A DNA stretch of 64,000 nucleotides. Source: Lophium mytilinum (Eukaryota; Ascomycota; Dothideomycetes; Mytilinidiales; Mytilinidiaceae). The position numbers and the translations under genes are program-made. Positions 1-64,000 of the stretch are shown in pieces (positions within the stretch are counted from its first letter, which is position 1; each line of letters begins with the position of its first letter). The notes under the pieces were generated by a model. That model was not told where the DNA came from, did not search any database, and was given only the letters and a program-made list of their open reading frames with translations. The stretch covers positions 3,068,215-3,132,214 of the forward strand of contig MU004181.1 of NCBI GenBank assembly GCA_010093605.1. The letters run 5' to 3'.

Positions 1-70
1 GTATCGCCCAATTTCTAGAGACCATTCTATCCGCCAAAAAACTACGACAAAAGCGCGCTATTCTTCGCGA

Positions 71-1645
71 TCATTTTCCTTTCTTCTCCGCTTGTTCCTT
101 GCCCTGGGGATACTTGATCGTCAAACACCAGATATCTAAATAATCGCATATAGCGAAGATGACATCAACGACAAAGCTGCCATGGACACCAATGCCTAAG
201 CCAAGACATAAGAACACAAAGGCGACCTGGTAGGTACCGTCACCGAGTGCGCTTGGCCAACCGAAGCCTACATTCTGCTGCAGGAATGGGCCGAGTGAGT
301 CGATGACCCCGTAAGCTAAGGGGAAGATGAGGACGTTGCCACGGGGGAAGCGAGACTTGGTAAGGTGCGAGATGATCATGCGGCCAACAGAGTAAGCGTT
401 GATGAGGCCGACGAAGAAGATGAAGGGGACCAAATGGTGGTGCAGGATCTCGGGTTGCAGCTTTAGGTAGATTGGAACAAGGGTCCAGACGGTGAAGAAG
501 GGTGCGAGACCGAGGAGGGCGACGCGGGCTTGCTGGCCACGTTCACGGCGGGCTTTCATGACGTTTTGGGCGCTGTTATGTGTTAGAAGCTGTCAGGGGC
601 GAGGGAAGTAACACGGAAGCTTACCTAGAAATTGTGTTGAAAACTAGCACGGAACCGCCTTGGACCATGTACCATTCATCCCATGCAAGATTGTAGATGT
701 AGTCAGGGATGATGCTAAGGTGTGGTATGCCAACGGTCTCAAACAGTGACTGCTGCCAGAAGCTCCCTCCTCCGACGAACGCGGTGAAACCGTAGACAGT
801 GCACAGAATGAGTAAGCCTTCGACCGGCCCAGATATGACACCAAGAGTCAAAGTATGCGTATGGTACTCGTCCCAAGTTTGCACATAGAAAGTCAGGGAA
901 GCTATCGTAATGTGAATAATAGAGTCGACTAGTGGAATGAGTTATATACGTACAACCGAAGAGCACCAACATTGACTTCCATCCTTGGCCCAAGTTCATG
1001 CAGGCCGAGAATATTAGGCATTCAAGAGTTGTGTTGAGAGCGTCGACACCTGGTCATCTCGTTAGCCGAATTCTAAAGCTGGTTTATAATATCGTTATGC
1101 CCACCATGATCGAATAGCTCTCCCAAAGGCCCACTCTGGCCTGTCCTCCTGGCCTGTGTGCCATCAACGGCATCGAACGTCTGATATAGGAACAGGCCTA
1201 TCGACCAGCTCGCATACACCCACGGAGGACAGTCCTGGTCCAGGCCGGGTGTGTACCACAGGAGGGTGAGGAAATTGGCAATGACGAAGCTGAAGCCGGT
1301 AAGGGTAATCTAGTGCAAGGCAAATATATCAGCATGCGATTCGGTCCTGATTGTTTCGTGTCCGAGCTACAAGATCGTCGTTCGAGGAATAACATAAAGG
1401 ATGCATACCAGGTTGGGCCTGTGGAAGCGTTAGCTGATGGCCTTGTAAATTTCTCTAACTTCGAGGAACTGCAGGAGCAGATTCTGGAGAGAGTATAATA
1501 CTTACGCCATGCTCTTAGGAAAGCACTTGATGACCACATTATTGTAGAACGGCTTCATAATATACTTGGATACAGGACTATGGTCGACTCCCGAGTACTT
1601 GTACTCTTTGAGCCTCGGGAGCTTGTCCTGCCGAATGTAAACCAT
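71..1645 (-). CDS. CPT1/EPT1: Choline/ethanolamine phosphotransferase (CDP-alcohol phosphotransferase)
   Basis: Transfers phosphocholine or phosphoethanolamine from CDP-choline/CDP-ethanolamine to diacylglycerol, the last Kennedy-pathway step, in ER/Golgi membranes. Six exons read as 409 aa: 1506-1645, 1409-1418, 1105-1309, 954-1049, 625-901 and 71-572, all with GT-AG introns. The signature DG-x2-AR-x8-G-x3-D-x3-D is complete (DGTQAR...GELFDHGVD, across the intron at 1050-1104). Several hydrophobic segments follow, and the tail is Lys-rich (KEQAEKKGK). The second exon is only 10 nt and supplies the PNL of SMAPNLITLTGF, a stretch conserved in the family. The start MVYIRQDKLPRLKEYKYSG matches family N-termini. 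Whether choline or ethanolamine is preferred cannot be decided from sequence. Family assignment is certain; the symbol is by homology. Confidence 0.95.
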
Positions 1646-2130
1646 CGTGAATGACTGCTATAATACAGATCAAAAAGTGGTGGTTAACAATGCGAAGAGG
1701 GGAAGTGGTGATAGAAGGGAGGGACAGGTGCGCGATATTTCGAGGTGGTGGGTTTCCAGTTTTCGCGTTCACCTCCGCGTTTCGTTGTTCCGATGACGCA
1801 CGTGGGGCGGCTCACAGCAAGATATTATCAGGCCAGCACGAAACGTCAAGTTAGAACAGCAGAAGTTACATGTCAGTTTATTTGTAGTTGGTATCCATAT
1901 GATTGGTATCGTTATTTTCATATTTTGATACCGGAAGCCTTCCGGAGATATCGCTGAAGCTGCTAATCTACACTTGACTGTCGTCCGCTCTCGCGCCTCC
2001 AGTCATTCCAGGCATATCCGAATTGCGCACACAGCCCCTTGCTTTCGCGGACTGCTGGCTTTCCCAGGTACATGCTCCGTGTCTGATATAGCGCCCTATC
2101 CATATCCACTGCACCGTCCGTCTGTCCGCC
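1646..2130. other. Intergenic, promoter side of the phosphotransferase
   Basis: Contains the 5' region of the minus-strand phosphotransferase gene and the 3' end of the NIPSNAP gene. Short open frames here show no codon pattern or domain. I see nothing else in it. Confidence 0.6.
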
Positions 2131-3437
2131 TTAAGCAACCGCGCTCCACGAGCACGGGATCAAGATCCTGCTCTTCATTGACTGAATCAGCGGGACTGTT
2201 TTGTGGACAGTCTCGCCCCATCCCTCGACTCCCCAGCTCTGCTCGCGCCGAACTTTCCTCTCTTCCAAATCTGCAAACTGCCAGAGGTGGTGCACGGTAT
2301 TGAGCTCGCCGACCTGCACGAACCAAGCTCCCACGCCCTCCATAACCTCTCTACGTGCCTTGAGGCCCTTGCGCCAATGTGTCTCCCACTCCAAAAGATT
2401 GCCTGGGTGCAATGTGTATGACCGCAATTCGAAGAGTCCGCCTAGTTGGCGTGGAGATGTCGTGGGCCAGAAGGAGAATTCTTGCATGAGGGAGGTTCGC
2501 TTCGAATTTATCAGAGTCTTGAGCTTCGCGTCAAATTCTGGGAATTCGGGGTGATGTTGGATGGCGTTCAGAGAAGCATGGTAGCCGTGGTACCGCTGGT
2601 ACTCCCAGATATGTACTGCACAGTGTTAGCGAAGTCAGACCACTTAAGGCCACTAAAGGACTCTCGAGGATATTGTTTATGAAGTCAATTCCCAACCCCG
2701 GCCTAGTGTGACTGGAGAAGGCATCATGCACGCTATCCTCAAAGGTCGCCGGGTAGTGGCCAACGCGTGTGAAGGATGGCCGAAGCCGGGAATGTGCACG
2801 TACCGAATGTGTCGCAGTCGCCCACCTCTGTCCGCCAGCTGCCCACAAGATGGACCTTGTTCTCGGGCATGTCTGCCATCCGGGGATACCACTTTCCAAC
2901 GAGTTCGGTGTACTCGTCTACCTTGTCGGGCTTGACATCGTGGAAGACGATGGAATGGACGTATTTGCCTCTCGCCAAGACCTGGGAGAAGCTCCTCTCA
3001 ATGTCCTTGTCGAGCTCCCGGCCCTCGGGGGTGCCGTAGATGAGTGAGGTAAGAGCACCGGGCTTCTTCTTTGCGCCCTCCTGAGCTTCGCGGGCGCGTG
3101 CTTCTTCTGCATGAGACGCAGTCAGTGAGCCAAGTGTATCGCCAACAAGAGGGGGCCCACCGTTTGTGCTAGACGCAGACAGACTACTGTGGGATTTGGA
3201 GGGGGACTGACTCAGTTGCTGCTCCTTCTGCCTCTGCGCGGCGACTAGACTCTCACGAAACTCCTTCTGCCGGGCGTCGAACTTCGGCGCGGCGTCCGGT
3301 GTGATGTCGGCTAGAGCTGGAGCTCTCACCGGGCCCTGAGCCGCAGGAAGAGCACTGAAGGAGCGAGAAACGACGACAGCGGGCTGTGACGAGGGGACAG
3401 CATTGCGAACACGCGGGGTGAGGCGGCGTGCAAGCAT
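2131..3437 (-). CDS. NIPSNAP-family mitochondrial protein
   Basis: 372 aa in two exons (2804-3437 and 2131-2615; intron 2616-2803, GTACGT...CAG). I place the start at 3437 because MLARRLTPRVRNAV opens a typical Arg-rich, Ser-rich mitochondrial presequence; the frame continues upstream to 3587 without need. The C-terminal half holds two ferredoxin-like alpha/beta repeats typical of NIPSNAP: one around YVHSIVFHDVKPDKVDEY and a second around LFELRSYTLHPGNLLEW, with the conserved ELRSY. A low-complexity Gln/Ser linker lies between presequence and domain. NIPSNAP proteins are matrix or inner-membrane associated; animal members act as mitophagy signals, but the fungal role is not established. Family assignment is firm. 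Confidence 0.88.
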
Positions 3438-4858
3438 TGTGCCGGTGGTGAAGGGGGTGGACGAAGCAAGGGAGCAAGAGGGCGATTGAGGTAGAGAGCT
3501 TGACAAAAGCAAAGCGCGGTGAAGTGAAGCTTGGAGCAGGGCAGGAGCGAGGGGTGTCGGGGGTGATGATGGATTGGGGGAGCACACGGGAGAGTCTTTG
3601 TGTCTGCGTCTAATACGGGGTGGTACCTCTCAGCAATATCGCAGCTGTGAGTGACAGAGGGAGCTTCCCCTCACTTCTACCGCCCTGGAATGTTGCAGCG
3701 TGCAAGGCCCCACTTTTCCTGGGATGCAAAAGCTGGAGAAGCCCGCGGCGAATCACAACCACATGTCCGCGGGCCGCTATGATGTGCACGGCGCCTGATC
3801 CATCGCCGCCATGTGAATATATATTTCTTTTGCTTCTTCGACTCCAGTATTTCCCCAGCAAACACCACCACGGCGACCCACTCTGTGCTTCGGCCTCAGC
3901 TGAACAGCTAGCTCCATGACTCTATCAACCGCCACCTCTCGCATTTGACGTCAGGCATCACGGCCGGATCGCTGTCGGCCTGGGTGATGCGCACTGGCCA
4001 TTTCCGGCCGCGGACCGCTTCATCTGGCAATGTCACACAAATGATAGACGCTTAGCGGCCTCGGACCAGGAACTGCTCTTCCTCTGGTGGTGGCGTGTTG
4101 CGAGGCTGTTGGAAGCATGACCAGCCGTTGAGTACCTCGGACCGTAGTCTACCTGACCTCCGGGGCCGTGATAGATGGAGGTAGGTGTTGACGGGATATA
4201 TAGAGCATCTATCCTAAGGGTCTCTGTTTAATATATAGCCTTGATACTGCATATTTTGGAAGTGTGCCTGGGTAGTAATTGATTAGAATTCGCCAAGCTG
4301 TAGGGCAATGTCAGAGCCCAGATTCCAATGCAATAAACATGAATACACACATCATGTCTTCTGCTTCGCCAACTGTGTCGAATACATTACCACAACAAGA
4401 AAGCTATTTCACTGAAGCTCTACATCCAACCGGCATGTTCCAGTAGCTGTCAATTTCCTTCACAATATACTCTAGAGTAGAGTTACCGAATGTATTATCA
4501 GGCACGTTTTCATCTATGCACCCATCCACCCCCACCCCTACCCCACCACCATAAGATCAAGATATTTTACAGCGACCGACGCAACATCCGCATCTTCCCA
4601 TGCATCATCACTCATCTACCCTCTCGCCACGCGGAGCCACTCAGACCCATATCTGCCAAACAGTCCAACTAAGCACACGCAAAGGAGCAACCCAACACCA
4701 AGGCCGACCGAAGGATAAGATCTCGCTATCAAGCAAGAGAAGAGATGGATAAATACAGGTTGGAAAAGGGGGGACCAGTCGCGGGCAACCAGATTAACGT
4801 GCCCGATATATTAGAATTTTTATGCTCTCAGCAGAAGATGCGATCTTCTACTTCGTGC
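3438..4858. other. Intergenic, 1.4 kb without a gene
   Basis: Promoter of the NIPSNAP gene (right next to 3437) and 3' flank of TOM70. No open frame with a recognisable domain, no tRNA and no clear repeat were seen. Confidence 0.55.
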
Positions 4859-6936
4859 TTACCGCATTCCACCTCCACCAGGCATCATGCCGTGGAGCTT
4901 GGCCGCTAGTTGTGGGTACTTTTCTTGGACCTGTGCAGAGAGTGTAAGTCAGATGTTTGTCAAATGGGGGTTAGGCTCTTGGAGAACTTACCTCAAGTTG
5001 AGTCCGGGTGGCCTCGGCGTATGACAGAGCATTCACAATTTCACCTTCCGTCCTCGACAGCTCTGCTGCCCGCTCAAAGTACTTTAGAGCGTCTGTGACT
5101 TTGCCTTGCTGCAGGAGGAGCTGGGCCATCGTGGCAACAGCAATGTCGCACTCTGGATCGATGATCAATGCCTTCTGGCAGAGCTTCTCCGCCTCCGAGA
5201 AATCCTGCTTCCACTGGAATAGCGCGAGAGCCTTGTTAATCAGAGGCAAAACGTTCATTCCAAGAGGCTTGGTGGCTTTCTCCATGTCCACAGCAGTATC
5301 AAACTTCTCGATAGCCTCTTGGTACTTTTGCTGGTCTAGCAGAAGCTCGCCATAGTAATTGTAGACATCCGGGACCTTGTCAAAGTTCTTCATGCATCGT
5401 CGAAAAGTAGCCATTGATGACGCAATAGACCCCATCTTGTACTGTGTGACGCCGAGCTGGATGTGTGAGAAGATAAAGTCCTTGTCGAGATCGATAGATT
5501 TCTGGTAGTCCTTGGCCGCTTCCGCGAATTCGCTAAGAATGAAGTGGAGCTGGGCACGGTGGTAGTAGATGTCGGGATCTTCCTTATTCTGCTCCATCGC
5601 TTGCTCGAAGTCCTGTGCGGCTGCATCCCTATTGCCTACAATATATTAGCTGGGATTCCCAACATTAGAACTTAAACGTGCCTAACTCCAAGTGCATGCT
5701 CGCGCGTTTGATGAAGCTCTGGGTCAACGACGGGTCTAGCTCTACAGACTTTGTCAAGTCTGCTAGCGCGTCCTGGTTGTCTCCCTTCAGGTACCGGAAG
5801 GTCCCTCGCATATTGTATGCGAAGGCCTCATACTCCCCATTGTCCTCATACGTCAGTGCTTCGTCAAAGGCGTCTGCGGCGTCCGCGTATCCCTCTGCCG
5901 TCTTTTTGCTCAGACCAATGAGTCCAATCCTCAACTGCCCTGGCCCGGAGTCCACGGCGAGCTGCTCGTCCTCTTCCAGTCCTGCTGGTGGGGGCTTGGG
6001 CCGGAAACTCTGTAGATAATTGGTAACAAACGTGGGACTGGGAAGCTTCTTCTCCTTGCCCTCCAGGATAGCGCGACCTTTGGCTTCTGCGACCTTCTTG
6101 AGCAGTCTCTCGACGCTCTGGGCGCTCTGGTCGTTGCGGAACCCATCGATGATGCAGCTCGCAGTATAATCAAGTAAGGCCTCGCTGAATCGTTCGACCT
6201 GCTCATATGCGTTCGCTCTCCGGTTCAAGGCCTTCACGTATTCGTTATCCAAGTTGATAGCCGCAGTTGTATCCTCGATAACCTTGTCCCAATCTGACAT
6301 GGCATTCCAGCAAGCGGCACGATTGGAGTAGAAGACAGGGTCCTGTTTGCATAGAATTGCTTTCCCGTATAGGTCGATGGCCTTGTTGTAGTCCTTAATT
6401 CCATAGGCCTTGTTACCGGCAGCCTTGAGCTTCGCAGCATAGTCTTTGCGCTCCTAGTCTGCGTTAGCAATAGCCAACATTATGAAGACAATGAGACAAA
6501 CCTCAACGCTCAGCGCGCCAACCGTGCTCTCATCCACCTGGGGCAAATCGTCCTCGCTCTCGACCGCCACTGAAGGCTTTTTCGCCTCTGTCTTCTGATT
6601 AGCCTTCGGCATCCATCAGTCGCATTGGCCCTGGTATGAATCACCTGTCTTAGGCTCCTCTTTTGCCGGCTCCTCCGCTTCCTTCTTCGCCTTCTTGCGA
6701 TCCTTCTTGCTTTTTCTCTTCGGGGGCGACCCCGGCGTCGACGCGCCTTTCCCACTATCTGATAGGTAGTATATCGTTCCCGCGGCGCTCACCACCAGCG
6801 TCACACCCGCGATGGTATAAACGACACCCTTGTGCTCACTCGCCCATGTCGATAATCTGTCCCAGAGTGATGACGGCGGCGCTGGGATCTCTACGAGGGG
6901 GATTGGCCGAGGCTCTCGGGGAATTGGCAGCGACAT
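4859..6936 (-). CDS. TOM70: Mitochondrial import receptor TOM70
   Basis: Outer-membrane receptor that takes preproteins with internal signals, carriers above all, from Hsp70/Hsp90 and hands them to the TOM channel. 621 aa in five exons: 6645-6936, 6502-6587, 5682-6453, 4992-5635 and 4859-4930. It has an N-terminal anchor (hydrophobic [20 protein letters not shown] near residues 38-57), a Lys/Glu-rich linker ([13 protein letters not shown]), the Hsp-binding TPR cluster from about residue 120 ([20 protein letters not shown]), then a long run of TPRs. The end is MMPGGGGMR. The start at 6936 ([11 protein letters not shown]) is chosen because it lies just before the anchor. The intron at 5636-5681 must be read as GC-AG (see findings). 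Length matches the family. Confidence 0.96.
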
Positions 6937-7580
6937 GGTGCTAAAGGAGGGACCAAAGGCTAGACAGGAATTAAAAGGCGCGTTCCTGAACAAGAGTCAA
7001 GAACGGGCGCAGCGGGGAGGAAAGAAAGCTGATGGGTGGTGATGGTGTTGTTGGATACAGAGCTGGCACGAGTGGTCGTTAAATTTCCTAAGGAGAGTCG
7101 GAGCTTGCACTCTGCCAAGACATGGAAGGAATTACGTCGTCAAAAAGTCAAGGGAGCCGGCCATCTTCACAACGTTGTCAGCAAGCAATGAACTGTCTCC
7201 AACAAGGTACGTAGTCTGCTATCTTCACTACGCTTTTGCGAAGCCTGTTATAGAGCATGATCTAAAAGACTTCGAGTATCACCTTTGATCCAGAGTCACG
7301 TGATATATATTCTCTTCAACCGTCACCCCTACGAATCTTTTTCCCCAGCATATCTAGACCTATTGCTCCATTTTATACCCTTCTCATACCAGAATCAAAA
7401 TCCTTTTGTCACCGTTGATCAAATTTCTCCTTCTCAATCATAGGTATCCGCGGCCGCCACGTCTTCATCTGCACCTATCCGACTTCGGACTCGAAATATC
7501 CGAGTATCAAAATAACACCTACTGCAGTATATTAAAGACTTTGAAGCACACTCAACTCAACTTGATCATATAGACTCAAG
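6937..7580. promoter_or_regulatory. Divergent promoter between TOM70 and the lyase gene
   Basis: 644 bp between two divergent start codons. It holds the palindrome TCACGTGA at 7296-7303, a bHLH-type (Cbf1/USF-like) E-box, followed directly by an A/T stretch (tatatat). CT-rich tracts precede the plus-strand start. Regulation by an E-box factor is inference. Confidence 0.4.
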
Positions 7581-8677
7581 ATGGCTACATCCTCACCCCC
7601 CTTCGAGCTCTTTACCTCCCTCCGCTACGACCCCTCCCTCCTCCAAAGCGCAGAAAATAGCTCGTCAGACTTTAGCTTCTCCTCCCCAAGTCCTTTTTAC
7701 ATGCTCGTGTACCACCGCGACCGCATGCTAGAAGCCGCGCAGCACTTCGAGTGGAGCGACGTGGCTAAGAAGCTTGAAGACGGGCCGGCGCTCGCTGACA
7801 CGCTTCTCGAAAAGGTAGTTGAGTACCAGAAGCGCACGGGGACTGAAGGACCTCTGAAAGTATGACCTCTTAAAAAGCCAGAACTGTCAATTTCAGTCTT
7901 GCCGCAAACATGGCTAATTCAAAAACCAAGATCCGCATCCTCTTCTCCATCACCGCCGCCCTCTCCGTCGAGCTCTCCCCCGTCCCAGCCGTGCCCCTGT
8001 CAACGCTCTACCCGCCCTCCTTCACGCCTCCCACGCCCCCTTCACCACCACATCTAGCCAACGCCTTCAAACCCTCCCCACTAACCGGCGGCGCCCTAAC
8101 CCTCGGCCCCACGGACTCGCTCGCAGCCTCTACTCCAAGAGACCTCCAACCCCCAACCTGGACCCTCAAGCTCGACCCCCTCCCAACCTCAATCACGCCC
8201 TTCACCTCCCTCAAGACCACAGAGCGCACGCACTACGACTCCTCGCGGACCCGCGCCCTGCCCCCGCCCGCCCACTCCTCCCAGCCCGCGCTGGTGGAAG
8301 TCATGCTGCGCAACCCGTGCGACGAGCTTACAGAGGGCAGCATGACGTCGCTGTATCTGTTCCGCGGGGGGCGGTGGGTGACGCCGCCTGTGGGTGTGCC
8401 GGCGGGGCGGTATGCTGAAGAAGTCAAGCCTGGGGATGGCAGCCTGCCGGGGAAAGACGAAGGGGAGTTGCGCACGCCGTTCCCGGGGCGCTGGGGGCAT
8501 AGTGTGCGGAGTGCGAAGGTGGGCAGTGGCGGGCAGCGGGGCACGACGAGGCGGTGGGCGCTGGGGAAGGGGTTGTGTATGGAGGAGCCGGTGTTGGCGG
8601 AGACGGTGCAGGTTGGGGAGGGGGTGTGGGTTAGTAATGGGGTGAGAGGGTTTGGGTTTGGGAGGGTGGTGGAGTGA
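7581..8677 (+). CDS. Class IV aminotransferase-fold enzyme, likely 4-amino-4-deoxychorismate lyase
   Basis: 341 aa from exons 7581-7859 and 7931-8677 (intron 7860-7930, GT...CCAAG). The fold-type IV signature is visible as CDELTEGSMTSLYLFRGGRW near residues 229-248, where family members carry N/C-E-x-T-E/S-G-S before a strand. The N-terminal LRYDP and the Arg of the YHRDRM stretch match fungal ADC-lyase-like (ABZ2/PabC) proteins. In yeast Abz2 splits aminodeoxychorismate to p-aminobenzoate and pyruvate for folate synthesis. The pyridoxal-phosphate lysine could not be placed with certainty, so a different class IV activity (branched-chain or D-amino acid type) is possible. The sequence is strongly GC-rich in its second half. 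Acceptor choice: only the AG at 7929-7930 keeps the frame and joins GPLK to IRILFS. Confidence 0.78.
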
Positions 8678-8862
8678 GGTTAGTGTTCAGAGATCGAATT
8701 GCTAGTGGTCAGTAGTGCAATGCGACCAGGAGTTCATCCCAGACCATTTCAAGCAAACCTCGTTTTTGGCAGTTGCTTTGACCTCGAAGAATTGGCGGCA
8801 GAAGCGAGCGGAGAAGAGGTGTTCGCAGCTTGCGGAACAGGCTATTAGAATAATTTCCCTAT

Positions 8863-10826
8863 CTACGCGATAGACGCGAATTCCCATTTCCTAAGGGAGT
8901 CCAAATCGATCGTAACGGGTATCTTGTTCTGGACAGCCCAGTCCAAATAACGAACCGCAAGACTTTTCAGACCTTCGCATCTCATGACTCTATTTTCGTG
9001 ATTACCAGCTGCTTCTCGAAGAGACTTGCATTCTCGTTCCAGGACGGCAACCGTCAGTTGGAAGGCCGTTGCAAAGACAAAGGGTGCGACTTCCCTATTC
9101 TCCATATGTGTAGCGTAGCAGATTGTTTGCAGGACGTTAAGTGCATATTTCATCAGCTTAATGCGGTGGTCCTCGATTCTCTGTGGTGAATTGGCCGGCA
9201 TTCCATCTACGTTTGTCCATACCATTAAAGTGAGCATATCGCTCAAGAGTAGACGAAGAGACATGATTATCGTCCAGTACATCGTTACAGAGTGGTACTC
9301 CAGCATATTACGAAAGGTGAGAACAGAGTCCAAATATGACCGAAATTCCCCCTCGTTAATGTTCGACCAAAACAAACCCGAGATGGGGTTGGTGGCCATG
9401 TCATGGTAGAGCGACAGCCACGATGAGAATGAAATCTCACAGATGTTCGTGTTCCAGCGCGCCAGTCGCACTTCAGTGCGAGATAAGATGTCTTCTGCTG
9501 TGTCGTAGAGATCGATTAAAATCTGATTAGAACCCTTGGTATTCAACCCAGGTGCAGTCGACCTTTGGGCAAGCAGCTGGTCAAATTGAGCCATGGTGGA
9601 CACAACAGTAGTGACCTCTATCATGAGAGAATCGACTGAACGGTAGAGCTCGTAGTCAGTACTGAACTTCGGGTTTTCAGCTTCCCCAAGTGCCAATTTT
9701 ATCTCTCCGAGCCATGCCGAACGGATGGGTAAGCGTTCTTGCCAGTCGTTCGGCTCCCTTGCTGACAATGTTTGTAACATCTAAGGCCCTGTCAGTAAGA
9801 GAGACTCAGTTCGACTGCCGTGATAAGTCTACGCACAAGAAGCAAGCGCGAAGATGCGAGCAGATGAAAATTGATTTTCGAGTACGCATGATTTGGGCCG
9901 CGGAGAATGATAGCAGCTGCCAGGCAACGTATGTGGTATTCCCAGTTGCGCGAAGCAGGCGACATCTTCATCTTTTGATTGCTTTAACGTTAGGGTGGTA
10001 CTCATAGTGCCTGACGGCTGGGGAGAGAAGGGGGTCGTGTGTGGCTAGAACATACCTCCCAGAACGCCATGACAAGGCAGAAGAAAGCGAAATGTTGCCA
10101 ATCATCCTCGGCAATGTCGTGGAATCCGGAATGTACACGTTTCATCTCCGTCAACCTGGCTGACATAGATTGGAGGGCTATGCCATAGCTATGAAAGCTA
10201 CGCCGCACCGACAAGGGGTCGACGTTGGCTGTCCCAAAGTAGCTATATGCTAGAGCATCAACCGCAAAGACAACAGGCGTGCTTGGCGACAGAGAGCGGT
10301 CATAGCCATCAAGTACATTGGAGGAAACCAAGTGGAGGTAATGGCGGAAGAGATGACCGATGGCGTCGAGAGATTGGAAAGGTCGTGTCCCAAACGAAGC
10401 TAGGAAAAAGGCAATGTGCAGATGCGACCGGTCTATGGTCAGGCTTGGACAAAGAACCAGATCCGCATCAGTATTATCGGCCTCGCAACATGTAAAAGTC
10501 GAAATGCCTGAGCTTAGGCGTCCGGGCTGATTTGTGTTCTTAGGCGTCTTTATCTTACTGCGAGCTACAGAGGCCACGCCCAGAGCTCGCCATCCTTCGC
10601 TCAAGAACACAACTTCCTCTCTCCTGTATCCCCCACAGACTTGCTTTCGGTTCTCACAGGCACGACATGTCGGCCGTCTGCCGTCTACAGCAGGATTGTC
10701 AGCATCAAAACTTATACGTGGCTCGCGATTGGACGGACCGCAGCGCTTCTTGCGAGACACGCAAGTGAGACAGCCCTTTGATCGGGGAACAGAAGGTAGA
10801 GATTTGTCGCTTCCGCAAATAAACAT
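8863..10826 (-). CDS. Zn2Cys6 fungal transcription factor
   Basis: 589 aa if four exons are used: 10739-10826, 10056-10684, 9837-9971 and 8863-9780. The binuclear cluster sits at residues 19-46. With the 54-nt segment 10685-10738 spliced out it becomes C-x2-C-x6-C-x6-C-x2-C-x6-C, the canonical GAL4-type spacing; without splicing the third and fourth Cys are 24 residues apart. A middle-homology region follows (FRHYLHLVSSNVL; FCLVMAFWE; ASRNWEYHIRCLAAAIILRG), as in the fungal-specific domain families. The first codon in frame upstream of 10826 is TTG, so I take the ATG at 10826. It is divergent from an MFS exporter 394 bp away, which makes that exporter a likely target (inference). The ligand or signal is unknown. 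Confidence 0.88.
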
Positions 10827-11220
10827 CAAGCTGGAAGGGGATTATGGAGTCCAAGGGCTAGGGCTGAGGTCGTAGGATATGGTCATCCGCATGCTGTATT
10901 CGTTAAGAAAAAAGGAACGAGCGTCGTACATTTTTATAGCTGATGAAAGCAATGTCAGAATAGGACAAGGTTGAAGCCTTGCATCGGTGGCGTGGGACAC
11001 TAACACTCTTTCAGAAGGCAACGCGATCCCTGTCGACACTTATATCCCAGCATTTTCATTGGCCCTTCGCTTTCGCTGATGGTCTAATTGTGCCATATAA
11101 GATTCCACTGGGACTCCAGGCGGTAGCATGTACAGCTTTCGTTGGCTTTTCTTTCGCTTTACGTCTCTTCATCATCAAGCAAAGCTAATTTCTGTCTGTC
11201 TGCTTCCCAGCGTCATAATT
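10827..11220. promoter_or_regulatory. Shared promoter of Zn2Cys6 regulator and MFS exporter
   Basis: 394 bp between divergent start codons. A regulator and transporter sharing one short intergenic space is a common fungal arrangement in which the factor controls the pump. I could not identify paired CGG triplets with confidence. Confidence 0.4.
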
Positions 11221-13106
11221 ATGGCTTCAGAAGACAGCTCCCGCCGATCGACCAACATTAATATGGAGAAATCAGAGCAATCGTATCCAGAAAACGCTTT
11301 GGTTGAACATGTTGCAGACGACCCAGAACAGAATACAATCCAAGTAAATCCGGATGACCAGCCAGAAGAAACTTCCTCAGACAAATATCTGGGATGGCCA
11401 AGGCTGTTGTTTATTGGGATTGGACTATGGTTCGCCGTGTTCTTGTACTCTCTTGTGAGTATCTGACCGCAGTCTTAACGCTCGCCCAGTTATTCTAGAA
11501 AGCTGACTTTTGCGGAAACTATATGCAGGACCAAACCATCGTGTCCAATGCAATTCCGAGCATTACGGACGATTTCCACAGTACATCGGACGAGGGATGG
11601 TACGGAAGTAGTATGTGAACTCTATGGGCCTCCAGACCTAGTGCTTTTCTCTAACGCACCGCAACTGAAATCCAGGCTACCTCTTGACAACATCGGCGTT
11701 CCAGCTCTTTTACGGCCGTGTCTACTCAAACTTCTCGATCAAGTACACAATGCTCACCGCGATATTTATCTTCGAGCTCGGGTCGTTGATCTGTGGCGTC
11801 GCGCCCAACAGCAACGCCCTTATCGCCGGCCGCGCGACTGCCGGTGTAGGTTGTGCCGGAATAGCATCAGGAGCCTACATCATCATTGGCCACGTATTCC
11901 CTCTACGCATTCGCCCCATATGTATTTCCTCTATCGCCATGGTGTTTGCCGTCGCCGCCGTTCTGGGACCTGTTCTGGGAGGAATCTTCACTACCAACCT
12001 AACCTGGCGGTGGTGCTTTTATATCAACTTGCCGTTTGGTGGCTTCACTATGGTCGCTCTCCTTTTCTTTCTGCCGCCGCATAAGCGTCCAGAGCTCAGC
12101 TCCGTCTGCCTAGCTGAGAAGCTCAAGAGGATTGATATCATTGGCTTGCTCATTTTCATACCTGCCATTACGTGCCTTTTGCTTGCTCTCCAGTGGGGTG
12201 GCTCGACCTATTCTTGGACAAGTGGCCGGATCGTGGCATTGTTTGTGCTCTTCGGCGTGCTAGGCATCGCATTCATTGCCTTCGAATACTGGAAAGGTGC
12301 CGAAGCTACCTTACCCATCCACATTATCACGCAAAGGAGCGTCGCGGCAGCCGCGTGGAACGCCTTCTGTAACGGAGCCGCATTTTTCCTCCTTGTTTAC
12401 TATATCCCTTTCTGGCAACAAGTAATCCGCAATGCCAGTGCTGCCTCGTCCGGCGTCAGCCTGCTTCCCTTTGTCTTAGGGGTAGTGGTCATGGCCAATT
12501 TGGCCGGGTTCCTTGTCATGAAATTTGGATACTGTAGGTCATTCCGGCTTCGGTAAACGTGCATCGAACCTAGACAGCTAATTGCTGGTAATCGTAGATG
12601 CCCCATTCATGTTACTCTCCTCCATCATCACGCCCATCGGAGAGGGCCTGATGACAACCTGGGCTGTGAATACGGGCTTTTCCCAGTGGGTTGGCTTCCA
12701 AGCATTGACAGGCCTGGGTATTGGAATGGGCCAGCAACAACCCCAGGTCGCGATCCAGACTGTTTTGCCTGAAGCAGATATCCCCGCGGGGGTCTCTATC
12801 GTCGTGCTCGTCCAAACGTTGAGTGGCGCCATTTTCATAGCGATCGGACAGGCTGTGCTTCAGAACAAACTCGTGCAGAACCTTGAAGCAGCATTTCCGA
12901 ATGGTAGACTCGATACATCCCGTCTCTCTACCGTGGGCGCGACCCAGCTGCGATCTCTAGTACCTCCTCAAGACCTGCAAGCAGTTCTGGTAGCCTATAA
13001 TAGCGCCTTGACTCGCGTATTCATAGTTGCGGTGGTCATGTCGTCCCTCACTGTTGTCGGGAGCCTTGCGATTGAGTGGAATAGTGTCAAGAAGGCTAAG
13101 AAGTAG
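11221..13106 (+). CDS. MFS multidrug/toxin exporter, DHA2-like 14-TM family
   Basis: 560 aa from exons 11221-11454, 11529-11610, 11676-12533 and 12598-13106; all introns are GT-AG and 64-74 nt. A hydrophilic acidic N-terminus of about 55 residues leads into TM1. The motif [12 protein letters not shown] after TM1 and the antiporter motif C GPVLGGIF in TM5 place it with proton-driven drug exporters of the plasma membrane. TRWRWCF-type motif appears as [17 protein letters not shown], typical of the 14-TM branch. It ends in a cytosolic Lys tail (SVKKAKK). Substrate is not predictable; no biosynthetic genes adjoin it, so a self-defence efflux role under the divergent Zn2Cys6 factor is the simplest reading. 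Confidence 0.92.
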
Positions 13107-13551
13107 CAGCTTGGAAGAATCTTGCGTACTGAAAAACGAGTAGACTTTGAAAGAGTATATAGATGTCGGCAAAGCAGGGGAAATGGGCGGAAGAGGTAGG
13201 CTAGGAACACTGCTGCCAGAGCGCGGGCGGTTTGGTCTACCGTAGCCTTAGTCGTCACGTGGTACTTAGCACTTCGTACGGAGTAGTGTTATGCCGTCGC
13301 CTAGTAAGTAGACAAAAAGCTATTCTTGAAGGTTTCGAAATATGTTTGTTGGAATGGATACGGAATTGAAAACAGAACTTGACTTGAAATGTTTAGAAAG
13401 AATTGAGATTGGGTACTAATCTGTGAGGTGCATGATTTAATGCAATCTTGAGAAAAGTGAAGAAGTACATGGCGCTGAAAGACGCTGCAATACCACTACT
13501 AAGAAAACACTGAAGTCAGCCAATTACAGCATCCGCCATACTTACCTTCCC
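13107..13551. other. Convergent 3' intergenic region
   Basis: 445 bp between the exporter stop and the stop of the minus-strand zinc-knuckle gene. It contains TCACGTGG at about 13254-13261 but no gene. Confidence 0.5.
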
Positions 13552-15186
13552 TTACACAACAGAGATCTTCACCCAACTTTTTCTCTGTCCAGCTATTGCA
13601 ACGCAGCCGCAGTCATTTTGTGCAATGCTGTTCCACTTCGGATAGCCCCAGGCGCATCCGAACACATTCGCCAGACCTGTACAGGTCATGACGACGTCGT
13701 TATCCTTGTCGCCATCCATCATGGTCATAATACAGCCGCACGTTTGGCACCCAATAACCATCCCATCCCTTGCGTATATATTGATCTCGGCTTCGGCGTT
13801 GCTAGCAACCCACCAATCCGTAGGTCCGACCCTGTGCTTGCGAGAAGGAAAGTAGGTCTGGCTGTTTCCTGGGAAATTGAATGTGTCCAACATGCCAACA
13901 TTAGAGTCTACATACTGTGGTTGTCCCTCTGGCCATAACTCATGGGGAAGAACTTCCAGCTGATCAGACGGCCGGCGCATCCTGTCGTCCTCTTTCTTGG
14001 CAATAGCGTCGCCGACAAGGAACTCGAATTTGTAGGTGCCAGGTTGAGGATCGGCATCCTTTTTCAACCAGCTCCAAGGATCGCCCGGGTTTTGAGACTT
14101 TTTGCCGTTCGTGTTTTTGGGATGGTCGTTCACGGTGAAACAATTGCGGCATTGACGCTGCTCCAGCACGAAATTAGTGTCGAATTCGAGAATCGCTTTC
14201 TTGCACTGTTGACACGGAACTGTCAACTTATCCCCGTCAATCTTGATTTGCTGGTTGGCAACCCAGGGATGGGTGGTTCCATTGTTCTGCTGATTGCCGA
14301 ACAAGGCAGTAGAAGTCCAATTGTTGCTTTTCTCTATACCACGCGGTCCGAAACTCATCGTTTGGACTGGCTCCTTTAAGATGACATCTCTCAAAGATAC
14401 CGGTACGTTATCAATGAATGCCGTCTTACCGTCGCTATCTGGACAAGTCTTGTAGTTAGGCTGGTGGTCCTTGTCTTTCTTGTAGAAGTCCTCGCAGAAG
14501 TGGCACCACATATACTCGTCAATGTCGGGGCGTCTAAGATTTGGTTCTTTGAGTATGTTCTTCGCCTCCCAACTTGCCTCCCACTTCCAAATTTTGGCTT
14601 CCCAATCCTTTTCCTTGTAAAGACGTTGAGGTACAGGACAGCCTTTGGTAAGATGTTGATTGGAACCGCAGTGCGCGCAGAAAGTGAACTTGTCATAGGC
14701 GGCATGTATCTTATCCTTGGCACCGTCGTCAAATTTCTTTTTGAATGGGCAATTGTTTACCGTATGGGTTGTACCGGTCTCCTTGCACCACGTACATATT
14801 AAAACTTTGTTTAGTTGCATGGTCAGGCCGGTAGGAACGTTTTCCACCTTCTTTGCCCAAGGACACTTGATGGGTAGGTGGTAAGGATTGGTGCAACCGC
14901 AACGGTCTTCCTCTGCGACGAGGGTAGCAGCACACCTTTCGGTCGGGTGGCCGTAAGTCCAGCAGGTCCCGCATGGATCGCCTTTTGGTTGCTTCTCTTT
15001 ATTCTCCTTCTTGTCATCCTTTTTGCCATGGTTTTTCTCATGCTTGGAGTCGTTCCGTTGTTGGCGGCCGTTTCTCTGACCTTGTTTTTGGTTATTTCTA
15101 GGATGATCATTTCTTCCATTTTGATCGTTCCAGCCTCCGCGGTTCCCGCGATTGCCGCCGCGTCCGCCCCTTCCACCTCTACCCAT
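13552..15186 (-). CDS. RGG-box protein with array of CCHC-type zinc knuckles, unrecognised
   Basis: 544 aa in one uninterrupted frame. I start at ATG 15186 (MGRGGRGGRGGNRG); the codon nine bases upstream is GTG. Residues 1-70 are an RGG/Asn/Gln region followed by a Lys/Glu-rich stretch, typical of disordered RNA-binding tails. Then come Cys/His motifs: C-x2-C-x4-H-x4-C at 72-85 (CGTCWTYGHPTERC), C-x-C-x4-H-x4-C at 96-108, C-x2-C-x6-H-x4-C at 131-146, C-x2-C-x4-H-x4-C at 170-183 (CAHCGSNQHLTKGC) and a longer variant at 228-248. Two more Cys clusters follow, CQQC...CRNC and CQTCGC...C. The order suggests a single-stranded RNA/DNA binder, perhaps in an RNP granule. No protease, reverse transcriptase or terminal repeats flank it, so I do not call it a Gag relic. 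I know no named family for it. Confidence 0.72.
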   Translation of the reverse strand: MGRGGRGGRGGNRGNRGGWNDQNGRNDHPRNNQKQGQRNGRQQRNDSKHEKNHGKKDDKKENKEKQPKGDPCGTCWTYGHPTERCAATLVAEEDRCGCTNPYHLPIKCPWAKKVENVPTGLTMQLNKVLICTWCKETGTTHTVNNCPFKKKFDDGAKDKIHAAYDKFTFCAHCGSNQHLTKGCPVPQRLYKEKDWEAKIWKWEASWEAKNILKEPNLRRPDIDEYMWCHFCEDFYKKDKDHQPNYKTCPDSDGKTAFIDNVPVSLRDVILKEPVQTMSFGPRGIEKSNNWTSTALFGNQQNNGTTHPWVANQQIKIDGDKLTVPCQQCKKAILEFDTNFVLEQRQCRNCFTVNDHPKNTNGKKSQNPGDPWSWLKKDADPQPGTYKFEFLVGDAIAKKEDDRMRRPSDQLEVLPHELWPEGQPQYVDSNVGMLDTFNFPGNSQTYFPSRKHRVGPTDWWVASNAEAEINIYARDGMVIGCQTCGCIMTMMDGDKDNDVVMTCTGLANVFGCAWGYPKWNSIAQNDCGCVAIAGQRKSWVKISVV

Positions 15187-18100
15187 GCTGGTCACTGTTA
15201 CAAAGTAGACTAGTCGTCAGCACGGCTTAATGTAGGCAATGGGTTGCTTTAGGCGTGTACTGCCTCTCGGTAACGATATTTTCGCGCAGCAAAGTATCGA
15301 TATTGCTACAGAAGAGATAGTTTGCTCGAAGGTCGTGATCGTAGCGCTCAAGGATGCAACAGTACTCAGGTATGCTATTTAGCCAGCGTCGACTTGGAGA
15401 GTGGAGATATTTCATTACTGAGACAATTGCTTTGTGCCAGTTCTTTGTTTGCTGCGACAGCAGTAAAGGCTTTGAGAAGTACAAGAGAGATGAAAGAAGT
15501 GGCAAGAGGTGGAGAAAGTCAAGAACCTCCCATGTCTTTGAGAGACAAAGGATGCGAACAATAGCATTGTTGAGATATTTCGTCTTTGAAGGCAAGTGGA
15601 TGCCAAAGTCTAACTTGCCTAGTGCTCCGATCTCAACGCTCAATCAAGAGAAAGAGAAGCTGGCGTTGTCTGCAAGGCTGTCTAGCTTCCCGCGAAATGA
15701 TTTTGGGTTGCTCAAAAGACTTTTAGCTCAAGATGTGGGCCCATAAGTATAGAGCTATGCTATCGCAGGCGGCTTTCGGAAAGCACAAACACACATACTA
15801 ACAATCATTACCTCACTGCTCCAATACAGTGGCTGATAGGCGGCTGGAGGATTGATGAGGCTGTGCTGATGATGCTGTCGTGTTTGTGAGTCCCCAAGAC
15901 CTTGACTGTGCGGAGTACGCGTGCTAATGCGAGAGCTGATGTTAGCGTTGTTGGTGTTGAATATAAACCTTGAATTCTGTGGAGATTGAGGCACCACGTC
16001 AGAGACCGACGGCATTCGCTGTGGAAGAATCGTCAAGGTACAACACTGTTGGAGGGAGGAAGCAAGGAGCTCTGAGCAGGCTAGATTCGCGTAAAGAGAC
16101 TTTGGAGTGGGCAAGGCGGGCCAAGTTGTTCTACAAGTCAAAACATGCACCAACTTCCAAGTACGTCCACTCACAAGCACCTTGAAGTTAGTGTGTGTCT
16201 CTTAGTCTTGTTTAGGTCCCTATTTGCGTGTTAACTGGCATGCTGGGTCGCATGGAGGAGAGCGAACGGTTGAGGTGTCAGCCTTGAGGCTATCTACGCC
16301 GTGCGGACGTCTTGACCGCGCCGCCGCCACCAACACCACCGAACTCAGAGCGAGGGAGAAAACGGACAAGCTAGAAGCCGGCTTATAATGATGAGGCACG
16401 GAGGCCGAGATGGGGTTACTTCTTGCACGTTTCGGACGTTGATGAGCCATGGTTGATGAAACGATTAGCCGGCTCGACAGGGCGAGATGGTTCGGAAGCT
16501 GCTAGTTAGCTACGGCAAGGCGCAAGGTCAAGAATGGGGAGGTAGGGGAGCTTGGAGTTTCGACTGATGGTGTTGAGGTTTGGCGTGCTGAAACGATGTT
16601 TCTGTCATGCAAGCTCCGACACTGGTTCGCAACAAGGGGTCTAGAGGCGTGCAGGGTTTCGAAACAAGAGCCTCGATAGATTGCCAGAGGGATGATGCAG
16701 AACACGACAGGTCGCAGAGCGGAAATCGACAGTGAGCACGACGTGAGGATGCCCAGGATTGTTGGTGCACTTGGTGCGAAACAGGCGACGCCTTCGCTCG
16801 GCGGCGAGGAATCAATGGCGGCTGGGACGCGAGGGTATCTTAGTATTGCCGCCCCATCGTAACTCGGCCACAAGAAATATTTTGCTTTGGCCGGATGGCA
16901 TGGTTCCCCAGAGATTGCACTACAGAAGGCCCGTTTATCCACAGCCGGAAGCGTCAAGCAGAGACGGATACAGTGCGGCAACAGCCTCCAGCAGGCGCAA
17001 CTTCGACGAGAAAGACAAGGACAAGGTACAGCGGAGGGAGAGCGGCACAGGCAAGAGAAACGCGGCTAAGGCACGACGACGGGGCGTGACCCGCGTGGCG
17101 TGCGCGATTAATTTGCTGGCTATGCAGCCGAGAGCGGCCAGTTTGCTGAGAATGGATATCTCCGCATTGAGTTTGTTTAAGGTGCATACTGAGCCCATCT
17201 AGGTGCATATTGGCCCACTGCAACACCACGCTAGCCGGCTGTGGTACGATTTGGCGGCATTTGCGCGCTTCATTCTGGCCTCGGACTCCACGGACTGTCT
17301 GACGCGTCGGCCGCACCACGACCCTGGCGTCCCGCAATACGGAGTTAGCTACCTGACTGAAGAACTGTTTGAAGACGTCCTGACCTGCTTCGTGAAACTT
17401 TTCGAGGCCGGGAATCTGCATGCCTGAGGCCATTCTGAGTGCTGCTGCGAAGCCCGCTGACCAACTCACCACCCTTCGCCGCACCCACTCCAAGGCATGC
17501 GCAATGGCGGAGTCGTCGACGTACATACCAATTGGGCGTCTACACGACGGCAGGCGGGCATGCGGCTCAGCAGCGAGGCGTTCTGGAAAGCCACCAAAAA
17601 ACCTCCATGTTCTGACCGTCTGCCCTCGGCCTCAGCACGGATCTCCCACGTTGTCGTGCGTGGCCAAATAGCCTGTGTTTCTACCCTCGCCGTGTCCGTT
17701 TCGAGGCAAGTTTTGGAGGCGGGTGCCGGCTAGGAGGCTGGCCTTGTTGGTGGCACAACCTAGGATTTTTAGAAGCCCACGAAGCCTTGCACCTCCTGCA
17801 CCTCGCTTCAAGGATCAATCACTGCCGTCGGGCATGAGCTCGAGTCGACTGCAATCTAGCTTCCGCCGGGATGGCTCCTGCAGCCTGTCGTGCGTAGTGG
17901 GGAGGATGCTTTGTATAAGATGGCGCGAGCTCCTCTCTGCGTCCAAAGGCACTTACTGTTCATACTACCGTGGAGCCTCGAGGTCGCATACATATTCCCC
18001 TTAGTCGCCCTTCTTCCTTCTCCCTTCTCCCTTCTCTTAATCTTGCGTCGTGGTGTTTCTTTTCCGAGTGCCTCAGGTAGATTCGTCCCGATTCGCGCTG

Positions 18101-18344
18101 TGTGAAACCATACTTCTCAACTGGATTTAAATGTATGGAAACACTCCCAGCGTCGGCGCCTAAGTGCGGAGACTAACGGTACACCCAGATCGGCCTTTCC
18201 TCTTTTCTCTGTGTTGTTCCTTCCATATAAGACGAGCTGCAACTGCTACCGCGTGTTTGAGATTTAAAAAGCCCCATACGTTCTTCATTCTTCGTCTTCT
18301 ACATCGAACACGCCCTTCAACAACACTGCCAAAAGTCATCCAGC
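15187..18344. other. Gene-poor region, 3.1 kb
   Basis: No frame here has a domain, conserved start and consistent splice sites. The longest candidates are 190 codons on the minus strand ending at 16954 and 130 codons on the plus strand from 15354. Composition is GC-balanced in most of it, so it is not a RIP-wasted repeat. It includes the promoter of the zinc-knuckle gene (15.2 kb) and the promoter of the secreted protein (just before 18345), which has a CT-rich leader. Confidence 0.45.
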
Positions 18345-19118
18345 ATGTTTCCCAAGGCCATTATCTCCGCCCTTGTGGCTATCTGCCTCCTGACCACTCA
18401 AACTGCGAGCTCGCCGCTACATCACCTAGAACCTCGAAATGATGGCTCGCAGGTTCTCGTCATGCAGCAGCCTGACAACAGCCTGCCGGGCCCCACAGGC
18501 CTCGTCCTGAAGTACATCCTTCTCGGAATAGGCACGCAGAATTACACCTGCGCCGCACCTGGATCCACAGCTGCTCCAGGCACTACCGGAGCTACAGGTA
18601 CAGTTTCTCCCTCTTATCCAACGCGACCCTGACACTCGTACTAACATTCCATAGCTACTCTCTACGACCTGGGCACCAAGCTTATCAGCGATCCTCTTGC
18701 CAAATGGAAGATCAACACCCTGTCCGGCCTCGCCCTCTCCATGTCATCGTACCCCCAGGTCCTAAGCGCCTTCCTCTCCGCGTCCGGCTACAACATAGTC
18801 GTCGGCAAACACTTCTTCTCTAGCGGAGGCGTCCCCACTTTCGCCCTTCAGAACATCCAAACGAAACCATTCCCTCAGGTCAATGGCAAGAAGAACGCCA
18901 CCATGACTGCGCCAGCCTACTCTTGCCCGGGGAAGAGCAACGAAGGCGCTGTCCCTTGGCTCCAACTCATCGACGCTGGCGGATCTCAAGGCGGCGTCAA
19001 CACAGTCTACCGCCTCGAGACTGCCGGAGGAAGCGCCCCCGCAACCTGCGCCGACGTCAAGACGACCACTTTCGAGGTTGCTTATGCCGCTCAGTATTGG
19101 ATCTACGGGGCCGCTTGA
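18345..19118 (+). CDS. Secreted DUF3455-type protein
   Basis: 238 aa from exons 18345-18597 and 18655-19118 (57-nt intron with a textbook TACTAAC branch site close to the acceptor). A signal peptide is evident: MFPKAIISALVAICLLTTQT then small residues. The mature part carries GLVLKYILLGIGTQNYTC, YDLGTKL, HFFSSGGVPTFAL, SNEGAVPWLQL and the C-terminal TTTFEVAYAAQYWIYG, the pattern of fungal DUF3455 proteins, which are predicted extracellular beta-rich proteins of unknown role. N-glycosylation sites (NYT, NAT) fit secretion. Family call is from memory of conserved motifs; no enzymatic residues are claimed. Confidence 0.85.
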
Positions 19119-19442
19119 TCGCATAGAGCGTGGCCTATCTGGCTAGAGGATGCAGCAATGCTGGAGAGAAGCGCGTGGTCATATTTCCTTTCCATCTGCA
19201 TACATTGTCACTGGCGCTGGTGTTTCGGTAACGGGCCCGCAGCGGCTTCATCGGGCGGCTTTCTGATTTTCCACCAAAATATCTTAGAACCTAATTTCAA
19301 CTCAGCGAACTGAGTGTCCTGCATCACCCTTCAGTCTAACTGCCGTACGACGTGATTTACGGTCTCAACGCCGTCGGAGGTGGTTCCTCAAGCTAAAAAG
19401 CCTACCAAAACCATGAATTTCGTCTAACTCCAGATATCCAAA
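19119..19442. other. Convergent 3' intergenic region
   Basis: 324 bp between two converging genes; nothing recognisable. Confidence 0.5.
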
Positions 19443-20253
19443 TCAGAGTACTCTCTTCTCCTCAGCACGCTGCCATTCCCGCCACCACCCGTCTTCCTCA
19501 TCCCGCAAGCGCCTCAAACCCACCTCGCCCGTATACCCGCTCCCAGCGCTCTCCACTTTCCCTTCTCTCATCGCCCCCGTAGCCGCCGGCGCCACAAAAC
19601 CCCGCCCGATCATATTACGAAGCCGCCCAATCTCCGACCCACTCAGCACGCGAGGCGAGTCGCCTGTGCGACATAACCAGCCCGCGTAACAATAACTAAC
19701 GCAGGCTCGGAAGAACGCAGCGTAACAAACCAGCTTTTCCAACCTCGCAAAGCTGATTCCAGCCACTCACCAGCGTCCAGTAACCGTAATTTACCCTTGC
19801 AGCCCCATCTGCAACGCTAACCACAGCGTGCGTCCGCGGGCTGGAGAATACCGTTACCTAGCGTTGCCTCTAGCGGGCGAGATAAATTAAACCTCCCCTG
19901 GTAACACGACTGCCCTTCCCAACCGCCCGTGTACTGTATCCCGTACCCGCCGCCCGGCTGCCGGATAGATTGCGTGTTGCGGGCGACTGTGTGCTGGGCC
20001 CGGCCGGCCCGCCGTGCGAACACCACCTGCCGTTGTGGAATAGTGCGAGGGGGGGCAGGGCGGTTAGCTATATGTGGGCGTGATATGGGCAGACGTTGAG
20101 GTTTGCGGCTCGGGGTGGGACCGATCGGGTGCGAGGGCGGCCGGACTATTGGAGATGGCCAGGTTGTGGGCGCTGATTGGCTGGGTGGGGGCTGGGGATT
20201 TATGCGTTGGAGGCGGGACGGCGCGAGGCTGGGAGTGGGGAGGCTGGGTAGGG
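19443..20253 (-). CDS. Hypothetical protein, 5' end undefined
   Basis: Three exons can be chained with canonical sites: 19858-20253 (5' limit uncertain), 19731-19808 and 19443-19663; introns are 49 and 67 nt. The joined reading is proline-rich at first, then GGGYGIQYTGGWEGQSCYQG, NLSRPLEATLDGAARVNYG and a charged C-terminus ending REWQRAEEKRVL. No ATG occurs in frame in the 5' exon; a CT-rich acceptor at 20254-20267 suggests another exon upstream, before the next gene's stop at 20418. I do not recognise the family. Support comes only from matching splice phases and protein-like composition, so the model is tentative. Confidence 0.42.
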
Positions 20254-20417
20254 CTGAGAGGAGAGAGTCGTGGTTGGTAGAGATGGAGGTGTTTAAGGGT
20301 ATTATAGGTTATGTAGGTGGTTACGTATGTGTGGTTTATGGCGTAATTGTAGGTATTTACAGGAGTTTCTGCTTTTGTGTCTATTTGCTTTTCATACACG
20401 ACGGGCTACGGATCTGG

Positions 20418-21611
20418 TTATATCTTTGAGTCTTTATTACCTTCTCCCGTTTTCGCTAGTACGTCACCAATCCAGCCCACAGCTCGATCAGACATGACAG
20501 GCGTGAAAGCATGGCCAACGCCGTCGAAAACGACATCCTCAAATCCTATATCTAATTCTGGATCCTCGTGTAAAGTCTTCTGTAGCACTTGCAGGAATGG
20601 ATCGCCTGCTGCGTATGGCACTAGCTTATCTGCGCCTCCAGAAAGGTTCAGGATCCTCTTTGACCCAAGATGCTGCTGTAATAGCTGCTTGAACTTCTGC
20701 AATGCCACCGGAGACGGCGACGAACCGTCCTCTAGGTCTGGCAGTAGTAAACCGGCGGGGTCATAGCGCGCGATGGCGTCAATCAGAGACTGGGGGAAGT
20801 CTTGCGAGCCGAGGAAGGAGGAGCCAGGTGGTGAGGTAGATGTCCATGTCTTGAGCTTAGATTTGGCGGCTCGATCAGTCATGAGGCGAGTATAGTCTGG
20901 ACAGCCGATGACTGCCACAGCGGCAGTGATACGAGCGTCATGTAGGATGCAGTGCCATGCTGCGTGACCACCCAGCGAGACTCCAAGAACGAGGTGCTGT
21001 GTCAGACGGTGTGGTGAGGGTGGGTGGAATATGTAGGAAGGAAGATAGGTCAGGAGGTGGGAGGTGTCGACTGCGGTACCATCTAGCAACTTTTAGCTGA
21101 TATCCTGGATTGACGCTACTTGAGACGCAGCAGCATGCTTTAAAAAATCACAATCAGACGCATGTTGGTCATTCTGTAAACGCGCTGGGGAATCTCAAAC
21201 GTCGTTGTGGCCGAAATAGCTGGACTCACGGTAGCAAGAGAACATATCCTGAGCGTGTCTTGTGTTGCCCTGTCGCCAGGCCTCATTCGCGAGCTTGTCA
21301 ACCCGCCTCGAGCCATGATTACGCTGGTCAAAGGATACAGCAATTAAGCCTTTGGGTGTTTTGCCGGCTTTCCCATCTCTTATCCGATCATTCCAGGCGT
21401 GAATGGTCTTCGCGGCGACCGGCGCCATTGTTTCCTGTGTTTGGAGCCGGGGATGAAGAAGCCAAAGGCAGGCAACTGGCTCAATGGATGGAGTAAGGTC
21501 ATCGAGGCCATACACTGTAGTTAGAATACCGGCAATAGTAAAGGTCTTGCGTGAGATGGCTGGATAAGAGGGCGCGTAGGTGTCATGGAGCGGATTAGTA
21601 GCGGCGGCCAT
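20418..21611 (-). CDS. Alpha/beta hydrolase, serine-hydrolase type
   Basis: 348 aa from exons 21230-21611 and 20418-21082 (intron 21083-21229). ATG is at 21611; the frame continues upstream only through a GTG. The nucleophile elbow GVSLGG is preceded by LTQHLVLGVSLGGHAAW, the early strand region has GLIAVSFDQRNHGSRR (the oxyanion/Arg-Asn-His-Gly motif seen in esterase-like family members), and a late FDGVGHAFTPVM supplies the catalytic His; an acidic residue in GGADKLVPY is the likely third member. No signal peptide, so cytosolic. Substrate is unknown; a peptidase S9/dienelactone-like or carboxylesterase role is possible. It shares a 232-bp divergent promoter with BRE2. Confidence 0.85.
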
Positions 21612-21843
21612 AGCTACGGCATACACCAGATACGATACTGTTTGATTGATGAGGAGGACTGATTCCGAATTGCAGTATTTAGCGGTTTCATAATAGCGGG
21701 GAGTAGTGGTGAATGACGGCTCTGGGCCTCGGGACGGCAGAAACGTTCACAGCCTTGCAGACCGCCAAGCAGGGTCGACCAGTATTTGGGCCCGATCATC
21801 AAACACCAATTCCTCAACACCATTCCCAAACACTCCCCCAGAT

Positions 21844-23669
21844 ATGGCCGAACAACCGCAATCTCGCGGCAGCACGCCCGGTGCCGCCCCTCCTTTACGA
21901 CGCCCGCTTGAAGACGACCACCATGCGCCCGCTGTTTCATCCCCACTCAACCCCAATCCAGATGGTGCAGCGCGGTCGCGTCCGGCGCGTCCCCCGCCTC
22001 GAGAACAGCGCGAGAAACGTGAGACGTTGAAGAAGAGAGAGGCCTCCGCAAGCGCACGGGGAGGCACACCGAATCCGAAGAGCAAGAAGAATGGAGTCTC
22101 TACACCCTCGCCTATGCGATACAGCGTCCCGGAACCCAAAGTGTCAGATTATGAAGTGCCAAAGGATGGCATCTTTGCGTCGCATGAGCCCAGCCCTATT
22201 CTCACTCCAAACGAGCAGACAGAGTTAAAAAAAGCTGTGGATCAGTCAGTATATTGGGACTCTTCAACACAGGTGAGGCTAACATCACTACCAGTGCCTG
22301 GAACAAGAAAGGCTACCGCTACACCCACTGCGTCGCCGATCCTCACTTTCGCCATAAGCAATTCTACCGGCAATCAGATTCTCGTCCCTATGGTCCACGA
22401 ATGAGCCATGAAGATTGCGACAAATGGTTCCACTTCGACGAGTCGGCAAGCATGGTCACAAATGAGAAAGGATGGCGAATGGGACGAGGCAATGTTGTGG
22501 CCCGCGAAGGACGGTTCTACTACGAAGTGAAGATCCTAAAAGGCATACCAACAGACGGACCACCTGCTTTGAAGCACTCAGAAAACGGACACCCCATTGC
22601 ACAGCCGCACGTGCGCATGGGCTGGGCGAGAAGAGAGGCACCTTTGGACGCGCCGGTGGGGTTCGATGGGTACAGCTACGCTATCACTGACTTACGACTG
22701 GAGACAATACACCGCTCGCGGGCGAGCAAGATATTCAAACCTCTACCAAAGGGCACAAAAGCTAAACACATGAAAGCTCGCCCCCCTCTTGGGAAGCCGT
22801 CGCCAGTGGAGTATATCACCGACATGGACGTTCGCGAGGGCGATGTCATCGGACTTGAGATTCAGCTGCCATCGCTATCTATGCACCGGAAAGTTGTGGA
22901 AGGAATATACAACCCAGCTGTAGACATAGGAGACGGATTTGATGCGTCGCCTCATTCTTCTGGCCCAAGGGATCCCTTGAATATGGATAAGCCATTAGAC
23001 ATCATAAGAGACCGTATTCCCGTTCCGTACAAAGGAAGCTTCTATTTCGAGCAGCTAGACTACGTCGCTACTAAGCCTATGGAATCATACTCGGATAGAG
23101 GGCCAGCAACCAAGACTATCCTATCCCCCAATCACGAAGATCCCCCATTACGGTCACTGCCACAATCGGCAATCAAGGTTTACAAGAATGGAAAAGAGGT
23201 AGGCATCGCATTCGAGAATCTCCTATCATTCCTCCCACCAGCGAGCGCTCCATCGGCGCCAGCTGGTGCTAGGCTCGGCTTCGACGACGGAATGGTTGGC
23301 TATTTTCCGTCCATTGCAGCCTTTTGCGGCGGCATAGCTCAAGTCAATTTTGGTCCGGATTTCTGGTGTCCACCCGAAGAGATTGTCAACCAGTCGAAGG
23401 ATGTTGACATGGCTGGAAGTGATAATAATGATGGCATACCCGAAGGCAGGAAGCTGCGCGCGATTGGGGACAGATACAAGGAGCAAATTGCTGAAGACGT
23501 CGTATGGGATATTATCGATGAAGTGGACTTCTTCACCCAGGATGGTGGTTGGGACTATAGAGGCGAATTCGACCCTAGTATCAGTGCGATCAAAGCTACA
23601 CCGACTGCCAGAGGCATGGCTGGAGGCTTGGATGACGGCGTTGGCGTGGAAGTTGGGCGACGGTACTAA
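21844..23669 (+). CDS. BRE2: COMPASS complex subunit Bre2 (Ash2-like SPRY protein)
   Basis: 591 aa from exons 21844-22244 and 22295-23669; the 50-nt intron (GTCAGT...CCAG, GGCTAAC branch) joins AVDH to AWNKKGYRYTH. The N-terminus is disordered, Pro/Arg-rich. The SPRY domain starts at GYRYTHCVADP and contains GWRMGRGNVVAREGRFYYEV, HVRMGWARREAPLDAPVG and FDGYSYAITD, the Ash2/Bre2 core that binds Sdc1/Dpy30 and stimulates Set1 H3K4 methylation. The second part, after a long SPRY insertion, reads YKNGKEVGIAFENLLSFLPP and GYFPSIAAFCGG. The C-terminal EQIAEDVVWDIIDEVDFF fits the Dpy30-binding helix. Nuclear. Larger than the yeast protein because of the tail and insertions. Confidence 0.93.
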
Positions 23670-24000
23670 TGCCGCAAATGAACGGCGTGTTGACTCTGGA
23701 GTTCGGTACCCACGGCGCACGCAGTACCATGTTGTTAGAGGTGTATACTATTCTTCTACTACTTCAGTGTCCTCGGGTCTGAAACCTCCTCTAATAGCCC
23801 AGTGTTGTTCATGGTTAGCCCACGAGCGCTCGAAACCCATTGCGGCACATTGAAGTCCTCAAGGTAGCAGTAAATCAGCATGCACTGCACATGTCGACCG
23901 TAAAAAATCTAATCCATTGACTGCTATACCCTTTCAGCTCTTTCTGCTCACGTGGCCTGAATGGGGGTGTCAGAGGACTGGAAGCTCCTACAGGGATCCT
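23670..24000. other. Convergent 3' intergenic region
   Basis: 331 bp between BRE2 and the ankyrin gene; nothing recognisable. Confidence 0.5.
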
Positions 24001-24935
24001 TCAGTATGGTCTCATGAGATCCACCTTCTCGTTAGCCTTGGACCTGGTCGCGTACTCCCGGACTGTCATATCGACCCAGGATACTCTCCGCTCTGGATCC
24101 GCTCCCTTCTCTAACAACCCTTTAGCCTCTTGCACTCTTCCCGGCTTAATTGTGCAGAATAGTGGCGTCCCCCATACCCCCTCCCCGGACCTTACCGCAT
24201 CATCAACTGCATTTACATCCAGTCCGATGCCAACCAAGTACTCCATCATAGGAATCCTAGATCCGGGTGGGGCATCGAATCCAGCGCGAGCAGCGGAGTG
24301 AAGAGGGGACGCATTAGAGATATCTGCACCATGGGCAACAAGAAGGGCAAACATCTCCGGCGTGGAATAGGCTGCTGCAGCGTCGAGAGCGGCGCCAGAG
24401 TTCTGCATTGGACGGATCTCATATGAATGACGCTCTTGGGGACATAGTGGTGGACCTAGATTGGGGTTTGCGCCTTGCGATAGAAGATACCGGACAAAGG
24501 CCTCGTCGTTACGTGCGACGACTGTACTGTGTACACGGTCAGCATATCATAGCGTATTGATGTGAATGAAGGTGCTTACGGAAGAATAACATTGCCGAAA
24601 GGCCATGGATCATTTACACAAAACCCAAACTCGATCAGCAGTTTCACTGCTTCCACCGAATCTACATAATACATTGTCCCAGCATGCCACTTGACTCCGA
24701 GTTCTAGGAGGCAACGGGCTATGTCAAGCCGTCCCGCCTTGAAAGCATCGGTGAGTCCCCACGTAAGTGAGCCGTCGTTCCGGTCGCGGCCAGATGCTAG
24801 CTGCGAAACTACAGCTACGTCGCCCGTCTTCGACCGACAGGCTTCAAGGAAAGCAGGAAGGGATGGATCGGCTGGGTTGAGAACTCGAACCATTACTGCG
24901 CTGGGCTCTAGGCCCGGCGGCGGTGAATAAGGCAT
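24001..24935 (-). CDS. Ankyrin-repeat protein
   Basis: 293 aa from exons 24580-24935 and 24001-24526 (53-nt intron). At least five ankyrin units are visible: GLTDAFKAGRLDIARCLLEL, the degenerate SVEAVKLLIEFGFCVND, NDEAFVRYLLSQGANPN, YSTPEMFALLVAHGADISN with SPLHSAARAG, and GTPLFCTIKPGRVQEAKGLL with EKGADPERR. The end VREYATRSKANEKVDLMRPY is a typical capping helix. No other domain, signal or membrane segment. Such short single-domain ankyrin proteins are abundant in filamentous ascomycetes and mostly uncharacterised; a scaffold role is the only safe statement. Confidence 0.85.
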
Positions 24936-25569
24936 CTTCAAGGGTATGAAAACAGCTTGAAGCAAGTTCAGAGGAGAGGTAGGTATATACTCCAACTTGA
25001 GGCCCAATCTTAAGACTGTGGTTTGGGCAGATGTGTTTGGGATGTGGCGGCACGATAGAAGTTGTACTTCCTCTGGACAAGGCCGTGGTGAATGATCCTA
25101 TGCTATTTTCGTCCATCTGACTAGATTCCGATGGTTTGGGCCTTTGAGTTTCATCCCTCCGAGCCAAGGCGTCCCAAGTAACCCCTGTCAAACTTCCCGC
25201 CGCTAGAATAATCGCGGGTATTTAGAGCACCCCCTATTCCATTGGTGACCAGTTTGATACTTCTACCACATATCAAAACAGCCACAAATTTCGCCGAGCA
25301 CTATATAATTGTATTCCTATGATCCAAGACTGAGGCAGATCTAGTGCTGGAGTCTCCACGGATCCGAACGGCAACTCTTGACGCTTTGTTCTATTCTAAG
25401 CGCCCTGGCGCCAGACATGCTGCAACAATGTTCGGTTCCCAGCGAATTCGAAACCCTAGACCCCACAAGGTACTTGGATATAAACATCGGGCATATCTCT
25501 GGTAAGAGTGAACTACGGCGGTTCGGCTAAGAAAAGCAGCGCTACCCTACCGATTTCAGCGCTTAACTT

Positions 25570-25925
25570 CGAAAAACGCAAGGCTGCGGCGTGGGTTTCA
25601 TTTCAAACACACAAGAAGGGAAAATCTACCCTACTTGGTTGGCTGAATGTGCCAAGGGACCCACCCATAAAGGATGCTTTTTGTGGGTATGTTATGCAGC
25701 GGTTAAACCAAAGAAAGGCAAGGCTGTATATTGCGACGTTGGTTAGATTCTAAAGACTCGATTGGTGAAAATCCAACCTTCTTAGTTGGTTGACTGTACC
25801 ACAGGACCTACCCGCCAATGCCACCCCAAACATCGAGGCAAGTCTGCTGGCATATCTTTCGTCGGGATTGCGGCGTATGACTAGCAATATTAGGCAGGGC
25901 TGCGGCGTAGGTTTGATTTCGAGAA
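25570..25925. repeat. Degenerate direct repeats
   Basis: The words GGCTGCGGCGTGGGTTTCAT (about 25585) and GGCTGCGGCGTAGGTTTGAT (about 25898), and GAAAATCTACCCTACTTGGT (about 25620) and GAAAATCCAACCTTCTTAGT (about 25767), are diverged copies with different spacings. Differences are mostly transitions. It looks like the remains of a small repeat rather than a gene; the family is unknown. Confidence 0.45.
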
Positions 25926-26035
25926 TTTATTTATGCATAGGACGATAATCTATACCTACTGCCCTTTGGGACTGAAAGTCCTGCGGACCTTTAATATGTC
26001 TTTCGTACCCCTTCATATATGTTGAAGTATATGAC

Positions 26036-26107
26036 TTTCGTTCATCACATTCGTTTCGTTTATCACATCCGTTTCGTTCATCACATCCGTTTCGTTCATC
26101 ACGTCCC
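26036..26107. repeat. 18-bp tandem repeat, about four copies
   Basis: The unit TTTCGTTCATCACATCCG occurs about four times in a row with one to three changes per copy, ending 75 bp before the start of the secreted-protein gene. It could be part of the 5' UTR or promoter. Confidence 0.8.
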
Positions 26108-27359
26108 GAGCATATTGACCCCTACGTCTTCATCACTCTTTTCACATTCGTTCATACAATGGCAACGAGACCTCACTTTACCATGAAGGCGTACTTGTTC
26201 ATTCTTTTACAAAGTTATTTGGTCCTTGTCTCAGCACAAACTGCTAGCGGAACAGGAACGGCTGTCATCACCAATGGAATACCAAGACCGCCGCCCATTT
26301 TACCTTTATATCCTATCCCTATAAATAGTACCGGAATACTGGGAGGAACCGGACCAGGAGTGACTCCAAGCACATCGCAACCCAAAACGACGTTTTCGTC
26401 GGGAACTGCTGCAGGCACGAGCTCATCAGCTTTAGTCGCAGTCCCGTTCTCATTAAGTTCAGCGTCAGTCACTACCTCTTCAGTGAACGGACCGTTAGAT
26501 ACTACATCCGCCCCGACCGAGAGCACGAACAGTTTTCCGATCTCGAGCTCTTCCATTTTATTATCTCCCGATTCAAGCGAAAGTGTGTCTTCTTCGTCGA
26601 GCTTGCAATCAACCATAGCAACTGAGCCTACGACCACACCTACTGCCACCGCGATTACGTCTTCGAGAACCGGATCAATTACCGCAGCTCCCTCAAGTAC
26701 GAACATTATTCTGCCATCTGGAATTATCCTCACACCAGCCACTGCCGTCCTTGGTACGACAGGCACTGAGATTAAGACCAGCGCTTCAGACCTCTCAAGC
26801 TTGATAATAGGCATATTCCCAATTATTCAACAATGGATCGATGACCCCGGACATCAGCCTCCTAAAGTCACGGCAGTAACGGACGGGCTCAACAATATAC
26901 TTCCTAGAGCATCCGAGTTCTTGAATAGGCTACCGAAACCCACCGATCCGATTGAACCATGTCAAAAAGGATCATCGAGGCGTTCACTTCAAAAGAGGTC
27001 ATTCCTTGACGGCTTGTTCAAATCGGTATTCAATCTAGTCACTTGTGTTGTTGACGACGGAAATAAGCTGAAAGACGGCATTACCGAGGGAGTTGAGGAC
27101 ACTGTGAAGACACTTACGAATGACTTAAGACCGATGATTGATGCTCTTAACAAAGTTGACCCTGGCGACGACTCCGACCCGTCTGCCTCAGTATCTAGTC
27201 AGCAGAGCTCTTCCCGGCAGTCTTCGTCCTCGTCGTCCTCCTCCTGCAGCTTGGAGACCGTAAGCAATTGTCAAATTGCTTGCACAGCAACAGCAATCAC
27301 GACAGTAGGCGGAGCTAATATAGGAGCGGATGGCGAAGCATGTAGAACAATCTGCAGAA

Positions 27360-27484
27360 TGTTGGACTGAAAAACCCCAAACAATATCGGATGAGACAAG
27401 CTGTTTGAGACAAACCCATCTGTAGCCTATATCAGAAGAATCAACCCCCTCCTAACGGAGGGTATGGGTTTCCGAATTTCAACA
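27360..27484 (+). repeat. Left terminal repeat of TRIM-like element 1
   Basis: 125 bp, TG...CA bounded, matches 27897-28021. Confidence 0.9.
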
Positions 27485-27896
27485 TGGTAGCTCAGATGGT
27501 TATTCACCAATTTGCCGGGGCCCATCCACCCTATCAGGGGGTGTAAAACATCTGCTCACCACCCACAGCTATTCACCACTTGCGCCTATCCACCACTCGC
27601 TATTGTACCGTGGCCGACCAGATGAATCCAAGCAGCTGTATCCGACACCTAGGGCAGATGAATCCGTTTCCCACGAGCCTGAGAGCCGTGATGAGAGCCT
27701 GTACCTGGAATCGTTTGAGAACCGTCTGCAGAGAGCCTGCCGGAGCGGATGGTGCGAAGGAAGGGAGGATACGGAGGACAAGGAAGAGAGAATGGGGCGG
27801 CATTTACTAGACAAGAAGGCTGTTTATTACGGAAGGAGGTCAGCATTTACCATCGAGAAGGGGGCCAAGAGTATCGTTTGTGGTTTTCTGGGGGAG

Positions 27897-28021
27897 TGTT
27901 GGACTGAAAAACCCCAAACAATATCGGATGAGACAAGCTGTTTGAGACAAACCCATCTGTAGCCTATATCAGAAGAATCAACCCCCTCCTAACGGAGGGT
28001 ATGGGTTTCCGAATTTCAACA
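27897..28021 (+). repeat. Right terminal repeat of TRIM-like element 1
   Basis: 125 bp, matches 27360-27484; followed by target copy CAGAA at 28022-28026. Confidence 0.9.
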
Positions 28022-29639
28022 CAGAACACCTATCACAGCGTGTAGTGCTACTGCGGTAACATCAGTGTTTACGTCTACTGTAACATCTACCTCTTCAGGA
28101 TTTCAGATATGCTCCCCCGGTTGCTCAGAATGTGCACATAATAAGGCGCCACCACAGCCCACGGGCATCAACCTCTCAGGCGTAATGACGGCGTCTAACG
28201 GTCACCTTTTCCTTCCCCCGGAGACCTCACTACCCGCGGATGAAACTCTCGCAGCCCGTGGTACGTATCCAAAAGAAACCAGCACCCCAGGCCAAGGACC
28301 TTCCAAGAGAGCACTCTTCAATCCCAAAGATGCGCTTTTCAGTAACGTGAAGGACTTCATTCTATTTCAACTCGTTATGGCAACTATTCTTGACCACGGC
28401 GAAACCGCCAGTGTCTGCTCGACTGCTATGACTTATACCTTAACAGACGTTCCGGATCTCTGGGCAGTGGTTAATCTTTACGGCTGCACATCCGTTATTG
28501 TGGTCTCCCGAAAGCGAATATGGATGTCGCACTTTTGGGAGGGCCCTTCCTTCCTACAGCCCAACAACTTCCGTCCGGAAGTTCTCGATGCAATGCGCAA
28601 CGGCGGTGCAGGCATCCAGCAAGGAATTGCCGCATTCACAGGCCCCGGTGGCGATTTCGAAAACACACCAGAGAACAAAGTCCGTGCCTTCATTGTCACG
28701 CCGTATCGGCGTGGTGAATTTAATCCGGCACACGATGATTGGCAATTTCCGTCTGAAATTGGAAAAATGAGAGATGTATTGCACGACATCTTAGGAAGGG
28801 AAGACGAATTGATGTACGTTCTACCCAAACTTACTACCTAGGTTAATGCTAATTCACCAAAAGCATTCCATATATTACCCGAGGGCGCGACCCGGGAGTC
28901 CCTGGTGCTCCTGGCTTTTACACCATGCCTTACGGTAAGGTCATAGTCCAATATGACCCTTTGCAAGCGCGTATGCAGGGGCCTGGGGGTGCCAGTTGCA
29001 AAGGGCCCAGCTCGAGGTACTGAGAGCCCTTCCCTACCAGTATTAGTGAAGCTACATATCGGATACTTATTGCACTTTACCTTTGTAGATATGGGTCGAA
29101 GATAACCCACAGTATCGATACCGGGATTACTGGCAAGCTTTGCCAAACCAGGTTGTGCCGCTACCACTTTCTCAGTCTGGCCAAATGAAGCGAGTGCTTC
29201 CATCACCTCCACTTACGGAGGTAGATGAGGATGACTGGGAAGAATTTCGTGAACCGCTCAAGCGGCAAGATGGTGGCTCTTGTCCTCTAGCCAATAGTGC
29301 TCTTTCCGCATCTAGTTCTGTCTCTGCCGCTGAAACAGCATCCAGCCAGGCCGTAGAGCCGACGACAGCACAGACCGGAGATCCTACGACACTACAAACC
29401 AAAGACCCGACAACACTCCAGACCGTCACTGTCTCGAACTCCATCTCAACAGCTCCTAGTCCGCCTTCACCAGCGACTGAGCCTCCACCAGCACTAGATC
29501 CGGCCCCCTCGCCTTCTTCACTGCCAGCATATTCTTGTAAACCGCCGTAAGTTGTACAAAGCTATACTAAAGGAAAATATATTAACAAACGCTAGCCTTG
29601 ACGAACCCTCCGCAACTCGGTGTTTATGTTACCCAGTGA

Positions 29640-30278
29640 ATTGTGTCAAGCTTTGCGAAGGAGTAGAACTGAAAAAGGGTGAGAATGGGTGTGATGATCA
29701 ATGCAATGGATGTCAGGTTTGAGTTGAGTAGGGGAGCTGCAAAACGAAGGGCTTGACTCCTAGGAGGTATTGATAGGGATGTATTAGTATTGTACACATA
29801 GGAAGTGGTAAGCAAGGGAGCGCGGAGGTGCATCGGAAGGCACTACGGTTCGAGACTTAGGACCCGGAAACTGGAACATAGTGAGACTACCATCTCAAAA
29901 GGCAGGGGGATAGCACAATGCTCAGACAGGTCTGGGGGCTCAGACTTGCTGTGATTAGTTTTGAGGGTGGAATTGAATAGTAATGATTTGAAGTCATAAC
30001 TTCAACCTATCTTATCTGCTATCAATGATGCTGCCTGCCCAAACCATGCTCTGCCTCAGCTCATAGAGTATCCAATGCCCACCCGCTGATCTGTTGAAGC
30101 CAACACCTGCTGATCTGTCGAAGCCAATATGCTGATTTAGATAATTAGACGCCTGCTTCCTTGACTCCATCAGGGCTACCACCAGAAACTGCCCGTCATC
30201 CTAGGATCATCTTATAGCTGCTTGATGTGGTTGAGTAGCCAGGACTGACTGGTCGGCAAAGCCATCCGGGGCTGAAGG
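29640..30278. other. Intergenic with a short duplicated motif
   Basis: No gene. At about 30083-30136 the phrase GCTGATCTGTTGAAGCCAA is repeated nearly exactly (second copy with TCGAAG), with a third partial match GCTGATTTAG after it. Confidence 0.5.
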
Positions 30279-32378
30279 TTAGACATCATAGGGAGACAGC
30301 ACGTCCTCCCATCCTTTCTTCTCCTTGTAGAGCTCCCAGAACTTTCTGAAGACTCTCCTCTCGATGAAACTCAAGATGGCGGCTTCGTTCATTTCAGCTT
30401 GCCCCCCACGGTACTTTTCGAATTCGGTCAAAAGCACTACCATCTCCCGTGACCCAACGATATCCTCCGGTCTACTCCAATCAACCTCATCATATCCACC
30501 GAGGTGTTGTGCGTGTGGGAGGATTACGAAACGCGCGAAGGCAGCAATGGCCTCGACATGTTCTGGCAGCAGCGGCTTCCCATCGCTACGAGCGAGGAAG
30601 ACAGAGCCAGGACACGTCTGATATAGCTCTGCTTTCATAGCCACATCAATATCGTTACTAGTGAGTTTGTTGTTAAGGCGCCGGGTATTGAAGTGAAGGA
30701 ATGAGACCAAAGGGTTGCGGGATGCGGCAACAGTCCACGCGCGATCCGGAGCCACCTGCCAAGTGCGTATTGGGATTTCAAGACGATTGGTGAAGGAAGG
30801 TTTGACGCTAGTACGATTGATGCCGTCAGAGGTATATAAGTCGGCGATACGCGGCAGTTCCGTTGTTCGTACCCACTTCCCCTGAGGATGGAGGCGGGGA
30901 AGGAGGATCTTGCGAGCGGAGGCGGTCCCTCTGATCAGGCGTTCGCCATCGCAGTCTATGCAGACAGCTTCGACCCTCCCAGTACGTGGTGCTTGTTTTG
31001 GTGGTCCCTCTTCTGTGAATGCAAGCCATGCGTCGTTCTGGAGATCGGACACGGATAGTGCGTCAACAACGTAACGATAATCCGAGGGTTCCAGATCGCG
31101 GAGAGACCCATCGCATAGAGTAGCGCACACAACGACGGAGCCTACCCAGCGGAGTGGACTCAGGTAGGCGGTTGCAATGGATATGCATTTGTTGGCTGAG
31201 GAAGAGTCTGTAATGGAGGGTGCTCGGTAAAATATAGTGAGGTCGTCATGCAACTCGCGGCCTAAGATGCCATTCCGGGAAATAGTCGCTGTCATAATGC
31301 CGCTACCTATCTCTGCCGTGCTGAGACCCGAGGAACGCCCCAGGAGATTCAAATGTATCGCGATCTTTGGGTCATGGCCGCCTTGTAACCAGATCCAACG
31401 TGGTCGGTCGCTCTTAGCTGACATCAAAATTGCACGGTAAGGCTTCGAGGTAGGTCGGAAGTGGCCGGTATAGAGACTGAACGTTCTGCAAAGCGCTTCA
31501 TGTGTTGGGAGGTCTTCCAGCTCGCACTCTGAGCTGCAGTAACGTATGCCCTGGCAATTCTTGCAGGGAACCCCAGGGGCAGAACAGAGGGCGCAGAGGG
31601 CATCTGAGCTAACCTGTTCTGTCTCGGTTTTCGAAGCCTCAGGATTGAAGGTTTCTGTTTGGGCTTTGATAGCGTTGATCCCCTGCTCCTGCTTCAGTCC
31701 AATAGGATTCTTGGAGTTCATGTGCTCTATGTTCTCGCCACCGTGAATACGGTTATCCAATGACCATCTGGCTTTGAACTCCAATTTCTTCTTCACAGAA
31801 AAGCTGTAAAAAGATGGTTTTGCGAGGACATCGTTTTCCGCAAGTGGGTGTTTCGCGTTCTTCTCGCCACCGTGAACATGGTTTTTTAAGGTCCATGCTG
31901 CCTTGAACTCCGGGTTCGTCTTCCCAGAGAAGCCGTAAGTAGATGTGCTTGCGAGAACATCGTTTTCCGCAGGGTGGTGTTTCGCGTTCTTCTCGGACTG
32001 CATCATAGGCTTAGGTTCGCTGGGTATGACAGAGTCAACGGACATAGTATCACTCCCAGAGTCGTCGTTCTTTTCCATCTTGGTATCGATTCGAACTGAA
32101 TTGACCTGAGCGGGTGTGACTTCCGTAGTGTCTACTAGAGTGTTGACTTGAGCAGTGTCACGCTGAGCGGCGTCGACTGAAGGTTGAGGAGGAAGTCGAG
32201 GTATCACCACCTGCGGTGAAGGTCCGCGGCGTGGATTTCTAGGATCGGCGTCAAGGGGACCGCTGGGCGAAGTGAATGGCAACTTTCTCTTTCTGTCTTT
32301 GGTTCCGGATCTGAGGTTATCCGCAACCTTACGCTCGTCGCCGGCGCTGAAGCTGTTGTTATCCTCAGCCTCTACCAT
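30279..32378 (-). CDS. MYND-type zinc finger protein with tandem duplication
   Basis: 699 aa in one frame. Residues 1-128 are disordered and basic (TKDRKRKLPF, a possible nuclear signal). Residues 129-171 and 172-214 are a tandem duplication of 43 residues (EKNAKHHPAENDVLA.../EKNAKHPLAENDVLA..., both ending HGG). The MYND finger is at 262-297: C-x2-C-x6-C-x2-C-x4-YC-x3-C-x7-H-x3-C (CALCSAP, CKNCQGIRYCSSEC, HEALC), a protein-interaction zinc fold. After it comes SKPYRAILMSAKSDRPRWIW and about 350 residues of a conserved fungal C-terminal region without catalytic motifs; there is no SET domain. Many ascomycetes carry expanded families of such MYND proteins; function unknown. Confidence 0.85.
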   Translation of the reverse strand: MVEAEDNNSFSAGDERKVADNLRSGTKDRKRKLPFTSPSGPLDADPRNPRRGPSPQVVIPRLPPQPSVDAAQRDTAQVNTLVDTTEVTPAQVNSVRIDTKMEKNDDSGSDTMSVDSVIPSEPKPMMQSEKNAKHHPAENDVLASTSTYGFSGKTNPEFKAAWTLKNHVHGGEKNAKHPLAENDVLAKPSFYSFSVKKKLEFKARWSLDNRIHGGENIEHMNSKNPIGLKQEQGINAIKAQTETFNPEASKTETEQVSSDALCALCSAPGVPCKNCQGIRYCSSECELEDLPTHEALCRTFSLYTGHFRPTSKPYRAILMSAKSDRPRWIWLQGGHDPKIAIHLNLLGRSSGLSTAEIGSGIMTATISRNGILGRELHDDLTIFYRAPSITDSSSANKCISIATAYLSPLRWVGSVVVCATLCDGSLRDLEPSDYRYVVDALSVSDLQNDAWLAFTEEGPPKQAPRTGRVEAVCIDCDGERLIRGTASARKILLPRLHPQGKWVRTTELPRIADLYTSDGINRTSVKPSFTNRLEIPIRTWQVAPDRAWTVAASRNPLVSFLHFNTRRLNNKLTSNDIDVAMKAELYQTCPGSVFLARSDGKPLLPEHVEAIAAFARFVILPHAQHLGGYDEVDWSRPEDIVGSREMVVLLTEFEKYRGGQAEMNEAAILSFIERRVFRKFWELYKEKKGWEDVLSPYDV
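31737..31994 (-). repeat. Intragenic tandem duplication (2 x 129 bp)
   Basis: Encodes residues 129-214 of the MYND protein. Both units share EKNAKH, AENDVLA, F(S)xK and (H/R)(V/I)HGG; the rest has diverged, so the duplication is not recent. Confidence 0.8.
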
Positions 32379-33012
32379 GATGCTTGGTTGACTGTTGATT
32401 GTAGAAGGTTGAAGGACTACTAGTCGTCCAAGAGTTGGAGAAGTAGAAGTGAAATAGTCAAATCAAGCAGTTACGTGAGCGGTACTTGGTGTAGTTCGAT
32501 TCAAGTGAGGAAATATGAACACTCATCCCTAATATGAGATTGGCCTGACCCCAGGAATAGGCCAGTGAACGGTGTCAAGGTAACCTAGAAGTTTCAGAAC
32601 GGGCGGGACGTTACTTCACAAGACCTGTCGAGGAAACGCCCTGTTTGACGACCAGATACGTAATCACCGAAAGTGCTTGATAGCAAGCTGATCATGGTAA
32701 GAATGTAGAACAGGAGTAACTCGAAATCTTTTAGTCTTAATTGACTTTTATGACGAGAAAAGCCGTATCCATGAGCTTGAAGCTCGATAGCGCCTACCTC
32801 TATGCTGGTCATATACGCCCGATGACCATCGAGGGCCGTTACGCATTCCTTGTCATACCGCCATGCCTCTGTCCTATGTACCGCCTCATAATCGTAACCA
32901 GCTAATCCAAGCCCTACCCCTTGCTCGCCTATAAGGAGAATAAAGGTAAAGGGAAGCTACTAGTTACATACCTTCTGATGCAGAGTACTGGAGATCAAAG
33001 TACCTGGAGATT
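32379..33012. other. Intergenic
   Basis: Promoter of the MYND gene and 3' flank of eIF2-alpha. Nothing else recognised. Confidence 0.5.
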
Positions 33013-34384
33013 CTACGCATCTGCCTCGACAACTCCACCCTCGTCGCTCGCGCTCTCGTCTTCGTCACCGCTGATCTCCTCGTTCTCGCGAGCTCGCTTC
33101 TCCATCAATGCCTGCAGTTCTGCGTCATCGTTTTCGGTAACTGCCTTGGGCGCCATCTTGACGATGAGGTTACCACCAGCTTTTGTGATGTTCTCCTCAA
33201 TTTCCTTGATAGCATCTGTGAGAGTGGTGATGCCGACATTCTTGTCGAGACATTGGCTAGTCTGTGGCACGCTCGTTAGATGGTTGTTTCAACGAGGCCA
33301 GGGGTGTGATGGGTCATAGAGAGCAAAGTCCGAATACTTACCAAGACATATAGGGGCGGGCTGACGAGCTTGACTTTAACATGGTTGTCTGGCGTATTCT
33401 TGGCTTCTGCGCAGCGGAGAGCAGTTTTGACGGCGTCGATGCCTTCGTAGCCAAAGCATGTGACCTCAACATCGGAGCGGACCTTGGTTGGTTGAGGCGT
33501 CAATCGCTTTCCTATGTAGCTTTGTAGCTCGTCCTTGACTACGTCATTGGTGAATTCGCTAGAAGAGATTAGCGTTAATATCAACACTTCGTAGCGGAAG
33601 TACTCACATGCCGGACCACACTTCTGGGTTCGTGATGGACTAATTGCAAGGTTAACACTACAGTTTATAGCAATCTATAAGGACAAAGTCGCTCACGAGC
33701 TTGAACGCATCAACTGCGTGGCCGTACTTCTTGTTGAGTGGCCATCCAATGGTAGAGTAAAGCTCCTCAATCGGGGTGTTCGTCTTCTCAGCCTAGAATC
33801 GCACGCGATTAGCAACTATCGTCCCGCCTAGTTCCAAAACGGGGCGTCTCTGCTTACAACGTGTCGCATGATCGAATGCACCATCTTGCTCTTGTTGTAC
33901 CTGTCGTCACATCAGCATTGTGCACCTCTGGACTTCCACTGCTCCACCATTTCCATGCCCACACTCTCCGCAAATTCCACCATTCTCCCCATCCTCCGCG
34001 ATGTAGAACTTAGAACAGACTGACCGTTCCTCGCATTTGACGATATCCTCGGGCGACACTCTCCGCTTCGACAGATCAATGTATCCCTTCTCTTTGTCCA
34101 CCCTCAGCACGACAACGACCTCATTCCGGCCCACGCGAATCAACTTCTGGATACTCCTGATACGTCGGCGCGAGAGTTCGGAGAGCAGAATCATGCCGTC
34201 GATGTTGTCGTATTCGAGGAGTTTCACGTAGGCGCCCATTTCCGCGATCTAGGGATTTTGTCAGTCGATCTCGAAACCCTTTATTTGAATCTTCGGATTG
34301 TCCTACCTGCTTGACGTTCACCATCACGAAGGACTCGACCTCGGGGTACTTCTCCTCGTAGAAGCGGCAATTTGTGAGAGACAT
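33013..34384 (-). CDS. SUI2: Translation initiation factor eIF2 subunit alpha
   Basis: Subunit of the eIF2 ternary complex that brings Met-tRNAi to the 40S ribosome; phosphorylated at one Ser by Gcn2. About 300 aa over six or seven exons; exon 1 is 34307-34384 and the first intron 34249-34306. The N-terminal S1 domain reads [21 protein letters not shown] then [20 protein letters not shown], and the regulatory loop [15 protein letters not shown] contains the conserved Ser of the SELSRRR motif. Then [20 protein letters not shown], the helical domain ([15 protein letters not shown]) and the C-terminal alpha/beta domain ([29 protein letters not shown]) with an acidic tail. All hallmarks are present, so Gcn2-type control is expected. 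Confidence 0.96.
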
Positions 34385-34681
34385 GGCTGTGGTAGTAGGA
34401 AGGCTTTTCGCCTTAGTCGGGGGTGATTGATTTGTGTGCCTTCTGCGGCGAGAGGGGCAGCGGGGTGAAAACGGGATCTGGCGCGGGTCGGTGGCTCGCG
34501 AAGTGATGTGGGTTTCCTAGGTATTCCTTTCTGGAGAAATACGGAGAGGTGTATGTAGTCTGTAGGCCTCGAGGCGTATGGATTGCTGTGGCGGGTGAGG
34601 TGTAGTGGTGCAGTCCTAAGCAGAGCGGGAGTCACAAGAAAGAAATTGTGGGGCTTCCCGCCGCAAATGCCAAGACCCCGC

Positions 34682-35176
34682 ATTTGTCGAATTCAATTTA
34701 GCAGAGAACGCTTGGCGCTTTTTTCTCGGCGTTCCTCACCAAAATTTGTATGAGAATCGCGAGGAGCACCACCTAATTAAATGTTAACCTCTTAACAGCC
34801 CTTAGATAACATAAAGGAAGGTTATGTATGCGTGCTTAAGGGCCATTTACTAATATTTTCTAGTATCTAGCATTCTAAGCCTTGCGCAGGAGCTCCCCCG
34901 GGCCTGTAATACTTGAATGTTGCGGTACTTAGAACCTATCTACAGGTAGAATAGGTAGCAGGTGTCTAAGACAGTTATTCTAGGGCACTAGAGTACTAAA
35001 AATCCTGCTAAATAGCTATATATTATGCCCGAGGAGCCTTACTTATAATTATCTAGCGAACGTTAAAAGGTTGACATTCAATTAGGTGGTATTCCCCGCG
35101 GCTCTCATACAAATTTTGGTGAGGAACGCCGAGAAAAAAGCGCCAAGCGTTCTCTGCTAAATTGAATTCGACAAAT
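34682..35176. mobile_element. MITE-like DNA element with long terminal inverted repeats
   Basis: 495 bp bounded by inverted repeats of about 113 bp (34682-34794 and its mirror ending 35176), beginning ATTTGTCGAATTCAATTTAG. The outer 75 bp of the two arms are identical by eye; the inner 40 bp differ at about eight places, all transitions. The middle is rich in TA dinucleotides and has no open frame, as expected of a non-autonomous element hit by RIP. I could not define a target-site duplication, so the superfamily is open and the true ends may be a few bases inside. Confidence 0.82.
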
Positions 35177-35537
35177 CCAGTTTCGACGTCGTCCCATCCA
35201 TTCTTGCAACAACAGCTTCTAATTTCCATCTTCCAATTTGAACCGTGAACGAAACGCTCATTGGTGTTTGTCATCAATTGAGGTGAATGGAGGCTACTTA
35301 ATTTCGGATCTAGACCGATCCGCTCGTTCCTATGATAGAACTATCGCACAGAATGAATGGATTCGATATATCTGGTCTACGACAGACATCATATTAAGCC
35401 ATAACGATAGCATCGATCTGCACTCGGGGGAGTTGCTTAGGCTATGAAATGCCGTGGGTTTCGTGACAAGAGCAATTACAATACTTTATTCCTACGGATG
35501 TTACCCGCTCAAAGCTCCCGATCTCTCCAGTCAGCTA
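35177..35537. other. Intergenic, MITE to HET gene
   Basis: 361 bp of 3' flank of the HET-domain gene; no gene seen. Confidence 0.5.
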
Positions 35538-37789
35538 TTAGACCAGCGTGACTTCAATTTCATCCGGCTTTGCGTACTCCCAAGCATCAGAGTGGATCTG
35601 ACTAATTGCTAGACGTTCAGAGACGCCATTCTCCTTAGAAACCAGAAGGATGTCCAATAGTGGCCACGGCTTGTCGAGATCGTACGCATTATATTGAAGG
35701 TTGAGGTCTACGGGCACACCCTTCCCCTGGAACCGTCCGGTATCTCTACGATCCCATATCCACCCTGCTGTGGTAGCCGATAGGAGTACTAGATATAAGT
35801 CATCCCGAGAAAAAAGACCTAACGCAAGGTCGTCGGTACCATGGAGCGCTCCACACATCCTTCCCCTTTCATCCTCAATCAAACTTGCCGAATAGGTTGG
35901 CTTGGCCGCTGAGGCGCGGCTTGCGTATGTGTGGTGCATCCCACTACACCCGGCATGGAATTTGAATGAGCTAACCCCTAAGACAGATGCCTTGAACTTC
36001 AGTGTTCCTGGACCCTTTTGACTTGACTCTGCAGAGGGGGAAGATAAGGCCATAGAGTTGTAGTTGTACATCCAGGGAAAGCAATCAGCAAAAACATGTT
36101 GCACTCTACCCTCAAGATGGATCGTATCGGATGTGTCTTCAAGGCGAACTGAGTGTATCCTCGTCTGTATGTCCTTTTTCTCTACTACCAGCTTGTAGTC
36201 CACTACACCGTTCCAACCAATCCAGGACCAACTGGGGAAAACCTCTGTATCACCATCAGACGGGGTTGAGCTGCTTCGGATTGTGCCTGCTGCAGGTATC
36301 CAGAGTAAGGCAAGGTCGATAAGCGCGACTGGCACACCCTGCACAAATCTCAATCCAATTCCTCTAGCAAGAACGTCGAGGATGCCCATAAATGCATTGA
36401 GCCTGTCGGATGAAAAGGATAGGTGTTTTGCGCTGTAGTTGACAATGAAATCGGCTATGTAAGCGAAAACGCTGGCCCAATCGCCTTGTTCTGCGCTTGC
36501 CCGTGTCTGAGATAAGTGTAAAAAGGGGTTGGCATATCTGCTTCTTGCCTGAAGAAGCTCATCGTGGATGTATTCATACTCGCAGTAGTGATTGGTCTGG
36601 CATTCGAAACGCACAAAATCTTTCGCGAAATACAGACATCGTTTGGAAAGGAGCTGCTCCTGGTAAGTCCAAGCCCTGGAGTAATACTTTGTGTCGACTC
36701 TGTTGTCGCCAATGGTCTCTATTCTCTGATTCAAGCGAACACCTGGGGCGACTAGATATCCACATTCTGTTCTTTTCATTGGACTAATGCCAGCCAGCCC
36801 AGCGCCTGCATCTTCTCCGGCCGATGCGATTATGGTTACGGAAGCAGACGAGTATATGCTAGCCATCTGCGAGATCTGCTCATGCTTCTGAGCATCATCG
36901 TCATGAACAACGCACCTACAATAATGGATGAGCAAGGTGACGTGCTTCAATATAGAAAGGGTGTTGATGTTCGTTTAAAACTGGGAAGAGATAGAGAAAG
37001 GACTAACAGTGTATCTACCCATAACAATAATCCTCCAAGCACCCTCGTAGTCTCAATAGCATCCTTGATTGTTTTTGGGATCAGATGGGCAAGAGTGTCT
37101 AAGGAAGAGTCCACCATAAGTTCTGGCAATGTGGCTTTGAATGTTCGGAACTGTGGAGTACGACCCCAAACATAGGACAGCGCAAAGTAGTGCACGTTGG
37201 ATGTGCGTTCGACCAAGCATCTTCTCTTGACATCAATGAGAAGGAGTTTTGATATAGCCCTCGAGGGTCCAATATGTTTAGTACACCTGGGATGATGTTG
37301 AGCGCACTCATTCAAGCATTTCCATATCCAATCGAAATCAGCCTGGTTCGAAACGACCACCCGAGTGCCGCTTGACTGAAGTGGGTCAGCAGTATCGGCT
37401 TTTAACTTCAGTGGAGCAGGCGATGTGCTCCCTGGCACCGCGAAACTGATTTCGTTCGCATGAAGATGAAGATCTTTGAGTCTCCAAGCGTCAACGAATA
37501 CGACTGCGCCGCCAAACCAGTTCATCAACGTCGCTGTCGGAGGCTTGCTTCCAAAGCTGATGAGGCCGCCTAATAAACAGCAGTATATTTGCCTGTCTGG
37601 CCAACGCTTGAATTGTTGAAATAGCTCAATCCATCGAATGGCACGAAGATCCACAAGCTTGGAGAGTTTGACAGCCTGAATGCAAGCGGAGCAAGCTGAA
37701 CGGAACGCGAACGACACTTTGTTGTTGGGATCTGAGCTAACAGCACCTTGCTCAAAAGTAAGTGCATATTCGGTCGGGGCTGGATCCAT
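35538..37789 (-). CDS. HET-domain (heterokaryon incompatibility) protein
   Basis: 719 aa from exons 37008-37789 and 35538-36915 (92-nt intron splitting DTLCVVHDD). The HET domain shows its usual blocks: YFALSYVWG at 201-209, IPKTIKDAIETTRVLGGLLL then WVDTLCVVHDD, SQMASIYSSASVTIIASAG, and SRAWTYQEQLLSKRCLYF. The C-terminal half has EVFPSWSWIGWNG, a common feature of this family. HET proteins govern self/non-self recognition and can start programmed cell death after fusion of unlike hyphae; they act alone or downstream of NLRs. There is no NLR, ankyrin or WD part here and no NLR neighbour. Such genes are often numerous and fast-evolving; the partner locus is unknown. Confidence 0.93.
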
Positions 37790-38201
37790 GATCTAAGCGG
37801 TGGGACACAATAATGAAAGGTATCGGCATTGATAGATGTGTTCAGTGGGTGTCCATTCAGCCTCGCAGGTATCTTGTAAGCCTAGAAGCTAACTTGATTT
37901 GGCCCGTCCACGTGACACAAATGTAACAAACACAGCCGCGGATGAACCAGCAAATTATATGCATATACTAAAATCAGCCGCGTCCCCAAGCCTTATTCAG
38001 GACGATGGTATCTGGCAAACGCCTCCAACGCCTTTCCCTCCAACTCGCCAGCTATACCTAGGTATGTTCATGCACCAGTCCAATACACGAGCAGAAGAAA
38101 ACTAATACCAAAGCCATTTACCCGTTGTCAACATCCAGTCGTGGTCATCCTCGTCATATTCTCCTAGCTTCACCCAATGGTGTCAAACCAAGCGTTCGTA
38201 T
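37790..38201. other. Intergenic, HET promoter
   Basis: 412 bp with CCACGTGACA near 37908; no gene. Confidence 0.45.
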
Positions 38202-39361
38202 TTACTTCTTCAAGGCAGCATCATACAAGGCCGCGAGCACACCCACACCTGCTCCGATCAAAAGACCTGCCGGCCCTCCAGGGACGGATTTGCTGATAGT
38301 AGTGACAGTGTCGGAGCTGAATGGTCCCCAGGCTGGGACGACATATTCAGCGACTGGGACCGGAGGAAATCCTTTCTCCTTCGCCACGGCAACCAGCGGG
38401 TAGATGGTGTAGGCCAACAATGCCTTGACAATGTTAAAGGTCAAAGGATCGGCGGTGTAGGTCTTTTTGTTGGTCTTGTGTTGTGTGTTGGAGCGCAGAG
38501 TCAGGTTGACGAAGTAAGACGCGACGAGTGGAAGGAAAATGCTCGTGAGGGACCACAGTGTCGCAGGTGCCCAGAAATCGCTGGTTAGAAGGAGCCACAA
38601 GTTGGGAAATGGAAATTCTCGCGACTTGAGACCCAAGCTGGCAAGTGCAGGCGTTTTGGGATGTGACCATTCAAGGGTACTGTACTGGAGGCCGGCGGCC
38701 TCGATGATCGAGACGAAGCTCTGAACAGCAACCACGGAGCTGAAATTCTCGCGTAAGAACTCAACGACTTCCTCGGTCCTGGTTTTTTGGAGCTTCCAGA
38801 GGTCGCGCGCTTTCTTATCGATCGCGGTGCCGGCCTGCTCAGCTACGTTCGCGAGTTGCGATGGCGACGCGGGGATGTCAATTGCCGACGTGATTCGGGA
38901 CACAGTCCGTGGGGTTCGCGTCGCGAGTGCCTTCCGTGGCGTGGCCTCCTCCCTAGAGGCGTTACAGGTCAGTATAGGCGCGTATATGGGACGCGTTTCA
39001 TGTAAACAATAAACGTACTGGGAGTCCTCGCGCTCAATGAGCTTGGTTTGGCGTCTTCTCGGCTTGCTGACCACAACGGTGCCGGCATCAGGAGGCGACG
39101 GGCGCTCGCGCTTCAAGGGCGATCCAGTGCGCTTGTAGTAGTCACTGAAGACTGGGTTCTTGCTATACGTGCTCTGGTTCTGCGCAAGTCGTGTCTCCAG
39201 AGCGGTAATGAGATCCTCCTTCAAGAGGCCCTCGCTGTTGCATGTCCCGTTAGACAATTGCGCGTTGCGATTTGGAAGATGGGAACGTACTCGGGAACGT
39301 TGGCTTGCGAGGCAAGCTCTTGCAGCTCGCCCTTGCGTTTCTTGTGAAGCCAAGATGACAT
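38202..39361 (-). CDS. SAP-domain membrane protein, conserved in fungi
   Basis: 345 aa from exons 39291-39361, 39019-39234 and 38202-38952 (introns 56 and 66 nt). The N-terminus MSSWLHKKRKGELQELAS continues across intron 1 into GLLKEDLITALETRL, a SAP-like helix-extended loop-helix that may bind DNA. A basic linker (KPRRRQTK) follows; a long helical part and three or so hydrophobic segments (FPNLWLLLTSDFWAPATLW, IFLPLVASYFVNLTL, IVKALLAYTIYPLVAV, and GGPAGLLIGAGVGVLAAL) lie in the second half. The combination suggests a nuclear-envelope or other membrane protein that touches chromatin. I recognise the architecture as conserved across filamentous fungi but know no function. Confidence 0.82.
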
Positions 39362-39927
39362 AGTTCTAAGAGTAGAATATAGTGGGTCGCGGAGTCGATG
39401 CGATCCGCAATATTGGTATGCAAAGCTAGTTAAGGTTGTGGGAAGGAATGCTGTGTGGTGGTGCAGTGAGCGCGACTCGGGATAGAAGGCGGAGAGGCGG
39501 GACAACAGCGCTTGGATTTATGGTGTTGTTTACATTTATGCCAAGACGTCTCACGTGAGCGTCGACGAAAGCGCTAATTCTAGATTGACGCAACAGGCCA
39601 GGCCGCCTCGAGATGCCGCGCAGGATTATTTTGGCAATTGGATGAGCTGTGCTATGTGTGCAGCAGTTGAGTTGGGACCCCTCATTCCTCGCTCCAAAAG
39701 TTCTCAGATCGAGCTCTGGTCCATTCGCCGTCGGTCTCTCGGCTCTAGCAGCAGGCCAGCATATCGCCAGAAAAAACCGGAGATCAACCTTCGTCCGATC
39801 CCATCGCCTTTCTGACGCTCCTTATCACCCCCTCCTCTCGTATTTCTGTGACTCGCAGGCGTCGCTCGTTCGCCGTACATACTCTCCCGACTCATTGCGG
39901 CCCTCCGCAGCATTTTCTGGCGTCTCC
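39362..39927. promoter_or_regulatory. Divergent promoter with TCACGTGA
   Basis: 566 bp between two divergent starts (SAP protein and mitochondrial carrier). The palindrome TCACGTGA is at 39551-39558, the same E-box as in the TOM70 divergent promoter. Confidence 0.45.
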
Positions 39928-41304
39928 ATGGTTCTAGCCCGTGTGGCTAACTTCTTCTCAACGAGCGATTCGAAGACGCAGTTCGTAGATGATGGACGGG
40001 AGGGCAGCGCGCTCACAATGGAAGCCGTGGAAACCATGCAGGACGCACTGGAGAGGGAGGAGGTAGACCTGGAGGCTGTTCGGCCGCCCTTCATTCATGT
40101 AAGGATCACGAAATGCGCAGAAAGTCGCGCATCGAGTCCTGCATGTACTGACATGGCGGTGCCTAGGCGATGTTGGCTGGCGGTCTAGGAGGGACGACTG
40201 GAGACATGCTGATGCACTCTTTGGACACGGTCAAAACGAGGCAACAGGGCGATCCGCACATGCCCCCGAAGTACACATCCATGGGGTCGACATATTACAC
40301 AATCTGGCGGCAAGAAGGAATAAGAAAAGGTCTATATGGAGGCGTGAAGCCAGCCTTCCTAGGTTCCTTCTCTGGAACGGTGATATTCTTCGGGACGTAT
40401 GAGTGGAGTAAAAGGCATCTGATAGACATGGGCGTTGCGCCATCGATATCTTATTTTACGGCTGGTATGTCAAAGTCCTCGGGGAATTGGTCTCCCATTC
40501 AACCACTAGAAGAGACAGAAGCTAACGTTCTAAACAGGCCTCGTCGCAGATCTAGCAGCAGCCCCCGTTTACGTTCCATCTGAAGTCCTCAAGACCCGTC
40601 TCCAACTCCAAGGCCGACACAACAACCCTTACTTCAATTCAGGCTACAATTACCGATCCACTATTCATGCCGCTAAGACAATCGCAAGGACTGAAGGCTT
40701 CTCAGCCCTCTTCTACGGATACAAGGCGACACTATGGCGGGACCTCCCATTTTCAGCCCTACAGTTCGCCTTCTATGAGCAAGAGCAAAAATGGGCCAAA
40801 GCATACGTTGGGTCAAAAACAATAGGATTGCCCCTGGAAATCCTGACAGCGGCTAGCGCTGGTGGTATGGCTGGTGTGATAACATGCCCCCTGGATGTCG
40901 TGAAAACCCGCATCCAAACTCAGCACAACCCAGACACCCTCCCTACGGGTGCGACAACGTCGACAGTGATTTCACAAAAACCGGCCTCGCCTCATGTGCC
41001 CTCAAAACACCAAACGCCAGCGCATAACAAACCACCTCCGCACCAGCACAGTCGGCCCATTTCAACATCTTCTCCATCCACGGCGCTCAGGAACCACTCG
41101 GCTGTAACCTTGGACACTTCGTCAGTATTGACCGGACTGAAAGTAATCTATAAAACGGAGGGTTTCGCCGGATGGTTCCGTGGTGTCGGCCCTCGTTTGG
41201 TCTGGACGAGCGTGCAAAGTGGCACCATGCTCGTGCTATATCAAACCCTTCTACGGTTCTTCGACGACCATCCCCTAGTTTCAAAGGACGACGCTTCGCT
41301 ATAG
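39928..41304 (+). CDS. MME1: Mitochondrial carrier family protein, Mme1-like
   Basis: 411 aa from exons 39928-40098, 40167-40464 and 40538-41304. Three carrier repeats are evident with their signature turns: [12 protein letters not shown] (first, with Ser instead of Pro), [14 protein letters not shown] (second) and [13 protein letters not shown] (third). [24 protein letters not shown] and [11 protein letters not shown] are the matching second halves of each repeat. The HSLDTVKTR variant and a long Pro/Ser-rich insertion in the third repeat (about residues 290-350) resemble the YMR166C/Mme1 branch, the yeast inner-membrane Mg2+ exporter; substrate here is by analogy only. An acidic N-terminal extension precedes the first helix. 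Confidence 0.86.
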
Positions 41305-41766
41305 AACGAAAGACGGTGGTTAAGAGTTTATGTTTGTTGCTATCATGACGGAGGCTGCGACTGTGTACACTGTATAATACTAAGGGCGACTACGGATCGT
41401 ACGCCATGCATTAGTGGCGTTTTAATATACGGGCGATCACCACGTCGCTCATTGATCTGGCGTTTGGGATAGACTAGACTTTTGGGCATCCATTTGAAAT
41501 CTCATACTCTTAGACTTCTGCACTTACGCCTTGGCATCCAGCCGCTTTGTATGACGCTACATAGGTAAGCAGACTTGTGGTGTTGCGGAACGCCTGAGCG
41601 AGCCAGCTAGGAGATGTTCCCTCTTACGGAGATCTTCAACATTCACCGCACTTTGAAATGGAGCATCGCCTGCTCTTCACAATCATCATATGGCATAACA
41701 GCAAAGGTGAATCTATCAAGGATATATTCATCTTTCCATACTAATACATAGGCTGTACCCACATGT
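41305..41766. other. Convergent 3' intergenic region
   Basis: 462 bp between the carrier and the zincin gene; no gene. Confidence 0.5.
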
Positions 41767-43507
41767 TCAGGTAGGCAGCGGTGCACACGATCCATTAGCA
41801 CAACAGCTCGGATCCCCAGCCGCACACCCACTCTCTCCACAATGACACGTGCAACTCCCATCCGCACAGCACGGCATGCTATCCGCCGAGCACCCACTCT
41901 CGCCACAGTTGCAATTGAAATCGGTAGGAACCGGCGTGCTGGTAGGCACAGACGCAGACGGCGTGCTCGTAGGAATAGCGACGAGTTCCGGAGACAGGGC
42001 TGCAGCCGCATTCTCAACATTATCATTGCAATCGGGGGTGGTCACGTTGAGGGGCCCGTCACTACCTGCGTCACTGCAGCTGAAGGCGTCATTGAGGTAC
42101 ACGTTGTAGGCGTCCGAGGGGGCAACGCCGAGGGCTTCGCCCAGCTTGACGGGGTCGTCGGTCTGACTGATGATGCCGGCGTTGTCGAGGGTTCCAAAGG
42201 GCTCTTCCGTGGGTTGCTCGCTGACGATAGGGTACCGTGGGTATTCTCCGATCTGGCCAGTAACCCACATGGCGAGTGCGTACTGCGCGAGATTATCGGC
42301 TGTTGTGATGTTGTTAGAACAACTCAAGAAGAAGGGTTCTGTGCTGGAGAGTTGCTTACCATTGGTGGCAACCCACCATCCCGTGTTTTTCGACCATCGG
42401 GCTATGGTTTTGGTGTATTCACCTCCGTATGCCTGTACCGTGACCACCCTATTGAAAGCGGGAGACCAGATCTGGATTTTACGATCATAGACGTGTTTGA
42501 TGCGGTATGCAACATTATTCACCATTCTATTGATGTGAAAGAGCTCGTGTAGTGCTACATACCCTATAGACAGCGTTAGTATTACTCAGAATTCCAAGGG
42601 CCATCTAGATAACTAACCACGGCATTCATAGTTGCGCAGAAGAAGTCTATCCCTCTCGCCAGTAATCGGTTTCATACTTGCGATCCTATCCGGGCAAGAG
42701 CCCAAAGCAAAGAAGCTCGGACAGAAATTTATTGTAGCTACAGCAGTACCGTCATGGTTACTGGTATAAGCTGCCGCACGAGGGACCCATGAAGAAACAA
42801 CGTCGTTCCCACTTGAGTCCTTCTGGGTTATCGCTCTCCAGCATCTGCTGTTGCCTGCTCATATGTCAGTCTTCCCTGTGCTTACATGGACACAAATAGG
42901 CGTCAAGTACTAACATTTGTCCACGTCCCCGGGTTGTGTGCCTAGGGGACATGCTAGGTCTTTCCGCTGTAGGTAGTCGTCACAGCGAGCTTCGAGTTGC
43001 CATGCTAGTATTGTTCCATCGTTGTGCCAGGTTTGAATGTTCTTCATTATAGCTACATTAATGGTCAGTTAGCGCAGTCAACTATTTCCTTAAAAGGTCT
43101 TTTTACGTACCATTAATCTCAGCTTGATAGTCTTGGTTGTTATCCGGAGAGCCCAGAAAGTCACCGGCTTGCTGATCTTTGTTAGATTCTGGTCAGAGAA
43201 GGAAATTCTGAGTGACACTATTCTTACGTCGCTAGTGAAGTCTATGTCACTCGAGACCGACTGGCCAATCTCTAGAAGCTCACCCCACGCACTCTCAATG
43301 ACCGAGGACCAGTCTGGATGATCATCCGTGTTGCAGCCGTCCCATCCCCAGAAATAAAAGGCGCTAGCACTGACGTCCTGTCTTGACGTGAGGTTTACTG
43401 GCGAATCGTCCAGAACAGTTGCATCGTGGGCAGCTGGAAAAGCGCAAGTGTGCAACCAAGAGAACAATTGTCACAGTAGCTGCCAGGGAGCAATATTTTG
43501 CTGCCAT
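41767..43507 (-). CDS. Secreted zincin metallopeptidase-like protein with Cys-rich tail
   Basis: Multi-exon gene with introns near 43170-43229, 43050-43108, 42840-42910, 42557-42612 and 42304-42362 (the last is stop-free and in frame). The zinc site reads GYVALHELFHINRM (HExxH) and a later ATNADNLAQYALA gives a candidate third ligand (Asp), recalling aspzincin (M35-type) peptidases; upstream are NFCPSFFALGSCPD and conserved Cys. The C-terminus has two 22-residue units of CxCGESGC...CCA(D/N)GSC at 41785-41916. An Asn-glycosylation pattern fits secretion. The ATG at 43507 opens a good signal peptide (MAAKYCSLAATVTIVLLVA), but its frame does not match that of the next segment (LDDSPVNLTSRQD), and no intron fits, so the 5' end may carry a one-base error or be damaged. 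Confidence 0.72.
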
Positions 43508-45304
43508 TGTTCGACTTGGTCTGAGCTGATAGAACCGAAGGCGATGAATGGTTTGGTTCTTAGTTGATGGAAGTTATGAGAGTCTTATAGTGGTTGTATC
43601 TCGGTTCTGATCACGCTTCTAGCAGCCCCCAAGATAGAGAGATTTCAGTGTCGTACCAAGCACCGCCCGTGGAGAGTTGCACAGTGGGAGCTTGATCCAT
43701 GATTCTCGGAACTAAAGCTACTGGACATGATGATCTCTGCCGACCGCAGCGTAGTTGGCAGCTGAGTCGCATTCTGCCGTTGATTTGAGATCACATTTGG
43801 GCTATATTTGTGAGATCGGATCTTAGGAATGCCTTCTTGGTAGCCCAGGGCAAGCAATGAGCTCGAATGCGGAGAATAGGCGAGAAGCGAGAATCCGAAA
43901 GGGGCATCGAGTACGATCACAAGGCGTATACAGGTGTTGGTGGCGGCGAATCGACTGGCACCTATTGCTTCGTCCTATTAGACCTCTGCAGCCTCCTCGT
44001 TAAGCCCTCCAACATGGTTAGCTCAACGTATTCCTGATTGGCCTGGTCGTTCAATCTTGGGAAAACCCCACCACTCTATTTAGGGGTAATTAAAACACCT
44101 CGTGTCATCTCTGGTGGATCATGCGGTGTTCTTCATTAAGTTGAAACGCACTCTAAAATTCAGAAGAGGTAATATCGCAAGGCTGCCGATCTGCAGGGGC
44201 AAATATGGTATTTCGAGTGAGACTGAGAGTTCTAACACGCGAGGCGACAAAGCATCCCCAATCTACTTAGTTTGGTGAAGAGATGAGTGAACTCAAGAAC
44301 TTACCGAAGTCAAGAATTTACCGTGAGTAAGAGTCCGTCTTGACCTCTTTTAATCGCGTTGAAATTACGCGGGATTTCTATTTTGTAGTCCAGTGACCAC
44401 CAGATGTAAAGGAAGACGGCCGTGGCAGGCAGAGCTGTTACAGGTCATACGTTCGAGGTGACAAAACGGCAACGGCTTGAAATCTGAGAGGAAATGATAG
44501 ATATCTCGAGCTATACGTTTTTTGAGCTAAGAAAGACTAGATGAATGCGATCTACATTAATATGCTTATAGAAAAGGCGTGAAGTAGTAGGCGCTCCGTA
44601 GAACTACGGCTGCTATATGCAATATGATGACACTGGAGAAATAACTTGATAGTAAGAAAACCAAGTTATCCAACACCTATTGGCGGTTCAATGACGGGAC
44701 GCAGTTTCGCGGTTACTCAATCGTAAGCCCTTACTCCAACGACATAGGAAAATTCGGACCCAGTGATGCGCGTCGAAGAGTGGCCGTTTCACACGGGTGG
44801 ACGGAGCTCCTTTGTCCACGAGGGATGTCTCCTAGAATCCTGAGGTCCCCGCAGCTGGAATCTATCGGGCACCTAGGAGGTAGGACCAAGGGCGAAGATG
44901 CAAGTCGGGAGCGTCACAATGTCGGATGAGAGTTGAGGCTCAAGGGATCGTCAGGGTCTAAGGTGCAGCAGAAGAGGCAGAGATATGTATCTCGGTTCTC
45001 CCTATCACGGAGAGCCAGAAGCGGTAGCACTGCCGAGCTGCGAGGGTTGATGAACCGGGGCGTTGCAGATCTGGTGCGTCATGCATCGCCAAATTTTCCA
45101 AGCTTTGGAGCAGTTCCCCGCCGGCGGTCCAAGCTTCCAAGCCAACTTTCGCTGTGTGCCAACCTCCACACCAACCTCTCCTCTTCATTTCTTACTCTAT
45201 CCCTATCGTATTCACTCAATCAATTGCCTCATACTTCTGTCCTAGATTGTCTCAGTCATTGTAAATCACTGCAGTTGCAGCTTGCGTGCAGCTCCGCCGT
45301 CAAG
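43508..45304. other. Intergenic, 1.8 kb without a gene
   Basis: Promoters of the zincin gene and of YVC1. No open frame with a domain, no tRNA, no clear repeat. The last 150 bp before 45305 are CT-rich, as in fungal leaders. Confidence 0.5.
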
Positions 45305-47346
45305 ATGGTTCAATGGGGAAAGCTCTTCAACATGGACCACGATACGCGTGTTGGCTTTCATGATGAGATACGCGCACGTCCGTGGCACCTTTTCGATTAT
45401 TGTCATTGTTTGCTTCTTCCATTTGAAGAACGCTCGCTCACGATTCCTCGTAGTACTCCCAACCCGCCGCGACGAAATACCTCCTTCTCCCATACCTTCT
45501 AAAGAAGTCACAAAGGTCGCGTTGCGTCTAAAATACCAAATAGAACAAGTCATACCCTGTGAGCTGGAGGAATGGAAGATCACCAAGGCCCACAGTTCTG
45601 TCATAACGCCCGCCGTGATCAAGGCCGCCAAGGACGCAGGAGGAGACGAATACAAAGGCTGTGTCGTCTACTGTCTGCTCGTGGTCAAGAAATGGTTCAG
45701 ACGTCAGGCCATCCTAGAGCTCTGGGACTCAGACTTGCACGATGTCCGCGCTGTTGCCTGCGAGGTCATGGCGAAGGCCATCATAGAGGAAGAAGAGGAC
45801 ATGACCTATCTACTTGAGGAGGTCCTACTCAAGCGGTATTCTATCATGATCAACGGCAAGGACTCGCTACCTGCGAATGCCATTGAACGAGCTGTCGATC
45901 TCCACGCCCTTCGGGTAATTGGATCTTCGGGCTATCAAAAGTGTATATCCTTCCTCTGGCGCGGTTGGCTAGTTCAAGACGACGAAGACCCTTCACGATT
46001 TGTCGACTATAAGGAGAAGACAAACACCAGCTACTGGGTACATTTTGATCCTGACAGGATGCGCGTTCCTGTGTATCAGAACACTGTTCAGATCGCTATG
46101 TCCCTCATCTTCCTGGGACTGTACACAGGAGCAGTCAACACGATAAACCCTACCGGTGACCTGGACGTCGTTGAAGGATTGCTCTACCTCTTCACCCTGG
46201 GCTTCATGTGCGACGAGTTCGCGAAATTCTGGAAAATTGGTCGTTACTACATTGGATTCTGGAACATATTTAACAGCACGCTGTACGGCTTGTTGACAGT
46301 ATCTTTCGTCACGCGCATGATTGCCCTCTCGCATCCTACACACCACGAAAAGCGCAGGGAATTCAACGAACTATCGTACAACTTCTTAGCATTCTCTGCT
46401 CCTATGTTCTGGATGCGACTGTTACTCTACCTCGATACCTACCGCTTCTTTGGTGCCATGTTAGTCGTCTTGAAGGTAATGATGAAGGAGTCCCTGATCT
46501 TCTTCGCCCTTCTCCTCGTGGTCTTAATCGGATTCCTCCAAGCGTTCCTGGGGCTAGATCAGGTTGACCACGAGTTGGATGATACCGGCTTCATTGTCGA
46601 GGCTATGCTCAAAGCTATCATGCAGAGCCCGGAATTTGAGGGATTCGACAATTTCGCAGTACGTACATCCCAGCTCCTTGGACAAATAATCAGCTGCTAA
46701 CCATTGGTATTATTCAGCCACCTTTCGGTCTTATTCTTTACTACATCTTTACTTTCGTAGTCATGGTTGTTCTCCTGAACATCTTGATTGCTCTGTACAA
46801 CTCTGCATATGAGGACATTACGGAGAATGCCGTTGATGAGTACATGGCTCTAGTAAGTTTGCTCTGTGTTCGACGCTGTGCACACCCCTGACATACAATT
46901 AGTTCGCGCAAAAGACCATGCAATTCGTTCGTGCTCCCGACGAGAACGTATTCATCGCTCCCTTCAACCTCATCGAGATTTTCTTGCTCGTCATTCCCTT
47001 CGAATGGTGGATGCCCTACGAAACGTATCAAAGACTGAACAACTACGTCATGGGGTTCATCTACTCGCCCCTCTTACTTATCACCTCATTCCTTGAAACG
47101 AAGCAGGCACACGTTGTTAAGTACAACCGGAGGAGAGGGGAGGAGGACGATGACACCGTTGAAGAGTGGGAGCAGCTGAATGACGAGTGCGATTTCGAGG
47201 CCGATGGGTGGACTAAGAAAGTGGAAGACTCGAAGCCAAACGTGGAGACCGATGCTGCGATTTTGGAGCTGAGGAAATTGAGGAAGGATGTAGGCGAGCT
47301 GAAGGAGTTGATCGAGGGCCTCAAGGGATCAGTGAATGGATCGTAG
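45305..47346 (+). CDS. YVC1: Vacuolar TRP-type cation channel Yvc1
   Basis: Releases Ca2+ from the vacuole on hyperosmotic shock (TRPY1 family). The main frame from about 45,450 reads FLVVLPTRRDEIPPSP, LRLKYQIEQVIPCELEEW, a helical linker domain, then membrane segments (QIAMSLIFLGLYTGAVNT, VVEGLLYLFTLGFMCDEF, FNSTLYGLLTVSFVTRMI, SYNFLAFSAPMFWMRLLLYL, SLIFFALLLVVLIGFLQAF), the pore region with AIMQSPEFEGFDNF, and the last segment YYIFTFVVMVVLLNILIAL. Introns at 46659-46717 and 46853-46902 are canonical. The tail is acidic (EEDDDTVEEWEQL) with a coiled coil (ELRKLRKDVGELKELIEGL). The start is uncertain: ATG 45305 requires an unresolved intron before 45,450; an upstream frame opens at 45282. Confidence 0.9.
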
Positions 47347-49500
47347 GACCACCAATTCTATACTCGGACCCTCGACATAAAATTCTCTGGCACGTCATGT
47401 ACGTGTGGCTTGTGTAAATTGTCCGGTTGGGTAGGGATAGATCGGTGGCTCAATTTGGGTGGCCAGCGATCGTTTGTCTCGTTTAGGTCTGTAAATCGTG
47501 TCTGTCGTAACCTCTAATCACTATTCATAATCGAGCCATGCCCGCCTTCTTATTATTCGTACCGAGCCCTTATAAAAATGCCTTCAGGTGATGATGTTTT
47601 CAGATTTCCTGCATTCAATCACTCCAGATCTGCTACGGAAAGATACATCAGTAATCTGTGTGAGTTCCAGCTTGATTACTTAAATTGATCTCTTGAAGAT
47701 TGATTGAAGATGCTGTTGGTCGTAAGATGTTGAGCTGTCACGTGACTAGATTTCTTGCAACTGGCCTCACTGGTACACTAGACGGATTTCAGAGACGAAT
47801 TGCACGGCCGTAGGAGGGAATTCGCCACGCAAATCGGTGTGATGAGGCTTGAGCTACTGCAGGCCCCTGGCTAGCTCGGTATTCACAACTTTTCACAAAA
47901 TGCCCGCTAGTAAGGGGGTCCCTAGTTAGCGGCATACCTAGCGTAAGACCTAAATGCCCGGAGACCTTAGATAAGGTCTCTTCTCGAGGCAGCTTGTGCA
48001 GGCCGTATGCGGTAACGCGCTGCCAAAATAAGGCTGCTAGCTCTATCACGCCTGCCAATCTGTAGATCTTTGCGGGAGCTTCCGAACTTCCTCATATTTA
48101 GATTGCTTGCCACGTGACCATCTGGGCAGGTCTGCCCCTATGGGGGCCTAAGAAAGGAGTATAGCTAGAGGATTACTTAGTAGAAATGTTGTCTATATTA
48201 TTGGAGGCTATATACTATGCTATTAGAGGTTCCTAAGAGGCTGTAAGCTAATTGCACGTGATTTTAGCATCTTAAAGCCTTACAGCCTGAACTTGAGGTC
48301 CAATTGTTATGAATATCGAGCGTCAGTGGCGGCCAGGGTCCGCTAGGGTAGCCCCTGTGCCAGAATATTAGTGTCGCCACCAAAATCGGCACACCTCATG
48401 CCCCTCTGAGCCTAGGTAAACGCCATGCAGATACTAGCGTGATTCCGTTGAAATCCGTCTACTGGCCACCTCGCTCCTCACTTTGGAACCGGCTCCAGGC
48501 AGCACGATTCCACCACTTTCCACGACATTCCATACACTAATCACTAGCGCCTTGGCTTCATTTCGCCCACGTATATAAACCCCCTCCCCCTCTGCACCTT
48601 TCTCTTTCTCATACTTACCTTGTTGGGGTGGCCGAGCTCATGAATCCGGTCCACCTGGCAGACTGTCCTGCATTGCACAACGCGGCGACGGCTGTTATGA
48701 ATCTCCTTCGGGGGCTTCACCGGCGTAATTTTTGCTGGTCCGCTATCTGCCTTATGGCTTTTCATTGATTTACTCGCCTTGTGCGGGTGGTTGAAGAAGA
48801 GTTTTCCGCTTTCTGTGCGGGATGAGGGCTCGCATCACGATGCCTTTCAGGTCTATTGCTGTCAGGTCAGGTCTGGCATCATCACTTGCGACTGCGCGCT
48901 GGGTCGGGTCTCCCATGCCAAATGGAAGAGATCACTTTCATATCCACAATGGTTTTGAGGAAGTTTACGTGGCATCGACGTCTCATACCTAGGCCCTCTT
49001 TCTCAGGCCTGTCATCCACTCATATTGAGGCGACAAGACGCCTTCGAAGCGCGGGCACCTATTCGCGACTCGACTTAGACTCCACTATGTCCTTGGATTC
49101 CCTCGATCTGCGCAACAACGATGCTTACATCGCCTCCTCATTGCCCTCACCAGCCAGGCGTCCACACCACGATCGAGCCTCACATCGATATCGACAACGC
49201 CCTTAACCCGAACCGAACAAATTCGTCGACAACCAATGTTGATCCCTTCAACAAGCCCAGGGGGTCACCTCAAAGCTATCCAGTTGAGCCTATAAGGAAC
49301 GACACGTTCACACTTCAAAGGTCAGGAGGAGATTCTGGGGGCTGTGCGTGCTGGGTATCAAGTTATCCTCTTACATCAGTGCATCGTAGCTATAAGTTCT
49401 CCAATTATCGCAGAGGATCGAGCTCCCAGTGAAGTAAGCCGATGGCTTGCCACAGTAATTTCGAGGGGCGCATAGTTGTTTACGCTAACCTGTAATCTAT
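47347..49500. other. Gene-poor region, 2.1 kb
   Basis: Between YVC1 and ARH1. The part 47,760-48,420 has patches rich in TA dinucleotides and looks like an eroded repeat. The perfect palindrome GAGACCTTAGATAAGGTCTC is at 47961-47980. TCACGTGA occurs at 47738-47745. A TATATAA box lies at about 48574 with CT-rich DNA after it, but the short frames downstream (plus strand 48639, 48856 and 49121) show no recognisable domain. Confidence 0.5.
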
Positions 49501-51179
49501 TCACGAATCTAACACTCGTAGCATATCTTCCACGCTTGTGAACTTCTCCCTCTCCTTGCCCAGCTTTGCACCCTTTTCCTTTTCCACCTTATCGATCCTC
49601 TTCCAGTCTTTCCAGGAGACAGGCCTCAGACCTTTGTTGCCGATTTCGCGTTTCAGTCCTTCCCACCCGAGACCTGAACTTCCTCCGGCTTCTGAGTTCA
49701 GAAACGACGCCTGCTGCTCCCAATCGAGACTGATCACGTCGGCAGAGGTGAAGGCGTCATCCATCGTACTAGCAATTACTCCAGTAGGCCCTCGCTTGAC
49801 CCATCCAGCGCAATACATTCCCGGAACATGGCCTGCCGTGAGGGCTCCTGGCCCAATCTGCGGGTTGATGACTCGGCCATAGGCATCGTTAGGAATGATA
49901 CCCATACTATCATCGAAGGGGACCCCCAGAGCCTCAAGACCGGGGAGCGCCTCCGATTTGTAGCCCACAGATCGAAACGCCAAAGATGCGGGCACTGTGA
50001 GCGTGCTTCCCGTGGAGTTGACTTTGGCACTACGATCAAAGTGATCGAAGTCTGAAGCAAACTGTGTCTCCTCGAAGTCCATACTTGAGAGGTTATTTGT
50101 ATCGCTAGGACATGCATTGAAACTCCTTGGGGACATCAAGAATGAGAGCTCCCATGATTTCGCGGATGAGGAAGGTGGAGACGAAGAGCCTTTGACGAGA
50201 ACTTGCGCAATTCGCTTCTGAACCCGCGGGAGCTTGGTAATATCAGGTGGAAATAGCGACGAGTCGATTGGCCAGAAAGATACAGAAGGTAGATTCATAA
50301 GTTCTCTGACCTCTTTGATAGTGAACGCCGCCTGGGTTGAACGGATTAGCAAAGCGTTGTCGCATAACGAAAACCTTCATACCTGCATAGGGCCCCTCCG
50401 TCCAACTACTTTTACTGACTTCACCCTGCTTCGTGATAGCGTCTCCAAGGCCTGTTCCGTTATATCTGTCTTGCGGAGTGCATCAACTCCACTTAGTAGT
50501 ATTCGAGCCACGTCCAATGCCACATTCCCCTGCCCAATGACTACAGCTTGCTCTCCAGCATCGAGTTGCGGGGCAACATGCGCATACTCCGGCAATCCAT
50601 TATACCACCCCACAAACGCACGTGCCGAGTATACGCCTTGTAGATCTTCCCCAGGTATACCGAGCTTCTTGTCTTTGGACGCACCGTAAGCGAAGAGGAT
50701 GGCATCGTAATGAGGCATGAGGGACGCGAGCGGGATGTCGTGGCCGATATTTACGTTTCCAATGAAGTTGAAACGAGGCGATGACGCGACTTCCTCGAAC
50801 TTGTCCTGGCAATTCTGTGTATCGCATGAGTATGGTAGGTTGTAGGACGTTGAATTTCTTCGCGTACCTTCACTTCGGGATGATCGGGGGCAACCCCGAA
50901 TCGCACCAGTCCATAAGGCACTGGAAGATGCTCATACATATCAACCGTAGCATTCTGGAGCTTCTGCATCACCCGATATGCAGAGTAGAAGCCGGCAGGG
51001 CCGGAGCCGATGATGGCGAGTCTGAACGGCTTCGGCGAGATTGATGCATTGCTGTAGCTGCGGAATGCCTGTTGGGTTACTTTCGAGGTGTTACGGAGAC
51101 GTAGTCGGTTCGCCGCATTGATTGAAAGCTTGTGTGTGCAACTGGGGCATATATACGGTGTTCTGCGGAAGATATGCAT
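49501..51179 (-). CDS. ARH1: Mitochondrial NADPH:adrenodoxin (ferredoxin) oxidoreductase
   Basis: Passes electrons from NADPH through FAD to mitochondrial ferredoxin Yah1 for Fe-S cluster and heme A synthesis. 524 aa from exons 50868-51179, 50383-50814 and 49501-50331 (introns 53 and 51 nt). The start MHIFRRTPYICPSC at 51179 opens a presequence (LRLRNTSKVTQQAFRSYS). FAD site: RLAIIGSGPAGFYSAYRVM, then VDMYEHLPVPYGLVRFGVAP, a family hallmark, followed by DHPEVKNCQDKFEE. NADPH site: GEQAVVIGQGNVALDVARIL. Then SVKVVGRRGPMQAAFTIKEV and, near the end, MYCAGWVKRGPTGVIASTM, as in all adrenodoxin reductases. Complete and of normal length. Confidence 0.96.
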
Positions 51180-51625
51180 GTTTGAGACGAAAGTAGAGGC
51201 TGGGAGATTTTGGGGTGACGTTGGAAAACCTCCATCTTTGCGCCAATCAGAACATTCTTTGAAAACTGCAGCTATTAACACCACTCAACTACCTATCTAT
51301 ATCTGTCACGAAGAGTTCGACTCTTGACTTGAGACCGAAGTAAGTACTTTGTCACTTGTCTTCTTTTCCACCTCATCTCGCACGTCATGCATCCCGTTTC
51401 ACACGCGGCGGCAAGCCTTCGCTCAGCACAGACTAAAAGACGTTGCTATGGAGACGCATTGATTACCTCCGCTCAACATCCCACCATGCACCCACACCCT
51501 CAGGCATTCCTTCAGTAGCCGAAGCTCACACTCGTTGGACGCTTTGCATTCCTCGCTCTTCTCTCCACGAGCTGCCAAGTCACATTCTTTTTGCTCTCAC
51601 TCCCAAGCAGACACGGCAGAGAAAC
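51180..51625. promoter_or_regulatory. Divergent promoter of ARH1 and the four-TM gene
   Basis: 446 bp between divergent starts. The short upstream frame in phase with the downstream gene (from 51443) is probably leader. No clear motif. Confidence 0.4.
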
Positions 51626-53835
51626 ATGGGCCGCGGGCAGCCCTATCAGTACGGTGCGCCGAAGTCCATCGCCGACGATCCTTTCTTGTACAATGGCTTC
51701 AATCCCAAAGCCGTGACAATGGCAAGTCGCCAGCCTCCACCGCCTCCCAGGCCGAAGCAGGAGGGCCCTCTGATCAACTTCAATCGCCATCCTGATAGCT
51801 ACCTGATTCTCCCATACGGCAAGACCGACGCCAAACCGATGAGCCTTAAGACAAAGACAATCATAAAATGGACACGCTGGGTACAGCTACTGTTGAGAAT
51901 CTTGCAATTGATTGCCGCAATTGGGATCTTGGTCTGTGTGATTGCCATCCGCGGCACGCAACCGACTGAAGGATGGGTGATTCGGATACCGGTATACCAC
52001 TACACTCTAGTCGTCTGGAGGAAGCAATTGCTCACAACTCTTTAGGCTGGGATTGATATTGCAACCGCGTTGTATGCAATCTACCACCTCGTGCGCAGCG
52101 CGAAACACCGCACACCAGGAACCTCTGCAAGCTATCACTTCTTTGCTTTGGTAACGACCGTTCATCTCCACACAGAAGCAAGAATGCTAACCTTTAGTAG
52201 ATCATAGATGCCGGCCTTATCCCGTTCTACGTATTCACAGCATTACTGTCTAATCGTAATTATCATGAAGCACCGGGGACGTCTGGCCGATGGAGGACTC
52301 TATTCCCTACGGACGACGATGCCGACAAGATCCTCCAAACAACCTGGCTCACCGCGACCGCCATTGGTGGAATGCATTGTTTCTCTCTAGTCCTAGATCT
52401 CTACCTTGTGGTCATATTCCGCAAGATCACTCATCTTCCACCAGACATGAACCCGCTTGAGGACAACCTCACATCTCGGCGCAAGACTAAGCACAAGGCG
52501 AAGAATTCCTCAATCTCGGCCATGGTACCCTTGACAGCTGATGAGAAGAGAATGAGCGCTCAAAGTAACAGTACTACTTCGCTTTCGAACCGAGGATCGC
52601 AAGCAGACCCGTTGATTCCTATGCCGGATGTCAGCAAGGTGCCATTCTTCCATACAAGAGCAAATTCCGATGTCAGCTACTCGCCGCATAATCCGACAAC
52701 AGCTCGTCTGTCGCGTACAGATCTTGCGAACTCGATATATCAGCAACCAGCATCCGTTAGAAATTCTCGTGCCGATCTCCATAGGCGCGATGACCTCCAT
52801 CGTAGGGATGATAGCGATGGCGAGACGTTGGCTCAACGCAAATCCTTCCTCGCAGCGCAATCTATCCAGCGTTCACGCCCGAACTCCTTTGTGTCTGCCC
52901 CAGGTGATGAAAAGAGCGCTAGCAACCTCAAAACGGGCACGTCTCAGCGCATTAGCCGGGAGAGCCTTCAATCCGATAACTGGTTTGTCCACGCTTCTGA
53001 GGACGACGATCCGTACACCACTGCTCCGTCCACCAACTCCCGCTCCCACTCTCCGACGAAGAGCAAGTCTGGACCCAGAGCTAGATACAACCCTCTTTCC
53101 GGCGACATCTCAGACGACGACAGCGACATCATGGTCCCCCAACCCCTCCGAATGAACCCACCCACTCCCCCTCCCGCAGCCGCCAACAACTTCAAATCCT
53201 CCCCATCCAACTCCTCCTATCCCTCGCGCCCAGCCACCGGCGCAAGCACAGGCACAAACGGCTACAACAACCCCTACAACCCGCCCGTGCTCAACACAAA
53301 CACCGCTCCTCAACTCGCCCGCACGACCACCGTCACCTCGATCAGCACAGACTCGACCTTCATGCGCTCGCCCACCAACCGCCCTCTGACGCCCTCCAAG
53401 AGCCGCTACTACGGCGACCTCAAAGCCGCGAGCCAGGGCATCCGCAACTCGCCCGGCAACACGAGCCCGACGCGCGGCTCGCCGGCCGCCAGCCCGTCCA
53501 AGTACGCGCCGCACAACGCGTATCCGTCGCAGGCGAAGGCGTACACGACCAACGCGTCGCCGACGAAGGTCAAGGGGCATTCGTTCGCGAGCATCAGACG
53601 TACCGGCGAGGCGGGGTATACGCCTGTGACTGCGCAGTCGCCGCGGGTTGTCAGCCGCTCGGGAGTGGATTACGGGTTCGATGGGTACGAGGATGGCGAT
53701 CTGGGGAGTGGACGGAGGCGGGATGTTAGTGGCAAGGTTGCTGAGGAGGGTAGGGGCGGGGTGGGGAATGGTGGGAGGTGGAAGGGGATGGGGATGGGTG
53801 GGCTCAGCTATAGGAAGGTGAGCGGGGTTGCTTAG
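51626..53835 (+). CDS. Four-TM membrane protein with long disordered tail, conserved in ascomycetes
   Basis: 701 aa from exons 51626-51991, 52046-52150 and 52201-53835. ATG 51626 opens MGRGQPYQYGAPKS. Four hydrophobic helices span about residues 75-270: LLLRILQLIAAIGILVCVIA, IDIATALYAIYHLV, FFALIIDAGLIPFYVFTALL and MHCFSLVLDLYLVVIFRKI, spaced as in MARVEL-like proteins. The remaining 430 residues are Ser/Pro/Thr-rich with many SP and SPTK sites (SHSPTKSKSG, RPLTPSKSRYYGD, TSPTRGSPAASPSK), a likely kinase target. A short repeat LHRRDD-LHRRDD occurs in the tail. I recognise the layout from other filamentous fungi, where it is annotated hypothetical; plasma-membrane placement is inference. Confidence 0.82.
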
Positions 53836-54332
53836 GTGATTTTGGGGATGGTGTATACATAAATTTGAGCGGATGGTGCTGTGGATGGCGTTTTTGGGTT
53901 TCTTGGGTTTAATGGTTCTACAGGCTTTGTGTCTACTGCGTGGAGTGGAGTCGGATTGATACACATGGGATATGTTTGGTTCTGAAAAGGGGCATGCGGC
54001 TTGGATGTATAAATGGGCGGATGGGAGTGGACGGGGTTCAGGAAAGGTTCTGGATACGTCTAATGCAATGAGAAATACATCTCTGGAATGCGTTATTCGA
54101 CATCATGCTATACTCGAAGAACTCGTTTGATGTGTCTCTGCTTGTCGGAGATGTCTAGACCACGACGGAGTTTGTCTAGAATCAGAAAAAAGGTTCTCTT
54201 TCACAAGAAGCCTTTGCCTATATATACCAGAGCTGCAATTTACTAGCATGCCTTGTTCCTTTCATCGCCAACTCACACTCGGAGCACTATCCAGCAGCAA
54301 AAGGTTGGCCAGTCTGATTCTTCAGTATGTCT
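53836..54332. other. Convergent 3' intergenic region
   Basis: 497 bp between two converging stops; no gene. Confidence 0.5.
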
Positions 54333-55341
54333 TCAAGCATCGGCGTCATCTTTCCACCAAATGTGTTTCATCAACTCAGGATTTTTCTTCTGAAAAAAGT
54401 CCACGATGTCGCGCTGGACCCCTTTAATTTGCAACTTCTTCGCAAGCGAAAAGACGCGGACAAGATCTCTAGGCGTAGACTCATGGAACACGCCGTGTGC
54501 ATCCATTGTCTGAAGCCGACCGGTATACAAGGCATGAATGAGGATCTCCACTTCTGGCCGGGCAGTGCCCTCGGGCAGTTCGAATCGGTCCATGGCGGCA
54601 TATGCAGCGCTCTCGGGTTGTCCGTCACCGGTGATGTGCTTAAGAAGTCGCTTTTCGATGGCCGCTGCCACTCCATCAACGACGTAGTTGAGCGTAGCAA
54701 GCTCGTTGTTGGCCTCGAGGTCCCACAGGATATTCTTTCCCTTGGGTGGCTTCCAGTCCCAGTTCCTGTTGGCAAGATCGCTGAAGACCTGCTCCTTCAG
54801 TGAACCGAGGTCCGCCAGAGTGCCCTTGATTTCATCGGCGGCTTGCCCGAACACGTTCTCTGCCAGGTTGCAGATGACCTGAAGGAGGTTAATGATGGTC
54901 TCTTGAAGGGATACTGGGAAGGGTGGACAGGCGCCACTGATAGCGGCAATGGGGTGTCACTCACTCCACAATTGGGATGGCCGTCCTGACAAGACCACCC
55001 ACCGGGACTAGCGTTCACGGCCTTGGGCATCGACTTCACGTCCCTGAGCTTTTCCTTGAGTGTCGCCTCGATCTTGGAATGCAGTAATGCGAGCTTCAAG
55101 TGCTCTGCAATGACGGGGGATTTGCTTGCTAGCAACTCCTTATGAACGGGGAAGGTCATATAAGGTCCGGCCTGGAGGGTGATAACGGTTTGGTAAAGAT
55201 ATGGGGGTCTTTAGAGATATCAGATCAGCTTTTTGGACTTCGAGTCTCAACGGGATATCAGCCCACAAACCTGTCATTTGTCGTCGATGACAGGTATTCG
55301 CAGTTCGTAGCAGCGTCTTCCGCGGGTGCCTGGCGATCCAT
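54333..55341 (-). CDS. BTB/POZ-domain protein
   Basis: 285 aa from exons 55271-55341, 55003-55208 and 54333-54913 (introns 62 and 89 nt, donors GTTTGT and GTGGGT). The BTB core follows intron 1: YQTVITLQAGPYMTFPVHKE then LLASKSPVIAEHLK. The C-terminal half continues with EIKGTL, WDLEANNELATLNYVVDGV, RPEVEILIHALYTGRLQ and FSLAKKLQIKGVQRDIVDFF, which corresponds to the later BTB helices and a BACK-like end. Fungal BTB-only proteins of this size are common; they may be Cul3 adaptors, but none of the known substrates can be inferred. Splice phases were chosen so that every exon joins without a stop. Confidence 0.8.
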
Positions 55342-55936
55342 GGTCGCCACTTCGTCGACTGAAGGGTTTCCTGTGGCGCTAGTAGACCTTGAAGAATAAG
55401 AAGGATGTAACGGAAGAGAACAAGCTTATATAACACAAATAGAGGACGCAGGCTCTGGTAAAAGGCGCCTGGTTGAGTCTATGAAGTGGGATACAGGTGA
55501 GGTCGAAGTCGTCCAGATTTGATTGGTCTTGGTAGCTAATCAGTCGCACAAGGAAGGTGCTGGTACGCTGCCGGTGGAAAGCAATCGGGATCGCGACATT
55601 AATGCCAACTAGCTTCACGCATTAAATAATGGAAAAGAAGATGAACAATATCAAAAGAGCTCTTTGATAATGCAGAAATCTACGTCTATCACGCCGAGAG
55701 CACAATATTTTAAAAGAAAGAAGAGACAATAGAACATGAGAGCCATAAGCCATGACATGACATAAGACCACCCGGACGCCTTCCCAACCCTGCTGGATGC
55801 TACATTAAACAATCGTAGGCCAGCATCTAGCCACCCCTCCCATCATTAGGCTTTTGTGTCTTCATCTGCTAGGATTTCCAACAGGAAGAAATCGGGTATG
55901 CAAGCACATCTTCAATCATTTCCATGCAGATAGCAT
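55342..55936. other. Intergenic, BTB promoter and eEF3 3' flank
   Basis: 595 bp; nothing recognised beyond the flanks. Confidence 0.5.
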
Positions 55937-58900
55937 CTAATCCTCGTCGGAGGTGAAGACTTCCTCGCCACGCTGGAGATGATGTTAGCTTTTGTCAATG
56001 TGGAAAGGGTATTGAGGGTGCGTAAACTAACCTTGCGACGGGCCATACGGTCCTTCTTCTTCTTCCGCATCTCAGCGCTAGTGAGCTTCTTCTTCTTTCC
56101 GCCTCCGGTAATCTTGTTACCCATGGCATCGAACTTCTCCTCTTCTTCGCCCTTCTCGGTCAACCGAGGTCCGGCACCCTGACCTTGCACCCAGTTGTGG
56201 CCGGAAGGAGTCATCTTTCCGTCCATGACGGCCCAGACTTCCTCAGTCAGATCGCGAGTGAACTCGGCGGAGTGAGTGATGATGATGACACCACCCTCGA
56301 AAGCCTTGATGGCCTTGGAGAGCGCTCCAAGGGAGTCACGGTCGAGGTAGTTGGTAGGCTCGTCCAAGACGATCAAATGCGGTCGCTGCCACGAGCAAGC
56401 GGCGAGGACGACCTTGACACGCTGACCACCAGACAGACCACGCATACGGGAATGGGACACAAGCTCAGCATCGAGACCGAAGTTGGCGCAGTGAGACTCA
56501 ATCTCCTTTCGGACGAGAGGACGGAACTGACCGCTTGCAAGGGCCTCCTTTTGATCGACCTCAGCAACCATTTTGGCGTGCGAGGCAAGGATCTCAGTTC
56601 GCGGAATCCAGGCGTTGTCAGCAGTCATCATGGGCGTCCAGCGCTCGTTCTTCAACCCAATGTTCTCACCAAGAGCGAACGAACACTCATACTCGTAGGA
56701 GTTCTTGAACTTCCTACGCGAGTGGATACCGATGACTCGTCGAGGGGTGTTCTCAATCTTGTAAACCTTGTCCATGGCCTTCTCATCCTCGTCGGTGATG
56801 ATCTTGTTGGCACGGTCCATGGTCTCGCGATCCTCACCAGTCTGGAAACGCCACTGGATGTACTCCGAGGGAGTGGAGTCAAGATGGTGATCGATATGGG
56901 CGAAAGCGTGTTGCTTGATGTAGGCGATACGGATGTTCTCGTGCTGATAGACCTCACCCGCTGTTGGGATGAGCTCACCAGTCAAGACGTTGACGAGAGT
57001 AGATTTGCCAGCACCATTGGGACCGATGACGGCAATACGCGAACCGAGCGAGCACTGGAAGGAGATACCAGAAATCTGGGGTCTTGGGGTACCCTCGTAC
57101 TGGAAGCTCATGTTGGTGACACGAATGATGGCCTTCGCCTTGGTCTTGACACCCTCGAGGAAACCGGGTTCGGGGAACTTGAACTCCATATCGGAAGCGC
57201 TGAGCTCATGGTAGGACTTGGCAGATGGAACACGCCTGACGAACTCAGAGAGGTTACCACGATAACGCTTTAGCTTGAAGCGCTCATAGTGGATAACATG
57301 TTGAACGACGTTGTCCAAGAACTTGCTGTCGTGAGAAATGATGATGGATGTGCAGGGCGAGTTGACGAGGTACTGTTCTAGCCACTTGACGTTCTTGACA
57401 TCCAAATGGTTGGTAGGCTCGTCCAGCAACAGAATATCAGGAGATTCGAAGACAGCACGGGCAAGAGCCAACTTCATCTTCCAGCCACCAGAGAGCGAAG
57501 TGATGGGTCCAGCGTACATCTCCTCGGAGAAACCGAACTCGAGGAGTGTGGCCTCGACATCTTTCTGAGAAGTGTTGATGTTAACGCTAGCAAGCTTCTT
57601 GAGTGTCCACTCAATGACAGTCTGTTCGGTGTCGGCGGAGTCGAGATCGTGCTCGACGTAGACGGTCTTGACCTCGCTCTGCTTGGGGAAGCCCTCGACC
57701 TGCTCGTTGTTGATGGCGCGCATGAGGGTTGTCTTTCCGGAACCGTTGGGTCCTAGAAGGCCGTAGCGCTGGCCACGCTTCAGACGGAGATGCGTTTGAT
57801 TTAGCAGAATCTTGGCACCATAAGCCAAGTTGAATGTGCAGTTGCAGAGGTCCTCGCCCTCTTCCTCATCAGGCTCAACCTCGTTCTCCTCAGCAGCACC
57901 AGGAAGGCTCTTCTTGCGGAGGCTGTCGGCAACTTCCTTGGCTACCTCATCACCGGCAACAGCACCAATGTAGGCGATGGTGTTTTGTTCCCAGCTGTAC
58001 AGCTCGTGGTCCTTCTCGTCTATAAGCTGGCCACCAATGGCGGCAATGTAAGTAAGAATTGGGTCGAACTTGGCATCGGCCTTGGTCTTGGAAGGAAGCG
58101 ACTGCTTCAAGCTAGCAAGAACAGTGGCGATGTCACCAGCTTTTGAAAGCTCGGGGATCTTGCCATCCTTGACGTCTCCGACGCGGATGAGGGTGTCTAG
58201 ACCCTGGCGGGTCTTCTCACGAGCCTCGGGGTCGGCGAGGGTGTCGAAGTTCGATTCGAGCTTGGGCATCAGCTTGGGCAGGAAAGCGGCAACGATCTGG
58301 GGATCCTCGACGAGCTTGCACATGTTGTCGATGATGACGGCGCTCTTTCGCTTGATGGCGGTCTCGCGTTCGACGAGACCACGCTCGAGAAGAGGCACCA
58401 TGATAGCCAATGTAGGCTCGTGGACGTCGGTAACGAAAGTAGTGGCACCGAGCAAGTGAACAGTTTCGGGGACGTTCTCTGGCTTGGCGATACACTTGAT
58501 CAGCTCGGGAATAAAGCGCTCAATATCTTTGTTGGAAATGAGAGCACAGAGCTTCTCCATGGTAGCGTAGGCGGCCTTCTTGACCTCGGGCTTTGTGTCC
58601 CACATGGCCTCAGAGATAACGGGAATCAGGTCTGGCACGCGGTAAGCCAGCTGAGCCGCAGAAGTCTTGCAGAGGATCTCGATGCACTGGAGATCGATCA
58701 TCTTTTCGGGCCACTTCTGGGTAGTGCGAAGCGAGTTGATAATGGCCGGGATAACGACCTTGACGGCGTATGGGTTCGAAGCCTCGACGATGGCCTTGGA
58801 GGCAGACTGAGCGGCCACCTTGACGGGGGTCATCTTATCGGCGACAGCGGCCAGCGTGCTGGGGAGCAGGCTGACGAGGTATGGTTCGATGGCAGGAGAG

Positions 58901-59293
58901 ACGGTGCCATGCTGGGCAATGTTCTGGATGGCATTGAGAGCGCGTTCCCGGGCGTTGGCATCCTTCTTGCTGGCAAGCTGCTTCTTCAACAGCTCGACGA
59001 ACCTGTTATCTGCTGTCAGCGGGGCGTTCCTGCAATATTGCGACGGTGCGGACGAAGCGAGGTCTCCGGAATGTGCGCGTAGGCGGGAAAACTTACTTGT
59101 TGGGCACTTCGCCCTCCTCGATGTCGCCGTTGATGAAGGTGGCCAGGCCCTGCGAGGCAGCGTTCACTTCATCCTGGGTCTTCGAGACGGTCAGCTTGGA
59201 GAACAGGTCGTCGAGGACCTTGAGCGATTTTGAGTTTTCCGCCTTGACGGTGGCGGGGTTGTGGGGGGCGGCCATGTCTGCTGCTGGAGCCAT
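55937..59293 (-). CDS. TEF3/YEF3: Translation elongation factor 3 (ABC-F ATPase)
   Basis: Fungus-specific ATPase that frees deacylated tRNA from the ribosomal E site. 1067 aa from exons 59097-59293, 56032-59002 and 55973-adjacent last exon 55937-55972 (GT-AG introns of 94 and 59 nt). Residues 1 to about 320 are HEAT repeats ([32 protein letters not shown]). ABC1: Walker [15 protein letters not shown], signature [16 protein letters not shown], Walker [16 protein letters not shown]2: [15 protein letters not shown], signature [13 protein letters not shown], Walker [13 protein letters not shown]; the chromodomain insertion ([20 protein letters not shown]) lies between them. The Lys/Arg tail ([20 protein letters not shown]) binds ribosomes. 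The last exon is 36 nt and encodes [11 protein letters not shown]. Confidence 0.97.
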
Positions 59294-61507
59294 GTGTGTG
59301 TGTATGGGGGTCGAGTCGAGGGCGTAGTGAAAAAGTTTTGTGCGGGCGATAAGGCTTTTATAGAGGGGCGGCGGGCGGTCAAAGGCGCTCTGACTTTGAG
59401 CGCTCTGATAGTGAAAGAGGGCGCTCTAGTGGGGTATCTCGGACGTGCAGCGACGCGGTGGAGACGCTCTGCGCTCTATGCAAGTGCAGAGGACAGACGG
59501 TCGGGGCAAGGAGAGCAGGCCTGGTGTAGGCACGAGGTGAGGGGAGAGAGGGTGGTGAGAGGGAGAAGGCAAAGGACGAGGGGCTGGCTTTTTGAACTGC
59601 CTGGCGAAAAAAAAGTGGTGCACGGGCCAGGCCAGGACCGTGGTAAACTGTCACCAGCTAGGTAAAGCGTCCCATCAGAATCAGAGCGTCTTTGCAGCCG
59701 CCTACGGTAAACTACCAGGCACAGCGCCCATCAGAATCAGAGTATCCGTAGTATCTTTGCAGCCCGCTCCATTCACCATGTCGAATTGCACATGACTCCC
59801 ATGTGAGCCGAGTGTCTAACCGTGGAATGCTTCACCTTTGCGATGATTCGAGGATCCACCAATTACTCGAGGATGATTCGAGAAGTTATTTCGCCACCTA
59901 GAACACCCCCGGGTACTGACCATCCTGCGTGCAAGCTTACGGACGCCATATTGGGGGCTCTGATACGCAGCATGCCGAGCCTCTCCAGGATCCCGCCTTG
60001 AATCCACCAATCCAGCTCAAGCCTCGAGGCATCGCCTGCGAGGGACGAAGCACAGCCGCCGGTGTTGCAACTAGAACCTGTCCATTTTCGTCTTCTGGAA
60101 CGGCCCTAAATTCCTCTCTGCACACACATTTCGAAACGGCCCCTCGGTAGGCCAGCTCGAGTCTTCGATCGCATGCCCGGATGTTTCCCGGATGTTACTC
60201 CCTTGGGCATCTGGCCCGGGAGGTACTCGCCGCTCCCAACAAACTACTCTGTGGCAACTAGCTCGCCCTAGCTCGAGCGACCAGGTCGGCAGCCGCGCCG
60301 AAGTCTTCGAGAAGGTCGTGGGAGCGGTGAGCGGAGGCCCAATGGCATCCCCGCCATCAGCCAGATGCATGAAACCTTAGATGTACCAGATTCACTATCC
60401 GAGGACGAACTAGCTATGCCCGTCTAAGCATGCGATGGATGAATGATTGGGCTAGAAGGGGTGAGACGGTTGGAATTCTGTTGTCCCAGCAGCTTCTGTT
60501 TCCGGCTGCCTCAGTATCATATAGGTTTAAAGTAGTAATTCATTTCTAAAGAACATTCTTCCCATACTCTTCAGTGAACGTGTTTTCTTGCACCGAGGCT
60601 CGAGCCTCTTCTTATGACCGGCCAGCAGGACCTTGACACACGCAATCTAGATCCACGTTACGCACAGATTCGCGTTCCCCGAGCCAGCCATTTCCCCTGC
60701 CCTGGCAATCGTAGCCCTGCAGCCAAAGTCCTCGAATCACCACTCATCACTATTTTGATCACTCTCTCGCTTGATCCGTAGCCTCCCTCACCGCCCACCG
60801 CCAAACAAATCGGCCTATACCAAGGCCATGGTGCACAGATCCTCCCCCAAGTCTACCCGTCGTCCTCGATAAACCCCAGGTTTCCCCCACATAAGCACGA
60901 TAAGATACGCACTCCACATCACGCTTGCGCCGATAGCAGCGCTGTGGCGTTCTGCTCGCCGCCTCGAGCGCTTTCGTGTCCAAGGGCCGGATGCGCCACT
61001 CAGGCTAGGGGTATAGAGTACAAAGCCTCGAACATTGGCCTTGTGGTCTTCCTTCAATGATGAAGAGAATCGAATCCTATTATTATACACGCTCTGAACG
61101 GCAAGTCCAGACTAGAAGAAAGTGCTTGGCGTCGTTATCATACATGTCGTGTAACTCCCTGATCGCCACGTGATGTATCGTTCATTGTGTATGGGGCATG
61201 TTATAAGACTGAGTGCGTTGCATAAACGATATCGCGTGTCACGAGCATGTGCTTTGCAGGCTTAGATCTGGTAGAGACAAGATTGGAGGTACTTTACGAT
61301 ACAGACAACACGATCTACACGCGAAGAACGACATCACAGCCCCGACGCTCTACGTGCATGAAGCTACACCCTTGAATTCCAGTCCCAGCCCAGTTCCAGT
61401 CCGAGGCCCAGAGAGTTCCCGTTGTACAAGCGCTGGAAGCAAATAACCCCGTCCTCGTTATCGCCACCTCTTCAACTCCACACTCCACATTAATCGCTTT
61501 TCATAAT
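59294..61507. other. Intergenic, 2.2 kb
   Basis: eEF3 promoter on the left and MDH1 3' flank on the right. A degenerate tandem duplication lies at 59,640-59,765. Between 60.1 and 61.1 kb a few short frames on both strands have no supporting domain. No tRNA seen. Confidence 0.5.
59640..59765. repeat. Degenerate tandem duplication in the eEF3 promoter
   Basis: The phrase CCCATCAGAATCAGAG and a following TCTTTGCAGCC occur twice, about 57 bp apart; the second copy has a short insertion (TATCCGTAGTA). Confidence 0.75.
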
Positions 61508-62832
61508 TCACGGGTTCGACTTGACAAAGTCAATGCCCTTCTGGATGTTGCCCTTCAAGTCGCCCAAGCAGACATCGAGGAGCTTCTGTTCGTAGTCGGT
61601 GATCTTGCCGACGGGGTGGATCTTCTCCACGCCGTTGGGGCCGAGCTCCACGTTGGAGGCGAAGAATTCGACGCCCTGGTCTTTGTACAAAGGCGAGTCA
61701 ACGAAGGTAGGCTCGATGACGTTCTTCTGGCCCTGGGAAGCCTTGAGCAAGCTCTCGGCGAAGCGGGCACCAGCCATGGCCATGGAGAGGGTTGCGGAGC
61801 CGGCACCGTCCTTGGCCTGGACGACCTCGTCACCACCGAATTGGACGCGGCGGACGTACTCATCGAGAGTAGTGCCGGTGAGGCTGTAGCCGGATTGCGA
61901 GAGGAGAGGAACGATGGTGGCGCCGGAGTGTCCACCGACAACGGTGATGTTCTCGTTGGCCGGATCGGTGTTCTTGAGCTGGGAGATGAAGCGGGAAGCG
62001 CGGACGACGTCGAGGGTGGTGACACCGAAGAGACGCTTGGGGTTGTACACACCCCGGGCCTTGAAGACCTCGGCGGTGATGGGGACGGTGGAGTTGACCT
62101 ATATACTATGAGTACGGAGTCGTCGGACACGCTTGGAATGGTCGATTGTGCGTACCGGGTTAGAGATGATCAAGATGTTGGCTTCAGGAGCGTGCTCGGC
62201 AGCCGCCTTGGCCAAGTCTCGCACAATCGAGGCATTCGTGTTGAAGAGATCTAGAAACGTAATCAGAGAAATTTGCGCGAGAAATTGCTTGAGACCTTAC
62301 CATCACGGGTCATGCCGGGCTTGCGAGGCACACCAGCGGGAATGAGAACGATCTCGCTGCCCCTCAGAGCATCGCCGAGTCCAGAGGGTGTGGGGTCATA
62401 TCCTCGAACCTTCGCATGTTAGCCATTGATGCCATTCCACACTATCCTAGCAATCCATACCTCGCTCTTGGTGTTGATGTGTCCAATGTCCGCAGCGACA
62501 CCTGTGTTGTTCCAGCGTCAGACGTGCACACTTGACGACCCGGCCCAAGGGAAGCTGTACCTGGAGCTAGACGGATATCGTAGAGAGCGAGCTGGGAAAC
62601 TCTCGGGTTGAGCTTCAATAGCAGCGACAGAGGCTGGCCAATGCCACCGGCAGCACCGAGGACGGTGACCTTGGATGCCTATAAACCGAAGAATTAGCTT
62701 CAATGCTATGGGTGTTGAGAACCCGGCGGGATGCTCTAAAAGCAATACAAGCCGAGGCCGGCGTACCTGGCGGGTAGAGGCAGAGAAGGACCGCCTCTGG
62801 ACGGCTCCGAAGACGTGGCGGGCGGTGAACAT
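61508..62832 (-). CDS. MDH1: Mitochondrial malate dehydrogenase
   Basis: NAD-dependent malate/oxaloacetate interconversion in the TCA cycle, matrix. About 340 aa over six exons; introns lie near 62100-62155, 62250-62300, 62407-62462, 62500-62565 and 62679-62765. The start [20 protein letters not shown] at 62832 is a typical presequence, cut near STRQASKVTV. NAD site [37 protein letters not shown] with the substrate Arg, ISNPVNSTVPI, and the active-site Asp-His pair as LDVVRASRF and [13 protein letters not shown]. The C-terminus ends FVKSNP. No Ser-Lys-Leu, so not peroxisomal. Complete. A miniature LTR element sits just upstream. Confidence 0.96.
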
Positions 62833-63031
62833 GATGTAGAGAGTGGAGTTGGAGACGGGATGCAAGAATTGGGCGGTGGGATGGAGGGATGGAGGTGTAG
62901 TCGGAAGTGGTGCTAATTTTTGACGAGCACCTGGCACAGAGACGGGGAGCTATGGGCGCACGGCGGCAGCCGGAGCGAACAAAAAAGCCTCATAGTCGCG
63001 GCACACAACACCACGCCCAGCATCACCACTC
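62833..63031. promoter_or_regulatory. Proximal MDH1 promoter
   Basis: 199 bp left between the MDH1 start codon and the miniature element. Core promoter and leader must lie here or inside the element; no clear TATA box is seen. Confidence 0.4.
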
Positions 63032-63145
63032 TGTTAGATTATGACAATCACCCACAGCAATCAATGCTAGTAGCAAACAGGGTCGTTCCATATACATAAT
63101 GTAGCGTCCCAACCCAATATTAGATGCTACGGCCTACAATCAACA
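63032..63145. repeat. Left terminal repeat of TRIM-like element 2
   Basis: 114 bp, matches 63596-63709 with about five transitions. Confidence 0.88.
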
Positions 63146-63595
63146 GGTAATAAGCCCGGCTTTATTTAACGCTGCCGCCTAAGCCTCAGGTCGTCCGCCT
63201 GTTCCCACTGCAGGGTGTTACTAGCAGATCTTTTCCACGTCCACCATTATCAGCATGCTTTCCTAGATGCCTTCTTGGATGCATTCCTAGATGCACTTCC
63301 TAGATGCATATCAGCCATCGTCATTAGATACCGCCATCGCCATAGGATACTAGCCATCACCACAAGATGTTAGTCATCATTACAGGTTATCAGCCATCAT
63401 CAATACCGGACGCCTCTCTTCTTCACCATTACATCAATCCTGCCTGCCATCATTATAGGATGCTGCTTCTCTTAGCCATCACACGCTCTTTGCTGCACTC
63501 ATCGGCATACGCTCCTTTCTATCTTTTATCACTAGATACTCTCCATCAAGGAGGTTTCCCACCATTATTTCTTGCTGTAAGCGCTTAAGAGGGGC

Positions 63596-63709
63596 TGTTG
63601 GATTATGACAATCACCCACAGCAATTAATGCTAGTAGCAAACAGGGTCGTTCCATGTACATAATGTAGCGTCCCAACCCAATATCAGATGCTACGGCCTG
63701 CAATCAACA
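63596..63709. repeat. Right terminal repeat of TRIM-like element 2
   Basis: 114 bp; followed by target copy CACTC at 63710-63714. Confidence 0.88.
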
Positions 63710-63714
63710 CACTC

Positions 63715-64000
63715 TCATTGTCCATTATTGATTGAGTGAGAGAAATCTAATCGTACCAGTTAGAGGCACCACTGCCCTTTCAAGCTAGTCAATCTAAGTC
63801 CGTAAAGCACTGACCGCAGCAATCGGCTGCCATGCACTTGGCTGCTCCTTATCAGCATTTAGTTAGGCGTATCTTCAAGGTGACACTTCTTCGCACAACC
63901 TGCTGTTCTTCTATCTTCATTGTTGTGATTCCTGCGGTTTGCCGGCCTTGAAACTTTTCCACAAGCCTTCCCCATACAAGTCGGTACCCGGCATACCAAA
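63715..64000. other. Window end, no gene seen
   Basis: 286 bp after the second element; nothing recognised. Confidence 0.5.

Follow-up and report, generated by a model that had tools for sequence, protein, structure and literature searches.

The LTRs of TRIMs range in size from about 100 to 250 bp. Reports of fungal TRIMs cover rust fungi together with some Agaricomycetes (PMC10886601), the Boletales (PMC5689174) and Venturia (PMC4646964); Pseudocercospora has been screened for them (PMC13041039). Judging by the excerpts of these papers used here, the statement of an earlier, sequence-only reading of the present locus, that such elements are little described in fungi, was too strong. The helpers of TRIMs are usually not found; in the portion of the survey by Gao et al. 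(2016, PMC4717578) drawn on here, no related protein-coding element was found for 278 of 289 subfamilies.

The locus described here lies in a window of 64,000 nt from contig MU004181.1 of Lophium mytilinum; by the window we mean this whole stretch of DNA, and element coordinates are counted from its position 1. The assembly that was searched comprises 43,183,309 bases (43.18 Mb) in 24 contigs, and all counts from genome searches are lower bounds. We conclude that the window almost certainly contains a TRIM that has cut into a fungal gene. The primer, the supply of proteins in trans and the recency of the insertion are parts of this reading that we infer.

Anatomy of the element and of the interrupted gene

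The element is 662 bp long (27360..28021), limits that the sequence-only reading had placed exactly to the base; its parts are listed in Table 1. The two LTRs lie in direct orientation, show 0 differences over 125 bp, and have the ends TGTTGG...CAACA. A repeat-finding program stretches the repeat to 128 nt at 99%. Across the 64-kb window, 66 exact 60-mers recur within 5 kb, and because all 66 belong to the LTR pair, the pair is not a product of chance. Tandem duplication, which the sequence-only reading had named as a finding that would refute it, is excluded: the repeats are separated by 412 bp, and a single host 5-mer, CAGAA, is duplicated outside them. Direct sequence comparison thus upholds both the identical terminal repeats and the perfect target duplication. 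The total length falls below the limit of about 1,000 bp given for TRIMs (PMC4717578). The direct, identical LTRs are bounded by TG...CA, a PBS for a putative primer follows the 5' LTR and a PPT precedes the 3' LTR, and the element has both a TSD and multiple dispersed copies.

Table 1. Coordinates of the element, the interrupted gene, the unlike 5' LTRs of two siblings, and the TSDs of the family
Feature	Position or locus	Strand	Evidence
5' TSD copy, CAGAA	27355..27359	.	sequence
5' LTR, 125 bp, TG...CA	27360..27484	+	identical to 27897-28021
Putative primer-binding site TGGTAGCTCAG, adjoins 5' LTR	27485..27495	+	complementarity to putative tRNA 3' end
Internal region, 412 bp, no recognised protein	27485..27896	+	Pfam scan; 4 genomic copies
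Polypurine tract GGGGGAG, adjoins 3' LTR	27890..27896	+	unchanged in 4/4 internal-bearing copies
3' LTR, 125 bp	27897..28021	+	identical to 27360-27484
3' TSD copy, CAGAA	28022..28026	.	sequence
Exon 1, upstream part, Ser/Thr-rich	26159..27359	+	ORF; P0001 62.5% over 208 columns
Exon 1, downstream part, same phase	28022..28813	+	homology, frame; predicted 3' edge (GTACGT at 28814)
Predicted intron, 50 nt	28814-28863	+	
Exon 2, 3' edge approximate	28864..28999	+	tblastn P0002, P0003 from 28865 in another frame; translation
Exon 3, edges approximate	29089..29550	+	tblastn P0002, P0003, P0006 from 29089; ORF end
L016 foreign 5' LTR, 191 bp	L016:5983-6173	-	TSD + TGTTGGA search
L018 foreign 5' LTR, 185 bp	L018:4960-5144	+	TSD + TGTTGGA search
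Perfect TSDs	window CAGAA; L017 CATAC; L019 GGTGT; L020 GAGAC; L023 ATCTC; L016 ATTTC; L018 GAAGT		
Imperfect TSDs	L022, L025, L026 4/5 (L026 start uncertain); L028 3/5; L021 1/5		
Other places	L024 start ambiguous; L027, L029 without an end		

The Pfam scan covered two ORFs of the element and the two pieces of the host gene. No retrotransposon protein was recognised in the element: one of its ORFs has 0 families, and the other has two matches far below the cut-off. The lack of coding capacity claimed for the element therefore holds for these two ORFs, in the sense that they encode no protein recognised by Pfam. A structured non-coding RNA was also considered and rejected, since the element RNA is not more stable than any of its shuffles (20 of 20 equal or exceed it) and no Rfam family in the window reaches its gathering score.

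We further considered whether the element could be a Helenus-type TRIM, that is, one with a tRNA-like promoter in its LTR. As described in part of Kojima (2024, PMC10886601), the Helenus TRIMs of fungi resemble the window element in their fungal hosts, their 5-bp TSDs, their LTR-only remnants and, in some of them, a PBS for the iMet 3' end. They differ from it in the LTR, which in the window is free of tRNA-like sequence. A sensitive cmscan of the element (E<=10) returned three matches, none to a tRNA and all far below the gathering score; with ARAGORN, the window as a whole gave no tRNA. On these grounds tRNA-derived content of the element was rejected, and a Helenus-type element appears highly improbable.

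The PBS is complementary to the 3' end of the putative initiator tRNA-Met at C8:903090 in 8/8 and 10/11 positions and in only 12/18 overall; the complementary stretch is the last 8 nt of the tRNA, CCA included. When the 3' half of initiator tRNA-Met served as a search pattern, 7 matches were obtained, against 11 with the reversed control. The tRNA gene is therefore identified only as the best match to that pattern, with 1 mismatch; it is tRNA-like, and we take it to be a putative initiator tRNA-Met gene. The PBS region occurs in 4/4 internal-bearing copies of the family (reversed control, 1), and the PPT with its context is exact in 4/4 (reversed control, 1); at <=3 mismatches, neither has any further site in the genome. 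Over its 11 bases, the PBS of the sibling copy at locus L018 is the same as that of the window copy, and those of L016 and L017 differ from it by G>A and C>T. A looser pattern joining the LTR end to the PBS gave 51 matches; because the reversed control gives 34, these are mostly due to chance. Outside the known copies, this pattern occurs at C18:1096186-1096201 (0 mismatches) and C7:1510958-1510973 (1 mismatch), sites that could be diverged relatives or chance matches. By eye, the PBS region at 27485-27502 (TGGTAGCTCAGTTGG... in L018), also in L016 and L017, looks like a tRNA D-arm in the sense orientation. A possible pairing of the PBS with the LTR within the element was spotted by eye.

The gene at the insertion site was examined by comparison with six homologues, all of which (6/6) align to the downstream part. 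One of these, the 448-aa protein P0001 of a public assembly, gives an upstream alignment that extends to its residue 216 (62.5% identity over 208 columns) and a downstream alignment that starts at its residue 219 (40% over 232), leaving 2 residues between the pieces. Because the aligned pieces end at 216 and resume at 219, this homologue crosses the insertion site without an insert. The only other homologue aligning upstream, P0005, does so weakly (26-28%, low-complexity). Once 662+5 bp are removed, the open frames on the two sides are in the same phase, with 461 codons upstream and 272 downstream, as the sequence-only reading had stated. These frames are in themselves weak evidence, because 482 of 2000 random window positions also have at least 100 in-phase open codons on both sides. 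The uninterrupted frame of P0001 is thus the stronger proof of gene interruption, and together with the downstream tblastn matches it supports the insertion into an exon of a predicted gene. Among ten copies of the family examined for in-phase frames of at least 100 codons on both sides, only the window copy has them. Translation that enters the element terminates at a stop codon whose last base is LTR base 11.

Farther downstream, the matches continue in other frames, first from 28865 and then from 29089, a pattern consistent with two introns. No Pfam family was found in either of the two host-gene pieces. By eye only, the N-terminus of the host protein is signal-peptide-like. The genome search for a close paralogue of the downstream part found none; it gave 44% over 46 residues, with a stop.

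The family, its age and the search for a helper

The search for further copies of the 125-bp repeat, which had been proposed as a check, gave 17 places in the assembly with the LTR as sole query. The family as a whole occupies at least 15 places, of which 4 (the window, L016, L017 and L018) have the interior and 11 are LTR-only, 2 of the latter lacking an end. A perfect 5-bp TSD is found at 7 of the 15 places. The flanks have a GC content of 0.49-0.59 (4 kb on each side, 14 loci). The LTRs nearest to that of the window copy are those of the LTR-only copies L019 (98.4%) and L020 (97.6%). The interior of the window copy is 86.5% to 87.8% identical to the nearest other interior (87.8% without gaps). 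As this identity is at most about 88%, the source of the window copy is not among the copies found; that is, the assembly yielded no close source copy.

To the extent that it can be read from the LTRs, the age of the insertion is bounded rather broadly. With 0 differences in 125 bp, the 95% upper limit is 11.4 My at 1.05e-9 substitutions per site per year, the fungal rate given in PMC5689174, and 1.2 My at 1e-8 per site per year. Youth is thus compatible with the LTR identity, which supports it loosely. It is not proven, because identity over 125 bp bounds the age only at about 1-11 My, depending on the rate. The sequence-only reading was therefore consistent with the data in calling the insertion recent, and overstated in the firmness with which it did so.

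RIP-like change was assessed among the internal-bearing copies. Relative to L018, L017 has 41 C>T/G>A changes against 6 in reverse, and 23 of the 41 are in CpA/TpG; L017 thus carries RIP-like change. Between the window copy and L018 the changes balance, 22 against 23, and neither copy is conspicuous. In going from the window copy to L016, the counts are 28 against 17. These comparisons bear on the alternative that the insertion is old and yet retained, for example because it is spliced from the transcript or is borne by a dead gene. The absence of differences between the LTRs would still permit up to 11.4 My at the slower rate. However, the frames on both flanks are open, the later exons retain homology, and the window copy shows no RIP-like excess relative to L018. 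We consider an old insertion rather improbable.

By its structure, the element would have received its reverse transcriptase and integrase from some other element. The earlier claim that an active relative supplied them was overstated, for the proposed search of the genome for a full-length relative found no helper with a related LTR, PBS or PPT in the assembly. A plasmid search gave no match. RVT_1 was scored for 150 of 173 candidates, and the distances between RT matches and the 17 LTR places were compared by eye from their coordinates; among the matches listed, none lies within 20 kb of such a place, and the nearest is at about 25 kb, on contig C17. On contig C21 the RT matches are clustered, with 28 among the 150 RVT_1 matches listed, nearly all of them with stops.

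An element mobilised by Copia would be expected to have a 5-bp TSD and to share its PBS with a Copia element; the window element has a 5-bp TSD, and no site with its PBS region was found outside the family in the assembly. At locus L060 (C15:218400-226400) lies a Copia-type LTR retrotransposon whose RVT_2 match is uninterrupted. It is an LTR element in the same genome as the window TRIM, but it lacks the 125-bp LTR. Because it has no match to that LTR and the end motifs are absent, it was rejected as the direct helper. The two LTRs of L060 are 84.5% alike, and by eye the right one is apparently C>T/G>A mutated. The L060 leader starts GGTTATGAGC, which presumably resembles the anticodon arm of iMet rather than its 3' end.

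Siblings with unlike LTRs

Two of the four internal-bearing copies, L016 and L018, as assembled combine the interior and 3' LTR of the family with an unlike 5' LTR, joined at the PBS, and are flanked by perfect TSDs. In each, the 3' TSD is repeated upstream of the first family match, by 195 bp in L016 and 184 bp in L018, and is there followed by TGTTGGA. Once this upstream duplication was found, the interpretation of the two loci as 5'-truncated copies was dropped. The 12-mer of TSD plus TGTTGGA occurs once per 9.9-kb locus, where arithmetic gives an expectation of about 4e-5 per 700 bp, and on the element strand TGTTGGA occurs in each 9.9-kb locus at the two LTR starts only. The TSD 5-mer of L016 occurs once more, at -375, without TGTTGGA. 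In BLAST, similarity to the window element starts ahead of the PBS, by 2 nt in L016 and by 7 nt in L018. The 3' LTRs are 92-94% (L016) and 88% (L018) identical to the window LTR, the latter value rising to 95% if a 10-bp indel is not counted.

The foreign 5' LTRs are single-copy in the assembly. Their similarity to 10 family LTRs was assessed by counting how many of 300 single-base shuffles per pair reach the observed score, and the per-pair counts are uncorrected. For the L018 5' LTR, the count was 0/300 with 4 of the 10 family LTRs and 3/300 with 2, and no similarity was indicated for the other 4. With the L016 5' LTR, none of the 10 is clearly similar, the lowest count being 15/300. Two flank controls never fell below 13/300. 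The two left LTRs are weakly similar to each other, with a score of 49.5 against 47.5 for the highest of 300 shuffles.

Normal reverse transcription gives a new copy two identical LTRs (PMC1950507, in the part used here). As new copies carry identical LTRs, the combination of unlike LTRs with a matching TSD points to an event before integration. A mechanism that would produce this outcome is intermolecular plus-strand transfer. A different element with the same PBS would be co-packaged with the TRIM; its plus-strand strong-stop DNA would pair with the TRIM minus strand via the shared PBS, and this foreign DNA would then be copied in as the left LTR. A transfer of this kind should exchange the LTR on the left side, set the border at the PBS and leave the TSDs intact. 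All three are seen, and in both L016 and L018 the outer LTRs are unlike, the border lies at the PBS and the TSDs match. Read from the assembly alone, plus-strand transfer would be the best explanation of the two loci, and we give it an even chance of being correct. Because the donors are missing, with no further element bearing a 5' LTR of the L016 or L018 type found in this assembly, plus-strand transfer is what we infer.

Gene conversion between retroelement copies is an established process, and could have acted here after integration. The LTRs of L016 and L018 might have matched at insertion and been of another type, with the interior and 3' LTR replaced later from a family member. The left border of homology would equally sit at the LTR/PBS junction, and the distant likeness of the L018 5' LTR to some family LTRs would fit as well. 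On the other hand, the conversion tract would have had to stop precisely where the LTR ends on its 3' side, with the TSD of the locus kept, and to do so twice; moreover, neither type of LTR was found as a pair on any element of the assembly. We regard gene conversion as unlikely.

The left ends might instead be ordinary family 5' LTRs altered, once the element had inserted, by indels, by filler DNA or by a nested insertion that spared only the ends. Both still start with TGTTGGA, and by eye the end of the L016 left LTR resembles the family ...TTCCGTAT...CA end. This explanation is opposed by the lack of clear similarity of the L016 5' LTR to the family LTRs. Also, because the 3' LTRs of L016 and L018 stay window-like, a very fast local rewrite would be needed twice. 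Rewriting of this kind thus seems quite unlikely.

If plus-strand transfer is correct for these two loci, it may be more than an isolated accident. With 2 of the 4 internal-bearing copies hybrid, we tentatively suggest, at somewhat less than even confidence, that the family routinely gains foreign LTRs by plus-strand transfer, and that the left LTRs are fossils of lost helpers.

Significance and comparison with known systems

This work adds a well-delimited TRIM family, with its target sites and LTR-only remnants, from a fungal genome with RIP-like mutation, and the insertion in the window cuts a gene for which the assembly yielded no close paralogue. If the hybrid reading of L016 and L018 is true, these copies would record which LTRs shared packaging with the TRIM, and the foreign LTRs would serve as probes for the missing helper, a direct route to the helpers of TRIMs. 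The divergence between the LTRs of such copies could then not be used to date them. If the grafting of LTRs is routine, a TRIM could acquire a new helper or promoter through LTR replacement.

Compared with the TRIMs surveyed in PMC4717578, as far as the portion drawn on here describes them, the present family is alike in that the elements are mostly below 1,000 bp, have short LTRs, are non-coding and usually lack a recognised helper. It is unlike them in its few copies, its RIP-like mutation and the unlike LTRs of 2/4 internal-bearing copies. In the literature surveyed we met no report of TRIM copies with unlike LTRs; its coverage was narrow, and this is weak evidence of absence.

Chimeras are known from other LTR elements, and the excerpts of three papers allow a comparison of mechanisms. 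In the template-switch chimeras of the Triticeae (Sabot and Schulman 2007, PMC1950507), as in our reading of L016 and L018, RNAs are co-packaged, the chimeras arise before integration, and the TSDs are intact. In that model, however, the outer LTRs stay identical, whereas those of L016 and L018 are unlike and meet the family sequence at the PBS. Strand displacement assimilation, proposed for retroviruses, has plus-strand pieces annealing to the minus-strand DNA of the partner RNA (PMC3187697). It concerns short plus-strand pieces in avian retroviruses, whereas L016 and L018 would require strong-stop DNA carrying a whole LTR. Finally, the Onsen recombinants (PMC5668417) are likewise chimeras from co-packaged RNAs that form before integration. 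Within the LTR their switches mostly fall in R, and there are further switches in the coding part, whereas the border in L016 and L018 lies at the PBS.
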